Shown here: positions 1 through 64,000 of the stretch, one piece after another
Position numbering within the stretch: the stretch's first letter is position 1
How the letters are laid out: every line of letters starts with the position of its first letter
From: Haloterrigena sp. KLK7
GTDB taxonomy: Archaea > Halobacteriota > Halobacteria > Halobacteriales > Natrialbaceae
Length of the DNA: 64,000 nt
Assembly (NCBI RefSeq): GCF_037914945.1
Contig: NZ_CP149788.1
Span: 186,001 to 250,000, forward strand
Direction of reading: 5' to 3'
Made by a program: the position numbers and the translations under genes
Notes under the pieces: model-generated
The model's input: the letters and a program-made list of their open reading frames with translations, nothing else
Told to the model about the DNA's origin: nothing
Database searches by the model: none

Positions 1-246
1 CGACTCGAGCCAGAGCCGACCTCGTTCCGTATGGAGCTACACCCGTTCACTGCAGATGAGGGCGCAGCGACCGATCGGCGCTGAGAGCTGCACGCCGTTC
101 GGTTCAGTGCCGACCGGTTTCGATATGGCGAACGGCGCATAGATTCGAGCTACCTGAGGGAACGGTGGTTTTATGCCTCGATGCGACACACTGTGCGTCA
201 ACATGCCACGTACTACGGATACACTGGCAGCAGCGACGTGGTTACG

Positions 247-3132
247 ATGATAACCGACAGCCCCTCAGACGGCGACGTCCCGATCGTGTCCGAGGACGCG
301 ATCGCCGATATCTACGTCGACGGGAACGATCACGAGGTCGCGACCGTCGCGGCGACCGACCTCGGCGACGATATCGAACGCGTCACCGGACGCCGGCCCG
401 CGGTTACCGGGTCGCTCGCCGACCTCTCAGAGACCGCCGTGATCGTCGGCACGATCGGTCGCTCCGAGGGCGTCGATCGATGCCTGGAGTCGAGCGACGT
501 CGACGTCGCGACGCTGACGGACCAGCGGGAGAGTTTCGTCATCGGAACGGTCGACGAACCGCTCCCGGGCCTCGAGTCGTGCGTGCTGATCGCTGGGAGC
601 GATCGCCGCGGGACGGCCTACGGGGCGTACGAGCTGTCGAAGCGAATCGGCGTCTCGCCGTGGTACTGGTGGGCCGACGTCCCGACGCCCGACCGGGACG
701 CTCTCTACATGACCGAGGGCGTAGAGCGGGAGGGTCCGCCATCGGTTCGGTACCGCGGCGTGTTCGTCAACGACGAGGACTTCGGATTCCGCGAGTGGGC
801 ACAGGAGACGCACGATCCGGCGACGGCGGACGGAATCGGGCCGAAGACCTACGAGCGACTGTTCGAACTGCTCTTGCGGCTCAGGGGGAACACGATCTGG
901 CCGGCGATGCACGACGGGACGAAGGCGTTCTACCGGTGCGACGGCAATCGCGAGGCCGCCGAGCGGTACGCCATCGTCGTCGGCACCTCCCACTGCGAGC
1001 CGATGCATCGGAACAACGTCGACGAGTGGGACTCGGAAGAAGACGGCGAGTGGAACTACGCGACCAACGCGGAGCGGATCCGCGAGTACTGGACTGACCG
1101 CGTCGACGAGGTCGCCGGCCACGAGAACCTGTTCACGGTCGGCATGCGCGGGATCCACGACTCGGGGATGCCCGGCGGCGACACGCTCACGGAACGCGTC
1201 GACCTGCTCCAGCGGGTGATCGACGATCAGCGCGAGATTCTCGAGGAACACCTCAAGCCGCCGGTCGAGACCGTCCCGCAGATTTTCTGTCCGTACAAGG
1301 AGACGCTCGACCTCTACCGGAACGGCCTCGAGGTGCCCGAGGACGTCTGCGTCGTCTGGCCCGACGACAACTTCGGCTACCTCCGGCGGCTGCCGACCGG
1401 CGAGGAGCGAGCGCGAGCCGGTGGCCACGGCGTCTACTACCACCTCTCGTACTGGGGGCGTCCGCACGACCACCAGTGGCTGTGTTCGATCCCGCCGGCA
1501 CTGATTCGCGAGGAACTGCACCGAGCCTATCGACACGGTGTCGACACGCTGTGGATGGCCAACGTCGGCGACCTCAAGCCGGCGGAAAAGGAGACGGAGT
1601 ACTTCTTCGAGCTGGCCTGGGACGTTGAGGGCGTCGCGGAGCGGTCGACGAGCGACTGGCTCACTGAGTGGGCCGCCCGCGAGTTCGGTCCCGCCCACGC
1701 GGACGACATCGCCGACGTGCTCGCGGCGTACTACCGACTCGCGCTCGCCCGCAAGCCGGAGCACGTGGGCTGGAACGCGGTGTACCCGAACACTGAGAAG
1801 AACGAACCGACGTTCAGCGCGGTCCACCACGGCGACGAGGCCCGGCGACGGCTCGAGGCCTACGAGCGAATCGACGAGACGGCCAGAGAGATCGGCGAGG
1901 CGCTACCCGAGGAGTCGCGAACGGCGTACTTCCACCTCGTCGAGTACCCGATCCGGTGTGCGCGGGCGATGAACGAGGGGGCCCTCGAGGCGATGCGGAG
2001 CCGGCTCTACGCGGGCCAGGGACGGACGAGCGCGGCGGAGTACGCAGAACGGTCGCGAGCGGCGCTCGAACGCATCGACGCGGCGACGGCGCGATACAAC
2101 GCCTCGTCGGACGGGAAGTGGCGCGGGATGATGTCAGCGAGCCCGCGTGATCTCCCGGTGTTCGACCAGCCGACGACCGCGCGCGTGACCGACGAGCAGG
2201 GGCCGACGCTGGACGTCACCGTCGAGGGGACGTCGGGCGTCGCCGGCACCGGGCCGCGAACCCGCCAGTTGCCGACGATCGTGCAGGGCGTCGATCGATC
2301 GCGGTTCGTCGATTGCTACAACCGCGGGACGGGCGAGATCGAGTGGACGGCGACGACTGACGACGACTGGATCGATCTTGAGCGAACGTCGGGGACGTTC
2401 GAGGGAGACGAGCGACTGTGGGTCGACTGGGACGCCGCGCCCGATTCGGCGACAACCGGCCACGTTCGGATTTCGGGCGCCGGCCGAGAACTCGAGGTCG
2501 CGGTGCCGATCCGACCGCGAGAGTTGCCGACCGCGAGCGAGACCGACGGCAGGTCCGAGTCGGGCGTCGAGCGAACGCCGGTCTTCGTCGAATCGAACGG
2601 TCGCGTCGCGATCGAGGCCGACCACCCGACGGCTATCAACCAGGCGGAGACGCGCTGGGAACCCGTCGACGGCCTCAGCCGAACGACCGGGACCGCGATG
2701 GTCGGGCGCCCGATCGATGGCCCCCGCGTCGACGGCGACGCCGACGCAGTTCGCGAGCGGGCGGCACGCCTCGAGTACGACTTCGAGGCCGGTGCCGGCG
2801 ACGTTCGCGTCGACGTCCAGCTGCTGCCGACCCACGCGCCGACCGAGTCGACGCCCCACCGGTACGCGATCGCGATCGACGACGCCGAGCCGACGGTCGT
2901 CGACTTCGACGCGAACGGCGGCGAGCACGACCCGCAGTGGCAGCGGAACGTGCTCCGCTCGAGCGTCCACTCGACGACGGGCCACGAACTCGAGCGGTCC
3001 GGTCGCCACACGCTGTCGCTGTACGCGATGGACCCGAGCGTCGTCGTCGATCGAGTGGTCGTCTACACCGACGGCGACGTCCGTCAATCGTATCTCGGGC
3101 CGCGGGAGACGCGGGATCGACGCCTCGAGTGA
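247..3132 (+). CDS. GH115 family alpha-glucuronidase
   Basis: The 961-residue product resembles glycoside hydrolase family 115, enzymes that remove (4-O-methyl)glucuronic acid side chains from xylan. The segment around residues 165-330 is characteristic (YRGVFVNDEDFGF, then RLRGNTIWPAMHDGTKAF, then GTSHCEPMHRNN), followed by the CPYKETLDLYRNGLEVPEDV and WPDDNFGYLRRLP stretches of the barrel. The C-terminal third is beta-rich and accessory-like. The frame is open from an ATG at 181, but the ATG at 247 leaves a normal family N-terminus and is preferred. No Tat or Sec signal is visible, so a cytoplasmic enzyme acting on imported oligosaccharides is inferred. It lies near uxuA and the KDG/KDPG genes, which would consume the released glucuronate. 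Confidence 0.88.
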   Translation: MITDSPSDGDVPIVSEDAIADIYVDGNDHEVATVAATDLGDDIERVTGRRPAVTGSLADLSETAVIVGTIGRSEGVDRCLESSDVDVATLTDQRESFVIGTVDEPLPGLESCVLIAGSDRRGTAYGAYELSKRIGVSPWYWWADVPTPDRDALYMTEGVEREGPPSVRYRGVFVNDEDFGFREWAQETHDPATADGIGPKTYERLFELLLRLRGNTIWPAMHDGTKAFYRCDGNREAAERYAIVVGTSHCEPMHRNNVDEWDSEEDGEWNYATNAERIREYWTDRVDEVAGHENLFTVGMRGIHDSGMPGGDTLTERVDLLQRVIDDQREILEEHLKPPVETVPQIFCPYKETLDLYRNGLEVPEDVCVVWPDDNFGYLRRLPTGEERARAGGHGVYYHLSYWGRPHDHQWLCSIPPALIREELHRAYRHGVDTLWMANVGDLKPAEKETEYFFELAWDVEGVAERSTSDWLTEWAAREFGPAHADDIADVLAAYYRLALARKPEHVGWNAVYPNTEKNEPTFSAVHHGDEARRRLEAYERIDETAREIGEALPEESRTAYFHLVEYPIRCARAMNEGALEAMRSRLYAGQGRTSAAEYAERSRAALERIDAATARYNASSDGKWRGMMSASPRDLPVFDQPTTARVTDEQGPTLDVTVEGTSGVAGTGPRTRQLPTIVQGVDRSRFVDCYNRGTGEIEWTATTDDDWIDLERTSGTFEGDERLWVDWDAAPDSATTGHVRISGAGRELEVAVPIRPRELPTASETDGRSESGVERTPVFVESNGRVAIEADHPTAINQAETRWEPVDGLSRTTGTAMVGRPIDGPRVDGDADAVRERAARLEYDFEAGAGDVRVDVQLLPTHAPTESTPHRYAIAIDDAEPTVVDFDANGGEHDPQWQRNVLRSSVHSTTGHELERSGRHTLSLYAMDPSVVVDRVVVYTDGDVRQSYLGPRETRDRRLE

Positions 3133-3706
3133 TGGCTGTGATATCGACGGAATCTCGTATACCGAAGCAGAGAAACGGGCGAGGATCCCGTACTCGGGAC
3201 CGTCGATGTACCATGCTGGCTACTCGATGACCGCGCACCGGAATGAACTGTCCGGCGCTATCGGACACGTTCGGGCAATAGTAGCACGGAATCGGTTCGG
3301 GAGAGAGATACCGGCACAGTATTTTACAGCCATACGCTCGTATTTATAGAGCGAAAACGGTCGGTCCCGCTTCGCCGAAACGCGATCGAAACCGGGGAGT
3401 CAGGCTCTCCGTATCGCGACCGAACGCCGTGTCGGGATCCGCTGATTGTCGGTCGCGAAAGCTCGCTGTGAGAAACCCGTCCGGTGAAGTCGGACGGACA
3501 ATTCGGATAAGCGGTACGATCACTCGCGCATGAATACTGAAAACCACTCACGTGCTATGTTAACCCATACTTTCCGGGATTCACTCTATAACTGATCGTC
3601 CGCTGCTGCCGAACGAATACACCAGTATCTCGAACGGATTGTAATAAACATTATTGACCGGTCGTTAACAAAACATATAAATATAATTAGCTATTGGTAA
3701 TCCTGT
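3133..3706. other. Intergenic region with promoter of the beta-helix gene
   Basis: No convincing gene is seen in these 574 bases. Short open frames are low in acidic residues and look like noise. The last 60 bases are AT-rich and hold the promoter of the next gene, preceded by a short GACCGGTC palindrome near 3656. Confidence 0.6.
3676..3686 (+). promoter_or_regulatory. TATA-like box of the beta-helix/LamG gene
   Basis: The AT tract TATAAATATAA is centred about 26 nt before the ATG at 3707. That is the spacing expected for a leaderless haloarchaeal transcript, and it supports the chosen start. Confidence 0.65.
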
Positions 3707-6001
3707 ATGTCAGAGGACGATTCATTTGAACGAGTGGGGGAGAACCAATCACCATCGTCGGATCTGACGTTGACGAGACGCAATGCGATGTCATTGCTCG
3801 GAATCGGTGGCCTCGCGGGCAGCGCGGCCGGCTCCTCGAGCGCGAGTCACTCTAGTGGAAGCGGCAAGGCCGCCCGTGACGCGGATGTGATCGTCTGGAA
3901 AGACGACGAGGGAGTCTACCACGCCGATAGTGCAGACGGGCACGTAGCGAGCAGCGAGGACTTCATCGGCGTGACGCAGGCTGCCGTCGACAGCCTCACG
4001 GACGATCGAGACTGGAAGGAAAAGGTCGTGATCGCCTCGCCCGGCGAGGTCACGCAGACCGACGGAACGGGCATCGAGATCCCCAGCTACACGATTTTCG
4101 ACGTCCCAGCACCCATCAATCTCCCCGAGGACAGCAGCCTGACCCTCGTGGAGGCATCTGATGCCGAACACATCGAGATCCCGAATTTCACCCTCCACGG
4201 GCCGGCGGACTACGGAATCCTCTTGCACAGCGTCACGGACGTGGTCCTCGGTAACATCAGGTTACACATGCCAACCGGGGAGGGCGTCCGCATCGACAAC
4301 GAGAGCGACTCGGAGGACCGCTCTACGGATATACAGGTCGATCGCGTCTACGGGGTGGGAACGGATTATCACCTCTTCGAGACGGCCGCCGTCGACCGTA
4401 TCCAGATCAACCAGGTGCTCGCGAAGAACGTCGGGGGCTGTGCCGTGTTGCTCAACGACTCCTCGGACGCGACCATCGGTGATATCATCGAGTACAGCCC
4501 GGACATCCCCGACGACTGGAAGTACGCGACGTTCCGGACCACGTTTCAGGACGGACGGGTCACGGCAGACAACATCGTGAGCCACCAGGCCGGACGCGGT
4601 CTGCATATCCACAGGGGGTCCGGCGAAATCGTCATCAACAACGTGTACATCGAGGGCGCCAGAAACAAGGGCGCGGTCATCAACGCCCCGCCCAACACCA
4701 TCCTCAACGGCGGGATCATCAAGAACTGCCAGGGCGAAGCCGTCGATCTGTACAGCACCACAGATCCGAAACTAACGCCGGAGCGACGAGCCGAGGGGGT
4801 GAAGATCACCAACATGCGGATCTACGACGACCGGCCCGAAGGCGAACGGACGCAGACCGAAGCGATCGACGAGGGCGGGAATGCCCTGAACAACCAGTTC
4901 GTCGATAATGACCTCCGCGACGGCGGAACGGACGCAATCATCAACACTGCCTCGCCCACGACGGTGGTCCGGGACAACGTCGGAGCGGGGGTCGCCCAGG
5001 GGATGGTGACGCTCTCGTCGGGGTCAGATCCGGCGGCGCGCGTTGAAAGCGTCGACGACCATCCCGACGTCACGCTGGATCTGCGGTCAAAGACGTTTGA
5101 GGGACCGTCGTCGGCATTCCAGTACGACCACCACTTCGAATGGACGGGCGGCCAGTGGGACCTCGTCTTCGAGTGGGTGACCGACCCCGGCGAGAGTCTC
5201 ACTGTCGACTACATCGTCGACCGGCCACAGGCCAACATCGGGCGCTACCCGCAGGACCCCGGGAAAGATTACGTTAGTGACATTGGCACCGAGGACGTGC
5301 CTGCCACTGATCTGCCAGTCACCGATGGTTTGAAGATGCACTTAGACGCCACCACGCTCGACTACCTCAGCGACGGGGACACCATCGAGACGTGGCCGGA
5401 CCGCTCGGAGGCGGGCAACTATGCCTATCAGGACTCGGCAGAAAACCGACCCACCTACTCTCCCGACGCTATGAACGGCGATCCGGTAGTCCAGTTCTCT
5501 CACACCGACGAAACGCGGCTGGCGCTCTACGATGAAATGGCTACTGTCGGCAGCACCACGTTTATCGCCGTCGGTCAGTTTACTGGCGGCCTTGACAACG
5601 GAGAATATATCGTTGGACAAGATAAGGGTCTTGGAGTGGAGGGCGCTCGATACCGCATTGCGAACTACGGTAACTGGGACGGGACAGACGAATTCACTTG
5701 GCGCGTCGGCACTGGCAACGTAGAGTTCGGTACTCCGGACACCGAGCCCCACGTCTTCGTCGAAGACTCCTCGATGAACGTGTATCTCGACGGTGAAAAA
5801 GCACCAGATATGAAGGAGGAGAACACGGCAACCGATAAATACCCGACTGACTTATCGCTCGGGTCTAAGGGGCGAGGCAGAGGATTCTGGGATGGCAATC
5901 TCGCAGAGGTTCTCGTGTTCGATCGTGAACTGTCCGAAGACGAGATCAGCCAGATCCACCAATACCTGGCCAACAAGTACGACTCGGTCAGTCTCAGCTG
6001 A
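3707..6001 (+). CDS. Tat-exported beta-helix protein with C-terminal LamG-like domain
   Basis: This 764-residue protein starts with an acidic stretch and a twin-arginine signal (TRRNAMSLLGIGGLAGSAAG, about residues 24-43), so export in the folded state is expected. Residues about 120-430 show the short hydrophobic/Asn-rich turns of a right-handed parallel beta-helix (for example IQINQVLAKNVGG and IVINNVYIEGARN), the fold of pectate-lyase-like and related polysaccharide-active proteins. The C-terminal 230 residues, from DGLKMHLDATTLDYL to the end, look like a concanavalin/LamG carbohydrate-binding domain. No catalytic residues could be assigned. Between a GH115 gene and uxuA, a role in binding or cutting plant polysaccharide is inferred. 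Confidence 0.75.
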   Translation: MSEDDSFERVGENQSPSSDLTLTRRNAMSLLGIGGLAGSAAGSSSASHSSGSGKAARDADVIVWKDDEGVYHADSADGHVASSEDFIGVTQAAVDSLTDDRDWKEKVVIASPGEVTQTDGTGIEIPSYTIFDVPAPINLPEDSSLTLVEASDAEHIEIPNFTLHGPADYGILLHSVTDVVLGNIRLHMPTGEGVRIDNESDSEDRSTDIQVDRVYGVGTDYHLFETAAVDRIQINQVLAKNVGGCAVLLNDSSDATIGDIIEYSPDIPDDWKYATFRTTFQDGRVTADNIVSHQAGRGLHIHRGSGEIVINNVYIEGARNKGAVINAPPNTILNGGIIKNCQGEAVDLYSTTDPKLTPERRAEGVKITNMRIYDDRPEGERTQTEAIDEGGNALNNQFVDNDLRDGGTDAIINTASPTTVVRDNVGAGVAQGMVTLSSGSDPAARVESVDDHPDVTLDLRSKTFEGPSSAFQYDHHFEWTGGQWDLVFEWVTDPGESLTVDYIVDRPQANIGRYPQDPGKDYVSDIGTEDVPATDLPVTDGLKMHLDATTLDYLSDGDTIETWPDRSEAGNYAYQDSAENRPTYSPDAMNGDPVVQFSHTDETRLALYDEMATVGSTTFIAVGQFTGGLDNGEYIVGQDKGLGVEGARYRIANYGNWDGTDEFTWRVGTGNVEFGTPDTEPHVFVEDSSMNVYLDGEKAPDMKEENTATDKYPTDLSLGSKGRGRGFWDGNLAEVLVFDRELSEDEISQIHQYLANKYDSVSLS

Positions 6002-6209
6002 TCGCGTTCAGATGCGATAGAGCGATCTGTTTGGTTTTCCGTCGTCGGAAAGACGGGTTACTCCAGATATCCCGACACCGAGGCTCGATCGCAGGTACCG
6101 TGGCTACCGAGTGGATCCGGGTTGACGGTGATGACTGTCTCGTTGGTCGGCAACACGAGAGGCTTTCGTGTGACCTCACCGAACTACGAGAAACCCGCCC
6201 GTCTGCGAA

Positions 6210-7253
6210 CTACGAGGAGCCAGTCTGAACGGTATCGACGACACCGCGGAGATAGCCGACGGTGTACCCTCGGCTGCGGTGTCGCCAATCGGTGTCGCCC
6301 GTCATTTCGGGGACGTGATCCGGGATCACGACGCCGTCGTAGCCGATCTCGTCGAGCGTTTCGACGACCTCGATCGTGTCGAAGTTCCCCTCGTCGACGA
6401 ACGTCTCGTGGAACCGCGGGACGGTGCCGACGACGTCGCGGAAGTGGATGAAGCCGATCTGATCGCGCTCACTGAACGTCCGGAGGACGTCGGTGACGTC
6501 CTCGCCCATCTGCGAGAAGCATCCGAGACAGAGCTTCAAGCTGTGGTTGTCGCTCGGGACGAGCCCCATCGCCTTCTCGAAGTTCTCCACGCTCCGACAG
6601 AGTCGCGGGATCCCGCACATCGACTCGATAACCGGCGGATCGACCGGGTGCAACGCCAGCTCGACGCCGGCCTCTTCGGCGACCGGCAGCACCCGCTCGA
6701 GGAAGGCCTCGTAGTTGTCCCAGAACTCGGCTTCGGTGTACTCGCGCTCGAGGCCCGGCGCGAGTTCGTCGGGATCGTCGACCTCCTCGTAGTCGAACGC
6801 CGTTCCCTGCGCACCGCCGCGGAGGTCGGCCGTACCGGTCCGCATCGGCACGACACCCCGCGGGTTCCACTGGTACCCGAGAATCGGGATGTCCGCTTCG
6901 CCGAGGTTCCGAACGAGCGTCGTGATCTGCTCGAGCGCCTCGTCCGCTCCCTCGCGGTCGAACATGATGTCGCCGTACAGCGAGTACGGCAGCGACTGGA
7001 TCCCAGTCAGGGTGAGACCGGCTTCCTCGACGCGGTCTCTGGCCGCCTCGAGGTCCGCGACCGAGGGGATCGCGTCGCGTCCGACCGCGAGCGTGGCATC
7101 CGCGTCGCGGTCGTTGAACTCGTCGGGTTCCTCGTCGACGTCCGCGTGATCAACGAAGATGTCCGTCGCGCCGAGCTGGCGAATGTACTTGAGCCGCGGG
7201 TTCGAAAGGGATCGGGTGCGAACGCCGACCCTGATCGTCGTGTCGGTAGTCAT
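6210..7253 (-). CDS. uxuA: Mannonate dehydratase
   Basis: The 347-residue protein is a TIM-barrel of the xylose-isomerase-like superfamily and matches mannonate dehydratase (EC 4.2.1.8), which converts D-mannonate to 2-keto-3-deoxygluconate. Visible signatures are IPILGYQWNPRGVVPMRTGT, the LALHPVDPPV motif carrying a metal-ligand His, the LKLCLGCFSQMG Cys segment and the GFIHFRDVVGT His motif, all in family order. The product feeds the KDG kinase at 14471. The gene runs convergent to the beta-helix gene. No isomerase or fructuronate reductase partner lies next to it, so the route into mannonate is not complete here. Confidence 0.88.
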   Translation of the reverse strand: MTTDTTIRVGVRTRSLSNPRLKYIRQLGATDIFVDHADVDEEPDEFNDRDADATLAVGRDAIPSVADLEAARDRVEEAGLTLTGIQSLPYSLYGDIMFDREGADEALEQITTLVRNLGEADIPILGYQWNPRGVVPMRTGTADLRGGAQGTAFDYEEVDDPDELAPGLEREYTEAEFWDNYEAFLERVLPVAEEAGVELALHPVDPPVIESMCGIPRLCRSVENFEKAMGLVPSDNHSLKLCLGCFSQMGEDVTDVLRTFSERDQIGFIHFRDVVGTVPRFHETFVDEGNFDTIEVVETLDEIGYDGVVIPDHVPEMTGDTDWRHRSRGYTVGYLRGVVDTVQTGSS

Positions 7254-7367
7254 ATGGTACGTATTGACGTAGCCCTATCTCCACGGCGACGGAGTATCGT
7301 TCTTACGGAATAGTACTCAATGCTCGCCATTCTCGGGCTCTCACTGGCCACTCACGGCTTGACATCC

Positions 7368-7442
7368 TCCTCCGGCTGAAGCCGGAGGAATCCCGAGTCA
7401 AGCGAATCAAAGATTCGCGTCCCTCGCAAATCTCCGATTTGC
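7368..7442 (-). ncRNA. Probable TnpB guide RNA (omega RNA/reRNA) end with three hairpins
   Basis: Just beyond the tnpB stop, on the same strand, lie three perfect stem-loops. The first has a 7-bp stem with 3-nt loop (7426-7442), the second a 7-bp stem with 3-nt loop (7402-7418), and the third a 9-bp stem with 4-nt loop (7368-7389). IS200/IS605-type elements make an RNA from this right-end region that guides TnpB. The last hairpin is followed on the minus strand by GGATGTCAA, which probably marks the element's end, so the guide would be read from about 7358 downward. Structure is seen directly; RNA expression is inferred. Confidence 0.65.
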
Positions 7443-7528
7443 TTAGCGTTGGGATATTAGGGTTTGCAGTCTCCCTGTTTTCTCGTTTTGAACGTCCCGC
7501 TCTCGCGGTCGAACAGGAAGACTCCGGG

Positions 7529-8728
7529 CTATGCCAACCAGCCGTTACTCATATCCCCGGTCGGGGGACTTTGAGTTATCTTTCGTCGGATATTCACCGC
7601 ACCGTTCACATCTGCGTTTATCGTCGTTTCGCACGACGAACAGACGTACAACCCACGCTCCACGCGGTTGCTGTCACGAACCTGCCCGCAACACGAACAC
7701 GTCTTGCTGGTGTTTTCCCCGTCTACTCGGTCAACGAGGATACCGTGTTCCTCCGCCTTGTATTCAAGTAGACGGGAGAATCGGTCGAACTCCCATCCGT
7801 GGAGTTTCTTGTTCCCCGACTGGCCCCAGTTCCGCGAGTCGCCGTTCTCGTCTTCGCGGATGTCGCTGAGGTCGCCAACCGCTATCTTCTCCACGCCTTC
7901 TTCGACACATCTCTCAACGATGTGTTTCGAGAGCGTGTGGAGGAAGTGGTCTTTGCGTCGGGAGAGTTTCCGGCGAGCCTTCAGCGCACGCTTCGACGGC
8001 CCGTTCTCGCCTTCGGTCTGGTACTCCTCACGGGTGAAGTAGTGTTTGTCCTCTTTCAGTACGTTCCCCGGATACAACTCACTCGCTCCCTCTTCGTAGT
8101 CGATAGCGAGGTAGTTGCCGATACCGAGGTCGATACCAGCCGTGTTGTCGCCGGGTGCATCCTCGACAGGAATCTCTTTCTTGCAGACGAGGTGCAGTTC
8201 CCACTCGTCGCCGTTCCAGACGGCACGTACCTGCTGGATGTTCTCGACTTCTACGTCAGGACGCGTTTCATACTCAGCGAGGATGAAGTCCGACCATCCG
8301 TCTTTCAGATTCCAGCCTTTCGAGAGACGAACACGGTTGTGCTTGTCGTCGTGTTTGATGCCTTCCTGCTTCCACGTCACGGTGGAGCGCGGGTGGTCGT
8401 CGCCACGCTTTCGGTAGCCCGGTGGATTGTTGCCCTCGTCGGAGTTGTACCAGCCGGTGAACGCCTCAGCAAGTTCTTCGAGAACTCGCTGACTTGACTG
8501 AGAATGCAGGTCACTGTAGCGTTCGTGGTCTTTCAACTCCGATTTGAGCTCGGCTTCGTCGGGTATCTTACCGTCTTCGTCCCACCGTTGTTGGACGTAG
8601 TAGTGTCCGACGTTCCACAGTTTGGATGCGGAGAACCCGCACTGGTTGAGATCGTCACGAACCTGACTATGGTTCGTGATGCGTGCGACGTAGGTGCGGG
8701 TCGTCTTTGAGTATCCGGCTCCATCTAC
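7529..8728 (-). CDS. tnpB: TnpB, RNA-guided nuclease of an IS1341/IS605-type element (5' end damaged)
   Basis: The protein shows the RuvC-like TnpB core: GIDLGIGNYLAIDY (first Asp), EKIAVGDLSDI (Glu), the zinc ribbon CSCCGQ...CSSC and the NADVNGAVNI Asp. All catalytic residues are present. Conserved N-terminal sequence (TYVARITNHS, SASKLWNVG) is readable in frame up to a TAG at 8729-8731, but the only in-frame starts are a TTG at 8536 and CTG codons. An ATG at 8724 is out of frame by one base, as if one nucleotide was lost within the first four codons. The protein is therefore either truncated (335 residues from 8536), started at a rare codon, or dead. No tnpA accompanies it, as in IS1341-type elements. 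Confidence 0.85.
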   Translation of the reverse strand, partial: VDGAGYSKTTRTYVARITNHSQVRDDLNQCGFSASKLWNVGHYYVQQRWDEDGKIPDEAELKSELKDHERYSDLHSQSSQRVLEELAEAFTGWYNSDEGNNPPGYRKRGDDHPRSTVTWKQEGIKHDDKHNRVRLSKGWNLKDGWSDFILAEYETRPDVEVENIQQVRAVWNGDEWELHLVCKKEIPVEDAPGDNTAGIDLGIGNYLAIDYEEGASELYPGNVLKEDKHYFTREEYQTEGENGPSKRALKARRKLSRRKDHFLHTLSKHIVERCVEEGVEKIAVGDLSDIREDENGDSRNWGQSGNKKLHGWEFDRFSRLLEYKAEEHGILVDRVDGENTSKTCSCCGQVRDSNRVERGLYVCSSCETTINADVNGAVNIRRKITQSPPTGDMSNGWLA

Positions 8729-8823
8729 CTAGAGTATCACTTTCAGATACTGTTTCTGGTACAGAGAGATTCGGTATCGATCGGGCGGGATCGACCATCT
8801 ATCAGTAGGACCACCAAGCCGAT

Positions 8824-9036
8824 TTGCAGCCGATAGTTGGGAACCGGCCGGATCACGTTGCGCTCGACGAGACGGTGATATCTGTTATCCGCGTTTTTCG
8901 TCGATTCAGCACCGTGGCTCGAAACTACGCTTCACGACCGTGGACTCCGATTTCGATACGAAAACATGGAACTCAGGACGCTATCGAACGTCTCTTTCAG
9001 GAGACAAAACGACGCACCTCTCAGTGTCAGGGATAA
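8824..9036 (+). pseudogene. Relic of an IS6/IS240-type transposase
   Basis: A short frame contains NRPDHVALDETVI near its start and KHGTQDAIERLFQETKRRTSQ near its end. In haloarchaeal IS6-family (DDE) transposases both motifs occur, the first around the first catalytic Asp and the second around the last Glu, separated by about 90 residues. Here only about 35 unrelated residues lie between them. The gene has lost its middle and both ends and carries frameshifts; neighbouring frames keep bits of the FRYEKHG segment. It cannot be functional. Confidence 0.6.
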
Positions 9037-9338
9037 CCGATCGACGTCCGAGGAAACGTCAACAAATCAGTAAAATTTTGGTATCGAGGAGTCCTCCGTC
9101 CGTCGTTCACCCGGATCTACTCCATCCATTTGTCATTATAAATAAATGATTCATGAGAGAACCCAAAGATTCGGCAGCAAACACCAATAGTCGGTAGCGA
9201 TCATTAACGTTCACACGTGATGAAAGTCTGGTAAAATATTAATATAGTAAAGATAGTCACGATGGGATGAGTGCGGTTCCACGACTGTGCGTTCAGTGAA
9301 CACCGGCCGTGGGCTGCCCTAGCGATCATACTATCATC
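9037..9338. other. AT-rich leader region of the GH2 gene
   Basis: About 300 bases without a gene. An AT-rich box (AATATTAATATAG, near 9234-9246) lies about 95 bases before the GH2 start and is the best promoter candidate, which would give a leader of about 70 nt. Confidence 0.45.
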
Positions 9339-12300
9339 ATGAGCGACTCACAGAAACGGGAGACGGAGACCGAACAGACACCTCGCGGTCGGCTCTCGCC
9401 GACGCGACGGAAGTTCCTGCAGGCGACCGGGATGGCCGCGCTAGTGACCGGGGTCGGCACCCAGTCCGGCGCCGCGGCACTGTCCGATGGACCGGGCGGC
9501 CCCGGCCGTATCTCGAACCTCGCGGCGTACCTAGAAGACCCCGAAATGGTCGCGGAGAACGTCGAGCCGACTCACGTCACCACCGCGGTTCCCTACGGGT
9601 CGGTGCGGGCGGCCCGTCAGGCGGACGAGCCGTTCACGGAACTCGAGTCGCGGTTCGCCGAGTCCGAGTACGTCCGGCTACTCAACGGCGAGTGGCGGTT
9701 CGCGTTCCACGAGGCCCCCACCGAACTCCCCGACTCGTACGATGACCTCGCGGCCGACGACTGGGGATCGATCGACGTTCCCGGCGTCTGGCAGACCCAA
9801 GGGTACGGCCAGCGAATCTACGCGAACAACTCGATCACGTGGCAACACTACGATCCGGGACAAGAGGGCGACCTCACGCCAAGCGAAGACGGTACGGTCG
9901 ACGTCCCCGGCGTCGGCGACGACGGGATCGACCCCGTCGGGACCTATCGGCGGACGTTCTCGGTGCCGAGAGACTGGGACGGCCGACAGATGTTCCTCCA
10001 CTTCGAGGCCGTCAAGCAGGCCTTCTTCGTCTGGATCGACGGCGAGTACGTCGGCTTCCGGACGGGGTCGATGACGCCCGCCGAGTTCGACGTCACCGAC
10101 CACGTCGAAGCCGGCGGCGACCACGAGGTCACGGTGCAGGTGTACCGCTGGAGCGACAGCGAAGCCCTGGAGACGATCGACATGTTCCGGTACGCCGGCA
10201 TCTTCAGGAGCGTTTACCTGTTCGCGACGCCGACGGTCCACCTCCGGGACTTCTACGCGCGGACCGACCTCGACGACGACTACGAGGACGGCCGCCTCCG
10301 GATCGACGCCGAGATCGCGAACTACGGCGACGCTCCGGCGGGGAAGTACACCGTCCGCGCGCACCTCTACGAGACCGATCGAACGAAGCCGGGTCGCGGT
10401 CCGCCCCGCGGGAAGGGGAAAGAGAACGCGGCGGCGAAGGGCAATGGGAAAAAGAAGGGCCACGGCAAGAAGAAAAAGAACGGCCGCGGCCCGGGCGACA
10501 ACCCGCCGCGCGGTCGCAAGGTGACGACAGTCGAGGCGACCGCGACCGTCGACGAGGACGGCGCCGTCGTCACTCTCGAGGCCGACGTCGACGACCCCGC
10601 GAAATGGTCGGCTGAGCATCCGAACCTCTACCAGCTCGCGCTGGAACTCGTCGACGCTCGTGGCGAGACGACCGAGGCGATGCTCGAGAAGGTCGGCTTC
10701 CGCACCTACGAGACGACCCGTGGTCAGCAGGGCGCCGAAGTCCTGGTCAACGGCGAGCCGGTCGACATCCAGGGCGTGAACCGCCACGAGACCGATCCCG
10801 ACTTCGGGCGGACGGTGCCGGTAGATCGGGTCCGGGAGGACATCGAGACGATGCAGCGGTTCAACGTCAACGCGATCCGGACCTCCCACTACCCGAACGA
10901 CCCGTCGATGTACCGCCTCGCGGACGAGTACGGGATCTACGTGCAAGACGAGGTCTGCGTCGAGACCCACTGGTGGGGCGAGCTGCTCGAGCACACCGAG
11001 GCCTACCACGACCAGGCAGTCGAGCAGTTCCGCCGGATGGTGCTCCGGGACCGCAACCACGCGTCGATCTTCAGCTGGTCGACCGGTAACGAGGCCGGCA
11101 CCGGCGCCGAGCACCTGAACATGGCGTCGCTCGCGACCGACTCGGACGAGTACATCCCGGACGACACCTCCGAAGTCAGCGGCGTCGGCAACGTCGAATC
11201 GTACGACGGCTCGACGGAAGGGCTCGCGCCGGACCGGTTACTCTATCACCAGCCCAACGGCGGCGGCTGGAACGTCGAGTACAGCGACATGCTCGGGCCG
11301 CGGTACGCCGGCATCGGGACGCTGCTGTCGGTCGGCGACGGCTCCTACATCGGCGAGGGGCTCCGACCGGTCGTGATGGGCGAGTACAACCACGCGATGG
11401 GCAACAGCCTGGGGCTGGTCCACGAGATGTGGAACGAGTACATCAAACCGCCCGTCCGAGAGGCGACCGATCGGAGCGGCTCGGACAATCCGGGTTCGCT
11501 CGTCGGCTCGCCCGAGCTCATCCCCGGGCCCGACGACGAACCGGGCGACCCCGACGGCGCGGTCGTCCTCGGCGAGGGTGACGCGATCGAGATCCGACGC
11601 GACGAGAGCCTCGACGTCGACGTCGGTTTCAGCGTCGGCGCCACCGTCTCGAACGTCGACGCGGACGCCGATGCGGCGCTGGTCGACGAGGGCCGCTACT
11701 CGCTGGAACTGTCCGACGGCGAGTTCGTGCTCTCGATCGGATCCGACTCGACCTCGGCGCCGCTCCCTGAGGGCGGAATCGATGGCTGGACGACCGTCGT
11801 CGCCGTCGCGGACGACGACGAACTCCGGCTCTACGTCGACGGCGAGCAGATCGCCGCGACGAGCCACTCGGTCTCTGACCTGCCGGCGGGCGACGGGCCC
11901 GTCCGGATCGGCGTCGACGGCGACGTCAGCGTCACCGTCGACGGCGTCGGGATCTACGACCGCGCTGTGAGCGCCGACGAAGCGGGCGACGCCGACGGCA
12001 CGCTCACGGACGGCGCCGTCGTCGCCTACGACTTCGGAGATCTGATCCGGGATCAGAGCCTCGTCGGCGGCTTCATCTGGGACTGGGTCAACCAGGACCT
12101 CAACGACGTCACCGAGGACGGCCAGGAGTTCCAGTTCTACCACAGCGACGGCCCCGACGGGGCGTTCTGTTTGAACGGGCTGGTCTGGTCCGATCGCGAC
12201 CCCCAGCCCGAGATGTGGCAGCTCAAGCACGCCCACCAGCCGGTCGGTGTCGCGGACGCCGCCGTCGAGGACGGCGAGATCTACGTCTCGAACCGGTTCA

Positions 12301-14168
12301 ACTTCACTACCCTCGAGGCCGTCGAGGGGTCGTGGGAGCTGACTGCGGACGACAAGACAGTCGAAACGGGCGAGCTCCACCTCGATCTCGACCCCGGCGA
12401 GACGCGCCGCATCGACGTCGGCGTCGAAGCGCCCGACGACCCCGAGCCGGGCGTCGAGTACCGCCTGACGGTCAGGTTCGCCCTGGCCGAGGAGACTGAC
12501 TACGCCGACGCCGGCCACGAGGTCGCCTTCGAGCAACTGGAGGTGCCCGTCGACGCGCCCGAGCCCGCGCCCGAGAGCCTCGACGCTATGCCGTCGCTGT
12601 CGGTCGACGAGGACGATGTCGAGGTCGCAATCTCCGGCGAGGGCTTCGAGTACGTCGTCGACGCTGACGCCGGGACGCTCTCCTCGATGGAGTACGACGG
12701 CAGCGAACTGCTCGATCGCGGACCCCTGTTTAACGCCTGGCGCGCGCCGATCATGAACGAGATCCAGGCGTGGGGATCGAACCCGGCGACGACCTGGTAC
12801 GACGCCGGACTCGACGACCTCTCGCACACGATCGAGTCCGTCGAGACGAGCGCTGTCGACGATTCGCTGGTCGAGGTCGAAGTCGACGGCTTCACGGCGG
12901 GGACCGAACTACCGCCGCCGCTACTGACGCCGGACGCCTCGGGCGAAGGTAACGACGGCGAGGTCGTCGGCGATCCCGACATCGTCTCAGGTCAGAGCGG
13001 TCAGGCCGTCGCGCTCGACGGCGAGTCCCAGTACGTCAACGCGGGCAACGACGCCAGCGTCGACTTCGGTGCGCCGGACTTCACGATCCAGGCGCGGTTC
13101 AAAGGCCTGCCGACGAACGGCACGCACAACCCGTTCGTCAGCAAGGGCGACCACCAGTACGCGCTGAAGGTCTCCGACAGTAATCAGCTCCAGTTCTTCG
13201 TCTATCAGAACACCTGGATCACGCTCAACGAGCCGGTGCCGTCGGACTTCGCCGAGGACGAGTGGCATACACTGACTGGGGTCGCGACCGAGAACGAACT
13301 GCAGCTGTACCTGGATGGGGAGCTACTGGGAAGCAGTAGCCACGACGCGACAAGCATCAATCAGTCGGCGTTCCCGGTGCACGTCGGTCACAACGCGGAG
13401 AACGCGAACCGGTACACCGAGACGACGATCGACGAGGTCCGGATGTACGACCGCGCGCTGTCGGCGAGCGAGATCTCGTCCGGCTTCGACGAACCGCCCG
13501 AAAGCGCGGTGCTGTGGTACGAACTGGACGAGTTCGAGGAAGGCGAGTCGACGGAGATGGGCTTCGAGACGCAGTACCGCTACCGGATCTACGGTAGCGG
13601 CGACGTGCAGATGAGCGTCGAAGCCGATCCGAACGAGCCACTGCGCAACACGGTGAGCGGCTGGCTCCCGAAAGTCGGTGTCCAGTTGGAACTGCCCGAG
13701 CGGTTCGAGGAGTTCGAGTGGTACGGCCGCGGCGAGTTAGAGACCTACCCCGACCGCAAGTGGGGCGTCCCGATCGGGCGCTACGAGGGGGCGGTCGACG
13801 AGCAGTACGTCCCATACCTGCCGCCGACGGACAACGGTAACAAGGCTCAGACGCGCTGGGCGACGCTCTCGGACGGCGATGTCTCGCTGCTCGGGATACC
13901 CGGCGACGAGGACGCGAACGTCAGCCTCGAGCAGTGGTCAAACCTCGACGAAGCCGAGCACCAGTACGAACTGGAGGAGCGCGGTTCGGTCGGGTTCAAC
14001 CTCGACCACCGCGTGACCGGCGTCGGCGGGACGCCGACCGACCCGATCGAGCGCTACCAGGTCGAGGTCGAGCCGACCGCATTCAGCGTGGTACTCCGGC
14101 CGTTCGATCCCGACGAGGCGGACCCGATGGCGCTGGCGAACCGACGGCTACCCGACGCCGACGAGTAG
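9339..14168 (+). CDS. Tat-exported LacZ-type GH2 glycosidase with two LamG-like insertions
   Basis: This 1609-residue enzyme opens with a classic Tat signal (SPTRRKFLQATGMAALVTGVG). It then follows the five-domain LacZ plan: sugar-binding jelly roll, Ig-like domain, TIM barrel from about residue 466, Ig-like domain and the large C-terminal beta-galactosidase domain. The acid/base Glu is in SWSTGNE (about E585) and the nucleophile in VVMGEYNHAMGNS (about E682), both as in LacZ. Two concanavalin/LamG-like modules are spliced in: residues about 715-900, between the nucleophile and the GGFIWDWVNQ strand, and about 1190-1385, inside the C-terminal domain. A Lys/Gly-rich loop sits near residues 350-395. 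Substrate is likely a beta-galactoside or a hemicellulose side chain. The preceding ATG-like start at 9309 is outside the Tat consensus and is rejected. Confidence 0.85.
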   Translation: MSDSQKRETETEQTPRGRLSPTRRKFLQATGMAALVTGVGTQSGAAALSDGPGGPGRISNLAAYLEDPEMVAENVEPTHVTTAVPYGSVRAARQADEPFTELESRFAESEYVRLLNGEWRFAFHEAPTELPDSYDDLAADDWGSIDVPGVWQTQGYGQRIYANNSITWQHYDPGQEGDLTPSEDGTVDVPGVGDDGIDPVGTYRRTFSVPRDWDGRQMFLHFEAVKQAFFVWIDGEYVGFRTGSMTPAEFDVTDHVEAGGDHEVTVQVYRWSDSEALETIDMFRYAGIFRSVYLFATPTVHLRDFYARTDLDDDYEDGRLRIDAEIANYGDAPAGKYTVRAHLYETDRTKPGRGPPRGKGKENAAAKGNGKKKGHGKKKKNGRGPGDNPPRGRKVTTVEATATVDEDGAVVTLEADVDDPAKWSAEHPNLYQLALELVDARGETTEAMLEKVGFRTYETTRGQQGAEVLVNGEPVDIQGVNRHETDPDFGRTVPVDRVREDIETMQRFNVNAIRTSHYPNDPSMYRLADEYGIYVQDEVCVETHWWGELLEHTEAYHDQAVEQFRRMVLRDRNHASIFSWSTGNEAGTGAEHLNMASLATDSDEYIPDDTSEVSGVGNVESYDGSTEGLAPDRLLYHQPNGGGWNVEYSDMLGPRYAGIGTLLSVGDGSYIGEGLRPVVMGEYNHAMGNSLGLVHEMWNEYIKPPVREATDRSGSDNPGSLVGSPELIPGPDDEPGDPDGAVVLGEGDAIEIRRDESLDVDVGFSVGATVSNVDADADAALVDEGRYSLELSDGEFVLSIGSDSTSAPLPEGGIDGWTTVVAVADDDELRLYVDGEQIAATSHSVSDLPAGDGPVRIGVDGDVSVTVDGVGIYDRAVSADEAGDADGTLTDGAVVAYDFGDLIRDQSLVGGFIWDWVNQDLNDVTEDGQEFQFYHSDGPDGAFCLNGLVWSDRDPQPEMWQLKHAHQPVGVADAAVEDGEIYVSNRFNFTTLEAVEGSWELTADDKTVETGELHLDLDPGETRRIDVGVEAPDDPEPGVEYRLTVRFALAEETDYADAGHEVAFEQLEVPVDAPEPAPESLDAMPSLSVDEDDVEVAISGEGFEYVVDADAGTLSSMEYDGSELLDRGPLFNAWRAPIMNEIQAWGSNPATTWYDAGLDDLSHTIESVETSAVDDSLVEVEVDGFTAGTELPPPLLTPDASGEGNDGEVVGDPDIVSGQSGQAVALDGESQYVNAGNDASVDFGAPDFTIQARFKGLPTNGTHNPFVSKGDHQYALKVSDSNQLQFFVYQNTWITLNEPVPSDFAEDEWHTLTGVATENELQLYLDGELLGSSSHDATSINQSAFPVHVGHNAENANRYTETTIDEVRMYDRALSASEISSGFDEPPESAVLWYELDEFEEGESTEMGFETQYRYRIYGSGDVQMSVEADPNEPLRNTVSGWLPKVGVQLELPERFEEFEWYGRGELETYPDRKWGVPIGRYEGAVDEQYVPYLPPTDNGNKAQTRWATLSDGDVSLLGIPGDEDANVSLEQWSNLDEAEHQYELEERGSVGFNLDHRVTGVGGTPTDPIERYQVEVEPTAFSVVLRPFDPDEADPMALANRRLPDADE

Positions 14169-14470
14169 GCACCTGGCGCCGACGCCGCGCTGTCGTGTTT
14201 TCGTTTCTCCGCCGGCCGAACGGGTAAACCGCGGTTGCACGACGCACGGAGCGTGCATCGGGTTATCGACGAGGGGGGTCGGCGTGTTCGCGGACGCCGT
14301 GCTCGTGATCTACCGTGAGGGGGTCCGCTCAGCGCCTCGACGGGCGCGCTCGCGCTCCAGTGGCGTGGCTGAGCGGTTCTCGCTTGCGGAGCGATCATAC
14401 TACTGGAACCAGCGAATCCGAACAATTCCCCAGAGTTATGTTCGTCGCCGGGAACTGCAAACTGTCCAGT

Positions 14471-15436
14471 ATGACGGATTTCACCGATAAGACGACGACC
14501 GAGATTACGACGTTTGGCGAGACGATGCTCCGGCTGTCGCCGGAACGCGGAGAGCGACTGGAGACGGCGGAGTCGCTCGACTTCCGGACGGCAGGTGCCG
14601 AGAGCAACGTCGCAATCGCGGCGAGTCGCCTCGGCGCCGATGCGGTCTGGATATCGAAGCTTCCGGAGACGTCGCTCGGTCGGCGCGTGACCACCGAAGT
14701 ACGGTCGCACGGCGTTACGCCGGCGGTCACCTGGAGCGACGAGGGGAGACAGGGAGCGTACTATATCGAAGAGGGAGGAGAGCCGCGCGGGACGAACGTC
14801 ATTTACGACCGGCACGACGCGGCGATAACGACGGCGGAGCCCGACGACGTGCCGATCGACGCGATTCGATCGTCGGACGTGTTCTTTACCACGGGCATCA
14901 CGCCGGCGCTGTCCGAAACGCTGTACGACACGACCGGCGAACTGCTGGACGTCGACACTACGACCGCCTTCGACCTCAACTATCGAAGTAAACTCTGGTC
15001 GCGAGAGACGGCGCGGTCGGCGTACGAGGAGTTCCTCCCGAAGGTCGATCTGCTGTTCGCCCCCGAACGCGACGCGCGGTCGATTCTCGACGTCGACGGA
15101 ACGGGCGAAGCGATCGCCGACGAACTCCGCACGCGGTTCGACTGTGAGCTCGTTGTCGTAACGCGGGGTTCGGACGGCGCAGTCGCGAGCACCGCCGACG
15201 GGAGCGTGAGCCAGTCCGCGTTCGACACCGAAACGCTCGATCCGATCGGAACCGGCGACGCGTTCGTCGGTGCGTTCCTCTCGCGGTACGTCCGCGACGC
15301 GTCTATTGCGGACGCGTTGACATGGGCAGCGGCGACAGCAGCGCTGAAACGAACGATCAAGGGCGATCTAGCGGTGATCACCGAAGACGAAGTCGAGGCA
15401 GTCATCGCCGAAGGGGGGTCCGAAATCGACAGGTAA
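14471..15436 (+). CDS. kdgK: 2-keto-3-deoxygluconate kinase (PfkB family)
   Basis: The 321-residue protein is a ribokinase/PfkB-family sugar kinase: FGETMLRLSPERGERLETA at the N-terminus, FRTAGAESNVAIAASRLG (sugar-binding Gly-rich segment) and the C-terminal signature DPIGTGDAFVGAF with the catalytic Asp. The YDRHDAAITTA and FDLNYRSKLW motifs are typical of KDG kinases (EC 2.7.1.45). It would phosphorylate the KDG made by UxuA, giving KDPG for the aldolase gene that starts 65 bases downstream on the same strand. The ATG at 14471 starts the conserved N-terminus; an upstream open extension is ignored. Confidence 0.9.
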   Translation: MTDFTDKTTTEITTFGETMLRLSPERGERLETAESLDFRTAGAESNVAIAASRLGADAVWISKLPETSLGRRVTTEVRSHGVTPAVTWSDEGRQGAYYIEEGGEPRGTNVIYDRHDAAITTAEPDDVPIDAIRSSDVFFTTGITPALSETLYDTTGELLDVDTTTAFDLNYRSKLWSRETARSAYEEFLPKVDLLFAPERDARSILDVDGTGEAIADELRTRFDCELVVVTRGSDGAVASTADGSVSQSAFDTETLDPIGTGDAFVGAFLSRYVRDASIADALTWAAATAALKRTIKGDLAVITEDEVEAVIAEGGSEIDR

Positions 15437-15471
15437 GTATCCGTACCGTGGACTGCTCAATATCAGTGACA

Positions 15472-15478
15472 TTTAGTA
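15472..15478 (+). promoter_or_regulatory. TATA-like box of the KDPG aldolase gene
   Basis: TTTAGTA is centred 27 nt before the ATG at 15502, so the aldolase gene can be transcribed on its own as a leaderless message besides any read-through from kdgK. Confidence 0.55.
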
Positions 15479-15501
15479 GGTACCGTCCGTCGGTACTCCG
15501 T

Positions 15502-16140
15502 ATGAGTCTACAAGAGATCGAGCAGATCGTGGATAGTGGTGTAATCGGAATTCTTCGAGGCGTCGAGCCGGACGCTGCAATCGATGTCGCTTCCGCAGTC
15601 GCCGACGGCGGTGTCACGGCGCTCGAGGTAACGGCGGACACGGAGAACGTCGTGGAAACGATCGATACGCTCTCGAGTCGGTTCGACGACGTCCTCGTCG
15701 GTGCCGGAACCGTCCTGGACGCGGAAACGGCGCGGGCCGTGCAGTTGGCCGGTGCGGAGTTTCTGGTGACGCCGACCGTCGACACCGACGTCATCGAGGT
15801 AAGTAACCGCTACGGGACGCCCATCGCGACGGGCGCGTTCACGCCGACCGAAGCACTGCGAGCCTACGAAGCGGGCGCCGACTTCGTGAAGGTGTTCCCG
15901 GCGAAAACCGGCGGTCCGGAACACGTCGCTGCGATCGGTGGCCCACTCTCGCAGATTCCGCTCGTCCCGACCGGCGGCGTCGGTCCATCGAACGCGGAGG
16001 CGTATATTGAGGCGGGAGCCGTCGCGGTCGGCGCCGGCAGTGCGATCGTCGACGACGACGCCGTCGCGAACGAGGAGTACGCGACGATCACCGAAAACGC
16101 GCGCCGAATGGTCGACGCCGTTGAATCCGCCCGAAACTGA
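15502..16140 (+). CDS. 2-keto-3-deoxy-6-phosphogluconate aldolase (class I)
   Basis: The 212-residue protein matches bacterial-type KDPG/KHG aldolases (EC 4.1.2.14). It shows GVIGILRGVEPDAAIDVA, the EVTADTENV strand with the catalytic-site Glu, GAGTVLDAETA, the Schiff-base lysine in DFVKVFPA and the phosphate-binding PTGGVGPSNAEAYIEAGAVAVGAGS. It cleaves KDPG to pyruvate and glyceraldehyde-3-phosphate, completing the route that starts with uxuA and kdgK. Haloarchaea use a semi-phosphorylative Entner-Doudoroff pathway, so the enzyme could also serve general sugar breakdown. Confidence 0.9.
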   Translation: MSLQEIEQIVDSGVIGILRGVEPDAAIDVASAVADGGVTALEVTADTENVVETIDTLSSRFDDVLVGAGTVLDAETARAVQLAGAEFLVTPTVDTDVIEVSNRYGTPIATGAFTPTEALRAYEAGADFVKVFPAKTGGPEHVAAIGGPLSQIPLVPTGGVGPSNAEAYIEAGAVAVGAGSAIVDDDAVANEEYATITENARRMVDAVESARN

Positions 16141-16631
16141 AATTCCGGTCTCGGGGGCCAACCGCTCCGGAAAGAGCCCTCTCTCGTTCGACTCGTGTTT
16201 CACGGAGCGTGAAGAACCACTACGGCAGCGAGTATCGGAGCGTATTCGATTCATACACGACCTCTCGCTTCGGGGTACTGTTCGTACTCTCGAGGTATTC
16301 GATAGCCCATAGGAGACCCGCTCCACTACCAGCTACTGTCCGAGAGCAAAATCGTTCGTCTAGCCGTTGTTGCCGGTATTCCCACGAGTCTGGCTGTCCT
16401 CCAGAAACGCCACCATATAATCTTATCTGAGAATCTAAGATAGGAGAATTAGATCTACTATATATTCTCCAATAGTAGAGAGTTGTACAGACGCCGACCG
16501 CGAGGTCGCACCCACCTCGCTACCCACCACCTGGACGAGCGAACGGGGTCGGCGTGTGCGGCCTCTGAGCGTCGCTCCGGGCCGAGTACCGATACCGGTA
16601 TCCTTTTTTCGCCGACAGTGGCAGCGTCGGT
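16141..16631. other. Intergenic region
   Basis: No gene is supported in these 491 bases. A 7-bp inverted repeat (GGAGAAT at 16443-16449 and ATTCTCC at 16464-16470) lies in an AT-rich patch, and a T-rich tract near 16601-16608 sits 27 nt before the MFS gene and may be its TATA-like element. Confidence 0.5.
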
Positions 16632-17807
16632 ATGAACCGACGTCGCGCGTGGACGATGGCTATTTTCCTGTTCGTCTTCGCGGACGCGATCGCGATGCAG
16701 GCTCGCGGCCCGATCCTCTCGAATCTCGAGGCGGCGTTCGGCGTCTCCGAGGCCGCACTCGGGCTGGTCGCGCCCGCCGGGACTATCGGCTTCCTCGCGG
16801 TCGTCGTCACCGTGGGACTCCTCGCCGGGCGCATTCGGGTCCGGCGAGCGCTGTTCCTCGGAACTACCCTCACCGCCTGTGCACTGATCGCGATGGCGGT
16901 CGCACCTCGCTATGCCGTCTTTCTGGGTGCGTTGCTCGTTCAGGGCGGCGCTGCGGGCGTGTTTCGCGGCGTCGACCGCGTCGTGCTGAGTCATCTCCAC
17001 GCCGACCGGCGGGGGCGGATGTTCACCGGGTACGCCTTCGTCTGGGCTATCGGTGCCGTTCTCGGTCCGCAACTCGTCACCGGCGTGCTAGCGGTCGCGG
17101 ACTGGCGTGCCGTCTTCGTCGTCATCTCGCTGTGTTTCCTGCCGACGGCCGCCATCGCGGCCCGCTCCGAGTTGCCGTCGATGGACGCGGAGCGATCGCT
17201 ATCCCGGACCGATCTGCGGGCGCTGTTCCGTCGGCCGGCGGTCGTCGGCGCCTGTACCGGGATGGTCTTCGTCGGCGCGCTCGAGGGAATCCTCTTCACG
17301 TGGCTCGCCTACTACGCGGGAACGTTCTACGGGACGACGACGGCGAATCTCGTGTTGTCGGCCTATCTCCTGGCGTACGTGCCCGCACGCCTCGGGTATA
17401 CGTTCGCTATCGAGCGGGTGCCCTATCTCGCACTGCTAGCCGCGGTGACGCTTCCCGCGGTGCCGGCACTCGCGGTCGCTTTCTCAGGCGTCACTGGCCC
17501 AGTGTTGTTCCTCGCCGTCTTCGTCGCCGGTGGTTCGATCTCCGGCGGTTTTCCGACACTAGCGGCCTACGCCGTCGAGACCGCCCCCGAGTACAGCGGT
17601 CCGCTCAACGCCCTGACGACCGGGGCGACGTACGCCGGCCTCGCGATCGCCCCGCCCATCGTGGGACTGCTCGCCGAGACGTACGGGATCGGTCGCGCGC
17701 TGTGGTCGACGGTCTGCATTGCGCTCGCTCTCCTCGCGACCGTCGCGACGCTGTGGCACTGGACCGGAACCCCGGACGTTCCGAGAGCTGAAATGACGGC
17801 CGACTGA
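16632..17807 (+). CDS. MFS transporter
   Basis: The 391-residue product is almost entirely hydrophobic, with about twelve membrane segments. The loop GLLAGRIRVRRALFLG between the second and third segments fits the major facilitator signature, and a longer central loop near residue 190 separates the two six-helix halves. Its substrate cannot be read from sequence. It follows the sugar-acid catabolic genes on the same strand but after a 490-base gap, so a link to uronate uptake is only possible. Confidence 0.85.
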   Translation: MNRRRAWTMAIFLFVFADAIAMQARGPILSNLEAAFGVSEAALGLVAPAGTIGFLAVVVTVGLLAGRIRVRRALFLGTTLTACALIAMAVAPRYAVFLGALLVQGGAAGVFRGVDRVVLSHLHADRRGRMFTGYAFVWAIGAVLGPQLVTGVLAVADWRAVFVVISLCFLPTAAIAARSELPSMDAERSLSRTDLRALFRRPAVVGACTGMVFVGALEGILFTWLAYYAGTFYGTTTANLVLSAYLLAYVPARLGYTFAIERVPYLALLAAVTLPAVPALAVAFSGVTGPVLFLAVFVAGGSISGGFPTLAAYAVETAPEYSGPLNALTTGATYAGLAIAPPIVGLLAETYGIGRALWSTVCIALALLATVATLWHWTGTPDVPRAEMTAD

Positions 17808-17926
17808 GCGGTAATAGGTCCTGGAAGTATCGACAACAGGATAACAATTAGGGGTGCAGTATACAGATAATGGAACGGTACTACTAATGGACAGTTCAAG
17901 AACTGGTCGACAGTGACCGATAACGA

Positions 17927-18763
17927 ATGAAGACATTCCCATCAATACCACGAGTCGCAGATGCTCCCGAGGGCCTCCTCAAGGAAGGACATCTGTGGCT
18001 CATCGAGAAGGTCGACGGGGCGCAGTTCCGCTTTCAACTCCAGGAGTCGGGACTGATTCGCTTCGGCGACCGGAACCGCGTCTACGACGATCCGGACGCC
18101 GTCCCGGAGCCGTACCAGCACGCCGTCCGCCACGTGAGAACGAATCTCGATCGAGAAGCGCTCCGAGACGCCGTCGACGACGTCGAAGCGCTCGTCTTCT
18201 TCGGCGAGGCGATGCACCGGCATACGATCGACTACGACTGGGACCGCACGCCGTCGTTTCTCGGCTTCGACGTCTGGTCCGCTCAAAAGGATCGTTTCTA
18301 TCCGGTAGATACCGTCGAGCGAATCTTCGATCGACTCGGTCTCCAATCGGTGAACGTGTTCGACCGAGAACGTCGCGCTCGAGACTTCGATCCCGACACG
18401 TACTCCGTGCCTCGGTCTGCGTGGTACGACGGACCCGCCGAAGGGGTTATCGTCCGAAACAAACGGGGCCAGCGAGCGAAGTTCCTGCATCCGTCGTTTC
18501 GCGAGGTCGAGGAGACGGTTCCGGTCGACGCATCCGCAGCGGAGCTAGCCGCGGAGTATGCGACCCGAGGGCGGTTCGAAAAACTCTCGAGCGAACTCGA
18601 AGCGCGGGACCGTCCCGTAACGTTCGAGACGCTCTACGAGCGCGTCCTCGAGGATATCGTTCGCGAAGAGCACAGACAGCTCTACCACACCGACGAACCG
18701 GTCGACATGAAGACGTTCCGCTCCGAGATCAGTGCGCTAACGCGCCAATTCCTCGAAGAGTGA
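17927..18763 (+). CDS. RNA-ligase-like nucleotidyltransferase
   Basis: The 278-residue protein carries nucleotidyltransferase motifs in the order seen in T4 Rnl2-type RNA ligases: motif I EKVDGAQFRF with the adenylated Lys at residue 28, a downstream FGDRNRVY segment, FFGEAMH, a motif III-like FLGFDVW, motif IV EGVIVRNKRG and motif V RAKF. It should seal RNA (or nicked RNA/DNA) ends with ATP. No extra domain is seen beyond an alpha-helical C-terminus. The gene points toward the origin repeats and is adjacent to orc1/cdc6 (convergent). Its biological role is not known from this window. Confidence 0.75.
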   Translation: MKTFPSIPRVADAPEGLLKEGHLWLIEKVDGAQFRFQLQESGLIRFGDRNRVYDDPDAVPEPYQHAVRHVRTNLDREALRDAVDDVEALVFFGEAMHRHTIDYDWDRTPSFLGFDVWSAQKDRFYPVDTVERIFDRLGLQSVNVFDRERRARDFDPDTYSVPRSAWYDGPAEGVIVRNKRGQRAKFLHPSFREVEETVPVDASAAELAAEYATRGRFEKLSSELEARDRPVTFETLYERVLEDIVREEHRQLYHTDEPVDMKTFRSEISALTRQFLEE

Positions 18764-18876
18764 CGGAAGAGGTATCGTCACTCCCGAACCATTCGTTCAG
18801 AGAGACGAAGCTGCTATTCTACAGGCGGAGAAGGCCGAGTACCCCGGGATCGTTCGAAGTTCCCCGTTTCTCGCAG

Positions 18877-19144
18877 CACCCCACCCCTGGCTTCCGTCGT
18901 AGTTTCCACCCCACCCCCCACGTTTCCGTCGTTTCCGGACACCCCACCCCAGACTTCCATCGTTTCCGAGCACCCTCCATCTGACTTCCGACCCTCCCGG
19001 ACCCCCACCCCTGGCTTCCGTCGTTTCCGGCGTGTCCGAGTGAACGATACCCTCGTCGCACCCCTCGTTTCCGTCGTAAATTCCGACCCCCCACGTTTCC
19101 GTCGTTTCCGGACGCCCACCCCGGATTTCCGTCGTATATTTGGG
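18877..19144 (+). repeat. Tandem array of about eight origin-recognition-type repeats (3' side of cdc6)
   Basis: About eight direct copies of a unit of about 26-33 bases follow one another: a C-rich half (CACCCCACCCC) and a TTTCCGTCGTTTCC half. Copies begin near 18877, 18908, 18939, 18969 (degenerate), 19001, 19057, 19086 and 19112. The G/C-string plus dyad organisation and the adjacency to orc1/cdc6 match haloarchaeal origin recognition boxes (ORBs). The units are nearly contiguous without unique spacers, so this is not CRISPR. Confidence 0.75.
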
Positions 19145-19161
19145 TTCGATGATCTGAAAAC

Positions 19162-20406
19162 TTAGTCTTGCTCCCAGTTCTGCATTCGGCTATCCTCCAG
19201 GATGGTCTCGCGAACGACTTGCGGGTCTTCGATCAATCGATTCTGGAGGTGGATCCCGCCTGCGCTCCCCTTGTTGATCTTCTCGATTTCGACGACACCG
19301 AGGAACGCCTGCTCCTTCAGAATGTCTCGGAACCGGCGAACCGAGAGCACGTCCATATCGAGGTGGTCACAGATTTGCTCGTACTGGTCGTACACGCGAC
19401 TCGTGAGGAAGGCGTCGTCATCGGAATGAACGCTGAGTTCAGTCAACGCGAGCAGTGCGGCTTTCGCCTGTGTCGGTGCGCCGTTGACGAGTTCCCGAAA
19501 GCGATCCTTTTCGGCGTGTTGCTGGGCCTGTCGAACGTGTTTCTCCTGAACTTTCTCGGCGCCGTCCTCGTAGGCGACCTCGCCGGCGTGTCGCAGGATA
19601 TCGATCGCCTTCCGAGCGTCGCCGTGCTCTTGTGCGGCGAATGCGGCGGAAAGCGGAATCACATCGTCGGAAAGAACTCCCTCCTGAAACGCGTCCGCGC
19701 GGTTGAGCATGATCTCTCGAAGCTGGTTCGCATCGTAGGGTTTGAAGAACAACTCCTTGTGCTGGAAGCTGCTCTTGACGCGTTCGTTCGTGTTGTCGAC
19801 GTACTGGATTTTGTTACTGATCGCGATGACACCGATGCTACAGTCGATTTTCCCCGCCTCCTCGGCTCGTGAGAGTTTCATGAGAAGACTATCGTCGTTC
19901 ATCAGATCGATCTCGTCGAGGATGATGATGGCGGAGTCGAACTGCGCATCGAGCGTGTTCCAGAGCAGTTTATAGTATTTCGACGTACTGAGACCGGTGT
20001 GCGGGACGGTTATATCGGTGACGGACTCGTCGTTTAATTTCGCGGCGAGAGAGGATATCGCCTGTGTTTCCGTGTTATCCTCAGCGCAGTCGATATACGC
20101 CGTTCCGATCGTAATCCCCTCTTGAGCCGCACTTTGCGCGCGTTGACAGACGTGCCTCGAGACCAACGATTTTCCCGTTCCCGTCTTTCCGTAAATCATC
20201 ACGTTTTCCGGAGAGTACCCGTGAACGGCGCCGTTCAGACGCTTCGCCAACTTCGAGATTTCTTCATCGCGACCGACGATCCGGTCGGCGTCGGGAACGT
20301 GACCGATCTTCAGGAGATCCTTGTTCGAGAAGATTCGATGCCCCGACTCGAAGAGTGGATCGTCGACGGAACCGGACGAGGAGTCAGGCGTCATTTGATA
20401 GACCAT
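19162..20406 (-). CDS. cdc6: Orc1/Cdc6 replication initiator
   Basis: The 414-residue protein has the archaeal Orc1/Cdc6 layout: GRDEEISKLAKRLNGAVHGYSPENVMIYGKTG, Walker A GKTGTGKS, Walker B IIILDEID, a sensor-1-like GVIAISN and a C-terminal winged helix (about 310-400, with VYDQYEQICDHL and RRFRDILKEQAFLG). It binds origin repeats and loads the MCM helicase. The start is an ATG at 20406 or a second at 20395; a TATA-like box at 20424-20430 fits either. Repeats on both sides of the gene share its presumed binding sequence, suggesting a self-contained initiator-origin unit. Confidence 0.93.
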   Translation of the reverse strand: MVYQMTPDSSSGSVDDPLFESGHRIFSNKDLLKIGHVPDADRIVGRDEEISKLAKRLNGAVHGYSPENVMIYGKTGTGKSLVSRHVCQRAQSAAQEGITIGTAYIDCAEDNTETQAISSLAAKLNDESVTDITVPHTGLSTSKYYKLLWNTLDAQFDSAIIILDEIDLMNDDSLLMKLSRAEEAGKIDCSIGVIAISNKIQYVDNTNERVKSSFQHKELFFKPYDANQLREIMLNRADAFQEGVLSDDVIPLSAAFAAQEHGDARKAIDILRHAGEVAYEDGAEKVQEKHVRQAQQHAEKDRFRELVNGAPTQAKAALLALTELSVHSDDDAFLTSRVYDQYEQICDHLDMDVLSVRRFRDILKEQAFLGVVEIEKINKGSAGGIHLQNRLIEDPQVVRETILEDSRMQNWEQD

Positions 20407-20423
20407 AATGTGAGCGGCGGGGG

Positions 20424-20430
20424 TATAAAA
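20424..20430 (-). promoter_or_regulatory. TATA box of cdc6
   Basis: TATAAAA on the plus strand (TTTTATA read in gene direction) lies 18-35 nt before the two possible cdc6 start codons and next to the first upstream origin repeat at 20443, so initiator binding could affect cdc6 transcription. Confidence 0.55.
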
Positions 20431-20442
20431 CTAGTGGGAGGG

Positions 20443-21050
20443 CACACCCCGTGTTTCCGTCGTAATTCAGTCGCAAGAGGGGGTTATAGAGATTGAAGAG
20501 GGGAAATAAGATATATGATAGGATTACCAAGTTTCCGACGTAAATCGGAATACCGGCGATAGCGGGACGATAGAGACGATCGAGGAAGATTCTCTTCGTC
20601 ACCCCCACACCCCACGTTTCCGTCGTAATTCGATGAGAGGGGTTGGGTGCAGTTGAAGGAAGGGTGCTGAGAGGAATTGTCAGAGAGAATCCGCAGAAGC
20701 CAGACCTATTGGACGAGAAATCCGGCTATGCGAACTAACTAGAACAGTTAGAGGAGGATTCTAGACAGCCTCCGTTTCAGCCGACAAAACGAAACACATT
20801 CGTTTTGCCAATAAACGAAATTAGCTTAGTGGACTATAGTCAACCTAGCCTCTTTAATCTAGCTATCTAAAACGAGGAAACGCAATCTGGAACCGGCAAG
20901 AAAAACCGACATCTGACACCCCCACCCTCTCTCTTGAAGAAACGACGGAAACGTGGGGGGTGTGGGTTCACCGCTGTCATCTACCGTTGTCTCGGTCTCG
21001 GAACTGTTCGAATCTTGCCTCGATACGTCGGAAACGTGGGGTGGGTGTAT
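20443..21050. other. oriC: Replication origin: AT-rich unwinding zone bounded by inverted origin repeats
   Basis: Copies of the TTTCCGTCGTAATTC/G-string element lie at about 20443-20468, 20526-20550 and 20600-20631 in one orientation, and at about 20938-20968 and 21024-21050 in the opposite one (GGAAACGTGGGG form). Between the inner inverted pair is about 300 bases of AT-rich, gene-free sequence (20640-20935). This is the canonical haloarchaeal arrangement: cdc6, then inverted ORBs flanking a duplex-unwinding element. Whether the replicon is a chromosome or a megaplasmid cannot be told from the window. Confidence 0.8.
20785..20807. repeat. Perfect inverted repeat in the origin unwinding zone
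   Basis: CAAAACGAA and TTCGTTTTG form a perfect 9-bp inverted repeat with a 5-base spacer, in the middle of the AT-rich zone between the inverted origin boxes. It may be a hairpin or a protein site. Confidence 0.6.
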
Positions 21051-21217
21051 CCCGTGTCGTTCGATCTCAATGCCCCCTCCTCTTCAAGTTCCGCCCTTAA
21101 TCGGAGAGCGAAGAACGAGCTGCAATGACACAGGCCTAGCGGGCCTCAGGGGTAGGTAGACGTCGAGAAGCGTGAATCCGAGTAGCGCTACTGTAGTACT
21201 GTAGTCGAGAGGACTGC

Positions 21218-21526
21218 CTACATCGACTGAGACGTTGTGTGGAGTTGATCGACGAAATCATCGATGAGTTCCATCGCTGTATCGTACTCGCTTTCGGACG
21301 TACTACCGCTGTTGACTGGAAGATCGTAAACAGTTATTTCTGCCCGCTCGAGCGCAGTTAGTTCGCCTTCTTGGCACTCGAGGTTGAGAATCGCGCCGGC
21401 AAAGATGACGATTACGCGACGTTCGTGAACGTCCAGAAACTGGATCTCGAGGCGGTCTAAGACGGCGGTGACGTCGATCGCCGACGGAAACGCACACTGC
21501 TGCGAGACGTCGACAGTTTCACTCAT
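21218..21526 (-). CDS. Small acidic protein of unknown function
   Basis: A 102-residue acidic frame beginning MSETVDVSQQCAFPSAIDV and ending in an acidic helix (MELIDDFVDQLH). Composition (many Asp, Glu, Val and Thr) is typical of haloarchaeal proteins, unlike nearby noise frames. No family is recognised. It lies just outside the last origin repeat, reading toward the origin. Confidence 0.5.
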   Translation of the reverse strand: MSETVDVSQQCAFPSAIDVTAVLDRLEIQFLDVHERRVIVIFAGAILNLECQEGELTALERAEITVYDLPVNSGSTSESEYDTAMELIDDFVDQLHTTSQSM

Positions 21527-22368
21527 TACGTTCGACTTCGAGCGCCACTATAATAGTCCCTTGCCTCGTTTTGAACAGTGAATCACGGAACCAGAAACTG
21601 CTAGTGCCTTCGCTATTCCTCGTAGCTGGTCAATACCCTTCGATCACTGTGGTGAGATTGCGGATCAAGAGTGTGATTGCGGAGGTTCTCTATCCATCGA
21701 TATCGTGTTCAGTCTTTTGGACTGCAGTACTGGCTCCGTGTCTCGATTTGTCCATCGAGTGTTCTGAGTTCTGAAATGATTTTAAAATGAGTTGTTCAGA
21801 TTATCATTCCATATATTATGTGTTGGTATTCGTTTCAACCCTCCCTATTTCGCACTGGGATCAGAATCCTACTCGAGAGAGTATAGTCCGGAAATATCTT
21901 GCTTCACCGACGAAAATATAGTGCCGTCTCAATCATATCTCTCAGTGAGTACTTCTAAGAACCGCTCTATCAAAGCGGTTGTAGTCGTCGAATGGCCTCG
22001 TATATTGGGATTTTCCCGTCTGAGGATCAACGACATCACGCGCCAATAGCGGCATTTATCAACTAGAACTACTATTTTGTTGTGCGTGATGTGGTTTCGA
22101 TCTTCATCAATCACTGACTGTCGATCGCATTCGTCGACCCAATCGTGGACCCGTTTTCCATTGAACTCAGTACTGAACTATTTCACTCTCGACTAGTATT
22201 CGAAAGAGACAGGTTACCGAGATGCTATTGAGTATTAATCTGCAGCCGGAGCCAGCCGAGTGCCTCGGGGTTGTTCGGAAGACCAACCGTCTTCCGTGAT
22301 GATGAGAGAGCTTTGCTCTCTCGAACCACTTGACACCGAGGCAGTTCACTGCGATTGAGTCGGTGTTC
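21527..22368. other. Gene-poor AT-rich region with a strong hairpin
   Basis: About 840 bases with lower GC than the surroundings and no supported gene. Short frames (for example 21929-22114 on the minus strand) have non-haloarchaeal composition and are probably decayed sequence. A perfect 8-bp stem with a 3-base loop (GAGAGAGCTTTGCTCTCTC) is at 22304-22322, close to the 3' end of the Fe-S oxidoreductase gene; it may be a terminator or a relic of a mobile-element end. Confidence 0.5.
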
Positions 22369-24582
22369 CTAACGGACCTGCAGAGGAGACTTCGTCTTCT
22401 CTTCTTTGCTGATGGCCTCAACGATGAGTTCAGCGACGTCGACGATCTCGATCTCGTCCTCGTAGCCACCGGTCTTGCGGCCGTCCTCGTACATCGTCAT
22501 GCACATCGGACAGGCGACGACGAACTTCTCCACGTCGGGACCGTTATCCGTGTCCTCGAGAGCCTCTCGAAGCCGCTCCTCGCTGGGTTTCGGGTCTTCC
22601 TCGAAGTCCATCCAGAGGCCGCCACCGCCGCCGCCACAACAGAAGGAATCCGCGCGGTTGCGCGGCATCTCGTCGAGTTCACAGCCCGTGGCCTTGATAA
22701 GTTCGCGCGGAGCCTCGTACTCGTCGTTGTATCGGCCGAGATGACAGGGGTCGTGGTAGGTGACCGTGTAGTCGAGTTCGGTACCCGAAAGCTCGAGTTT
22801 GCCCTCAGTCACGAGTTCCTCGACAGCTTGGGTCCAGTGGTAGACGTCGATCTCGCCGTCTTCGTTCCACTGCTCGTCGTACTCGAAGGGCATCATCGGA
22901 TCGTCGGCGAACTCGTCGAAGTTGAGCTCCGGATACTCGTTCTCGAACGTGTTGTAGGAGTGTGGATCGGTACAGATGATCGTATCGAACTCACACTCCT
23001 CCCAGGTCTCGACGTGGTGACCGGCGAGTTCGATGTAGAGGAACTCCTCGCCGACCCGTCGGATATCGTTGCCATCGTATTTCTCGTCGTCGAAGAGGAT
23101 CCCGAAGCTGACGTCGGCTTCCTGCAGAATCGTCGCCAGCGAGCGGGCGACCTGCTTGTTCCGTTCGTCGTAACTCGGGAAGTCGCCGACGTACCAGAGG
23201 TAATCGACTTCTTCCTCGCGAGCGTCGGGCACGTCGAACGCGAGTTCGTCGGCCCAGTCGCCCCGATTACGCGGCGAGTTTCCGAACGTGTTGCCGTTTT
23301 GCATGACGTTCTGGAAGACGTCCTGCATGCTTGCGTCGATGTCTCCCTGATCAGTCATCTGCCGATTGAGCCGAGTGAAACTTTTGAGATGCTCGATTTC
23401 GACGGGACAGGCGTCCATACAGGCCATGCAGGCCATACATGATTCCATCGTCTCGGTGTCGATGACGCTCGTACTTCCGTCGGACGGACCGCCCGATGAC
23501 GTACCTCTCGCTGCGCTCGCGCCACCGCCGTCGGCGATGATGGGTCGTTCTTCGCCGTCGGCCTCGAGACTCTCTCGATACGACTTCAGATCGAGGATGA
23601 CATTACGCGGATCTAGCGGCCGATCGGCGGCGTTAGCGGGACAGACCGACGAACAGCGACCGCACTTGGTACAGGCGTCCTGATCGAGGATCTCTTTCCA
23701 GGTGAAGTCGTCGATGGATTCGGCGTTGGTGGCGTCGAGATCGGACGGAACGTTCGGTAGCCGTTTGCCGGCCTTCTCATCGCGGGCGACGATGTTGACG
23801 AACGAGGAGAGCATATGGAACGGCTTGGCGTAGGGGATCCACGCGATGAAAAAGAGCGCGAGCAGCGAGTGACCCCACCAGGCCATCCAGTGGAGGGCGC
23901 CTCCGAGAGCGCTCTCACCGGCCGGTACGCCCAGTGCTTCGAGCGCCAGTGCCGTTCCCCACCCGACGAAGCTCACGACTTCATGTTGTGGGAACTCGTT
24001 CACCAGGATGCGGACGCCCTCGAGGAAGAACCCACCGACGCCCAGCAAGAAGAGCGTCCAGATGAAGAGGTCGTCCTCGAGCGAGGTGTGTCGACCGATC
24101 AGGTGCCGATTCTGGACCCAGTACCGCCGGTACACCGCCATCCCGAGTCCGACGATGAACAGTAGCCCCATCGCATCGACCATAAACTGATAGACGAGGT
24201 AGAAGTCACCGACCCAGAACGACTCTCCGAGAAGTAGCTGGGTGCCGTATTCGTCGACCATGAGGATCGACGTCGCAATGAACAGCGTCAGGAAGCCCCA
24301 GAAAACGAACGTGTGCATCAGTCCCCCGTAGAGGTCTCGATCGAACTGCTTCTCGTTCGTCAGAACGACCTTCGTCCCACTGATGATTCGTCCGCCTAAC
24401 TCGTTCAGCCGGGGAAACTCATCGTCGTCACCCTTCCTGTAACGGGCGATCCGACGGTAGACACCGATCGCGAAGATAGCAACCGCGATCGATACGAGTA
24501 AGTAGAACATCACATATTCGGTACTTCCGATCGGCTCATAGGTCTCACGAGTAACTGATGCCGCTACTGCCACATCACTCAT
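22369..24582 (-). CDS. Membrane Fe-S oxidoreductase, ETF:quinone oxidoreductase type
   Basis: The 737-residue protein has an N-terminal region with about six membrane helices resembling nitrate-reductase gamma or HdrE-type cytochrome b subunits. Two 4Fe-4S motifs follow (CTKCGRCSSVCPANA and CMACMACMDACPVE), separated by a Ser/Gly-rich loop. Two CCG (HdrD-type) domains are at the C-terminus, the second reading DSFCCGGGGGG. This is the architecture of the ETF:methylmenaquinone oxidoreductase (EMO, DUF224) proteins that pass electrons from ETF to the quinone pool. The adjacent etfA and etfB genes support that role. HdrD-like or glycolate oxidase subunits are the alternatives. A TATA-like box at 24601-24611 suits the ATG at 24582. 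Confidence 0.8.
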   Translation of the reverse strand: MSDVAVAASVTRETYEPIGSTEYVMFYLLVSIAVAIFAIGVYRRIARYRKGDDDEFPRLNELGGRIISGTKVVLTNEKQFDRDLYGGLMHTFVFWGFLTLFIATSILMVDEYGTQLLLGESFWVGDFYLVYQFMVDAMGLLFIVGLGMAVYRRYWVQNRHLIGRHTSLEDDLFIWTLFLLGVGGFFLEGVRILVNEFPQHEVVSFVGWGTALALEALGVPAGESALGGALHWMAWWGHSLLALFFIAWIPYAKPFHMLSSFVNIVARDEKAGKRLPNVPSDLDATNAESIDDFTWKEILDQDACTKCGRCSSVCPANAADRPLDPRNVILDLKSYRESLEADGEERPIIADGGGASAARGTSSGGPSDGSTSVIDTETMESCMACMACMDACPVEIEHLKSFTRLNRQMTDQGDIDASMQDVFQNVMQNGNTFGNSPRNRGDWADELAFDVPDAREEEVDYLWYVGDFPSYDERNKQVARSLATILQEADVSFGILFDDEKYDGNDIRRVGEEFLYIELAGHHVETWEECEFDTIICTDPHSYNTFENEYPELNFDEFADDPMMPFEYDEQWNEDGEIDVYHWTQAVEELVTEGKLELSGTELDYTVTYHDPCHLGRYNDEYEAPRELIKATGCELDEMPRNRADSFCCGGGGGGLWMDFEEDPKPSEERLREALEDTDNGPDVEKFVVACPMCMTMYEDGRKTGGYEDEIEIVDVAELIVEAISKEEKTKSPLQVR

Positions 24583-24600
24583 ATGCTATTGCACATGGCC

Positions 24601-24611
24601 GGATAATTTAA
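24601..24611 (-). promoter_or_regulatory. TATA-like box of the Fe-S oxidoreductase gene
   Basis: GGATAATTTAA (gene direction TTAAATTATCC) is centred about 24 nt before the ATG at 24582, so this gene probably has its own leaderless promoter although it follows etfA on the same strand. Confidence 0.55.
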
Positions 24612-24825
24612 CTCTTATTACAGATGTCGTAGGGCTTACATTCCGTTAGTGGACCGGTATCAGTGTTCCAATAGCATATAGAACGGCTATTTCAAAAATA
24701 CTATGAAACGGTTTGCGTTTCAAATCGCGAAAATCGTTTCTCCCACTCTCGCTACCCGTGGGACTTCGTTCAGGCGGTTTTTCGCGGCTCTCGTGCACGT
24801 CAGACCGTTCGATGCCCCTGTTCAC

Positions 24826-25779
24826 CTACTGGAACTCTTCGGTGAGCGCGGGGACGACGTCGAAGAGGTCGTCGACGATGGCGTAATCAGCGATGTCCAT
24901 GATCGGTGCGTTGGGGTCGGTGTTAATCGCGACGATCGTATCGGAGCCCTTCATGCCGGCGACGTGCTGAACCGCGCCGGAGATACCGATCGCGATGTAG
25001 ACGTCGGGCGTGACGACCTTTCCGGACTGGCCGACCTGCCGGTTCTTGGGCAGCCAGCCGTTGTCGACGATCGGCCGTGAGGACGATACTGTCGCGTCGA
25101 GCGCGTCCGCGAGTTCCTCGATGATCGGGAGGTTCTCTTCCTCTTCGATCCCGCGACCGACGCTCACGAGGACGTCCGCTTCGCTGATATCGACGTCGCC
25201 GCCGCCGACCTCCTCGAAGCCGTTGACGGTCGAGCCGATCGCGTCTTCGTCGATCGTCGCGTCGAAGGTCTCGATCGAAGCGTCGCCGGTGCCCTCCGCA
25301 GCGGGCCACTCGGCACCGCGGATCGTGACCACCGCACTGCCCTCGAGTTCGTTGGTGGTTTCGACCTTCCCACCGTACATCTCGCGGGTGGCGATGAGGG
25401 TGTCACCGTCGGTCTCGAGGTCGATCGTGTCGGTGACGATCGGCAATTCGAGTTCGGTGGCGACGGCGGGGGCGTAGTCGAGGCCGTTGACGCTGTTGGG
25501 CGCCAGCACGTACTGAGGTGCGAGCTCGTCGTAGAGCTGCGTGATCGCCTGCGTGTAGACGTCGTGGTTGAACTCCTTGCCGTGGTCGACGGTGTGGATG
25601 GCGTCGACGCCCTCGCGGTTGAGTTCCTCCGCGAACTCGTTGACAGTGCCGCTGACGACCGCCAGATGCAGGTCGCCGCCGGTCTCGTCGGCCAGTTGGC
25701 GGCCCGCCGTGATGATCTCGTAGCTGACGTCGCGCAGCTCGCCGCGGCGGTGGTCCGTGACTGCCAGGACGTCCGTCAT
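24826..25779 (-). CDS. etfA: Electron transfer flavoprotein alpha subunit
   Basis: The 317-residue protein matches ETF-alpha. The N-terminal nucleotide-fold half is followed by the FAD-binding C-terminal half: VSVGRGIEEEENLPIIEELADALDATVSSSRPIVDNGWLP, then KVVTPDVYIAIGISGAVQHVAGMKGSDTIVAINTDPNAPI. Its start overlaps the etfB stop by four bases (ATGA), so the two are co-translated. With the Fe-S membrane protein downstream it forms an electron route from acyl-CoA dehydrogenases, such as the glutaryl-CoA dehydrogenase at 54763, to the membrane. Confidence 0.95.
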   Translation of the reverse strand: MTDVLAVTDHRRGELRDVSYEIITAGRQLADETGGDLHLAVVSGTVNEFAEELNREGVDAIHTVDHGKEFNHDVYTQAITQLYDELAPQYVLAPNSVNGLDYAPAVATELELPIVTDTIDLETDGDTLIATREMYGGKVETTNELEGSAVVTIRGAEWPAAEGTGDASIETFDATIDEDAIGSTVNGFEEVGGGDVDISEADVLVSVGRGIEEEENLPIIEELADALDATVSSSRPIVDNGWLPKNRQVGQSGKVVTPDVYIAIGISGAVQHVAGMKGSDTIVAINTDPNAPIMDIADYAIVDDLFDVVPALTEEFQ

Positions 25780-26564
25780 GGTGCCACCCCCTTGTCGCGA
25801 AGCAGGTCACCTAATTCGGCTGCGGTCTCCTCGGGACTGCCCTCCCAGGTCGTCACGTCGCTCTCGCTTTCGGGTTCGTACATGTCGGTCAGCTCGAGTT
25901 CGGATTCGATGACGCTCTCGTCGACGTCGAGGTCGGCGAGCGCCTTGACGTCGAGTTCCTTGCGCTGGGCCTGACGGATACCCCGCAGGCTGGCGTAACG
26001 CGGCTCGTTGATCCCCGTCTGGATCGTCAGCACGGCCGGGAGCTCGATGTCAGTCAGCTCCTCGACCCCGCCCTCGAGTTCGCGTCGCACCGAGGCGGCG
26101 TCCTCGAGGTCGTGCTCGAGGTGGTTGACGACGGCACCCCACTGGTAGCCGATTTCCTCAGCGACGGAGACGCCCGTCGCACCGAAGCTGTCGTCGCCGG
26201 CCTGAACGCCTGTCAGAACGAGGTCGGGATCTTCCTCCTCGATAACGGCGCTGAGGATCTCCGTCTTCGCGCCGACGTCCAGCAGATCGACGTCCTCGAG
26301 CGAGTCGTCCCAGATGCGGACGGCGCGGTCAGCGCCCTTTGCGAGTACTTGACGGATCGTTTCCTCGCACTCTTCAGGTCCGATCGTCACCGCCACGACT
26401 TCGTCGACGATTCCAGCTTCTTGGAGCTGGACAGCCTCTTCGACGGCGTAGCTATCCCACTCGTTCAAATCACGATTGAGGTATTGGTCAGCGATTGTCG
26501 TCTCCTCGACCTCGAACTTATCTTCAACAGTCAGGACCTCTTTCGCTGTAACGAGGACTCTCAT
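25776..26564 (-). CDS. etfB: Electron transfer flavoprotein beta subunit
   Basis: The 262-residue protein is ETF-beta: MRVLVTAKEV at the N-terminus, ADRAVRIWDDSLEDVDLLDVGAKTEILSAVIEEEDPDLVLTGVQAGDDSFGATGVSVAEEIGYQWG in the AMP-binding region and the PAVLTIQTGINEPRYASLRGI signature near the C-terminus. It is the first gene of the pair, with an AT-rich promoter at 26590-26601, about 32 nt upstream. Confidence 0.95.
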   Translation of the reverse strand: MRVLVTAKEVLTVEDKFEVEETTIADQYLNRDLNEWDSYAVEEAVQLQEAGIVDEVVAVTIGPEECEETIRQVLAKGADRAVRIWDDSLEDVDLLDVGAKTEILSAVIEEEDPDLVLTGVQAGDDSFGATGVSVAEEIGYQWGAVVNHLEHDLEDAASVRRELEGGVEELTDIELPAVLTIQTGINEPRYASLRGIRQAQRKELDVKALADLDVDESVIESELELTDMYEPESESDVTTWEGSPEETAAELGDLLRDKGVAP

Positions 26565-27167
26565 TACAGGTGCATGCTAGCTACAACCACATATATATAT
26601 GTATCTAATCGGCTGTGCCGAACCGCCGCACGTCACCTACACACGTGTATAGCCAGCCGAGAGGCCGCTTGACAGCTATATCCGTGGCTTCGGCTGTTCC
26701 TGTCTGCTGCGGAAAGCGTCTCTCATCGCAACGCTCTGTTGAACCCTTAGCAAAAATATCGGTGTCGCTATTCGCTTCTTCGCTCGTGATCTCTCTAAAC
26801 CGTATAGACCGGTTTGCTGAGGAAGTCTTCGAGTGACATAGATAATTTCGATAAGGATACCTCATCTTCTCAAACTGACCCGACTAGAGAATACCTAGTC
26901 ACCTATGGTCGATAATATTTAAACTCTCAGTAAACGTGGCGCCGAAACCGTGGATACTGACCGTCTTGCTGTTCTATCCATTCTGATAAACTGGTGTGAG
27001 CATATCCCAAGAAGAGATATTAATTCATAGTCTCCAGATTACCTATGAGGAACCACATGTTCGATACCATTTTCATTTGTATATGTCAAAGGTCCTGCGA
27101 GGAAATTTGTCAGTCTAATAGCGAGCCCACCTGAATCTATATCGTATCTTGAGAGCGATATTGGAAA

Positions 27168-27187
27168 TTACAACCGTACTATTGTAA
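27168..27187. promoter_or_regulatory. Palindromic operator candidate S1 (TTACA-N3-GTAC-N3-TGTAA)
   Basis: A 20-base dyad with both TTACA/TGTAA arms intact and GTAC at its centre, about 220 bases before the TATA-like box (27396-27404) of the symporter gene. Same motif as at 37862, 46089, 46157 and 54536. Confidence 0.6.
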
Positions 27188-27234
27188 CGGAGGTAGTTTC
27201 ACTCCGCTAATTCGGAGCGAGATTCTCCCGGGAC

Positions 27235-27253
27235 AGTTTGATATATACAAGTT
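27235..27253. promoter_or_regulatory. AT-rich dyad element AGTTTG-ATATATA-CAAGTT
   Basis: A near-palindrome (5 of 6 arm positions) 47 bases after S1. Related elements occur at 37788, 46045, 46218, 52389 and 52521. Confidence 0.5.
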
Positions 27254-27434
27254 CCTCGGGTGGGGACAGGAAGACCAATTGCCTACTGGTGGTGTTCCGT
27301 ATCGTGTTTTCACTCCCACTCCATTAGCAGCATTCCAGTTGCAAAATCGCATCTGTCCAACGGTATTTCCACCATTTAATCTGAAATATGCCTAGTTTTA
27401 ATACACAGAAAGCCACTCTGTGAGACGTAGATTC

Positions 27435-28928
27435 ATGGTGCAAGCTGGCACAAACACAGCGATCGGACTAGTCGGATACCTACTGATAGTCGCAGCTATC
27501 GGCTATTGGGGCTCAAGGCGTGTCGATTCAGAGGAAGACTTCTACCTGGGGGGTGATCAGCTCCCAGGGTGGGCACTGGCGCTCTCGGAACGAAGTTCTG
27601 CGATGTCAGGGTGGCTTCTCCTTGGCATGCCAGGATTGGCGTGGTCTGTGGGACTCTCAGCTGTTTGGGTATTGGCTGGTTCAGCGATCGGAGCAATTGT
27701 TCAATGGATCTTCTATTCACGGCCGTTCATGGAGGGACGAAAAGAAACGGGTGCGGTTACACCGACCGGTCTACTGGCCGAGAAATTCCCCGGTGACACA
27801 CCAGTTCTACGCCTTCTTCCGGCGTTGATCACATTCGTATTCTACATGGGGTACGTTGGCTCGCAGTTCCTCGCTGGTGGGAAGATTCTTCAACAGGTCT
27901 TCGGAATTGCACCGCGTACCGGGTTAGTAATCATCGCAGGTCTGATTATCGCATATTCGCTCGCAGGCGGATTTCTCGCAGTCGTCTGGACTGACGCCTT
28001 GCAAGCGTTACTTATGGTGTTCACGCTCGTTATCTTACCTATAACACTATTTGCTCAGGTGGCCGCTGACCCTTCTTTCTCGCTCATGGGGCGTCTCGCG
28101 GCCTCTGGCGGTAATCGAGCGTCGTGGTTCGGTGGTACGAGCGGTGCAGCAGTCTTGGTTCTACTCGGTGCGAACCTGAGCTGGTTCTTCACTTACCTCG
28201 GCGGCTATCCTCATCTCGCTGCGAGGATGATGGCGCTACGGGATGAGAAGGACCGCCGATTAGGAGTCGTCATTGCGTCTTTCTGGACAGTGCTGGCCGC
28301 TTCCGGTGCGGTTCTGATCGGTCTCCTAGCACGAGCCCTCTATGGTGCGCCACAAGCTCTGCAGGCGGATCGAGAGATGGTATTACCATTTATGATTTTG
28401 AATAATATGCCAGCGCTGCTTGGTGGTGTACTACTCGCTGGCGCACTCGCCGCGATGATGTCGACTGCTGATTCGCAACTCGTCGTGGCCAGTTCGGCCG
28501 CTGCCCAAGACGTCTACAACAAGGTTATCGCAAAGGAACGGGAGTTCAGCGAGAAAGTTCGACTTCGAATATCCCGGATAGCGACGCTTTTCGTCGGCGC
28601 CGCTGGATTGGCTATCGCATTGACCGCCGAGGACTTGGTGTACATGCTAGTTAGCTACTCCGGAACCGGGCTGTTCTCGGCATTCGGTCCGGCGTTCACC
28701 CTACTGTTCTTCTGGAGAGATAACGTCTCTAAAGCAGGTATCATCTGTGCACTTATTGTCGGTCCTGCTGCAACGATCGCGTGGATCTCACTCGGGATGA
28801 CCTCTATCGTTACTGTTCGGCTCGTTGCGCCGCCGCTCGGATTCGCCGCAGGAATTATCGGATCACTTGTCTGGCCGCCAGATGGGCCGACAGAGCGGCC
28901 GGTCAGCGCTTCAACAGCACAGGATTAG
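27435..28928 (+). CDS. Sodium:solute symporter, PutP-like
   Basis: The 497-residue protein has the SSS-family layout of about 13 membrane helices. It carries YWGSRRVDSEEDFYLGGDQLPGWALALSERSSAMSGWLLLGMPG, SLAGGFLAVVWTDALQALLM and AMMSTADSQLVVASSAAAQDVYNK, which match sodium/proline symporters. The ATG at 27435 gives the normal family start; a GTG at 27420 is an alternative. Proline is the likely solute, supported by the proline racemase gene 214 bases downstream on the same strand. The operator-like sites upstream suggest substrate-controlled expression. Confidence 0.88.
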   Translation: MVQAGTNTAIGLVGYLLIVAAIGYWGSRRVDSEEDFYLGGDQLPGWALALSERSSAMSGWLLLGMPGLAWSVGLSAVWVLAGSAIGAIVQWIFYSRPFMEGRKETGAVTPTGLLAEKFPGDTPVLRLLPALITFVFYMGYVGSQFLAGGKILQQVFGIAPRTGLVIIAGLIIAYSLAGGFLAVVWTDALQALLMVFTLVILPITLFAQVAADPSFSLMGRLAASGGNRASWFGGTSGAAVLVLLGANLSWFFTYLGGYPHLAARMMALRDEKDRRLGVVIASFWTVLAASGAVLIGLLARALYGAPQALQADREMVLPFMILNNMPALLGGVLLAGALAAMMSTADSQLVVASSAAAQDVYNKVIAKEREFSEKVRLRISRIATLFVGAAGLAIALTAEDLVYMLVSYSGTGLFSAFGPAFTLLFFWRDNVSKAGIICALIVGPAATIAWISLGMTSIVTVRLVAPPLGFAAGIIGSLVWPPDGPTERPVSASTAQD

Positions 28929-29108
28929 TGGTACTACCACTTTATTTGCTATTCATTTCGACCTTCGGGATTCCATGGGGAGGGACAGCCTCCTACTCTC
29001 ACCGAGCATATCGATAACACCGATTCCATTGGTGACGTACTGCGCGAATGTCTTCTTCCCCTTCGGGGTAATTGCCTGGTTTCTGTCCAGCAGCCCTCCA
29101 GAGCAAAC

Positions 29109-29118
29109 GATATATATG
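29109..29118 (+). promoter_or_regulatory. TATA box of the proline racemase gene
   Basis: GATATATATG is centred about 29 nt before the ATG at 29142 but only 14 nt before the ATG at 29127, which favours the later start. Confidence 0.55.
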
Positions 29119-29141
29119 AGCACGTCATGTGTTTACACAGC

Positions 29142-30134
29142 ATGCATACTGAGCGTGAGATAACTGTTCTCGAGACACACACTGCCGGGGAACCGACTCG
29201 CATCATCACGGACGAGATCGAGCCGATCGTGAACGATGGCGATATCCGCGAGAAGCGTGCAGACTTCGCTGAAAATCACGATGAGATACGCCAGCTTCTT
29301 ATGCAAGAGCCGCGCGGGCACGCTGACATGTACGGGGCGGCTATCGTAGATTCCTCCCATCCTGACGCCGACTTTGGCACGTTCTTTATGGACGGTGGTG
29401 GATATGTAGATATGTGTGGTCACGCGACCATCGGAATCGTCACGGCATTCATTGAGACCGGTCGACTCGAACCACAGGAGGTATTCAAGATAGAGACTCC
29501 TTGTGGAATTGTGCGTGCTCGTCCGACCCTGGAAAACGATCGGGTTTCTCAGGTCGCCGTTGAAAACGTTGACTCTTTCTACGTTGAAGAACGAGAAGTG
29601 CCGGTAGAAATAGGAGCTGAACGGGAACTAATACCAGTAGACCTTGTCTATTCGGGAAATCTCTTCGCACTCGTCGATGCCAGTGATATTGGCTTGCCAA
29701 TCATTCCCGAAAGAGCCGACAACTTTCAACAATACGGCGGAGCTATCCGCCGGAAATTGAACGAGCAGCCGAGTATCGAGCACCCAGTCGAGGGGACAGT
29801 ACACGACGTCTCAGTAGTCGAATTCTATGAACATGGTGATCCGGATCGGAATATCGTTATCTACGGTAACCGAGATCAAATTGATCGGTCTCCCTGTGGA
29901 TCCGGAACATGTGCGAAGATGACCTATCTATACGAAAATGGCGATCTCGACCTCGACGAATCATATCCATATCAAAGTGTTATTGGAACTGAATTCGAAG
30001 GAACGCTTTTAGAAACGGAAACCAGCAACGGAGTCGAGATGGTGACACCCCAGGTAACCGGGTCTGCATATATCGTTGCGGAACATACGTTCTACAAAGA
30101 CCCACATGATCCGCTTATCGGATTCACGATATAG
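29142..30134 (+). CDS. Proline racemase / hydroxyproline epimerase family
   Basis: The 330-residue protein keeps both catalytic cysteines of the family: MCGHATIG in the N-terminal lobe and DRSPCGSGTCAK in the C-terminal lobe. The trans-3-hydroxyproline dehydratase branch has Thr in place of the second Cys, so a racemase or 4-hydroxyproline 2-epimerase is favoured. It would interconvert L- and D-forms of proline or hydroxyproline, with the D-form a substrate for an FAD oxidoreductase such as the one at 38117. It lies downstream of the PutP-like gene with its own TATA box. Confidence 0.88.
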   Translation: MHTEREITVLETHTAGEPTRIITDEIEPIVNDGDIREKRADFAENHDEIRQLLMQEPRGHADMYGAAIVDSSHPDADFGTFFMDGGGYVDMCGHATIGIVTAFIETGRLEPQEVFKIETPCGIVRARPTLENDRVSQVAVENVDSFYVEEREVPVEIGAERELIPVDLVYSGNLFALVDASDIGLPIIPERADNFQQYGGAIRRKLNEQPSIEHPVEGTVHDVSVVEFYEHGDPDRNIVIYGNRDQIDRSPCGSGTCAKMTYLYENGDLDLDESYPYQSVIGTEFEGTLLETETSNGVEMVTPQVTGSAYIVAEHTFYKDPHDPLIGFTI

Positions 30135-30353
30135 CTACTTTCTCTCACTCCCGATGGGTTCGAGACCATCGCTTACGGCGACTCCGTCGATGTTCCCAGA
30201 CAGTGTGTACGTTCGTCTCTCTCGAGCGGAAGTCCTGTTCCCGACTAGACCGACGTTATCGGCACTGTGTCCAGGGAAGAGAAGACAGCTGTGTGATTCG
30301 ATAACTAACCGATGAATTTATCCGTAGTTTCGATCTATGTGTAAAGACGTGCC

Positions 30354-33044
30354 ATGAGTCCGCATAATAGATCAATCCAGCGCGATGTCAGAGAGCTCGG
30401 TGCACTACTGGGCGATGTTCTGACCGACCAGACTTCGGACCAGGCGTTCGAGACCGTTGAGTCCTGCCGACAAGCGGCGATCGAGTACCGAACGGCCGAT
30501 CTCGAGTCGCGAGAGCCGCTGATCTCGCGACTCGAGGGGCTTTCGCCCCACCAACAGCGGATCGTCGCGCGGGCGTTTACGACCTACTTCGAACTGATCA
30601 ACCTCGCGGAGAAGCGCGAGCGGGTCCGGACGATCCGCACGGAATCCGACGAGGGAACGCTCGAGGACAGTCTCGAGACGGCGGCCGCCGAACTCAGCGA
30701 GAGCGACGCTGAGACCGTCGAGCGGATCCTCGACGACGTCCTTATCGAGCCGACGTTTACGGCCCATCCGACTGAAGCCCGGCGCAAGACCGTGAAGTCC
30801 AAACTTCGCTCTATCGCGACGTCCCTCGAGACCTTAGACGAACGGCTGTTGACCGAGAAGGAGGAGGAACAGGTCTGGCGGGACATCGACGCGGAAGTGA
30901 CGAGTCTCTGGCAGACGCCGCAGGTGCGCAACCGTCAGCCCGAACCCGAAGACGAGGCGCGCAACGTCCAGTGGTACCTTGAGAACACGCTGTTCGACGT
31001 GGTCGGCGAGGTCTACGACGAACTCGACGATGCAATCGACGCGGAGATCGACGGCGACCTCGAGATTCCGAAACTGTTCGAGTTCCGTTCGTGGGCGGGC
31101 AGTGACCGCGACGGGAATCCCTACGTCACGCCCGAGGTGACCGCCACCACGCTCGAACGCCAGCGCGAGATCATCCTCGAGAAGTACCGCGACGAGCTCA
31201 AACGGCTCTCGGGCGTGTTGAGTCAGGACGGCAACCGTATTAACACGGGCACCGAGTTCGAGGCGTCCCTCGAAGAGGATCGCGAGCGGCTGCCGGGAAG
31301 CGCCCGCACGGCCGAGGAGCGATACCCGGGAGAGCCCTACCGTCAGAAACTCAAACTCATGCGCGAGCGCCTCGACCGCGTCGGCGACGTTCGGCCCGGC
31401 GGCTACGACGACGTCGAGGAACTGCTCGATGACCTCGCGGTCATCGCCCAGAGCCTACAGAACAACGGCAGTGAGAGCGTCGTCGAGGCCCACGTCGATC
31501 CGATCCGCCGACAGGTCGCCACCTTCGGCTTCTCGCTGGCCAGCCTCGATCTGCGCGAACACCAGCAGAAACACACCGACGCCATCGCCGAAGCCCTCGA
31601 GCGCGAGGGAATTGACTACACGTCGCTCTCGGAGGACGAACGCGTCGAACTGCTGACTGACGCAGTCCTGCAGGACGATCCCCTCATCGACCTCAGCGAG
31701 ACCGAGGGACTGTCCGACGACTCGGCGCGAGTGCTCGAGTTGTTCGACAGCCTCGGAGACTGGCAGACCGAGTACGGCGTCGAGGCCATCGACACCTACG
31801 CCATCTCGATGACTGACGAGCCCAGCCACGTCCTCGAGGTGCTGTTCCTCGCGGATCAGGCCGGCGTCGTCTCCCTGCCCGAACACTCCGGAATCGACAT
31901 CGTCCCCCTGCTCGAGACCGAGTACGCCCTCTCGGGAGCCCGTCGAATCATGGGCACGCTCTTCGAGAACGAAGCCTACAGCCAAGCGCTCGAGGCCCGC
32001 GGGCAGACCCAGGAGATCATGCTGGGCTACTCGGACTCGAACAAGGAGAACGGCTATCTGGCGGCTAACTGGTCGCTGTTCAAGAACCAGCGCCGGCTGG
32101 GCGAGATCTGCGACGATTACGACGTCCAGATGCGGCTGTTCCACGGCCGCGGCGGCTCGATCTCCCGCGGCGGCGGCCCGATGAACGAGGCGCTGCTCGC
32201 GCTGCCCAACAACACGATCACCGGTCAGGTCAAGTTCACCGAACAGGGCGAAGCGATCGCCGAGAAGTACGGTAATCCCCGTATCGCCGAGCGCAACATC
32301 GAGCAGATGCTCAACGCCCAGCTCCGGGCGCGAAAGCAGGCGATAGACCGGCCCGAAGAGGACATCCCCACGGAGTGGTTCGAGGCGATGGAGACCATGG
32401 CCGACGTCGCCCGGCGGGAGTACCGCGACCTCCTCGAGAGCGAGGGGTTCGTTCGGTACTTCGAGCAGGCGACACCGATCACCGTTATCGAGGACCTCGA
32501 TTTGGGCTCGCGTCCAGCTTCCCGCAGCGGGGAACGAACCGTCGAGGACCTCCGGGCGATCCCGTGGGTGTTCTCTTGGACCCAGTCACGGTGTATTCTG
32601 CCGGGCTGGTACGCCCTCGCCGCCGGCATCGACGCGTACTTGGACGACGGCGGCTCGATGGAGACCCTCCAGGAGATGTACGACGAGTGGCCGTTCTTCC
32701 GGACGACGCTCGATAACGCCGCCCTCTCGCTCTCTCGCACCGAACTCGAGATCGCCGAACAGTACGCCGGTCTGGCGGAGTCCGACCTCCGCGAGCGGTT
32801 CTTCCCGCGTGTCTGTGACGAGTACCAGCGGGCGACGGAGTTGGTGACCGAGATCGCCCGGCGCGAGGATCTCCACACCCGCGACTGGCTCGGCGAGAAT
32901 CTCGAGCGGCGCAACCCCTACGTCGACCCGCTGAACCTGCTACAGGTCCATCTCCTCGATCAGAACCACCGCACCGACGTCGAGGAACGAACCCTCCGGC
33001 TGACGGTCAAAGGCGTCGCCGCCGGCATGAAGAACACGGGGTGA
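30354..33044 (+). CDS. ppc: Phosphoenolpyruvate carboxylase
   Basis: The 896-residue protein is a full-length bacterial-type PEP carboxylase. TFTAHPTEARRKTV carries the catalytic His, FRSWAGSDRDGNPYVTPEVT the substrate loop, LMLGYSDSNKENGYL the second signature, and LFHGRGGSISRGGGP the active-site loop. The C-terminus ends GVAAGMKNTG, the family's conserved tail. It carboxylates PEP to oxaloacetate to refill the TCA cycle. It is convergent with the PEP synthase gene, 60 bases apart, so both ends of PEP supply and use are neighbours. Confidence 0.96.
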   Translation: MSPHNRSIQRDVRELGALLGDVLTDQTSDQAFETVESCRQAAIEYRTADLESREPLISRLEGLSPHQQRIVARAFTTYFELINLAEKRERVRTIRTESDEGTLEDSLETAAAELSESDAETVERILDDVLIEPTFTAHPTEARRKTVKSKLRSIATSLETLDERLLTEKEEEQVWRDIDAEVTSLWQTPQVRNRQPEPEDEARNVQWYLENTLFDVVGEVYDELDDAIDAEIDGDLEIPKLFEFRSWAGSDRDGNPYVTPEVTATTLERQREIILEKYRDELKRLSGVLSQDGNRINTGTEFEASLEEDRERLPGSARTAEERYPGEPYRQKLKLMRERLDRVGDVRPGGYDDVEELLDDLAVIAQSLQNNGSESVVEAHVDPIRRQVATFGFSLASLDLREHQQKHTDAIAEALEREGIDYTSLSEDERVELLTDAVLQDDPLIDLSETEGLSDDSARVLELFDSLGDWQTEYGVEAIDTYAISMTDEPSHVLEVLFLADQAGVVSLPEHSGIDIVPLLETEYALSGARRIMGTLFENEAYSQALEARGQTQEIMLGYSDSNKENGYLAANWSLFKNQRRLGEICDDYDVQMRLFHGRGGSISRGGGPMNEALLALPNNTITGQVKFTEQGEAIAEKYGNPRIAERNIEQMLNAQLRARKQAIDRPEEDIPTEWFEAMETMADVARREYRDLLESEGFVRYFEQATPITVIEDLDLGSRPASRSGERTVEDLRAIPWVFSWTQSRCILPGWYALAAGIDAYLDDGGSMETLQEMYDEWPFFRTTLDNAALSLSRTELEIAEQYAGLAESDLRERFFPRVCDEYQRATELVTEIARREDLHTRDWLGENLERRNPYVDPLNLLQVHLLDQNHRTDVEERTLRLTVKGVAAGMKNTG

Positions 33045-33104
33045 GTCGTAGCCACCGATACCGATCCAGTGAAAGACGCACTTCCCCGCTTCCCGCGTAG
33101 CGCG

Positions 33105-35468
33105 CTATTCGTTCAGACGTGAATCGAGCAGGAGCTTCTGTTCGACGCGCTTGACCTCGTGTTGGACGTCGCGGACGGCGTCGATGTTGGCCGAGATCGA
33201 ACTGATACCCTCGTTGACGAGGTACTGAACCATCTCGGGCTTGGAGCCGGCCTGCCCGCAGATGCTCGTGTCGACGTCGTGTTCGCGGCAGGTCTCGATG
33301 ACGTCGCCGAGCAGCCGCAGGACGGCGGGGTGGAGTTCGTCGAAGCGGTCAGCAACGTTCTCGTTGTTGCGGTCGACTGCGAGCGTGTACTGGGTGAGGT
33401 CGTTGGTGCCGAACGAAGCGAAGTCGATACCCGCCTCGGCCATCTCCTCGACCGACAGCGCCGACGCCGGCGTCTCGATCATTGCACCCCAGCGGCGCTT
33501 CTCGGGATCGATACCGGCCTCTCTCATGAGTCCCTTGGCCTGATAGACGTCTTCGGCGTCATTGACCAGCGGGAGCATGATTTCGACGTTATCGTAGCCC
33601 AGTTCGTAGAGCCGCCGAAACGCCTCGAGTTCGTGGGCGAAGACGTCGGGGCGGTCGAGCGAGCGCCGGATGCCGCGGTAACCCAGCATCGGGTTGTGCT
33701 CTTTCGGTTCGTTCTCGCCGCCCTCGAGCTGGCGGAACTCGTCAGTAGGGGCGTCCAGCGTTCGGACGCGGACGGGACGGGGGTAGAATTCGTCAGCGAC
33801 CCCACGGATTCCCTGGACGAGCTCCGTGATGTAGGAATCCTCGCCGTTCTCGTCGATGAACTTCGCGGGCGTCTGGTTCAGCGAGAGGATCATGTGCTCG
33901 GTCCGGAGGAGACCGACGCCGTCGGCGCCGGTCGCCGCCGCGCGTTCGGCAGCCTCGGGGATCGAGACGTTGACCTTGACTTCGGTCGCGGTCATGGGCT
34001 TGACCGGCGACTGCGGGCGGACCTCCTCGACGGGCTCGGTCTCCTCGTCGGGTTCGACCGCAGAGCCCTCCAACACGGCGCCCTTGTCGCCGTCGAGCGT
34101 GACGACCTGCCCGTCCTCTAAGACGGACGTCGCGTTGGTCGTCCCGACGATGGCGGGAACGCCCAGTTCGCGCGAGACGATGGCGGCGTGGCTGGTCATG
34201 CCGCCCTCGTCGGTGATGATTCCCGACGCCCGCTTCATCGCAGGCACCATATCTGGCATCGTCATCTCGGTGACGATGACGTCTCCCTCGCCGACCTTGG
34301 CCAGATCGTCGAGTTTCGTGACGATTCGGGCCGGACCGCTGACGGTGCCCGGACTCGAGCCCAGGCCGTCGACGATGACCTCGCCGGAGGCACCCGAACT
34401 CCCGCTCGAGCCGGCGCTGCTGCCGCCTTCGGTAGCCTGGACGCCGCCGCTGCCGTCGGTCAGTCCCTTCGAGGTATCGACGCCGCTGGTCGCCTCGGTG
34501 GTGGTAGCCCCACCGTCGCTGGAGTCCTCGTCGATGGTGGTGATCGGGCGGGACTGGAGCATGTAGACGTCGCCCTCGACGATGGCCCACTCGACGTCCT
34601 GGGGTTCGTCGTAGTGGTCCTCGACGCGCTCGCCGAGATCCATCAGGGCGCCGATCTCGTCGTCGCTGAGCACTCGCTGGTTGCGCTTGTCCTGTGGGAC
34701 CTCGCTCTCGACGGTCTCGCCGGTCTCTTCGTCCTTTTCGTGCATCACCTTCTTCTCGGCGACGGTGACGTCGATCGCTCGGTCCTCGCGCTCGACGACG
34801 TAGTTGTCCGGGGAGACGGCTCCGGAGACGACAGCCTCGCCCAGTCCCCAGGCGGCCTCGATGATCATCGTCGGATCGCCCGTCGAGGGATGGCTCGTGA
34901 ACATCACGCCGGACTTCTCGGCGTCGACCATCTGTTGGACGACGACCGCGATGTTCACGGCTGAGTGGTCGAAGCCCTGCTCCTGGCGGTAGTAGATCGC
35001 CCGCTGGGTGAACAGCGAGGCCCAGCACTCCCGGACGCGATCGAGCAGCGCCTCCTCGGTGACGTTGAGGAACGTCTCCTGCTGTCCGGCGAAGGAGGCG
35101 TCGGGCAGGTCCTCGGCCGTCGCCGACGACCGCACCGCGACGAACGCCTCCCCGTCGCCGACCTGTCGGTAGGACTCGAGGATTTCCTCGCGCAGTTCGT
35201 CGGGGAACGGCGTCTCGAGGATGAGTTCCTGGGCGCGGTCGGCGGCGTCGGCCAGCGCCGACGAGTCGTCGACGTCGACGTCGACCGCGGCGAACAGTTC
35301 CTCGTCGATTTCGGCTTCTTCGATGAACGATCGATAGGTCCCGGCGGTTACGACGAATCCCGGGGGTACGGGCAGCCCAGCACCCGTCAGCTCACCCAGG
35401 GAGGCTCCTTTGCCGCCGACCTTCTCGAGATCACCAGCACTAATCTCATCTAACCAGAGTACGGACAT
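33105..35468 (-). CDS. ppsA: Phosphoenolpyruvate synthase
   Basis: The 787-residue protein has the three-part layout. An ATP-grasp half runs from residue 1 to about 320 (KVGGKGASLGELTGAGLPVPPGFVV, FVAVRSSATAEDLPDASFAGQQ). A swivelling phospho-His domain follows (GGMTSHAAIVSRELGVPAIVGT), then a PEP-binding TIM barrel ending with CGQAGSKPEMVQYLV and the catalytic Cys. It makes PEP from pyruvate and ATP, giving AMP and phosphate. An unusual Gly/Ser/Thr-rich linker, about residues 320-365, joins the first two domains. It supplies gluconeogenesis from pyruvate, such as that made by the KDPG aldolase. Confidence 0.95.
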   Translation of the reverse strand: MSVLWLDEISAGDLEKVGGKGASLGELTGAGLPVPPGFVVTAGTYRSFIEEAEIDEELFAAVDVDVDDSSALADAADRAQELILETPFPDELREEILESYRQVGDGEAFVAVRSSATAEDLPDASFAGQQETFLNVTEEALLDRVRECWASLFTQRAIYYRQEQGFDHSAVNIAVVVQQMVDAEKSGVMFTSHPSTGDPTMIIEAAWGLGEAVVSGAVSPDNYVVEREDRAIDVTVAEKKVMHEKDEETGETVESEVPQDKRNQRVLSDDEIGALMDLGERVEDHYDEPQDVEWAIVEGDVYMLQSRPITTIDEDSSDGGATTTEATSGVDTSKGLTDGSGGVQATEGGSSAGSSGSSGASGEVIVDGLGSSPGTVSGPARIVTKLDDLAKVGEGDVIVTEMTMPDMVPAMKRASGIITDEGGMTSHAAIVSRELGVPAIVGTTNATSVLEDGQVVTLDGDKGAVLEGSAVEPDEETEPVEEVRPQSPVKPMTATEVKVNVSIPEAAERAAATGADGVGLLRTEHMILSLNQTPAKFIDENGEDSYITELVQGIRGVADEFYPRPVRVRTLDAPTDEFRQLEGGENEPKEHNPMLGYRGIRRSLDRPDVFAHELEAFRRLYELGYDNVEIMLPLVNDAEDVYQAKGLMREAGIDPEKRRWGAMIETPASALSVEEMAEAGIDFASFGTNDLTQYTLAVDRNNENVADRFDELHPAVLRLLGDVIETCREHDVDTSICGQAGSKPEMVQYLVNEGISSISANIDAVRDVQHEVKRVEQKLLLDSRLNE

Positions 35469-35886
35469 CTCTGTTACCGTATAACACTGTAATCAGCAAA
35501 GTATCTTCCTAATCACTATACAGCAACTGGTCGTCCGGTTCCTCGTTTGACGAGTCGGAAACAACGGAGCCAAATACCGAATCGATCCGCAAGGCAGAAC
35601 CGGAAGCGACGCTCAACTCAACTGAGACGAGATGGTAGATACGATTTCGGTCACTGCGGAGAGCAACGGATAGACATCGTCTCTCGGATGGTTTGAGTCA
35701 CCTTCTGTGGCATCGGTGTCACCGAACTCGCCGGTACGCCGATGTCGGTATTTGTTCCCCTGGAACGATGGGTGGTTTCGTTCCCTCCGTTCGTTCAACG
35801 ACGTCACTCGAGCGAGGTCCGGATTAATTGTAACCCTGGAGGTTTACAAAGCTCAAATCTCGATTAGGTAGTTTCATTTCTACTCA
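35469..35886. other. Intergenic region
   Basis: No supported gene in these 418 bases. An everted pair TGTAA-N10-TTACA at 35829-35848 resembles the operator arms in reverse order but lacks the GTAY centre. Confidence 0.5.
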
Positions 35887-37050
35887 TCAATCACTGGTAG
35901 GAACCGGTTGTTTTTTCGGATCGGTATTGACGATATTATATATTCCGACTGTGAGTAGCGGCAATCCGAATAGTGCGATGAGCATATACGCCAAAATCCG
36001 ATAGTAGGTACCGACCAGAGTGATAATTCCGACACGAGACAGTAAGAGAGCAGTCAACAGGAAGCCGAGACCGAGAGCCCCCTTCTGTTGTTGACTGATC
36101 CCATCTATCTTCTCGAGACTTCCAATGTTGATCTCTTTTATATTTTTGTCCACACGATCCATTACAGCGTAAGAATGGCCAACGGCCGATTCAATAAGCG
36201 TCCAACCGATTAGGAGACTGTAGCCGACAATAATGTAAAACCCACTAGCTTCCTGAAGCATATTGAACAGGGGAACTTCAGCCCCGACGATCTCACTGCT
36301 GGGGTAGAACGCCATCATCGAGATATAGACTAGTAGGAACGGGACGACCACCATAACTCCCGTAACGACTCCCGAGAGTACTGCTTCACTTCTCGTCTGC
36401 TGGTAATCGAGCGTGTGAAGCACGGGCGGGAATATTGTTAATAATAGGCCCGTGTAAACTAAGCCGCTCACCACGGCATCAGTTAAGCTAGCGTCAACCG
36501 CTGAGGTATTCATTGAGGTGAAGACAGCCGTTACATTGCCGGGAGCATACGATAGCGATACGATTGCGACCACTATATACCCGACGTAGAGCAGGGCTGA
36601 GCCGACCGTTTTGAATCGCTCTATCGCTTCTCGCCCGCGATACATAACAACGCCTGAAACCGCGAGCAGGGCTGTGACTGCGAGGAAACTCGGGACCCCT
36701 AGGATATCAGCGGAAATACTCCCTGCTGCCGACGCAACGGCAGCCAAAATCACCAGAGCGATGATGACATAGACGAACTCGAAAAGGATCCACCCCTTTC
36801 CGATCAATCTCTGCATGAATGAGCCGTAATCGTATGTCTTGAAGATACGTGCAAACTCATAGATGATAACGCTCATCGTTATCATTCCCACTGCGAAGAC
36901 AGCGATGACTATACTTCCGTATGCGCCGTACTGCCCCGCGTACTCCATAACTTCACGGCCCGTGGCGAGGCCACCTGCGATAGTTACTGACTGTGCTACA
37001 ATGGCTGGTATTAGGATTGCTTTCCAGCGTGAGTACTGGTCTTTTGCCAT
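35887..37050 (-). CDS. YkvI-like membrane transporter (APC superfamily)
   Basis: The 387-residue protein has about ten membrane helices and resembles the YkvI/COG3949 group of amino-acid-transporter-like proteins (IVAQSVTIAGGLATGREVMEYAGQYGAYG at the first helix; LVYTGLLLTIFPPVLHTL mid-protein). The start is taken at the ATG at 37050. A TATA-like box (CCTATAAAG, 37075-37083) is centred about 29 nt upstream of it, whereas the ATG at 37098 lies before that box. Substrate unknown; amino acid or amine uptake for this catabolic region is inferred. Confidence 0.8.
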   Translation of the reverse strand: MAKDQYSRWKAILIPAIVAQSVTIAGGLATGREVMEYAGQYGAYGSIVIAVFAVGMITMSVIIYEFARIFKTYDYGSFMQRLIGKGWILFEFVYVIIALVILAAVASAAGSISADILGVPSFLAVTALLAVSGVVMYRGREAIERFKTVGSALLYVGYIVVAIVSLSYAPGNVTAVFTSMNTSAVDASLTDAVVSGLVYTGLLLTIFPPVLHTLDYQQTRSEAVLSGVVTGVMVVVPFLLVYISMMAFYPSSEIVGAEVPLFNMLQEASGFYIIVGYSLLIGWTLIESAVGHSYAVMDRVDKNIKEINIGSLEKIDGISQQQKGALGLGFLLTALLLSRVGIITLVGTYYRILAYMLIALFGLPLLTVGIYNIVNTDPKKQPVPTSD

Positions 37051-37787
37051 GCAGTCAGTTAGTCCATACCATGCCCTATAAAGATAACGGTCTATCATTT
37101 TACTTTCGTACGTTTCAATCTCTGATATTAGAATTTCAGAAACATAGGGTGTCGAATCGGTCAGTGATACACTGTGAAATTGCCATCAGACGCCTTGATG
37201 TGGGACGAACCATCGTTGCATCAGTGATGTGTGGTTCTCGAAAGTATTGGCAGACACGTTCCCAGCGACGTGTTCGTCCTTGTACAGCCGACGTATTTCC
37301 GAGAAAACTCTCGTTCGTCCCTATTCGTAGGCCAAGACCGATCAGTAGAAGCGGTTCTCGCTGACTGTCGGCCAGTCTGAACGGCATCGTTGATTCGCCG
37401 ATAACCCTCGTCGCCAAAACATAGTGTACTGGTATCGCGATTGTCCCACCCGAGCGCGCACATGACACAGCGGCTGGTCCCGCTTCCGGCCTTCAGTGCC
37501 GGTTTTCACATGGACTATAGCGGTGGAGGACCCCCGATGTATGCTATTCGAGGAGGTTATTGGTAGTGTTTGAGGGGGCGTGTCGTCATTGACGCATCTC
37601 GCGAGAGTAGTGCCGGTAACAGTTTGATGGCTTTCTGATTGCCCACAGGGCGGAGATTCGCCGTTCGGGCGACGCTAGAATTGGAACTATAGCCTTCGAA
37701 TCGAGAGATTTTCGGATGAAGAAGATCCGCTCCCGTTTCGAGTTTAAACGTTGTAAGGACAACACCTGGGTGTTAGAGTTAGGCACG

Positions 37788-37804
37788 CATAGTATATATC
37801 AAAT
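37788..37804. promoter_or_regulatory. AT-rich element of the GTTTGATATA type
   Basis: CATAGTATATATCAAAT; on the minus strand it reads ATTTGATATATAC, matching one strong half of the dyad at 27235. It is 57 bases before S2. Confidence 0.4.
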
Positions 37805-37861
37805 CCACCGCAGTACCATTATACTATTGACAGGACCGCATAGCAAAACGTAGGCATGATA

Positions 37862-37881
37862 TTACAGATGTACAGTTGTAA
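37862..37881. promoter_or_regulatory. Palindromic operator candidate S2
   Basis: TTACA-GAT-GTAC-AGT-TGTAA with the dyad extended outward to 8 bases per arm (ATATTACA/TGTAATAT). It is centred about 218 bases before the TATA-like box of the FAD oxidoreductase gene. Confidence 0.65.
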
Positions 37882-38084
37882 TATAGGGAACTATCAGCAA
37901 CCGCCTAGGAGTTCACATACAATTATTTACTCTTCTGTCTGAGCTGTATGCTGTGAATCGTTCTCAGATCGCACTATGAATTTGATAAATGCAAATGTTC
38001 CTCTAGGACAATCTCCATACGGTCTGCTACCTGAGCACAGAAGAGTTAGTTATTCCATCCAAATCCTACAAGTATTTTTCAAAA

Positions 38085-38096
38085 AAATATATATGG
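38085..38096 (+). promoter_or_regulatory. TATA box of the FAD oxidoreductase gene
   Basis: AAATATATATGG is centred about 27 nt before the ATG at 38117, fitting a leaderless transcript. Confidence 0.6.
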
Positions 38097-38116
38097 TAAG
38101 CGCGTGACCTTCTTCT

Positions 38117-39265
38117 ATGGATGTTGTGATAGTTGGCGGTGGAATAATCGGATTGTCAAGCGCATACTATCTCGCTAAACAAGGAATTGACGTCACCGTG
38201 GTAGAAAAAGGAAATATCGGGAGTGGAAACACAGAACGTTCAGCGGGCGGAATTCGAAAGCAATTCTCCACCCCGGTGAACGTGGAGCTTTCGAAAATCA
38301 GTGCTGATGTCTGGAACCAGTTTGAAGAAGAATTCGGCGTCGATATTCAGTACCGGAAGATAGGATACCTCTTCCTCGCTCGCGAGGAAGAAACAGCGAT
38401 CGGCTTCAAAGAAGACGTCGCGATGCAAAACGAGCTCGGAGTAGAGAGCAAAATCGTCGAGCCGGAAGAGATGACCGACTACTGTGCCGGACTGAAACCG
38501 AGCCTGTTTAAGCTAGGGACGTACTGTCCGACGGACGGCTTTGCGGATCCACACCTCGCGTTACAAGGCTACGCACAGGCAGCACAAGAGGTCGGAGTCG
38601 AAATACAAACGAAAACAGCCGTCACAGACGTCCTTCGCGAAGACGGCGCTGTAGTCGGTGTCGAGACGGAAGATGCCACGCTGAACGCAGACTTCGTCGT
38701 AAACACTGCCGGCGCGTGGGCCGGCCGTATCGCCGAATTCGCTGACGTGTCTCTTCCGGTTGCGCCCCGTCGACGTCAGTGCTCTATCATCAATCCGGAA
38801 ACGCCCGTTCCGGAGTCAGATCCCTACGCGATCGACTTAGATACGGGCGCATATTTCCGGCCTGAACGCGAGGGTGCAGCAGTAGCCGGTGGGCACTTCG
38901 AGAGCCACGACCCCGATGTCGATCCCAACACCTACTCGAAGCAAGTCGACCTCGAGTGGATGGCGACCGTGATCGAGCACGTGTCTGAATATTCCACCTA
39001 TTTCGGACTTGATTCGGAAATAAAGCGCGGGTGGGCCGGTCTGTATGCTGTCACGCCGGACCACCATCCGATAATCGAAGAGACGATCCCCGGATTCATT
39101 AACGCGGTAGGGTTCTCCGGCCACGGATTCCAACATGCCCCTGCAACTGGCCAAATCGTCACTGACCTCGTGGTGACGGGCGAGACGGACCTCGTCGATA
39201 TCTCCCCGCTACATAGCGATCGGTTCAAGAAGGGGATGCTAATAGAAGAGAAAAACGTTGCATAG
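38117..39265 (+). CDS. FAD-dependent amine/D-amino-acid oxidoreductase (DAO family)
   Basis: The 382-residue protein begins with a dinucleotide-binding fold (VVIVGGGIIGLSSAYYLAKQGIDVTVVEKG). It continues with GSGNTERSAGGIRKQFSTP, typical of the sarcosine/dimethylglycine/D-amino-acid dehydrogenase family, and ends with the second FAD contact NAVGFSGHGFQHAPATGQIV. It would oxidise a secondary amine or D-amino acid. With the symporter and proline racemase upstream, D-proline or hydroxyproline is a reasonable substrate. With hydantoinases downstream, sarcosine is an alternative. It is expressed from its own promoter. Confidence 0.85.
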   Translation: MDVVIVGGGIIGLSSAYYLAKQGIDVTVVEKGNIGSGNTERSAGGIRKQFSTPVNVELSKISADVWNQFEEEFGVDIQYRKIGYLFLAREEETAIGFKEDVAMQNELGVESKIVEPEEMTDYCAGLKPSLFKLGTYCPTDGFADPHLALQGYAQAAQEVGVEIQTKTAVTDVLREDGAVVGVETEDATLNADFVVNTAGAWAGRIAEFADVSLPVAPRRRQCSIINPETPVPESDPYAIDLDTGAYFRPEREGAAVAGGHFESHDPDVDPNTYSKQVDLEWMATVIEHVSEYSTYFGLDSEIKRGWAGLYAVTPDHHPIIEETIPGFINAVGFSGHGFQHAPATGQIVTDLVVTGETDLVDISPLHSDRFKKGMLIEEKNVA

Positions 39266-39887
39266 AGCGCGATCAGTTATTGAACGGACTCCGTGAGATA
39301 GCGGTGGTTTCGCCGACACGGAACTCGCTCTCGACCACTACGTTTTGATACGGACTCGATGGAGAAAGGCAGCGGCCGGTCCAGCGCCATGGCGCCCAAA
39401 CAGCGCGACGTCGAGAAGCAACGCTGGCTCGGTGTCTCCCGCAGCGCACACCTCGGACCGCTCTACTCTCGGCAGCGGTCTCGTCGATAGCGATCCGCGA
39501 TTGGTGGTCCGGCTGCAGAACTCACGGAGTTCTGACGAGCCGTACGAGAGCGTTGCTCTCGTGACCGTCGATGGGCACATCCGCTGGCAGCTAGCCGATG
39601 CACCCCGTTCTAGACCGCCTGTGAACGTGCTCTCTCTGTTGAACGACCTGTCTCGAGGAGTCGGTCAGTGAACGCTCTGGTGACCGTCACCGTCCGCTCG
39701 CTCTCTCGAGATTCTTCTCCGTTCCCGTCTCCGCTCCCGCTGAGGAGCTCGTTGGCCCACAGAGACACTTGCGACGAGTAGCCCTCTCCTTCTCAAACGG
39801 GCTCGACTAGACGGGTCGATCAACACGAAAGAAGTAGGCCGTTTCGCGCTAGTGTTCGTTCTGTCCGGGAAACGGATCGTTGACCGG
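39266..39887. other. Intergenic region, no gene seen
   Basis: About 620 bases. Open frames on both strands (39338-39580 minus, 39345-39671 plus) are Arg/Ser-rich, not acidic, and resemble no family. Probably non-coding or decayed. Confidence 0.5.
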
Positions 39888-41915
39888 TTACAGCTGAATC
39901 TGAAGGTTCCCACGTTCGGTGACGGTTGCGGTCGTCTCCGGGGGAATAATCGACGTGCAACCGGATTCCTCGATAATCGCGGGTCCTTCGAGCGTTTCTC
40001 CGATCAGCAGCGCCGCTCGATCGACGACCGGCGTTTCAACGAATCCCGGTTCTTCGAAGTATACGTCACGAGATGACTTCACGGGATCTCGCTCCTCTAT
40101 CGATACTTCGTCGGTGATCTTCTCCGTCGAGACCGTCCCCGTCAATCGAAGCGTGACGAGTTCGACCGGTTCCTCGGGCATCGCGTATCCGTAGAGTTCA
40201 CGGTGTTGCTCGTGGAACCGGTCGATTCCGGCCTCCAGGTTTTCTCTGCTATCGGCTTCGCCGGGGAGTGACACGGTAAGCTCGTACGCCTGACCGGAAT
40301 ACCGCAAGTCGAGCTGGTGGGTCAGTTCGACCTCGGTCTCCTCGAACCCTTGCTCAGCGAACCGAGACAGGAGGTCTCCTTCGAGCGAACTGAACTCTTC
40401 GCGAACGTTTCCGGCCTCGATCTCCTTTCCGGTGTATGCCTGCGACTCGTCCATGCGGACGTCGGCTAAGAGAAGCCCACGCGCAGAGAGTACGCCGGGC
40501 GTCCGCGGTAGCAAGATCGAGTCCATGTCCATATTCTGAGCGACCGACGGTGCCTGTAGCGGACCGGCACCCCCGAACGGGACGAGGGTATAGTCTGCGG
40601 GGTCACGTCCCCGCTCGATGGTTACCCGACGAATCTCACGGGCCATCTTGGCGTTCGCCACTCGAAGGACGTCCAGGGCGGCCTCTTCGATCGATAGACC
40701 GAGGGGCTCGGCGATTTTGTCTTCGAAGAGATCTCGGGCACGCTCCATCGCGGGCTGCATATCGCCGTCGAGGAAGGCGTCCGGGTCGATTCGTTTGAGG
40801 ATCAGGTTCGCATCAGTGACCGTCGGCTCGGTACCGCCTCGCCCGTAGCAGATCGGTCCGGGATCGGCACCAGCGGATTTCGGTCCGACTCGAAGTCCAC
40901 CGCCATTGTCGATCCACGCGATGCTTCCCCCTCCGGCCCCAACCGTGCTAATGTCTACGAGCGGAGTGTTGATCGGGAGATCGTTGATCTCTCCCTCCGT
41001 CGACCGAACGATGGACCCGTCCTCGACGATGCTCACGTCTGCGCTCGTTCCGCCCATGTCCAGACCGATCGCGTTGGAGAACCCTTCGTTCACGCTCACG
41101 TCTTGACACGCGACCGCACCTGCGGCCGGCCCTGATAGGACCGTTCGGAGTGCGAAGTCCGTCGCCTGCTCCGTTCCGAAGATACCGCCGCCCGAGTGCA
41201 TCACGTTCAGCGGGACGTCGATGCCCCGCTCTTCGATCCCGGCGTCTAACCGTCCGAGATAGTCCTGAATAGTGATCTTCACGGCCTCGTTCAACACCGT
41301 CGTGACCGTGCGGTCGTACTCGCGGGTTTCGGGATACACCGCGGACGAAAGCGCGTAATCGAGATCCGTCTCGGTCTCGATAATCTCACCGATACGCCGT
41401 TCGTGTTCGTCGTTCAGATACGAGAACAACATCGAGACGACGACGGAGTCTACTCCCTCATCCTCGAGTTCCGTGACGGCGTCTCGAACGTCGTCTTCGT
41501 CGAGTTCGTCTACGACGTCACCGTCGGCGTTCAGACGGCCCTCGACACCGAAGCGGTGTTTGCGCGGAATGAGGCCCGGCGGCTTGTCCGCTTGCAGATT
41601 GTAGAGCTCCGGCCGCGTTTGATCACCGATCTCGAGCACGTCACGGAGTCCGCTGTTCGTAATGAGACCGAGGTCGGGGATCTCGCTTTCGAGGACGGCG
41701 TTCGTTCCGACCGTCGTTCCGTGGCTGAGATATGACGTCCGTTCCCCGTCGGTGTCCGTTATTTCTAGTATTTTGTCGATTCCGTTGAGCACGCCTCGGT
41801 CGAACTCCGGGGGCGTTGACGGAGTCTTTGTGGTGTGAATCTCTCCCGTTTCGTCGTCGTAGAGAACGACGTCCGTGAACGTCCCACCGGTGTCAACGCC
41901 GATACGAATAGTCAT
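39888..41915 (-). CDS. hyuA: Hydantoinase/oxoprolinase family, subunit A
   Basis: The 675-residue protein is the ATP-using A subunit of the hydantoinase/5-oxoprolinase/acetone carboxylase family. It shows RIGVDTGGTFTDVV (phosphate 1 of the actin-like fold), YLSHGTTVGTNAVLE, SGPAAGAVA, GLDMGGTSADVS, and GAGGGSIAWIDNGGGLRVGPKSAGADPGPICYG. With subunit B it opens amide rings such as 5-oxoproline, hydantoin or N-methylhydantoin at the cost of ATP. The start overlaps the end of hyuB by four bases, so the two are translated together. Confidence 0.92.
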   Translation of the reverse strand: MTIRIGVDTGGTFTDVVLYDDETGEIHTTKTPSTPPEFDRGVLNGIDKILEITDTDGERTSYLSHGTTVGTNAVLESEIPDLGLITNSGLRDVLEIGDQTRPELYNLQADKPPGLIPRKHRFGVEGRLNADGDVVDELDEDDVRDAVTELEDEGVDSVVVSMLFSYLNDEHERRIGEIIETETDLDYALSSAVYPETREYDRTVTTVLNEAVKITIQDYLGRLDAGIEERGIDVPLNVMHSGGGIFGTEQATDFALRTVLSGPAAGAVACQDVSVNEGFSNAIGLDMGGTSADVSIVEDGSIVRSTEGEINDLPINTPLVDISTVGAGGGSIAWIDNGGGLRVGPKSAGADPGPICYGRGGTEPTVTDANLILKRIDPDAFLDGDMQPAMERARDLFEDKIAEPLGLSIEEAALDVLRVANAKMAREIRRVTIERGRDPADYTLVPFGGAGPLQAPSVAQNMDMDSILLPRTPGVLSARGLLLADVRMDESQAYTGKEIEAGNVREEFSSLEGDLLSRFAEQGFEETEVELTHQLDLRYSGQAYELTVSLPGEADSRENLEAGIDRFHEQHRELYGYAMPEEPVELVTLRLTGTVSTEKITDEVSIEERDPVKSSRDVYFEEPGFVETPVVDRAALLIGETLEGPAIIEESGCTSIIPPETTATVTERGNLQIQL

Positions 41916-43657
41916 TCGTGGTCACCTCCGTTCGCCGGTCCGTTTTCAGACAACTCTCTGCGTCGTTCTTCGGTCGCTTCGTAGTCGACATCGTTCTGTG
42001 TGATGACAACACCATACTCGGTTCGGGCTTTCTCTTCCGATACTTTGTCATTTTGGACGTCTTCGAGTACCGCGTCCGGATCGCGCTCCAGCGGATCTCC
42101 GTATCCGCCACCGCCGGGAGTCTGAATACTCACGACATCGTTCGGTTCTAACTTCGTCGTCGACTTCGACGGTAGCGGTTCTTCCTCGTCTGTCTCCGGA
42201 TTCCGGTAGAACCGTGCCGCTCGTGCCGGATTACCGCCGAACACGCCCCAGGGCTGTGACTTCGTCCGGTCCGTCAGCAACGAGAACGACGCCTCGTGGT
42301 CATAGAACTCGAGGTCTCGCCGAACGCCCAGGCCGCCGCGCTGGCGCCCGGCACCCTCGGAGTCCTGAATGAGGGCGTATTTTCGAACATAGACGGGCAG
42401 TTCGGTTTCGAGTTCCTCTATCGGGCTATTCGCCGTGTTCTGGAAGTGAGTCTGAACTGCGTCCATCCCGTCTTTTTCGGCCCGACCGCCGTAGCCACCG
42501 GCCACCGTCTCGTAATAGACGTACTCTTCGTCGTCTCGCGGATCACGTCCGCCGAATGCGGTATTACAGACGATCCCCTTCGTGGCGCCGATCGTCTGTT
42601 CGGGAACCGGCTCGGCCATGGCCTTCGTCATCAGGTCCGCTGCACGCATCGGGATTTCCCAGCCCGCTGCGACGGGACGGTTCTGGGTCGGATTCACCAT
42701 CGTCCCTTCCGGCGTGATGACTTCGAACGGACGATAGAAACCGTCGTTCTTCGGTAGATCTTCACCGATGAACGCCATCGCAACGGACATCACTCCTGCG
42801 AACGCCATTGCGGGGGTACAGTTGAGCGGACCCCTGTTCTCCTCCGCCGTTCCGGTGAAGTCGACGGTCATCTCGTCGCCTTCGATCGTGACTGTCAGCG
42901 TCAACTGGACGGGTTCATCGACGATCCCGTCTCCGTCCATTTCGTCCGACGCTGAGAAGGATCCGTCCGGCAACTTCTCGATCGCTGCGCGAACACGTCG
43001 TTCCGTGTAATCGAGGAGTTCGTCGAGATAGTCGTTGGTTCGCTCCCGTCCGTACGTTTCGTGTAAATCGACGAACCGCTTTTCACCGATGCGGTTCGCC
43101 CCGAGCTGCGCCTGATAGTCCCCGCGTCGCATTTTCGGTTCGCGGACGTTTCGGAGGATGAACGAGAGGACGTTTTCGTCGTACTCCCAGTCTTCGACCG
43201 CGTGGACGCCCGGAATGACCATTCCCTCTCCGTACAGTTCGGTATTGTCGTTCGGAATACCGCCGGGAGTTCCGCCACCGATATCGACGTGGTGTGCTGA
43301 GTTAGCGGCGTACCCGATGATCTCGTCGTCGTGAAAGAGCGGTGAGATCAGCATCACGTCTGGGAGATGAACGGCTCCCTTGTACGGATCGTTGATGAGG
43401 ATCCCGTCCCCGGGCGAAAGTTCGTCTTCCCAGTCAGGGATGTTCTTCGGAACGACCGAAACCAGCGAGCCGATATGCTGCGGAGCGATATCGTGCTGAG
43501 AAATGTGACGGAGCTCCGAATCGAAAAGCGCACACGTGTGATCGCGGCGGATCTTGATGTTCGTTGAGTAGGCCGTTCGTTGGAGCGTCGTGCCCATTTC
43601 TTCGACGATACTCTTGAGTGAGTGCCGAAATATCTCTAATTCTCCCGAATCTGGCAT
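41912..43657 (-). CDS. hyuB: Hydantoinase/oxoprolinase family, subunit B
   Basis: The 581-residue protein matches HyuB: FRHSLKSIVEEMGTTLQRTAYSTNIKIRRDHTCALFD near the start, PGDGILINDPYKGAVHLPDVML, AANSAHHVDIGGGTPG, and GAGRQRGGLGVRRDLEFY near the end. It forms the catalytic complex with HyuA. Its TATA-like box at 43680-43688 sits about 27 nt before the ATG, so hyuBA is a two-gene operon. The exact ring substrate cannot be told from sequence. Confidence 0.92.
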   Translation of the reverse strand: MPDSGELEIFRHSLKSIVEEMGTTLQRTAYSTNIKIRRDHTCALFDSELRHISQHDIAPQHIGSLVSVVPKNIPDWEDELSPGDGILINDPYKGAVHLPDVMLISPLFHDDEIIGYAANSAHHVDIGGGTPGGIPNDNTELYGEGMVIPGVHAVEDWEYDENVLSFILRNVREPKMRRGDYQAQLGANRIGEKRFVDLHETYGRERTNDYLDELLDYTERRVRAAIEKLPDGSFSASDEMDGDGIVDEPVQLTLTVTIEGDEMTVDFTGTAEENRGPLNCTPAMAFAGVMSVAMAFIGEDLPKNDGFYRPFEVITPEGTMVNPTQNRPVAAGWEIPMRAADLMTKAMAEPVPEQTIGATKGIVCNTAFGGRDPRDDEEYVYYETVAGGYGGRAEKDGMDAVQTHFQNTANSPIEELETELPVYVRKYALIQDSEGAGRQRGGLGVRRDLEFYDHEASFSLLTDRTKSQPWGVFGGNPARAARFYRNPETDEEEPLPSKSTTKLEPNDVVSIQTPGGGGYGDPLERDPDAVLEDVQNDKVSEEKARTEYGVVITQNDVDYEATEERRRELSENGPANGGDHE

Positions 43658-43679
43658 ACATCGTAACTTAGCGTTGCAA

Positions 43680-43688
43680 GGTAAAAAG
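43680..43688 (-). promoter_or_regulatory. TATA-like box of the hyuBA operon
   Basis: GGTAAAAAG (CTTTTTACC in gene direction) is centred about 27 nt before the hyuB ATG at 43657. It lies in the 58-base gap after the epimerase gene. Confidence 0.55.
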
Positions 43689-43715
43689 ATACCGGTTCCG
43701 GAAATATTCGTCAGC

Positions 43716-44585
43716 TCATTCCGGCGGGGAGTCCCATTCGCTCCCGTCGTCTTTCGGATCGTAGCCGAGAACCTCTCGATTATGCTCTAGATCGACCCAC
43801 GTCGACTCGTTGTCGCTTACTCCCCAGAAGACATCGAAATCGATCGAATCGTCCTGTAGACAGCGTTCCACCAGTTGACCCAGATCCCGGTGGGAAAGCC
43901 ACGTACATTTCATCCGATCGACCATGAGATCGTATTCGTCACTATCCCGCTCCCACCATCCTTCGTCGACACCCGTTTCAGCGAGACCGTACGGGTGATC
44001 GTACGGTTCGTCGAGAACAGTCAAAATCCGGAGCGAATAGAAGCTGGTCGGATAGTCGCGAAGGTTCGTCTCGTAAACGGGATGGAGCTCGCCGAGCGGA
44101 TTCTCCTTGCTTTCGACGAACTGTCGTCCGAGTGCTTCGCCGAGCACTTTCGAGACGCCGTAGAAGGAGTCCGGCCGTGGGGGCTCCTCGTGCGTGACCG
44201 AAAGGTCGTACTCGGGATCATAGAGTTCGGGCGAGTTTTCGATTTCGTACATCCCGATGGTGTGAATCGAAGAGGCGAAAATGAAGTTCTCCACTTCGGC
44301 ATCGGCAGCGGCCTGCAACACGTTGTACATCCCTCTAATGTTCGTGTCTTCGACCGTGTCCCACGGCACGCTGAGTTCTGCTGCGGCCGCGAGATGGATG
44401 ACTGCGTCCTGGTTATCGAAGTGCGGTCGAATCTCGTCGTAGTTCGTGATGTCAGCGACGACTGTCTCCCGCTCGGGATGGTCTTCGGCGTCGAGGCACG
44501 TGAACTCGTACTCTTCCTGGTCACCTAGCTCCGAGAGGATAGCGCTTCCAACGGTACCGTTAGCACCTGTGATGAGGACTCGCAT
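43716..44585 (-). CDS. NAD-dependent epimerase/dehydratase (extended SDR)
   Basis: The 289-residue protein is an extended short-chain dehydrogenase: VLITGANGTVGSAIL (NAD loop), VIHLAAAAE, FASSIHTIGMYE (catalytic Ser) and the SFYGVSKVLGE Tyr-Lys pair. Similar proteins include uronate dehydrogenases and sugar epimerases. The uronate reading would fit the glucuronate theme at the left of the window but is only a possibility. The start is the ATG at 44585, with a TATA-like CAAATAAATT at 44611-44620. Confidence 0.82.
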   Translation of the reverse strand: MRVLITGANGTVGSAILSELGDQEEYEFTCLDAEDHPERETVVADITNYDEIRPHFDNQDAVIHLAAAAELSVPWDTVEDTNIRGMYNVLQAAADAEVENFIFASSIHTIGMYEIENSPELYDPEYDLSVTHEEPPRPDSFYGVSKVLGEALGRQFVESKENPLGELHPVYETNLRDYPTSFYSLRILTVLDEPYDHPYGLAETGVDEGWWERDSDEYDLMVDRMKCTWLSHRDLGQLVERCLQDDSIDFDVFWGVSDNESTWVDLEHNREVLGYDPKDDGSEWDSPPE

Positions 44586-44737
44586 CAACTACTGATGGGG
44601 CATTCAGGGTCAAATAAATTCGGGTATCCAGCGAGTGTTGCCAAGATCTGACCGACTCTGAGAGCGAATACCAGTGCTTCGCAGAAGCCGAGACACGGAG
44701 CTCTTCGACTACGACTATTTAGAATCGTCTCATTCTG

Positions 44738-45919
44738 TCACAGATCTCCCTCGATCTCGGAACGCTGTCGCGTTTCCACCCATTCCTCAATACGGTCGAA
44801 CGCGGTATCGATTCTGTCGAGGGAGTTAGAGTAGGCGATTCGAATTCTGTCCGAATTCGATCCGAAGACGTCCCCCGGAACGAGCGCGACTCCGGCGTCC
44901 TGGAGGAGTGACCACGCGAACTCGCGCCCGTCCATTCCGACGTCCGGAACTGTCGGATACGCATAGATCGCGCCCTCCGGTTCCGGCGCAGTCATTCCCG
45001 GGATGTCGTCCATCCGCTCACAAACCAGCGTTCGCCGGTCCGAAAACGCTTCGACCAGCGGTTCGTAGAGATCTCCCTGCAGGGCCCTGAGCGCAGCGTG
45101 TTGCGAAATCGAGGGGGCACACGTCGTCGTGTACTGTCTCATTCGCAGGAGTACGTCGGCCAACTCTTTCGGTGCGCCGATATATCCGACTCGCCACCCG
45201 GTCATCGAGTACGCTTTCGAAACACCGTTGATCGTAATCGTCCGATCGTACATGCCGGTAAGCGAGGCCGGACTCCGATGTTCGCTTTCGTCGTAAATTA
45301 TTTTCTCGTAGATTTCGTCGGAGAGTACGTATATATCGTTCTCTACGACGAGATCACGTATTGCCCGTAGATGGTCATCGTCTATAACGCTCCCCGTTGG
45401 GTTCTGCGGGCTATTCAGGATCAGTAAGGCCGTGTCATCGCTGATCTGAGATTCCAACGCCTCGATGTCCGGCTGGAAATCGTTCTCGGGATCTAAGGGA
45501 TACCGAACAGGAGTGCCGCCAGCAGCACGGACACTCGGCGCATAGGTCCAGCACGGGTCAGGGATCAGGACTTCCGCACCCGGATCGACCATCGCCATCA
45601 TCGAGATGAAGACCGCTTCGCTCGCTCCAGCGGTAACGATAACCTCGTCGTCTGGGCTATACGTGATCCCGTTATCGGACTCGAATTTCGCCGCGATCTG
45701 CTCGCGGAGCGGGCGAATCCCGTAGTTGGACGTGTAATGAACGTGGCCCTCCTCAATCGCGTCTACTGCAGCTTGCTTTATCGGCGATGGGGTGTCGAAG
45801 TCGGGTCGACCGATCTCGAGGTGTACGATGTCCTCACCCATCCGCTCTAGTCGGTTACACTCCGAGAAAATCTCCCGTATTCCGGAGTACGGAATCTCTT
45901 CCATTCGTTGGGCTGGCAT
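44738..45919 (-). CDS. PLP-dependent aminotransferase, class I/II
   Basis: The 393-residue protein is a fold-type I aminotransferase: DIVHLEIGRPDFDTP, HYTSNYGIRPLREQIA, VTAGASEAVF, LILNSPQNPTGSV (substrate-side Asn), YVLSDEIYEKIIY (PLP Asp) and the PLP-lysine NGVSKAYSMTGWRVGY. It moves amino groups to 2-oxoglutarate; the donor could be alanine, aspartate, a branched amino acid or beta-alanine. The ATG at 45919 gives the family N-terminus, while the upstream ATG at 46060 adds unrelated sequence. It is divergent from the methylmalonate-semialdehyde dehydrogenase gene, and the shared gap holds operator sites S3 and S4. Confidence 0.87.
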   Translation of the reverse strand: MPAQRMEEIPYSGIREIFSECNRLERMGEDIVHLEIGRPDFDTPSPIKQAAVDAIEEGHVHYTSNYGIRPLREQIAAKFESDNGITYSPDDEVIVTAGASEAVFISMMAMVDPGAEVLIPDPCWTYAPSVRAAGGTPVRYPLDPENDFQPDIEALESQISDDTALLILNSPQNPTGSVIDDDHLRAIRDLVVENDIYVLSDEIYEKIIYDESEHRSPASLTGMYDRTITINGVSKAYSMTGWRVGYIGAPKELADVLLRMRQYTTTCAPSISQHAALRALQGDLYEPLVEAFSDRRTLVCERMDDIPGMTAPEPEGAIYAYPTVPDVGMDGREFAWSLLQDAGVALVPGDVFGSNSDRIRIAYSNSLDRIDTAFDRIEEWVETRQRSEIEGDL

Positions 45920-46044
45920 AGGATTCCCCTGAAGATGCTGGACGGAAGTACAAATAACCATCGATGAACGTAATTTTCCAAATAGTTCTAGATAGGTTAC
46001 ATAACAGGCCGTCGGAGACGATCCGTGTGGTTCGCTAACACCTA

Positions 46045-46063
46045 AATTAGATATATACAAACT
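46045..46063. promoter_or_regulatory. AT-rich dyad-like element AATTAG-ATATATA-CAAACT
   Basis: It matches the right half (ATATATACAAACT) of the dyad seen at 27235; the left half is weaker. It sits 25 bases before operator S3. Confidence 0.45.
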
Positions 46064-46088
46064 CAGTAGAGGAATCGACCACCAGTGT

Positions 46089-46108
46089 TTACAAATGTAT
46101 GGATGTAA
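46089..46108. promoter_or_regulatory. Palindromic operator candidate S3
   Basis: TTACA-AAT-GTAT-GGA-TGTAA, both arms intact, in the divergent gap between the aminotransferase and aldehyde dehydrogenase genes. Its downstream half is identical to that of S4 (GTATGGATGTAA), 68 bases away. Confidence 0.65.
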
Positions 46109-46156
46109 TATTAGGGCAACTCAGGATAACGGCCGGTGATCGACTCTCCAGACTAT

Positions 46157-46176
46157 TTACAGTAGTATGGATGTAA
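46157..46176. promoter_or_regulatory. Palindromic operator candidate S4
   Basis: TTACA-GTA-GTAT-GGA-TGTAA with arms extended to ATTTACA/TGTAAAT, 7 bases each. It is centred about 240 bases before the TATA-like box at 46402 and 68 bases (about 6.5 helical turns) from S3. Confidence 0.65.
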
Positions 46177-46217
46177 ATAATCGGAACTGGTGTCCGATAG
46201 CTCACTGACGATGATGA

Positions 46218-46236
46218 TCTTTGATATACACAAACT
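46218..46236. promoter_or_regulatory. AT-rich dyad element TCTTTG-ATATACA-CAAACT
   Basis: It carries TTTGATATA and CAAACT halves in the same arrangement as the element at 27235, and lies 41 bases after S4. Confidence 0.45.
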
Positions 46237-46401
46237 CGAGCGGTCCCTCTTCAGAAGTGGTGCGTCGACCAGTAATTCGTTATCGAGGCATGGTACGGTT
46301 CAGAGCGTCCGAACGAAGCGGATTCCGCTGAGAGGGAGAATACGGTTCCCACGTGCGGATTGCGACTCGAAGGGTCGGATCGGATCGTACGAGAGGGCGA
46401 A

Positions 46402-46410
46402 CTTTTATAA
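46402..46410 (+). promoter_or_regulatory. TATA box of the methylmalonate-semialdehyde dehydrogenase gene
   Basis: CTTTTATAA is centred about 29 nt before the ATG at 46436; a leaderless transcript is expected. Confidence 0.65.
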
Positions 46411-46435
46411 GAAGTGACCGTATCTATGATAGCGT

Positions 46436-47929
46436 ATGCAGAACAAGCAGAGCCAAGTAGAGGCTACCGACCTGCCTGAGGCAGCTCGGAATTACACAAA
46501 TGGCGAATGGGTCAGTGCAAACGGAGAGACGGAATCGGTCACGAATCCAGTTAACGGCGAGTCTCTCTCAACGGTCCAGTACTCGACGAACGAAGACGTG
46601 AACGCCGTTGTGGACAACGCGAAGGAAGCGTTCCAGTCCTGGCGTGAGACGCCTCCCGTCGAACGATCTCAGTATCTCTTCGACCTGAAACGCGCTCTCG
46701 AGGATCGAGAAGACGAGATCGCTCGTGCGCTCACGCGCGAACACGGAAAAACGCTCGGAGAGGCGAAAGGCGAGATCCGACGCGGTATCGAGAACGTCGA
46801 AGTGGCCGCGGGGATCCCGAACATGCTCCGCGAGGGGAGCGGTACCGCCGAAGACGTTGCAGAAGACGTCGACGAGTTCTCACTCCGACAGCCACTCGGT
46901 GTGTTCACTGCGATCACCCCGTTCAACTTCCCGGCGATGATCCCGCTGTGGTTCCTTCCGTACGCGGTGGCGACTGGGAACACGTTCGTTCTCAAGCCCA
47001 GCGAGCGGGTGCCACTGAGCTCACAGCTGATCTTCGACGCCGTCGACGAGGTCGACTTCCCGGACGGAGTCGTGAATCTGGTCAACGGTGGAGCCGAGAC
47101 GGTGAATACGCTGCTCGAGCACGACGATATCGCCGGCGTCTCGTTCGTCGGTAGCTCCCCGGTCGCAAAGCACGTGTATCAAACCGCAGCCGAAACCGGA
47201 AAACGCGTCCAGGCTCAGGGCGGTGCCAAGAATTACGCCGTCGTCTCCGAAAGCGCCGAACTCGAGGATGCGGTCCCCAATATCATCGGCTCCGTATACG
47301 GAAACGCGGGCCAACGATGTCTGGCGACCGACGTGGTCATCGGTGTCGGAGAGGTGTATGACGACCTGAGAACACAGCTCATCGATCAGGCCGAGCAGCT
47401 CGCCGTCGGAAACGGGCTCGAGAGTGAGACGGATGTCGGGCCGGTAATTACGCCCGACTCTCGGGATCGAATCGTCGAACTCGTTGACGACGCTATCGAC
47501 CAAGGCGCGGAGCTCGTTCTCGACGGTCGCGATTTCGAGCACCCCGAGTATCCGGACGGTAATTTCCTCGGGCCGACGCTTCTCGAAAACGTAACGCCGG
47601 ATATGGACATCGCACAGGAGGAAATCTTCGGTCCGGTGCTGTGTCTGATGTCTACCGACGACTTGGATGAGGCAATCGATGCCGTTAATTCGACGAAGTA
47701 CGGAAACGCCTCGTCACTGTATACGGAACGCGGCGGCGAAGCGCGACAGTACCGCTACGAAGTCGATGCCGGGAATATCGGCGTGAATATCGGCGTCTGC
47801 GCGCCGATGGCCTTCTTCCACTTCGGTGGCCGGAAGGAGTCGTTCTTCGGTGATCTGCACGCGCAAGGGGAAGACGCCGTGAACTTCTACACGGAGAAGA
47901 CCATCGTCATCGAACGCTGGTTTAACTAA
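46436..47929 (+). CDS. mmsA: Methylmalonate-semialdehyde dehydrogenase (CoA-acylating)
   Basis: The 497-residue aldehyde dehydrogenase shows QPLGVFTAITPFNFPAMIPLWFLPYAVATGNTFVLKPSE, SFVGSSPVAKHVYQTAAETGKRVQAQGGAKNYAVV and the catalytic Cys in GNAGQRCLATDVVIG. The GGAKN segment lacks the usual general-base Glu, a mark of the CoA-acylating MmsA branch (EC 1.2.1.27), which turns methylmalonate semialdehyde or malonate semialdehyde into propionyl- or acetyl-CoA. That suits valine, thymine or beta-alanine breakdown together with the divergent aminotransferase. Confidence 0.92.
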   Translation: MQNKQSQVEATDLPEAARNYTNGEWVSANGETESVTNPVNGESLSTVQYSTNEDVNAVVDNAKEAFQSWRETPPVERSQYLFDLKRALEDREDEIARALTREHGKTLGEAKGEIRRGIENVEVAAGIPNMLREGSGTAEDVAEDVDEFSLRQPLGVFTAITPFNFPAMIPLWFLPYAVATGNTFVLKPSERVPLSSQLIFDAVDEVDFPDGVVNLVNGGAETVNTLLEHDDIAGVSFVGSSPVAKHVYQTAAETGKRVQAQGGAKNYAVVSESAELEDAVPNIIGSVYGNAGQRCLATDVVIGVGEVYDDLRTQLIDQAEQLAVGNGLESETDVGPVITPDSRDRIVELVDDAIDQGAELVLDGRDFEHPEYPDGNFLGPTLLENVTPDMDIAQEEIFGPVLCLMSTDDLDEAIDAVNSTKYGNASSLYTERGGEARQYRYEVDAGNIGVNIGVCAPMAFFHFGGRKESFFGDLHAQGEDAVNFYTEKTIVIERWFN

Positions 47930-48047
47930 GTAGATTCCCCTGCCGTCGTATTCGTCTCCGTCTGCGACCGCTACCGTCTCGCGCTACGCTTCCAACGCAT
48001 TGAGATCCGTTACTGAGCAGTAATACGCCTCCGTTCCGGAAAGAGCG

Positions 48048-48818
48048 CTACTCTTCTTCCATAGCCCGTTCGTACTCGGCTATCATCTCGTTCGTTCCGT
48101 CCGCGAGGACCGCCGTGTCCTTCCCGACAGCGAAGAAATCGAAGCCCTGCCTGACACGCCTCTCGATACCGCCCTTATCGGTCACGAGCGTCCCGATCGG
48201 TATGTCCACCTCGTCACTGATCGCGACTGCCTGTTCGATATGCCGGTTGAGAACGTCTGACTCCCATTCGGCGAACACGTCGAGCGAGCCGGACAGGTCT
48301 GCTGCCCCGAGGAAAATCGCGTCGATCCCATCGACCGACGCGATCTCTCGAGCGTTCTCGACGCCGCGTTGGCTCTCGATCTGGGCGATCGTTACGAAGG
48401 AATCCTCTGCGTTTTCCACGTAATTTTGGAAATTGCTCCCGTACTCGGACGCTCGGCCGGAACCGATTCCCCTCCCGCCCGCGGGCGGGTATCGGACCGC
48501 CTCGACGAGCTCACGGGCCTCTTCGGCGGTCTCTATCATCGGAACGAGCACTCCATCGACACCGATATCGAGGATACGCTTGAGATACACGTTGTCGTTC
48601 CATGGAACACGAACGATGGACGCGGTCTCCGAATCCGTGGCCTCGATTCCGCGTACCATGTTCTCCACCGTTTCCAGTCCGATCGTCGTGTGTTCAACGT
48701 CGATGGCGACGAAGTCGAGGTCTAACGATGCGGTCACCTCAGCGACAGCCGGGCTACCGATCGAAATCCACGTTCCTACCGACTCTTCTCCGCGTTCTAG
48801 GTTTATCTGGTGGTCCAT
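48048..48818 (-). CDS. HpcH/HpaI family aldolase
   Basis: The 256-residue protein is a class II, metal-dependent aldolase of the HpcH/HpaI type. It has WISIGSPAVAEVTASLDLDFVAIDVEHTTI (catalytic His), SIVRVPWND (Arg), GVDGVLVPMIETAEEARELVEAVRYPPAGGRGIG, the metal-ligand Glu in QIESQRGVENA and Asp in FLGAADLSGSL. Relatives cleave 2-keto-3-deoxy sugar acids or 4-hydroxy-2-ketoheptanedioate to pyruvate and an aldehyde. The substrate here is unknown. It is divergent from the SDR gene at 49022. Confidence 0.88.
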   Translation of the reverse strand: MDHQINLERGEESVGTWISIGSPAVAEVTASLDLDFVAIDVEHTTIGLETVENMVRGIEATDSETASIVRVPWNDNVYLKRILDIGVDGVLVPMIETAEEARELVEAVRYPPAGGRGIGSGRASEYGSNFQNYVENAEDSFVTIAQIESQRGVENAREIASVDGIDAIFLGAADLSGSLDVFAEWESDVLNRHIEQAVAISDEVDIPIGTLVTDKGGIERRVRQGFDFFAVGKDTAVLADGTNEMIAEYERAMEEE

Positions 48819-48991
48819 GATTGATAACTCCGAATGTTAGCACAACTAGTTCTGAAAGTGGTGTAGTTGGCTAGGTAGTGTATGTGAATGGTCATCTATA
48901 AATGTACCGGGATCTTCCGTCTCTCTCGTACTGGACATCGTTGCAGCGGCCTCGAATTCTACGATACGTCACCCTCTGTGGGTGCAAAGAA

Positions 48992-49000
48992 CTTTTACAA
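48992..49000 (+). promoter_or_regulatory. TATA box of the SDR gene
   Basis: CTTTTACAA is centred about 26 nt before the ATG at 49022, which settles the start; the open frame before it is not used. Confidence 0.6.
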
Positions 49001-49021
49001 TTCGATTCCGTTATTCTAGGT

Positions 49022-49729
49022 ATGAGCGAACCAGACGTAGCGATAGTTACTGGGGCTGGAAGCGGAATGGGAGCCGAGTGTGCTCGGAAGCTCTCGACGG
49101 ACGGGTATGAGCTCGTCTTGATGTCCAGATCGGATAACGTAAACGAGGTCGCCGACGAAATCGACGCGACCGGAATAACGGGTTCAGTAACGGATCCGGA
49201 CGACATCGAGGAATTGGTAGAGACGACGGTCGATCTACACGGACGCGTCGACGCTGTCGTCAACAGCACCGGTCATCCGGCGACCGGCGATTTGCTCGAT
49301 ATCCCTGACTCGGACTGGTACGAGGGACTCGACCTCGTCTACATGAATGTCGTTCGAATCGCGCGAGAAGTCACACCGATCATGAAAGAGGCAGGAGGCG
49401 GATCGATCGTGAACATTTCCACCTTTTCCGCCTACGAACCGTCGCTCGACTTCCCGGTCTCATCGGCGTTCCGAGCTGCGCTCGGAGGCTTTACCAAGAT
49501 GTACGCCGATCGGTACGCCGAAGAGGACATTCGAATGAACAACGTGCTTCCCGGCTTCGTGGACAGCTACGATGCAGATCAGGAAACGGTAGACCGCATT
49601 CCGATGGAACGTCAGGCTAGTACCAGCGAAATCGCCGACGCAGTTGCGTTTCTGGCGTCCGATGACGCTAGTTACATCACCGGTCAAAATCTCCGAGTAG
49701 ACGGGGGACTCACGCAGTCAATTCCGTAG
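49022..49729 (+). CDS. SDR-fold protein lacking the usual Tyr-Lys pair
   Basis: The 235-residue protein has the classical short-chain dehydrogenase fold: VAIVTGAGSGMGAECARKL (NAD(P) loop), VNSTGHP in place of NAG, SIVNISTFSAYEPS (Ser strand), a C-terminal NNVLPGFVDS and ITGQNLRVDGG. Where active members carry YxxxK, it reads SSAFRAAL: the Tyr aligns with Ser and the Lys with Arg. Some divergent SDR groups share this. It may use different chemistry or be non-catalytic. It is divergent from an aldolase gene. Confidence 0.83.
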   Translation: MSEPDVAIVTGAGSGMGAECARKLSTDGYELVLMSRSDNVNEVADEIDATGITGSVTDPDDIEELVETTVDLHGRVDAVVNSTGHPATGDLLDIPDSDWYEGLDLVYMNVVRIAREVTPIMKEAGGGSIVNISTFSAYEPSLDFPVSSAFRAALGGFTKMYADRYAEEDIRMNNVLPGFVDSYDADQETVDRIPMERQASTSEIADAVAFLASDDASYITGQNLRVDGGLTQSIP

Positions 49730-50155
49730 CTCCGAGGCCGACACGAGCACGGATCACGACACGTAACGAGGTCGCCGCGCCGTCTCGAGTTCGATCACTC
49801 TCGATGAATCGAGCACAGCGATGCGGCGGCACTCGATCGATTTGCTCCGTTTCTGCGGCCCAACTACCCCGTGGCCGACTTCAAGGCGGTTGCGCTACTC
49901 GGCAACTCAGGTCGCGTGAAGACGTCCGAGTAGGCACTCGACTCCGTGCGATAGACGGGCCGGATCTCTGAGAACGCACTGGGGCGGATCCGTGACGGCT
50001 GAAGCGGACATTCCCACGTACGAGGCGACGGAATCGACGAATCGCTGATCTGCGACATCGACACGGTCGGCATGACCATCCGCGGTCCACGTTACTAGCA
50101 CTGGAACCGAAACATTTGCAAACTCCCGCGAAGTCTATTCACTGCGTAACTCTCG
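49730..50155. other. Intergenic region, no gene seen
   Basis: About 425 bases. Overlapping minus-strand frames are Ser/Arg-rich and resemble no family. The last 25 bases before 50156 are a plausible promoter for the glutamate dehydrogenase gene. Confidence 0.45.
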
Positions 50156-51442
50156 ATGAGCACACCACCATCCCAGCAGGAACCCGAACCGGATGAGGAA
50201 CGCAATTCGGCGCTCGTCACTGCCCGTCGCCAGCTCGACCGCGCCGCAACTCACGTCGACGTCGACGAGGGGGTCATCGAACGCCTCAAACATCCGACGC
50301 GGATCGAACAGGTCTCGGTCCCCCTCGAGCGCGAGGACGGGAGCGTCGAGGTCTTCACCGGCTACCGCGCCCAGCACGACGACGTTCGCGGCCCGTACAA
50401 GGGCGGCCTTCGGTATCATCCCGAGGTGAACGCCGACGAGTGTATCGGCCTCTCGATGTGGATGACCTGGAAGTGCGCCGTGATGGACCTCCCCTTCGGC
50501 GGCGGCAAGGGCGGTATCGCCGTCGATCCCAAGTCGCTGAGCGATGAGGAGACCGAACGGCTCACCCGTCGGTTCGCAGAGGAATTGCGCTACGTCATCG
50601 GCCCTACGACGGACGTCCCGGCGCCGGACATGGGGACCGACGCCCAGACGATGGCGTGGTTCATGGACGCCTACTCGATGCAACAGGGCGAGACGATCCC
50701 CGGCGTCGTCACCGGCAAGCCGCCGGTAATCGGCGGCAGTTACGGGCGCGAAGAGGCGCCCGGCCGCTCGACGGCGATCGCCGCTCGCGAGGCCGTCGAC
50801 TACTACGACCGCGACCTCTCGGACACCACGGTTGCCGTCCAAGGGTTCGGCAGCGTCGGCGCCAACGCCGCCCGCCTCCTCGAGGAGTGGGGTGCGACCG
50901 TCGTCGCCGTCAGCGATGTCAACGGTGCGATATACGATCCGAACGGACTCGACGTCGGCTCGATTCCGACCCACGACGAGGAACCCGAGGCCGTCCTCGA
51001 GCAGAACGCCCCGGAGACACTCTCTAACGAGGAAATCCTCGAACTCGACGTCGACGTCCTGATTCCGGCCGCGGTCGGCAACGTCATCACCGCGGACAAC
51101 GCCGATGACATCGCGGCCGATCTGATCGTCGAAGGCGCGAACGGTCCGACGACGTTCCCCGCCGACGCCATCCTCGAAGAGCGCGGCGTTCCCGTGATTC
51201 CCGACATCCTCGCGAACGCCGGCGGCGTGACGGTGAGCTACTTCGAGTGGCTCCAGGACATCAACCGCCGGCAGTGGTCCCTCGAGCGCGTCAACGAGGA
51301 ACTCGAGGAGCACATGCTCGAGGCGTGGGCCGACGTTCGGCGGGAAGTCGAGGCGAAGGAGCTGACGTGGCGCGACGCCGCCTACGTCGTGGCGCTGTCG
51401 CGGATCGCCGAGGCGAAGGAGACGCGCGGCCTGTGGCCGTAA
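50156..51442 (+). CDS. gdhB: Glutamate dehydrogenase
   Basis: The 428-residue protein is a hexameric-type Glu/Leu/Phe/Val dehydrogenase: [49 protein letters not shown] with the catalytic Lys, [17 protein letters not shown] and [17 protein letters not shown] (dinucleotide loop), ending [14 protein letters not shown]. It interconverts glutamate with 2-oxoglutarate and ammonia, and so can recycle the 2-oxoglutarate used by the aminotransferase at 44738. The ATG at 50156 is the first of the frame. Confidence 0.95.
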
Positions 51443-51568
51443 CTCGAGGCAGTTTCATCGCACGGTAACTGCTTCTTCCTCTTAGACTGCCAGTTCTTTC
51501 CGTACCGCCTGTACCGATCTCGTTCGGTCCACTAGCTGTGCCCTCTCTGGCAGTGAGTATGGTGATCG

Positions 51569-52351
51569 CTAGAAGAAGTAATTTTCCGTGTCAATATTGA
51601 TCTGAATCACGTTAGAGCTCTTCCGTATCATCTCGGGGTAGGTTTCGTGGAACGTCTCTTCCTTACAGCGCTCGAGGGGCGCTGAAATGCTGATAGCCCC
51701 TCTCACGTGATTGTCGGGACCGATAATTGACGCCGCCACTGATCGAAGGCCCATCGTCAGTTCCTGATCGTTAGTTGCGTATCCCTGCTCTCGAACGCTG
51801 TCGAGTTCGTTCAACAGCGTCTCCCTATCGGTAATGGTGTTCTCCGTTGCGCCCTCTAACCCGTGTTCGTCGATGATTTGGTCGACTTTGGCCGCGGGAA
51901 ACTCGGCCAGAATCGCTTTTCCTGCCGCACTCCGATGGAGATACTGTCTGAATTCGCGCTGTCGGGTGTGGTGTTTGGTCGCAACGGCGACGTCACCGTA
52001 GTCCTCGTAGAGTTTGATTTGCCTCCCTCTCCGCTCAGTAATGAGATGAACGTATTCTCCCGAGGTGTCCGCCAACGAATCCACTTCGTCTCTTCCGGCG
52101 AGATAGAGCTCCTCTCTATTTCTCGCGTATTCTCCTATCGGCAGGAATTTCAGCCCGATCTTGTAGACGTACCCGTCCTTTTCGACATATCCTCTCTCTT
52201 TCAGCGTATTCAGATACGTATGGACCGTCGGTTCAGAGCGGTCGAGCGCCTCAGCGAGTTCGTTCACTCGAGCGCCCTCTCTTTCTTGAAGTTCGGCAAG
52301 TATTTCGCATCCTACTTCAATTGCCTTTATCTTCCGAGGTTCCTTCGCCAT
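51569..52351 (-). CDS. IclR family transcription regulator
   Basis: The 260-residue protein has an N-terminal winged helix (KAIEVGCEILAELQEREGARVNELAEALDRSEPTVHTYLNTLKERGYVEKDG, about residues 9-60). An IclR effector domain follows (YLHRSAAGKAILAEFPAAKVDQIIDEHGLEGATENTITD, then GYATNDQELTMGLRSVAASIIGPDNHVRGAISISAPL). It probably binds a small acid from one of the local pathways. The divergent ThDP gene and the AT-rich elements in the gap make it the leading candidate regulator of the motif sites reported here; this is inference. Confidence 0.9.
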   Translation of the reverse strand: MAKEPRKIKAIEVGCEILAELQEREGARVNELAEALDRSEPTVHTYLNTLKERGYVEKDGYVYKIGLKFLPIGEYARNREELYLAGRDEVDSLADTSGEYVHLITERRGRQIKLYEDYGDVAVATKHHTRQREFRQYLHRSAAGKAILAEFPAAKVDQIIDEHGLEGATENTITDRETLLNELDSVREQGYATNDQELTMGLRSVAASIIGPDNHVRGAISISAPLERCKEETFHETYPEMIRKSSNVIQINIDTENYFF

Positions 52352-52388
52352 GGTTGCTAATCACGACCCATGCGTAATGAAACCTCGG

Positions 52389-52400
52389 GTATATCAAACT
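52389..52400 (-). promoter_or_regulatory. GTTTGATATA-type element upstream of iclR
   Basis: The gene-direction sequence AGTTTGATATACC, about 40-50 bases before the iclR start, may be the iclR TATA region, a regulator site, or both. Confidence 0.45.
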
Positions 52401-52520
52401 TCACGGAGGGACATTACACAGGACAGAACGGAATCGGAATAAATTCGGAACTATGCGACACAACGATCTTCGGTTGGGGATAATGAACGCTCTTACAAGA
52501 TATTCGAAACCGATATCTTC

Positions 52521-52535
52521 GCATATATCAAACTC
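52521..52535 (-). promoter_or_regulatory. Second GTTTGATATA-type element in the iclR gap
   Basis: The minus strand reads GAGTTTGATATATGC, sharing ten bases (AGTTTGATAT) with the element at 27235. Confidence 0.45.
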
Positions 52536-52731
52536 GGCTCATTCCATCTCTACACGATACCCTGAAGGAAGGGATCATAGACGTGGTTGTCCGTTCAGCG
52601 GCAGCGAGAACCGTTGTGAAGCCAGTAGTTCGTCTACCCGCTCAGCAGGAAGATCTGCGAGGATCGTATCGACTACCAGCGGAGACGACGCTAGTGGTCT
52701 GCGGGTCGATCCGAGTCTCCGGTTCGACAAT

Positions 52732-52740
52732 CTATTTATC
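52732..52740 (+). promoter_or_regulatory. TATA box of the ThDP enzyme gene
   Basis: CTATTTATC is centred 27 nt before the ATG at 52763 (21 nt before the ATG at 52757), favouring 52763 as the translation start of a leaderless message. Confidence 0.6.
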
Positions 52741-52762
52741 GCTCGCCTCCACTGGGATGCGT

Positions 52763-54409
52763 ATGCGCGTCAATCGAGCAGTCATAGACCGACTCGTCTC
52801 CAATGGGGTCGATACTGTCTTCGGAATTCCGGGCAAACAGTCGTTGCCGCTCAACGAGGAGATTGGCTCGCGCGACGACATCGAGTTCGTCGTTTCGCGC
52901 CACGAGACGGCGGTGTCCCACCAGGCCTGGGGGTATGCCGAAACGAGCGACGGAATGGCAGCGACCGTCGTCATTCCCGGACCAGGCGATATGAACGCAA
53001 TGAACGGCCTCAAGAACGCCTACAATGACTGTACGCCGCTACTACACATCGCCATCGAGACCGAACCCGACCTCCGAGGCGGAGATGCGATCCACGAGAC
53101 GCCGCCCGACACCTACGATCCCGTCGTCAAAGAGAACGTCCTCGTGGAGAATCCCGAGTCGACGGCCGCGGAGATAGACCGTGCCGCAGCAGTGGCTCAG
53201 TCGGAGCCACAGGGGCCGGTCCGGGTCGGAATTCCGAAGAATTTCCTGAAGATGGACGTCGCATTGGCCGAGCGAGGCTCGTCTTCGGTCGAGGGACGCA
53301 TCGAACCCGATCCAGAAACCGTCTCTCGGGCCGCCGATCTCCTCGCATCTGCCAGCGAGCCCGTCATCTTCGCCGGCGGCGGTGTTCGGAGTGCCGACGC
53401 GAGCGACGAACTCCGGGCAGTGGCCGAACGGCTCGACGCTCCAGTGGTCACGTCGTACAAAGGAAAAGGAGTGCTCGCGGAAGACCACGATCTCTCGGCC
53501 GGGTGTCTGAGCGGCAGTGCGAGTCCCGAACTCCTGTCGTGTCTCGCGGAGGCTGATATCGTCCTCGGTGTCGGTACCGACTTCGACGCGCTGGGGACTC
53601 GAGGGTTTTCGGTGGAGTTTCCCGACGACCTAATCCACGTCACGCTCGACGCGAACGACATCGGCACTGGATACGATCCGACGATTGGCGTCGTGGCCGA
53701 TGCGAAGCTAACGTTATCTGCCATGGACGACGCTCTCGCTGATCGCGAACTCGAGTCGTCGACTCGAAGCGGCGTCGAACGCGCCCGCTACGTCAGAGAG
53801 CGCACCGCAGAACGCGTCTCGGAACTCGTCGACGCCCGCGATCCGCTCACGTCCGTCGGTGCGCTCTCCGTGATCCGCAACGTCCTTCCGCGGGACGCGA
53901 TAGTGACGGCTGACGCGGGTGGGTTCCGCGTCTGGGGGCTCAACACGTTCGAGGCGTACGGCCCCCATCGGTACGTCAATCCGGGCTCGTGGGCCACGAT
54001 GGGCACTGGGGTCCCGTCCGCTATCGGCGCGGCGTTGTCGAATCCGGAGACGCCCGTCGTGGCGTTGACGGGCGACGGTGGCCTCATGATGTGCCTCCAC
54101 GAACTTCACACGGCCGTCGCCGAGGAGGTGCCGATCGTCGTCGTGGTGTTCAACAACGAGGACTACGCCCTCATCAGCGACGAAGCCGGACGGAGCTATG
54201 ACCTTCAACCCCAGGAATACGAATGGGGAGACTCACCGATCGACTTTGTGGCCGTCGCTGAGGGGATGGGAGTGGATGCAACGCGAGCAGACGGTCCTGA
54301 CGAGATACGCGACGCTCTCTCCCACGCACTCACCGCCGACCGTCCCTCGCTCGTAGAAATCCGTACCGACCCCACTGAACCGCAGGCGAGCGAGTGGATG
54401 AGCGAGTGA
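52763..54409 (+). CDS. Thiamine-diphosphate enzyme, acetolactate-synthase-like
   Basis: The 548-residue protein has the three-domain ThDP layout. The N-terminal Pyr domain reads DTVFGIPGKQSLPLNEEI and FVVSRHETAVSHQAWGYAETSDGMAATVVIPGPGDMNAMNGLKNAYND with the catalytic Glu. A Rossmann-like middle domain follows, then a C-terminal PP domain with VVALTGDGGLMMCLHELHTAVAEEVPIVVVVFNN, the GDG-N thiamine motif. It should decarboxylate or ligate a 2-oxo acid. Closest styles are acetolactate synthase, benzoylformate decarboxylase and related lyases, and the substrate cannot be fixed. It is divergent from the IclR gene, which probably controls it. Confidence 0.83.
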   Translation: MRVNRAVIDRLVSNGVDTVFGIPGKQSLPLNEEIGSRDDIEFVVSRHETAVSHQAWGYAETSDGMAATVVIPGPGDMNAMNGLKNAYNDCTPLLHIAIETEPDLRGGDAIHETPPDTYDPVVKENVLVENPESTAAEIDRAAAVAQSEPQGPVRVGIPKNFLKMDVALAERGSSSVEGRIEPDPETVSRAADLLASASEPVIFAGGGVRSADASDELRAVAERLDAPVVTSYKGKGVLAEDHDLSAGCLSGSASPELLSCLAEADIVLGVGTDFDALGTRGFSVEFPDDLIHVTLDANDIGTGYDPTIGVVADAKLTLSAMDDALADRELESSTRSGVERARYVRERTAERVSELVDARDPLTSVGALSVIRNVLPRDAIVTADAGGFRVWGLNTFEAYGPHRYVNPGSWATMGTGVPSAIGAALSNPETPVVALTGDGGLMMCLHELHTAVAEEVPIVVVVFNNEDYALISDEAGRSYDLQPQEYEWGDSPIDFVAVAEGMGVDATRADGPDEIRDALSHALTADRPSLVEIRTDPTEPQASEWMSE

Positions 54410-54535
54410 TCTCGAGCGGAAGTGACGTTGGTCCCGGGAATCCGACCGAAGACGTTTCAGCCTGCTTCTTCGTTCGACAACGAAGTATCGATAACGGCGA
54501 AACAGAAATTACATCAGATATATAATGTATTTCTT

Positions 54536-54555
54536 TTACATCGGTATGGTCGTAA
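54536..54555. promoter_or_regulatory. Palindromic operator candidate S5
   Basis: TTACA-TCG-GTAT-GGT-CGTAA, one arm base off consensus (CGTAA for TGTAA), with flanks TTT and TTT. It is centred about 191 bases before the TATA-like box at 54733-54740. Confidence 0.55.
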
Positions 54556-54732
54556 TTTCCTCATTATTATAAATGATATTTGGGTCCTTCGGAAATCGGT
54601 TCAGTAATGAGTGGACGAACCCGACAGCGGAGTTCTCGTCCCTATTTCGGTATCACCGAACGAGCAGTCGATCACGAGTTCGGTTCGACCGCTACAGCGC
54701 GAGTACTGTACCTACTCGAACGGACCGCAATA

Positions 54733-54740
54733 GCTATACC
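54733..54740 (+). promoter_or_regulatory. TATA-like box of the glutaryl-CoA dehydrogenase gene
   Basis: GCTATACC is centred 26 nt before the ATG at 54763, supporting that start over the open frame from 54580. Confidence 0.5.
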
Positions 54741-54762
54741 ATTCATTCTATACGTAAATCGT

Positions 54763-55926
54763 ATGTTGGATTTCGTTCAGCTTGAGTCGGATTTAGACCA
54801 GGAAGAGCGGTTGATCCGAGACACAGCTCGGGAGTTCGTCGAGGAACGCGTCAAACCTGCTATCGGTACGCACTTCGAAGAGGGCACCTTCCCGACCGAA
54901 CTCATTTCGGAGATGGGAGAACTCGGATTCTACGCGCCGAACCTCGAGGGATACGGCTCGCCGAACGTCTCCGAAACGGCCTACGGACTCCTCATGCAGG
55001 AACTCGAGGCCGGCGATTCGGGGCTCCGGTCGATGGCCTCCGTCCAGGGCGCACTCGTCATGTATCCCATCCACGCGTACGGGAGCGAGGAACAGAAAGC
55101 GGAGTGGCTGCCGGCGCTCGGGCAGGGTGAAGCGGTCGGCTGTTTCGGGCTCACGGAGCCTGAACACGGTTCGAACCCGTCGGCAATGGAAACTACTGCG
55201 GAGAAGGACGGCGACGGCTATGTCCTCAACGGCTCGAAGACCTGGATCACCAACTCGCCGATCGCCGATATCGCGGTCGTCTGGGCTCGGGACCGGTCGG
55301 CCGAAGGGAACCCCGTCCGCGGCTTCCTCGTCGAGACCGACCGTGACGGTGTCACGACGAACGAGATCACCGAGAAGCTCTCCCTTCGCGCCTCGATCAC
55401 GGGCGAGATCGGCCTGAACGACGTCTCCGTCCCCGAGGAGAACGTCCTACCCGGTGTCACCGGAATGAAGGGCCCGCTGTCCTGTCTCACGCAGGCCCGT
55501 TACGGCATCGCTTGGGGTGCGATCGGCGCCGCTCGCGACTGCTTCGAAGCGGCTCGCCGATACGCCACCGATCGCGACCAGTTCGGCGGGCCGATCGGTC
55601 GGTTCCAGCTCCAGCAGCGAAAACTCGCGGAGATGGGCACCCAGATCACACTGGCCCAACTGCTCGCCTACCGCTTGGCCGATCTGAAGGAGCGCGGTGA
55701 CCTGCGACCGCAGCACGTCTCGATGGCCAAGCGAAACAACGTTCGGATGGCCCGCGAACAGTCCCGTGTCGCCCGCGAGATGCTCGGCGGCAACGGCATC
55801 ACGACCGACTACTCGCCGATGCGCCACCTCGCGAACATGGAGACGGTCTACACGTACGAGGGCACCCACGATATTCACACGCTGATTCTGGGCGAGGAGT
55901 TCACTGGACTCCAAGCGTATCAGTAG
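54763..55926 (+). CDS. Glutaryl-CoA dehydrogenase-like acyl-CoA dehydrogenase
   Basis: The 387-residue flavoprotein matches acyl-CoA dehydrogenases: LTEPEHGSNPSAMETTAEKDGDGYVLNGSKTWITNSPIAD (FAD contact), MASVQGALVMYPIHAYGSEEQK and a C-terminal YEGTHDIHTLILGEEFTGLQAY with the catalytic Glu. The SVQxxLVMxPI and EGTHDIH...GxxITGLQAF-type tail is that of glutaryl-CoA dehydrogenase, which makes crotonyl-CoA in lysine and tryptophan breakdown. Its electrons would go to EtfAB and the Fe-S oxidoreductase at 22369. A CoA-transferase relic lies directly downstream on the opposite strand. Confidence 0.87.
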   Translation: MLDFVQLESDLDQEERLIRDTAREFVEERVKPAIGTHFEEGTFPTELISEMGELGFYAPNLEGYGSPNVSETAYGLLMQELEAGDSGLRSMASVQGALVMYPIHAYGSEEQKAEWLPALGQGEAVGCFGLTEPEHGSNPSAMETTAEKDGDGYVLNGSKTWITNSPIADIAVVWARDRSAEGNPVRGFLVETDRDGVTTNEITEKLSLRASITGEIGLNDVSVPEENVLPGVTGMKGPLSCLTQARYGIAWGAIGAARDCFEAARRYATDRDQFGGPIGRFQLQQRKLAEMGTQITLAQLLAYRLADLKERGDLRPQHVSMAKRNNVRMAREQSRVAREMLGGNGITTDYSPMRHLANMETVYTYEGTHDIHTLILGEEFTGLQAYQ

Positions 55927-55933
55927 TCGATCC

Positions 55934-56340
55934 TCACCCTCCTTCTCGAGGATAATTACCGAACCGAAAATCACAGCCCACCGTTCTATTCGGCCACTCG
56001 GCCGCGTGTCCGATATCGCTCGGAACGTGGTTCTGCTGATTTCGGACGTCGTCTACGTCGTCTCGGCGTTCTACTGGCCACCTCCCGCGGATATCCGTGA
56101 TTCCCTGTTCAGTAACGGCGACATCGATATCGTGTTCAGTGTGATCGACATGGAACGTCATCGGTACAATTCCAGAAATCGTTCCATCACCGTTCGTCGA
56201 GGGAAGTGCACAGACCGTTACCAGAGCGGTGCGGTTGAAATCGGTGAAGTCACCGATGCCGTTTATCATCCGTTTGCCGCGGACGTGAGTCGAATTGACG
56301 TTCCCATATAGACGAGAACAGTGTCGAAGAGCACTTGCTT
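55934..56340 (-). pseudogene. C-terminal relic of an acetyl-CoA hydrolase/CoA-transferase
   Basis: A minus-strand frame (56269-55934) reads MINGIGDFTDFNRTALVTVCALPS, then SGIVPMTFHVDHTEHDIDVAVTEQGITDIRGRWP. This is the conserved C-terminal region of Ach1/succinate:CoA-transferase-type proteins, which are about 500 residues long. Preceding fragments in another frame (YMGTS near 56300) fit the HVMGT segment just before, so frameshifts separate the pieces. The rest of the gene is missing. The full enzyme would have handled acyl-CoA thioesters, in line with the neighbouring glutaryl-CoA dehydrogenase. Confidence 0.65.
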
Positions 56341-56835
56341 CCCGAAACCAGCGGATTCGACTGATAGCTGCACTCGGTTGGATTCTAATGGGACAGAAAT
56401 CCCCTGTTCAGATTTTTTGCCAGTTGTCACCTCTCTCGAACTATTTTGCAATCAACTCCCCCTTATTTGGAGATTGTAGTAGAATAAAACTTCGAATGCC
56501 TGCCTCCGGTGCGGGTAATTTGACTACGACCGGAACAATAGGGGAGCTGCTTGAATAGTTGGGACATAGATGGATTTTGAATCTATTTCCCACTGTTTCT
56601 TGGTTCTTTCACGTCTATTCTCAGTAATAGCCTCGTGGTTTGTACGTTAGTCTAACTACCTATTTTCCACTCTCTCCGTAGCGAGAGCCGTGTCTGCATC
56701 AGCGTGTTCAGTGACTGACTCGTATGACTATATACCCGTTGGGTTGTGTTATCACAGTCCCCGCAAACTGTTTAGTTGGGCCGCTCATAGCCATTATACC
56801 GACTTTGAAACAGCCACAAATTACACCATGATAAC
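56341..56835. other. Intergenic region, no gene seen
   Basis: About 495 bases, AT-rich toward the right, with no recognisable gene or strong motif. Confidence 0.45.
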
Positions 56836-57843
56836 ATGACGGATATGAAAAACGCGTTGCTTTTTGGCGCGCTCGCACTCGTCTGGGGAACAGCCTTTAC
56901 AGCGATCGAAATCGGACTGGAAACGCTGCCGCCGCTCCTCTTCGCAGCGGCCCGATTAGACATCGCTGCGGTCATCTTCACTGGAGTCGTACTTGTCAGC
57001 CGAATCCGGTGGCTCCCTCGGACGAAACCGGACGTGGCTCTGATCCTCTCGAACGGGATCCTCGTCATCGGAGCGCAATTCGCGTTCGCCTTTCTCGGCC
57101 AGAGCTACGTCACGAGCGGTGTCGCCGCGATCATCATTAGCTTCACGCCGATCATTACCCCCCTCATCGCGATCCGTCTCCTCCCGATGGAACGCATCTA
57201 CGTCACGGACGTCATCGGTCTCTGTACTGGGCTCGCCGGCGTAACCGCTATTGCGATCGCTGGCGGCTCCTTCGACGGACAGCTCCTCGGCGTCGGACTG
57301 CTGGTAGCGGCCGCGCTCGTCTTCGCGCTCGGGTCTGTATTGACGGAACGTTGGACGGCGCGTCTCCCGACGATGTCTCTCTACGCGTGGTCGATGGCTA
57401 CCGGTGCGGTCTTCCTCCACATCACATCCTACGCCTATTCGGGCGCATCGTTCGGAGACGTGGCGTGGACGCCGTCAGCAGCCGCCGCAGTCGCGTACCT
57501 CGGCGTCTTCGCGACAGCAGGCGGGTACCTCCTCTACTTCACTTTGCTCGATCGAATCGGTGCAACGAGCGTCAGCCTCATTAACTACGCATCTCCCGTC
57601 GTGGCGACGCTCTTCGGTGCGACCCTCCTCGGCGAGCAAATCACCGTGACGACCGTCGCCGGGTTCGCGCTCATCGTCGTCGGATTCGCGCTCTGCAATA
57701 TCCGGCCGCTCTGGCGGCTTCTTCGGTCCGCTCGGAACACGGACGACAGTGACTGGTCGCTCGAGCGCGATGAAGTCCGCGTCCGAGGGAACGTGTACAA
57801 GAAACAGACCGACTCACAGACTTGCCGACAGCCAGGTGATTAA
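56836..57843 (+). CDS. EamA/DMT-family transporter
   Basis: The 335-residue protein has about ten membrane helices in two EamA repeats, each ending with the family pattern (FLGQSYVTSGVAAIIISFTPIITPLIA and ATSVSLINYASPVVATLFGATLLGE). A hydrophilic tail of about 40 residues follows. Members export or import metabolites such as amino acids. Its stop overlaps the stop of a tiny convergent gene. Confidence 0.87.
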   Translation: MTDMKNALLFGALALVWGTAFTAIEIGLETLPPLLFAAARLDIAAVIFTGVVLVSRIRWLPRTKPDVALILSNGILVIGAQFAFAFLGQSYVTSGVAAIIISFTPIITPLIAIRLLPMERIYVTDVIGLCTGLAGVTAIAIAGGSFDGQLLGVGLLVAAALVFALGSVLTERWTARLPTMSLYAWSMATGAVFLHITSYAYSGASFGDVAWTPSAAAAVAYLGVFATAGGYLLYFTLLDRIGATSVSLINYASPVVATLFGATLLGEQITVTTVAGFALIVVGFALCNIRPLWRLLRSARNTDDSDWSLERDEVRVRGNVYKKQTDSQTCRQPGD

Positions 57844-57995
57844 CTGTTCTTTCCGGGCCGTTTGTATACCCACGGATGGCAGCACTGTTTCTTTCCAGAA
57901 CACTTCGTGAACTCGCGGTGAGTATACACGACCAAGAACACGACAACGGAGATGACTAACGAGACGGCAACTACACTTATCTGGACCGATTCCAT
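57840..57995 (-). CDS. Small membrane protein, 51 residues
   Basis: An ATG at 57995 opens a 51-codon frame: MESVQISVVA, then a strongly hydrophobic segment (VSLVISVVVFLVVY) that forms one membrane helix, then a short basic tail with three Cys (KCSGKKQCCHPW). The compact helix-plus-Cys-tail design and its end, which meets the stop of the convergent transporter gene, argue for a real gene. No family is recognised. The accessory-subunit idea for a transporter is only a guess. Confidence 0.5.
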   Translation of the reverse strand: MESVQISVVAVSLVISVVVFLVVYTHREFTKCSGKKQCCHPWVYKRPGKNS

Positions 57996-58415
57996 AATTG
58001 GACGGTCGTTTGGTATATGGGATTAATATGGCCGAACTGATTGAAGTATGCATTTGAATATCGGGGCTCTAACATTCATAAATAATTAGACTTGCCACAT
58101 ATTGTTTATAATCATATATTCTGGTAGCAATTTAAGAGGAAGGTGGATGATATCGTCAAATAAGGGAAAACCTAGAAGTTTCGGAAGACAAGTATCGAAG
58201 ACTCTGACTATAAACTCACCAAACCCGGGGTTCAATTCCTATCGTTGTCGGATGAATAGATGTTTTTTAGAAGTAGGAAGTGGTTGGATGGCTGTGTTCA
58301 TCCATAGCCAGTGTCATCGTAGTTCGATACTAGGATTCACTGCTCATTATCGAGCGCGGTCGCCACCACCTGACCCGCCGGCGAGACATCTGAAAAATGA
58401 GCTGCTGCGCTCGCT
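57996..58415. other. AT-rich intergenic region
   Basis: About 420 bases with lower GC, no supported gene and no clear repeat. A T-loop-like GGGGTTCAATTCC at about 58227 has no matching tRNA arms. This may be the left border zone of the element to the right. Confidence 0.4.
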
Positions 58416-59369
58416 TTAGTACGCGAGTTGGTCGACGGTCGTCCCGGCTGCCGTCTGCACCGTCGCCGTGTCACCGTCGTCGTTCCAGATTTCGGTCCCG
58501 TAGCCCATGTAGCGATCGTTGGCGTCGTTGGTTCCACTACCAGTGTGGACGTACACCGAGTCACCGGCGCCGAGCGTGAATTCCGCAAACGTGTGGCTAT
58601 AACCCGCCTCGTCGGCGAGCGTGAACCCGTCGAGGTCGACCGAACTACTGCCGGTGTTGGTGATCTTCACACGCTCGTCGTTGAGGGAACTCGCTTCCGC
58701 GTTGACCCAATCAATAGTGAGCGCACTTGCGTCCCCACTCGACGACCCGTCATCGCCAGAGCCATCGTCGTTCGGCGTCCGACACGACCAAGCGTTTCGC
58801 TCGGCGGACTGAGCCGCCGATTCGGCGCTGTAGAACGAATCACTCTGGGAGAACGTACTGTCGTAGACTCGCGCGTGGCCCCGCTCTACGAGATCGTAGT
58901 TGAAGTTCGAACCGTCGACCTGTACGTACGCGAGCAGACGGCCGTAGTCACCGCGTCGGTCCGCCTGGCTGTCGAACTGCAGCGTGACCGTTTGGCCAGC
59001 GAGTTGGTCAGTCGCGTACGCACTCGCGTTCTCACCCGCGGCTTGCAGGCACTCACGGCCCGCCTGCGTGTCCGGCACACCCTCGAATTCACTGGGCGAG
59101 ACCGACCCATACGTTTCCGGTGTGTCGACACCCAGTAGTCGAACGGTATCGGTCGACCCGTTCTGGTATTCGATGTCGATTGTGTCGCCGTCGACGACGT
59201 TCGTTACCGTCACCGTCGTCGACTCACTGATCGAGGTCGACGTCTCGGCCGACGGCGCCGTGACCGCCCCCGCCGAGGCCGTCATCCCAGTTGCAACGAG
59301 CGCTACGACCATGACCGCTGTCAGGAGTTTCTGTCGAATCACACTCACTGACCCGACTGCAATCGCCAT
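58416..59369 (-). CDS. Exported thermonuclease-like protein with lamin-tail domain
   Basis: The 317-residue protein has an N-terminal export signal (RQKLLTAVMVVALVATGMTASAGA). A staphylococcal-nuclease-like domain spans residues about 45-190, with DGDTIDIEYQNG, DTVRLLGVDTPET, RRGDYGRLLAYVQ and LVERGHARVY, i.e. the nuclease Arg and Asp/Glu positions. After a Gly/Ser/Asp linker comes a lamin-tail domain (DWVNAEASSLNDERVKITNTGSSSVDLDGFTLADEAG, about residues 205-317). It probably cuts extracellular nucleic acid. The ATG at 59369 is used; a TTG directly before it is ignored. Confidence 0.87.
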   Translation of the reverse strand: MAIAVGSVSVIRQKLLTAVMVVALVATGMTASAGAVTAPSAETSTSISESTTVTVTNVVDGDTIDIEYQNGSTDTVRLLGVDTPETYGSVSPSEFEGVPDTQAGRECLQAAGENASAYATDQLAGQTVTLQFDSQADRRGDYGRLLAYVQVDGSNFNYDLVERGHARVYDSTFSQSDSFYSAESAAQSAERNAWSCRTPNDDGSGDDGSSSGDASALTIDWVNAEASSLNDERVKITNTGSSSVDLDGFTLADEAGYSHTFAEFTLGAGDSVYVHTGSGTNDANDRYMGYGTEIWNDDGDTATVQTAAGTTVDQLAY

Positions 59370-59372
59370 CAA

Positions 59373-59779
59373 ATTGTGTAATATCTATATGTATTCATAT
59401 ATACACATATTTCAGCTCATTTTTCAAGCCGAAACGAGACTGCATCTCAGTATCGATTCTATCGCCGGTGTCCACCCTCAAGGAGGTGTGGCTCGAATCA
59501 CACGGGATGTGTCTGGCTTCTATGCGAGTGATTCCACCTGCTCATCTGTCCTCGGACTATGATCACACCGATTTAGGAGATATGGGCCTTATTTAGACGC
59601 CTGGTATCAGGAGTGTGAGCAGTTGGGCGTTAATTCGATGTTTCTGACGGAACATTTAATTATACCTCCAATTCAGAGGAACTACTATGCGCTAAAATCC
59701 ATCTATCAAAATGTAGTTTCTGGTGGCTGATTGCCCCAACTGATCTGCTCGACGGCGGGTACGGCGCGAACATCAGACG
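59373..59779. other. Intergenic region, no gene seen
   Basis: About 400 bases, AT-rich near both ends; nothing identifiable beyond the presumed promoter of the nuclease gene near 59383-59410. Confidence 0.45.
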
Positions 59780-60022
59780 TTAGCGGCCTTTGAACCGCAG
59801 ACTGTGTAAGTGCGCCCAGTAAATCGACACGGCGAAGATCACGAACGCCACCTGCCCGAACGATGGGGTGCCGACGACATCGATAAGCACGGGCCGAGCC
59901 ATCGCCCAGAGGAACACGGGACCAAACATTCGAGCCATGCCGCCAGGCAAAAATCGGATCAAGCCCCATATCGCGCTTAGATGACCTCTCGCCGCCTCTC
60001 GAGCGGGATCGTCAGCCGTCAT
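59780..60022 (-). CDS. Small membrane protein of the putative element
   Basis: The 80-residue protein starts MTADDPAREAARGHL and has two hydrophobic segments (WGLIRFLPGGMARMFGPVFLWAMA and FGQVAFVIFAVSIYWAHLHS) with a basic tail. Its start overlaps the end of the winged-helix gene by 11 bases, so the two are translationally coupled. No family is recognised. Confidence 0.65.
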   Translation of the reverse strand: MTADDPAREAARGHLSAIWGLIRFLPGGMARMFGPVFLWAMARPVLIDVVGTPSFGQVAFVIFAVSIYWAHLHSLRFKGR

Positions 60023-60227
60023 CACTTTCCTCTCGCGGGTCCTTAACGAGTTCCCATAGCGCAGTGTTCTCGTGGAGGTTTTTCGCATATCCCATTTTAC
60101 CGTACATCTTCAGTCGATCGTGGATTTTGTACCGCGGGATGTCAGTTTCGGTGACGAGGTACCCCTGCGTACATCGCCCTTCTGCGAGCATATCAAGGAG
60201 GATCTCGTCGGTCTCGTCGACTTCCAT
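60012..60227 (-). CDS. Small winged-helix DNA-binding protein
   Basis: The 71-residue protein (MEVDETDEILLDMLAEGRCTQGYL, then TDIPRYKIHDRLKMYGKMGYAKNLHENTALWELV) has the helix-turn-helix plus wing pattern of small archaeal regulators. A GTG at 60254 could add nine residues, but a TATA-like GGATAAAG near 60262 leaves too little room for that start. It is divergent from the VirB-like run, so it may regulate that operon. It is co-translated with the small membrane protein. Confidence 0.7.
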   Translation of the reverse strand: MEVDETDEILLDMLAEGRCTQGYLVTETDIPRYKIHDRLKMYGKMGYAKNLHENTALWELVKDPREESDDG

Positions 60228-60368
60228 ATTTGCTGGATATTGCGATGCCACCACTTTATCCTACGGATTGTGGACCATTATTGCTAGGGTTCGTAGCACT
60301 ATATATACTATAAATCCTTCTACCAATCCAAAAATTAATTAGTAAACATATCGTAGTATAGTTTGTAG

Positions 60369-60857
60369 ATGTCACAAAACGAGACGACTGAGGGGGAAAA
60401 GAACGGTGTGACGAGTACGCTTCAACAGGCGCGCCGCGGATTCCAGAACCTTCGCGAAATACTGTTCTCATCGCCCATTCGGCGGGCAGTTGTGACAGTC
60501 ACGGCGGTGAATCTCACCATTGGAACGGCAATGGCACAGCAGGCCAGCGAGGCAGCAGGGATGATGTGTGAATCTGGGCTCGGCGAACTCGTCGGTCTCG
60601 GACTCGGTGCTGCGGTCGTGTTGCTTCTCCTACTCGCCGCCTTCCGGGGAACGATGGCATTCAAAGACCTGGGACAGGGCCGGAGCGAGAAGAAGCGTGA
60701 GGGCCGCGAGAAGATGATGGGCGCGGGAATTACCGCGATCGGGGCGTTCTTCCCGGCGATCTTCGGAATGGCGCTTGACCGCGTCGGCATCGGCGCGTTC
60801 TCGTGCATCGAGTGGAGTGGTATTGTTGGCATGGCCGTGACTGGTGTCCCGTTCTAA
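60369..60857 (+). CDS. Membrane protein, VirB2/TrbC pilin-like candidate
   Basis: The 162-residue protein has a basic N-terminus, a signal-like helix ending AMAQQ (about residues 38-56), then two hydrophobic segments (GELVGLGLGAAVVLLLLLAAF and GAGITAIGAFFPAIFGMAL) separated by a very charged loop (GQGRSEKKREGREK). That layout, plus its position before a polytopic protein and a large VirB4-like protein, suggests a pilin-like or channel component of a type IV secretion-like system. Sequence alone does not prove it. Confidence 0.6.
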   Translation: MSQNETTEGEKNGVTSTLQQARRGFQNLREILFSSPIRRAVVTVTAVNLTIGTAMAQQASEAAGMMCESGLGELVGLGLGAAVVLLLLLAAFRGTMAFKDLGQGRSEKKREGREKMMGAGITAIGAFFPAIFGMALDRVGIGAFSCIEWSGIVGMAVTGVPF

Positions 60858-60882
60858 GCGGGTGGTTTGATGGAGAGTATTA

Positions 60883-62220
60883 ATGATTTCAGACACACAG
60901 GATCGACGAGCGGCTGGTATTGCTCGCGTTGCAGTTGTCCTCCTCTTGATCACGGCGATCGTCCCGATCGGGGTGACCGCACAGATGGACCAGCCCGAGG
61001 ACGAACTCGGAAACAGCACGTACAACAACGAGTCCTTTGGAAACCAGGCGTCTGGAAACGTGACGCTCGGAAACGAGACACTCGAGGTCGAGTCGGAGGA
61101 CGAAGGTGGCGGTCTCCTCGGCGGGACATTCAATCCGTATTCGTGGCTGAATGGCGCCCTCGAGTGGATGATGAACATGGGCGCCGGAGCCGTGACGGCT
61201 GGGCTCAACTTCGTAAACGCGATCATTGCGAACGTCCCGGCGCCGGGAACACACGACGATCCGACCTCGTGGACGAACCCGCAAAACGGCTGGTGGCCGG
61301 GGATATGGGAGATGACGATGTGGACGACGAGCCTCGGCGTCGTTCTCGTCGGTGGCGCTGCGACGCTCGCGTTTCGACACAACGATCCGTTGCGCCGACG
61401 CCAGAAGTTACGGACCGCGCTCATTGCGTTCGTGATGATCATCTTGACGTGGCAAGTGACCGGCTTTCTCTTGCATTTCGGAGCTCAGGCGTCGGCCGCG
61501 TTCGCTCCGGGCGGCGAGGAGTTACTTGGGACACCAGCCGGGATGGGAAAAATCCTGTCAGGCGGGATGTTAGCGGCGATTCTGCTCTATGCCTACGCCG
61601 GTGTGATCGTCCTTGGACTGTTCGCAATAATCGCGCAACACGTCTTGATCCACCTGTGTGTGGCCTTCTGGCCGGTTGCATGGGGCTGCAAGGCGTACGG
61701 CGAGGGGACGGTCGCAAGCCTCGGCAACTTCGTCGTCTGGCTATTCGGGCTCCTAATCGGCGTCAATATCACGCAGGCGATGTTCTTGCGGTTATTGTAC
61801 TTACTCCCGTGGGATGCGGGAGTCTCGGGGCCGGTTATCGGACTGATTGCGACGACCGTTGGACTCGGATTCGTCGGTGTTTATCTCCCGTGGTCGGCGC
61901 TGCAGACAGCCGATCGAGCTGCCAACGTCGGCCTCGGAATGAGTTCCGTGAACCCGCGCAAGGGTAAGGAACACGCGCAGAATGCGAGCGAGCGCGTCGG
62001 TCACGTCAAAGAGCGCGTCGAGAAGTGGCGCGGCTCGAATACGGACACCAGGACCGGAGCACCGCACTCAACCGACTCTCCGAGCGGCTCGTCGGCCTCG
62101 AGCCGGAGTATCGGCCAGGTGGGATCGATACAGTCGTCGGACGGCACGGGACGCTACTCGACCGGTGGCAGCCGCACTCGAGAGCAGTTTGAGCGAGATC
62201 GAGACCGCGGCTTCCAGTAA
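60883..62220 (+). CDS. Polytopic membrane protein, VirB6/TrbL-like candidate
   Basis: The 445-residue protein has a signal-like first helix (ARVAVVLLLITAIVPIGVTA), a Gly/Asn/Glu-rich extracellular stretch, about six to seven further membrane helices (for example GMGKILSGGMLAAILLYAYAGVIVLGLFAIIAQHVLIHL) and a hydrophilic Ser/Arg-rich tail. It begins 26 bases after the previous stop with a good GGAGAG ribosome-binding site at 60872-60877, so the two are one operon. The layout fits VirB6/TrbL-type inner-membrane subunits; the assignment is contextual. Confidence 0.6.
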   Translation: MISDTQDRRAAGIARVAVVLLLITAIVPIGVTAQMDQPEDELGNSTYNNESFGNQASGNVTLGNETLEVESEDEGGGLLGGTFNPYSWLNGALEWMMNMGAGAVTAGLNFVNAIIANVPAPGTHDDPTSWTNPQNGWWPGIWEMTMWTTSLGVVLVGGAATLAFRHNDPLRRRQKLRTALIAFVMIILTWQVTGFLLHFGAQASAAFAPGGEELLGTPAGMGKILSGGMLAAILLYAYAGVIVLGLFAIIAQHVLIHLCVAFWPVAWGCKAYGEGTVASLGNFVVWLFGLLIGVNITQAMFLRLLYLLPWDAGVSGPVIGLIATTVGLGFVGVYLPWSALQTADRAANVGLGMSSVNPRKGKEHAQNASERVGHVKERVEKWRGSNTDTRTGAPHSTDSPSGSSASSRSIGQVGSIQSSDGTGRYSTGGSRTREQFERDRDRGFQ

Positions 62221-62297
62221 TTCGCTCTTTTTCGGCTTCGTTCTGCACTACGAATCCCAACGAATATTATTATTCACACTGTAGTACAATACATACT

Positions 62298-64000
62298 ATG
62301 AATGGTGATGATGAAATAGACCCGTCTCAGATCACGCTCCCGTACGTGGAATCCGGAATGAAAATCGGCGACTACCGAGCTCGAGACCTCTGGTACGGCA
62401 CTCCGGGATTCATCGCTCTCGGTGGCGCGATCGGCGCGCTAACTGTGGGAGCAGACGACCTCATCATTCCGCTCACGGCAATCGGGCTGCCAGCGGCAGC
62501 AATCGGCCCGGTGTTTGCGAGTCGGGCTGACGACACCACGACTGGACTCGACAAAATGCGCTCCCCCATTCGCTACTTCCGACAGAAACGACAGCATCCG
62601 ATCCCCCAAGAGGACGCCGCTGACGACCTCGTACATGGCGTCCGGAAGATTCGCCGTGACGGCGCGGCGGTCATGGCTGATGGACGGATGGTTGGCTTGC
62701 TTCGGATCGAGCCACGGAATACGGACACCGAGACACGCGACGAGCTGCAGGCAGTCCTCTCGTCGCTCTCGACGCGGATCGATGAGACGCTCGAGCACGG
62801 CTTTCGATACTATTCGACGACAACCGAGTTCGATCCCTCGGAAGTGGTCGGCAAGTACCGTGAGGCCGCGTTCTCGGAGCACCTCGCCGGCGACGACTGG
62901 GCTGGCGCTCGCGAACTCTTGCACGACGTCGCCGACTGGTATGAGGGAAGTGAGGCACCGCGCTGGGACGCGAAGCAATGGCGCCATTACGTCGTCGTCG
63001 AGGTCGACAGCGAGGACGTCGACACGACCGGCCTCGATATGTCCGCATCTGTTCTCGACGGGATTAAGGAAGTCTTCGGCTCTGGCTCTGATGCCGGTGT
63101 CGACGACGAGGAATGGTATAGTCGGATGTCTGCTGCCCTCGAGAAGCGTCTCGAGCGTGTTGCGACAGTCTTCGGCGCTGTGACCGGCGTCGAGGTCGAA
63201 CGCGTCGGTCCCGCCGAAAACGCGCTCCTCCACAGCCGCTATTGGTCCGGCGTCGATCACAACTTCGACGACGTGACCGAGATTCGAGAGGGACGACTCG
63301 AGGAGATCCTCTCGGCGCCAAGCTATGACATCGACTCCGATCACATCCGCGTCGGCGATCAATACTGCAGAACCTACTGGATAGCCGAGTGGCCGGTCGA
63401 ACCCGATCCTGGATTCTTGCAGGGTCTTGTGACGATGAGCGGCGTCGATGTCGACGTGACGCTCCACGCCCAAGCACGGGACAAAGAGGAGACCGAGTAC
63501 GAGCTCGAGCACGCGATTGCCGAGATCGACGCCGATATCGAGGAGCGAGAGGAGGCGACCGATATTTCGGCGATGACGGTCGGTGACGACATGGAGGCGT
63601 ACGTACAGGCGTACAAACTCCTCCATAACACGTCCGTTCGTCCGTGGGACCTCAACGGCTACATTACTGTTCGCGCCGGGACGAGAGCCGCACTCGAGCG
63701 AGCAGAGAAGACGATCGAAAATGGCGCGACCTCGGACGATCTCAACTTCGACGTTGAGAAGCGCCGGGCGCTCGAGGATCGGTGTGAGGACATCCGCGAC
63801 GTCGCCGAGTCAACGCCCGCGAGTCTCACGCTACTCTCGCCCGATACGCGACAGCGCGACCTCTACGTTTCCGGGAGTCCGACCGCGCCTGACGTATACG
63901 ACGACGTCAGCCATCGCGACCGCTATACGATGGTTCTCGGTGGTACTCTTGGCGCTGCATTCCCGGGACTCTCGGCCGAGATTCGTCACGAGAACGGCGT
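62298..64000 (+). CDS. VirB4-like protein, N-terminal part (runs off the window)
   Basis: The frame is open from the ATG at 62298 to the window end, giving 567 residues with no stop. The N-terminus (about 35-75) has two adjacent membrane helices, as in PrgI-like segments fused to VirB4. A long acidic region follows, and the last visible part (MVLGGTLGAAFPGLSAEIRHENG) resembles the segment that precedes the Walker A motif in archaeal VirB4/TraC-type ATPases. No Walker A lies inside the visible part, so the ATPase call is inferred. A TATA-like ATTATTATTCAC at about 62267 fits the start. Confidence 0.6.
   Translation, partial: MNGDDEIDPSQITLPYVESGMKIGDYRARDLWYGTPGFIALGGAIGALTVGADDLIIPLTAIGLPAAAIGPVFASRADDTTTGLDKMRSPIRYFRQKRQHPIPQEDAADDLVHGVRKIRRDGAAVMADGRMVGLLRIEPRNTDTETRDELQAVLSSLSTRIDETLEHGFRYYSTTTEFDPSEVVGKYREAAFSEHLAGDDWAGARELLHDVADWYEGSEAPRWDAKQWRHYVVVEVDSEDVDTTGLDMSASVLDGIKEVFGSGSDAGVDDEEWYSRMSAALEKRLERVATVFGAVTGVEVERVGPAENALLHSRYWSGVDHNFDDVTEIREGRLEEILSAPSYDIDSDHIRVGDQYCRTYWIAEWPVEPDPGFLQGLVTMSGVDVDVTLHAQARDKEETEYELEHAIAEIDADIEEREEATDISAMTVGDDMEAYVQAYKLLHNTSVRPWDLNGYITVRAGTRAALERAEKTIENGATSDDLNFDVEKRRALEDRCEDIRDVAESTPASLTLLSPDTRQRDLYVSGSPTAPDVYDDVSHRDRYTMVLGGTLGAAFPGLSAEIRHENG

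Follow-up and report, generated by a model that had tools for sequence, protein, structure and literature searches.

Initiator-binding sites that lie beyond the minimal origin and restrain initiation include datA of Escherichia coli, incA of P1, and incC of F. For ori2 of Vibrio chromosome 2, it is established that RctB handcuffs initiator sites. How archaea coordinate multiple origins and replicons is still poorly understood; the sole brake tested so far is oriC2D of Haloarcula hispanica. Its 11 ORBs, located downstream of the initiator gene, lack origin (ARS) activity, restrain oriC2, and could be deleted only together with oriC2 (PMC3936714). With rising ORB number, oriC2D makes oriC2 plasmids less active and lowers their copy number, and chromosomal oriC2D also reduced replication of a separate plasmid; its authors proposed that initiator titration was probably responsible and called the structure widespread (PMC3936714). 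oriC2 itself exhibits strict incompatibility. In Halobacterium NRC-1, Orc4 is dispensable, and pNRC200 carries other initiators. The locus described here resembles oriC2-cdc6E-oriC2D in having an inverted set of ORBs ahead of cdc6 and, directly behind the gene, a dense array of the same motif pointing one way, the downstream cluster by which an oriC2D-type structure is recognized. With a probability of about three in four, it is a self-contained Orc4 origin-initiator module on a ~397-kb megaplasmid-like replicon, with a 3′ array that would act as a brake.

A single ORB motif on both sides of an orc4-type gene

The locus lies in a 64,000-nucleotide window of contig C2 (396,905 bp), within a 4.64-Mb haloarchaeal genome. 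Twelve strong copies of a single ORB motif were detected across 18878–21047 (20.4–39.2 bits), using a 30-column scan motif derived from those 12 sites. The conserved core of the motif is CCCCACG-TTTCCGWCGT. Seven of these, along with one decayed copy, lie behind cdc6, while three on the plus strand and two on the minus strand lie before it. Elsewhere on the whole 396,905-bp contig no strong ORB was found (top score 17.0 bits), and matches of at least 12 bits were as numerous as expected from shuffled sequence. Confinement of the ORBs to this locus on C2, together with the distinct motifs carried by other cdc6 families, lends good support to the original prediction that the motif is specific to this initiator. 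Direct reading and repeat searches also placed the repeats, the cdc6 gene, and the AT-rich zone at the coordinates originally given. The element “TTTCCGTCGTTTCC”, described there as a dyad, is really a short direct repeat (TTTCC-GTCG-TTTCC) that is complete in some array copies only.

The initiator gene occupies 19162–20394 on the minus strand and encodes a full-length protein of 410 aa with AAA+ and winged-helix domains and matches to TIGR02928 (446 bits), Cdc6_C, and Cdc6_lid. The open frame reaches further, to an ATG at 20406, and translation probably starts at 20394 (MTPD...), because the ATG conserved among orthologs stands there. Identity to named Orc4 proteins was 91 to 96% (91% for Orc4 of Halobacterium pNRC200). 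In 33 plasmid records the best match was at least 80% identical to the initiator, and all remaining matches fell below 60%; by sequence, the protein is a member of the Orc4 family, separated by a clear gap from other Cdc6 proteins. Of 391 genomes drawn from the class, 55 had strong matches (own genome counted), representing 26 of 86 genera. The family occurs on plasmids of 58 kb to 1.6 Mb and also on chromosome-size contigs. The Orc4 gene is the sole Orc1/Cdc6 gene found on C2, and in complete plasmids of 72, 101, 114, 220, and 698 kb Orc4 was the sole tblastn match. Since Orc4 is the lone Orc1/Cdc6 protein detected on C2 and on these five plasmids, in a search that covered Orc1/Cdc6-type initiators, the locus likely contains a working origin.

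The origin side and the orc4 promoter

Upstream of the gene, an inner left ORB at 20604–20633 (plus strand, 39.2 bits) opposes an inner right ORB at 20935–20964 (minus strand, 37.7 bits) and an outer right ORB at 21018–21047 (minus strand, 33.2 bits). An extra, weaker ORB at 20519–20548 (plus strand, 20.4 bits) is absent from most orthologs. The zone between the inverted ORBs, about 20634–20934, is the presumed unwinding element. Its predicted framing by inverted repeats held, whereas its AT-richness is modest (53%, and 56% at 20700–20900, as compared to 41% for the window). Inverted ORBs and a G-string 5′ of cdc6, with this zone between them, argue well for the predicted origin architecture, in which Orc4 would bind the inverted ORBs at 20441–20633 and 20935–21047 and unwind the intervening DNA. 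GC skew across C2 exhibited no significant turn at the locus. Around 200 kb the cumulative skew rose to a broad local peak, which was set aside as origin evidence because, whichever window size was used, 20 to 39% of positions were equally extreme. Data on binding, marker frequency, or ARS activity were found for none of the Orc4 origins. A small ORF upstream of the origin (21218–21526, minus strand) has no Pfam or NCBIfam match, and homologs were detected in only two other loci, L031, which has two copies close to its origin, and L032.

The remaining 5′ site, at 20441–20470 (plus strand, 31.4 bits), is a promoter-proximal ORB conserved in position among orthologs, and it lies immediately upstream of the orc4 TATA box (TTTTATAC on the gene strand; 20423–20430, minus strand). 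In every ortholog aligned (11), an ORB directly precedes the conserved TATA box, with near-fixed spacing of the box to the ORB and of both to the start codon. From this arrangement autoregulation can reasonably be inferred, Orc4 on the promoter-proximal ORB probably limiting its own transcription.

A one-way array behind orc4

The 3′ array extends from 18878 to 19142, beginning ~20 bp past the orc4 stop codon between convergent genes, with all sites on the plus strand. Seven of the eight tandem repeats originally predicted are good copies, at 18878–18907 (30.6 bits), 18910–18939 (36.6 bits), 18941–18970 (29.6 bits), 19002–19031 (33.0 bits), 19055–19084 (32.4 bits), 19083–19112 (34.5 bits), and 19113–19142 (32.9 bits). 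The eighth, fourth in order (plus strand, about 18972 to 19001 or 19002), is in register but decayed, with 60% identity and a score under the motif threshold. Start-to-start distances are mostly 28 to 32 bp, with a single wider gap.

Initiator sites in the array equal or outnumber those of the origin, in keeping with the earlier suggestion of a second, independent site of assembly or initiation. Such a role is nonetheless extremely unlikely, as the array is GC-rich (37% AT) and lacks an unwinding zone, its sites point one way with no inverted partner, and in H. hispanica the corresponding array did not replicate autonomously on its own (PMC3936714). The array may instead act on expression or RNA, as a 3′ end, a transcription roadblock, or a set of G-rich elements in the cdc6 transcript; its start close behind the stop codon, between convergent genes, and the plentiful G-runs on the sense strand are compatible with this. 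We consider it very improbable, given that the entire ORB is conserved beyond the G-runs, including the GGAAA half, that each array duplicates the motif found at the origin 5′ of the gene it follows, and that G-quadruplex pattern matches are confined to one spot.

Conservation of the array among Orc4 loci

Sixty-seven distinct Orc4 loci were read, with ORBs gathered above a score threshold that leaves badly decayed copies uncounted. A downstream array of two to nine copies was present in 66 of the 67. The usual layout comprises two plus- and two minus-strand ORBs upstream and two to nine ORBs downstream, the commonest downstream set being four ORBs at 21, 52, 80, and 107 bp past the stop codon. 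All array sites (288/288) occupy the same strand as the gene-proximal origin ORBs. Among 123 distinct array copies from a 41-locus set, the TTTCCGWCGT core and the CCCC run are near-invariant, and the intervening ACG is relaxed. In 60 of 65 loci, array sites averaged ~3 bits less than the 5′ sites alongside them. In a single case among the 67 loci (L167; G236:C2), no 3′ array was detected though the 5′ origin is normal, which makes L167 a natural test case. On pHS3 of Halobacterium salinarum R1 (L119), orc4 is truncated near residue 238 and has lost its array, while on the 5′ side three of the four ORBs persist.

The range of copy number and the variable spacers are features that passive, functionless duplication of ORBs might leave. 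This explanation is very doubtful, in view of the retention of the array over many genera with a near-invariant core and of the arrays found in unrelated families. Leaving aside the supplementary origin lists of PMC3528665, which lay outside the comparison, the near-universal array in the Orc4 family, the weaker 3′ sites, their strict orientation, and the ORB abutting the cdc6 TATA box are new here.

Arrays behind other cdc6 genes

A dense array behind cdc6 had been judged less usual, a view contradicted by its publication as oriC2D, by its frequency among Orc4 loci, and by its presence behind several other cdc6 genes of the same genome. Comparison with those genes, advised in the original prediction, revealed arrays of their own motifs at loci L004 and L011. 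At L004 (G000:C1, around 1005876–1007099), 15 one-way ORBs (ACCCCAGGTGTCGAGTGAAATC) extend over ~870 bp behind cdc6 and three matching ORBs precede it, an array larger than oriC2D. At L011, a blind motif search recovered five one-way ORBs of its own motif behind cdc6. The H. hispanica genome was recognized through a 100% match of pHH400, and cdc6E was assigned by blind recovery of 11 ORBs, all pointing the same way, behind a single chromosomal cdc6; PMC3936714 reports the same number. In each array-bearing family (Orc4; L004, 15 copies; L011, five; cdc6E, 11; L129, five), the array consists of the family's own 5′ motif, and the L004, L011, L129, and cdc6E arrays likewise share the orientation of their gene-proximal origin ORBs.

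As a control, the blind method was applied to 239 random C2 loci. Five same-strand 3′ sites were obtained once, and never more; at least three same-strand 3′ sites plus at least two 5′ sites were obtained at three loci. The 7-, 11-, and 15-copy arrays are therefore firm and five-copy arrays probable, while three-copy cases are unsafe because random loci also yield them (3/239), and those such as L007 were rejected as firm cases. Another cdc6 gene (L013, 1501–3198, minus strand; G000:C1:1533239–1534936) encodes a protein that groups with the H. hispanica Cdc6 beside the chromosome start (oriC1 type). Its AAA+ domain is interrupted by an in-frame insert of about 150 aa that matches nothing in Pfam or NCBIfam.

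Possible modes of action of the array

By analogy with oriC2D, the array at 18878–19142 would take up Orc4 in cis and thereby keep initiation from outrunning gene dosage; it possibly also pairs with the origin ORBs through Orc4. Titration, raised as a possibility in the original prediction and well supported by the H. hispanica precedent (PMC3936714), is the best reading of the array. The ~3-bit deficit of 3′ sites relative to 5′ sites counts against a sink of maximal affinity. Counting against a brake module are also L167, which keeps its origin with no detectable array, and the dispensability of Orc4 in NRC-1, though pNRC200 has other initiators.

Strict array orientation is not demanded by titration; pairing is a live alternative. 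In this mode, which seems possible though rather unlikely, Orc4 would handcuff or loop the array to origin ORBs, and depletion of free initiator would be secondary. The orientation shared by every Orc4 array site, the same rule in the unrelated L004, L011, L129, and cdc6E families, the lower scores of array sites, and the adjacency of arrays to the origin are all consistent with pairing, as is the handcuffing established for Vibrio ori2. Handcuffing is also a control mode of iteron plasmids. However, tandem duplication by itself preserves orientation within a family, and we know of no case of Orc1/Cdc6 handcuffing. Nor was conserved helical phasing seen; spacings of 27, 28, 31, and more bp led to rejection of strict phasing. 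Furthermore, the H. hispanica chromosomal array lowered replication of a separate plasmid, an effect that simple titration explains (PMC3936714). In a broader and still less probable version, Orc4 modules would be mobile, self-regulating cassettes built in three tiers, namely a promoter ORB, the origin, and a polarized array, the one-way array exerting restraint by initiator-mediated pairing and not titration. If true, this would give archaea, through Orc1/Cdc6, an equivalent of the handcuffing of iteron plasmids.

Cells of H. lacusprofundi carry one Orc4 module on the chromosome and another on pHLAC01 (L106 and L142), with about 90% identity between them over 2.3 kb, and one 167-kb Halorussus plasmid carries two 100% identical 4.2-kb Orc4 origin segments (L153 and L154). 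Such coexistence differs from the strict incompatibility of oriC2 and is at odds with simple incompatibility. An array in nearly all Orc4 loci and recurrent arrays of different motifs behind other cdc6 genes suggest that the brake is general. The Orc4 loci also provide a natural series of array sizes, two to nine copies on one initiator, for tests of dose response and mechanism.

Comparison with known systems

Among the nearest known relatives of the locus, alongside those on other haloarchaeal plasmids, is the orc4 locus on pNRC200 of Halobacterium NRC-1, which has the same initiator (91% identity) and the same ORBs, with 2 + 2 origin ORBs and four array ORBs as compared to 3 + 2 and seven to eight here. 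As in the 39-mers of Vibrio ori2, initiator sites outside the minimal origin would restrain initiation; the initiators are unrelated, and the likeness is a functional analogy. The same holds for datA, incA of P1, and incC of F, whose initiator proteins are likewise unrelated to Orc4. In contrast to the arrangement they share, Orc4 and H. hispanica Cdc6E are only 33% identical, belong to separate supported clades, and have different ORB sequences, and oriC2-cdc6E sits on the main chromosome whereas the present locus is on a plasmid-like replicon. Membership of Orc4 in the Cdc6E family, or of its origin in the oriC2-cdc6E family, was rejected on the basis of this identity and these clades, and the array architecture therefore recurs across distant initiators. 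The locus is real, ordinary in kind, and well conserved, and it joins the published haloarchaeal origins controlled by downstream arrays.
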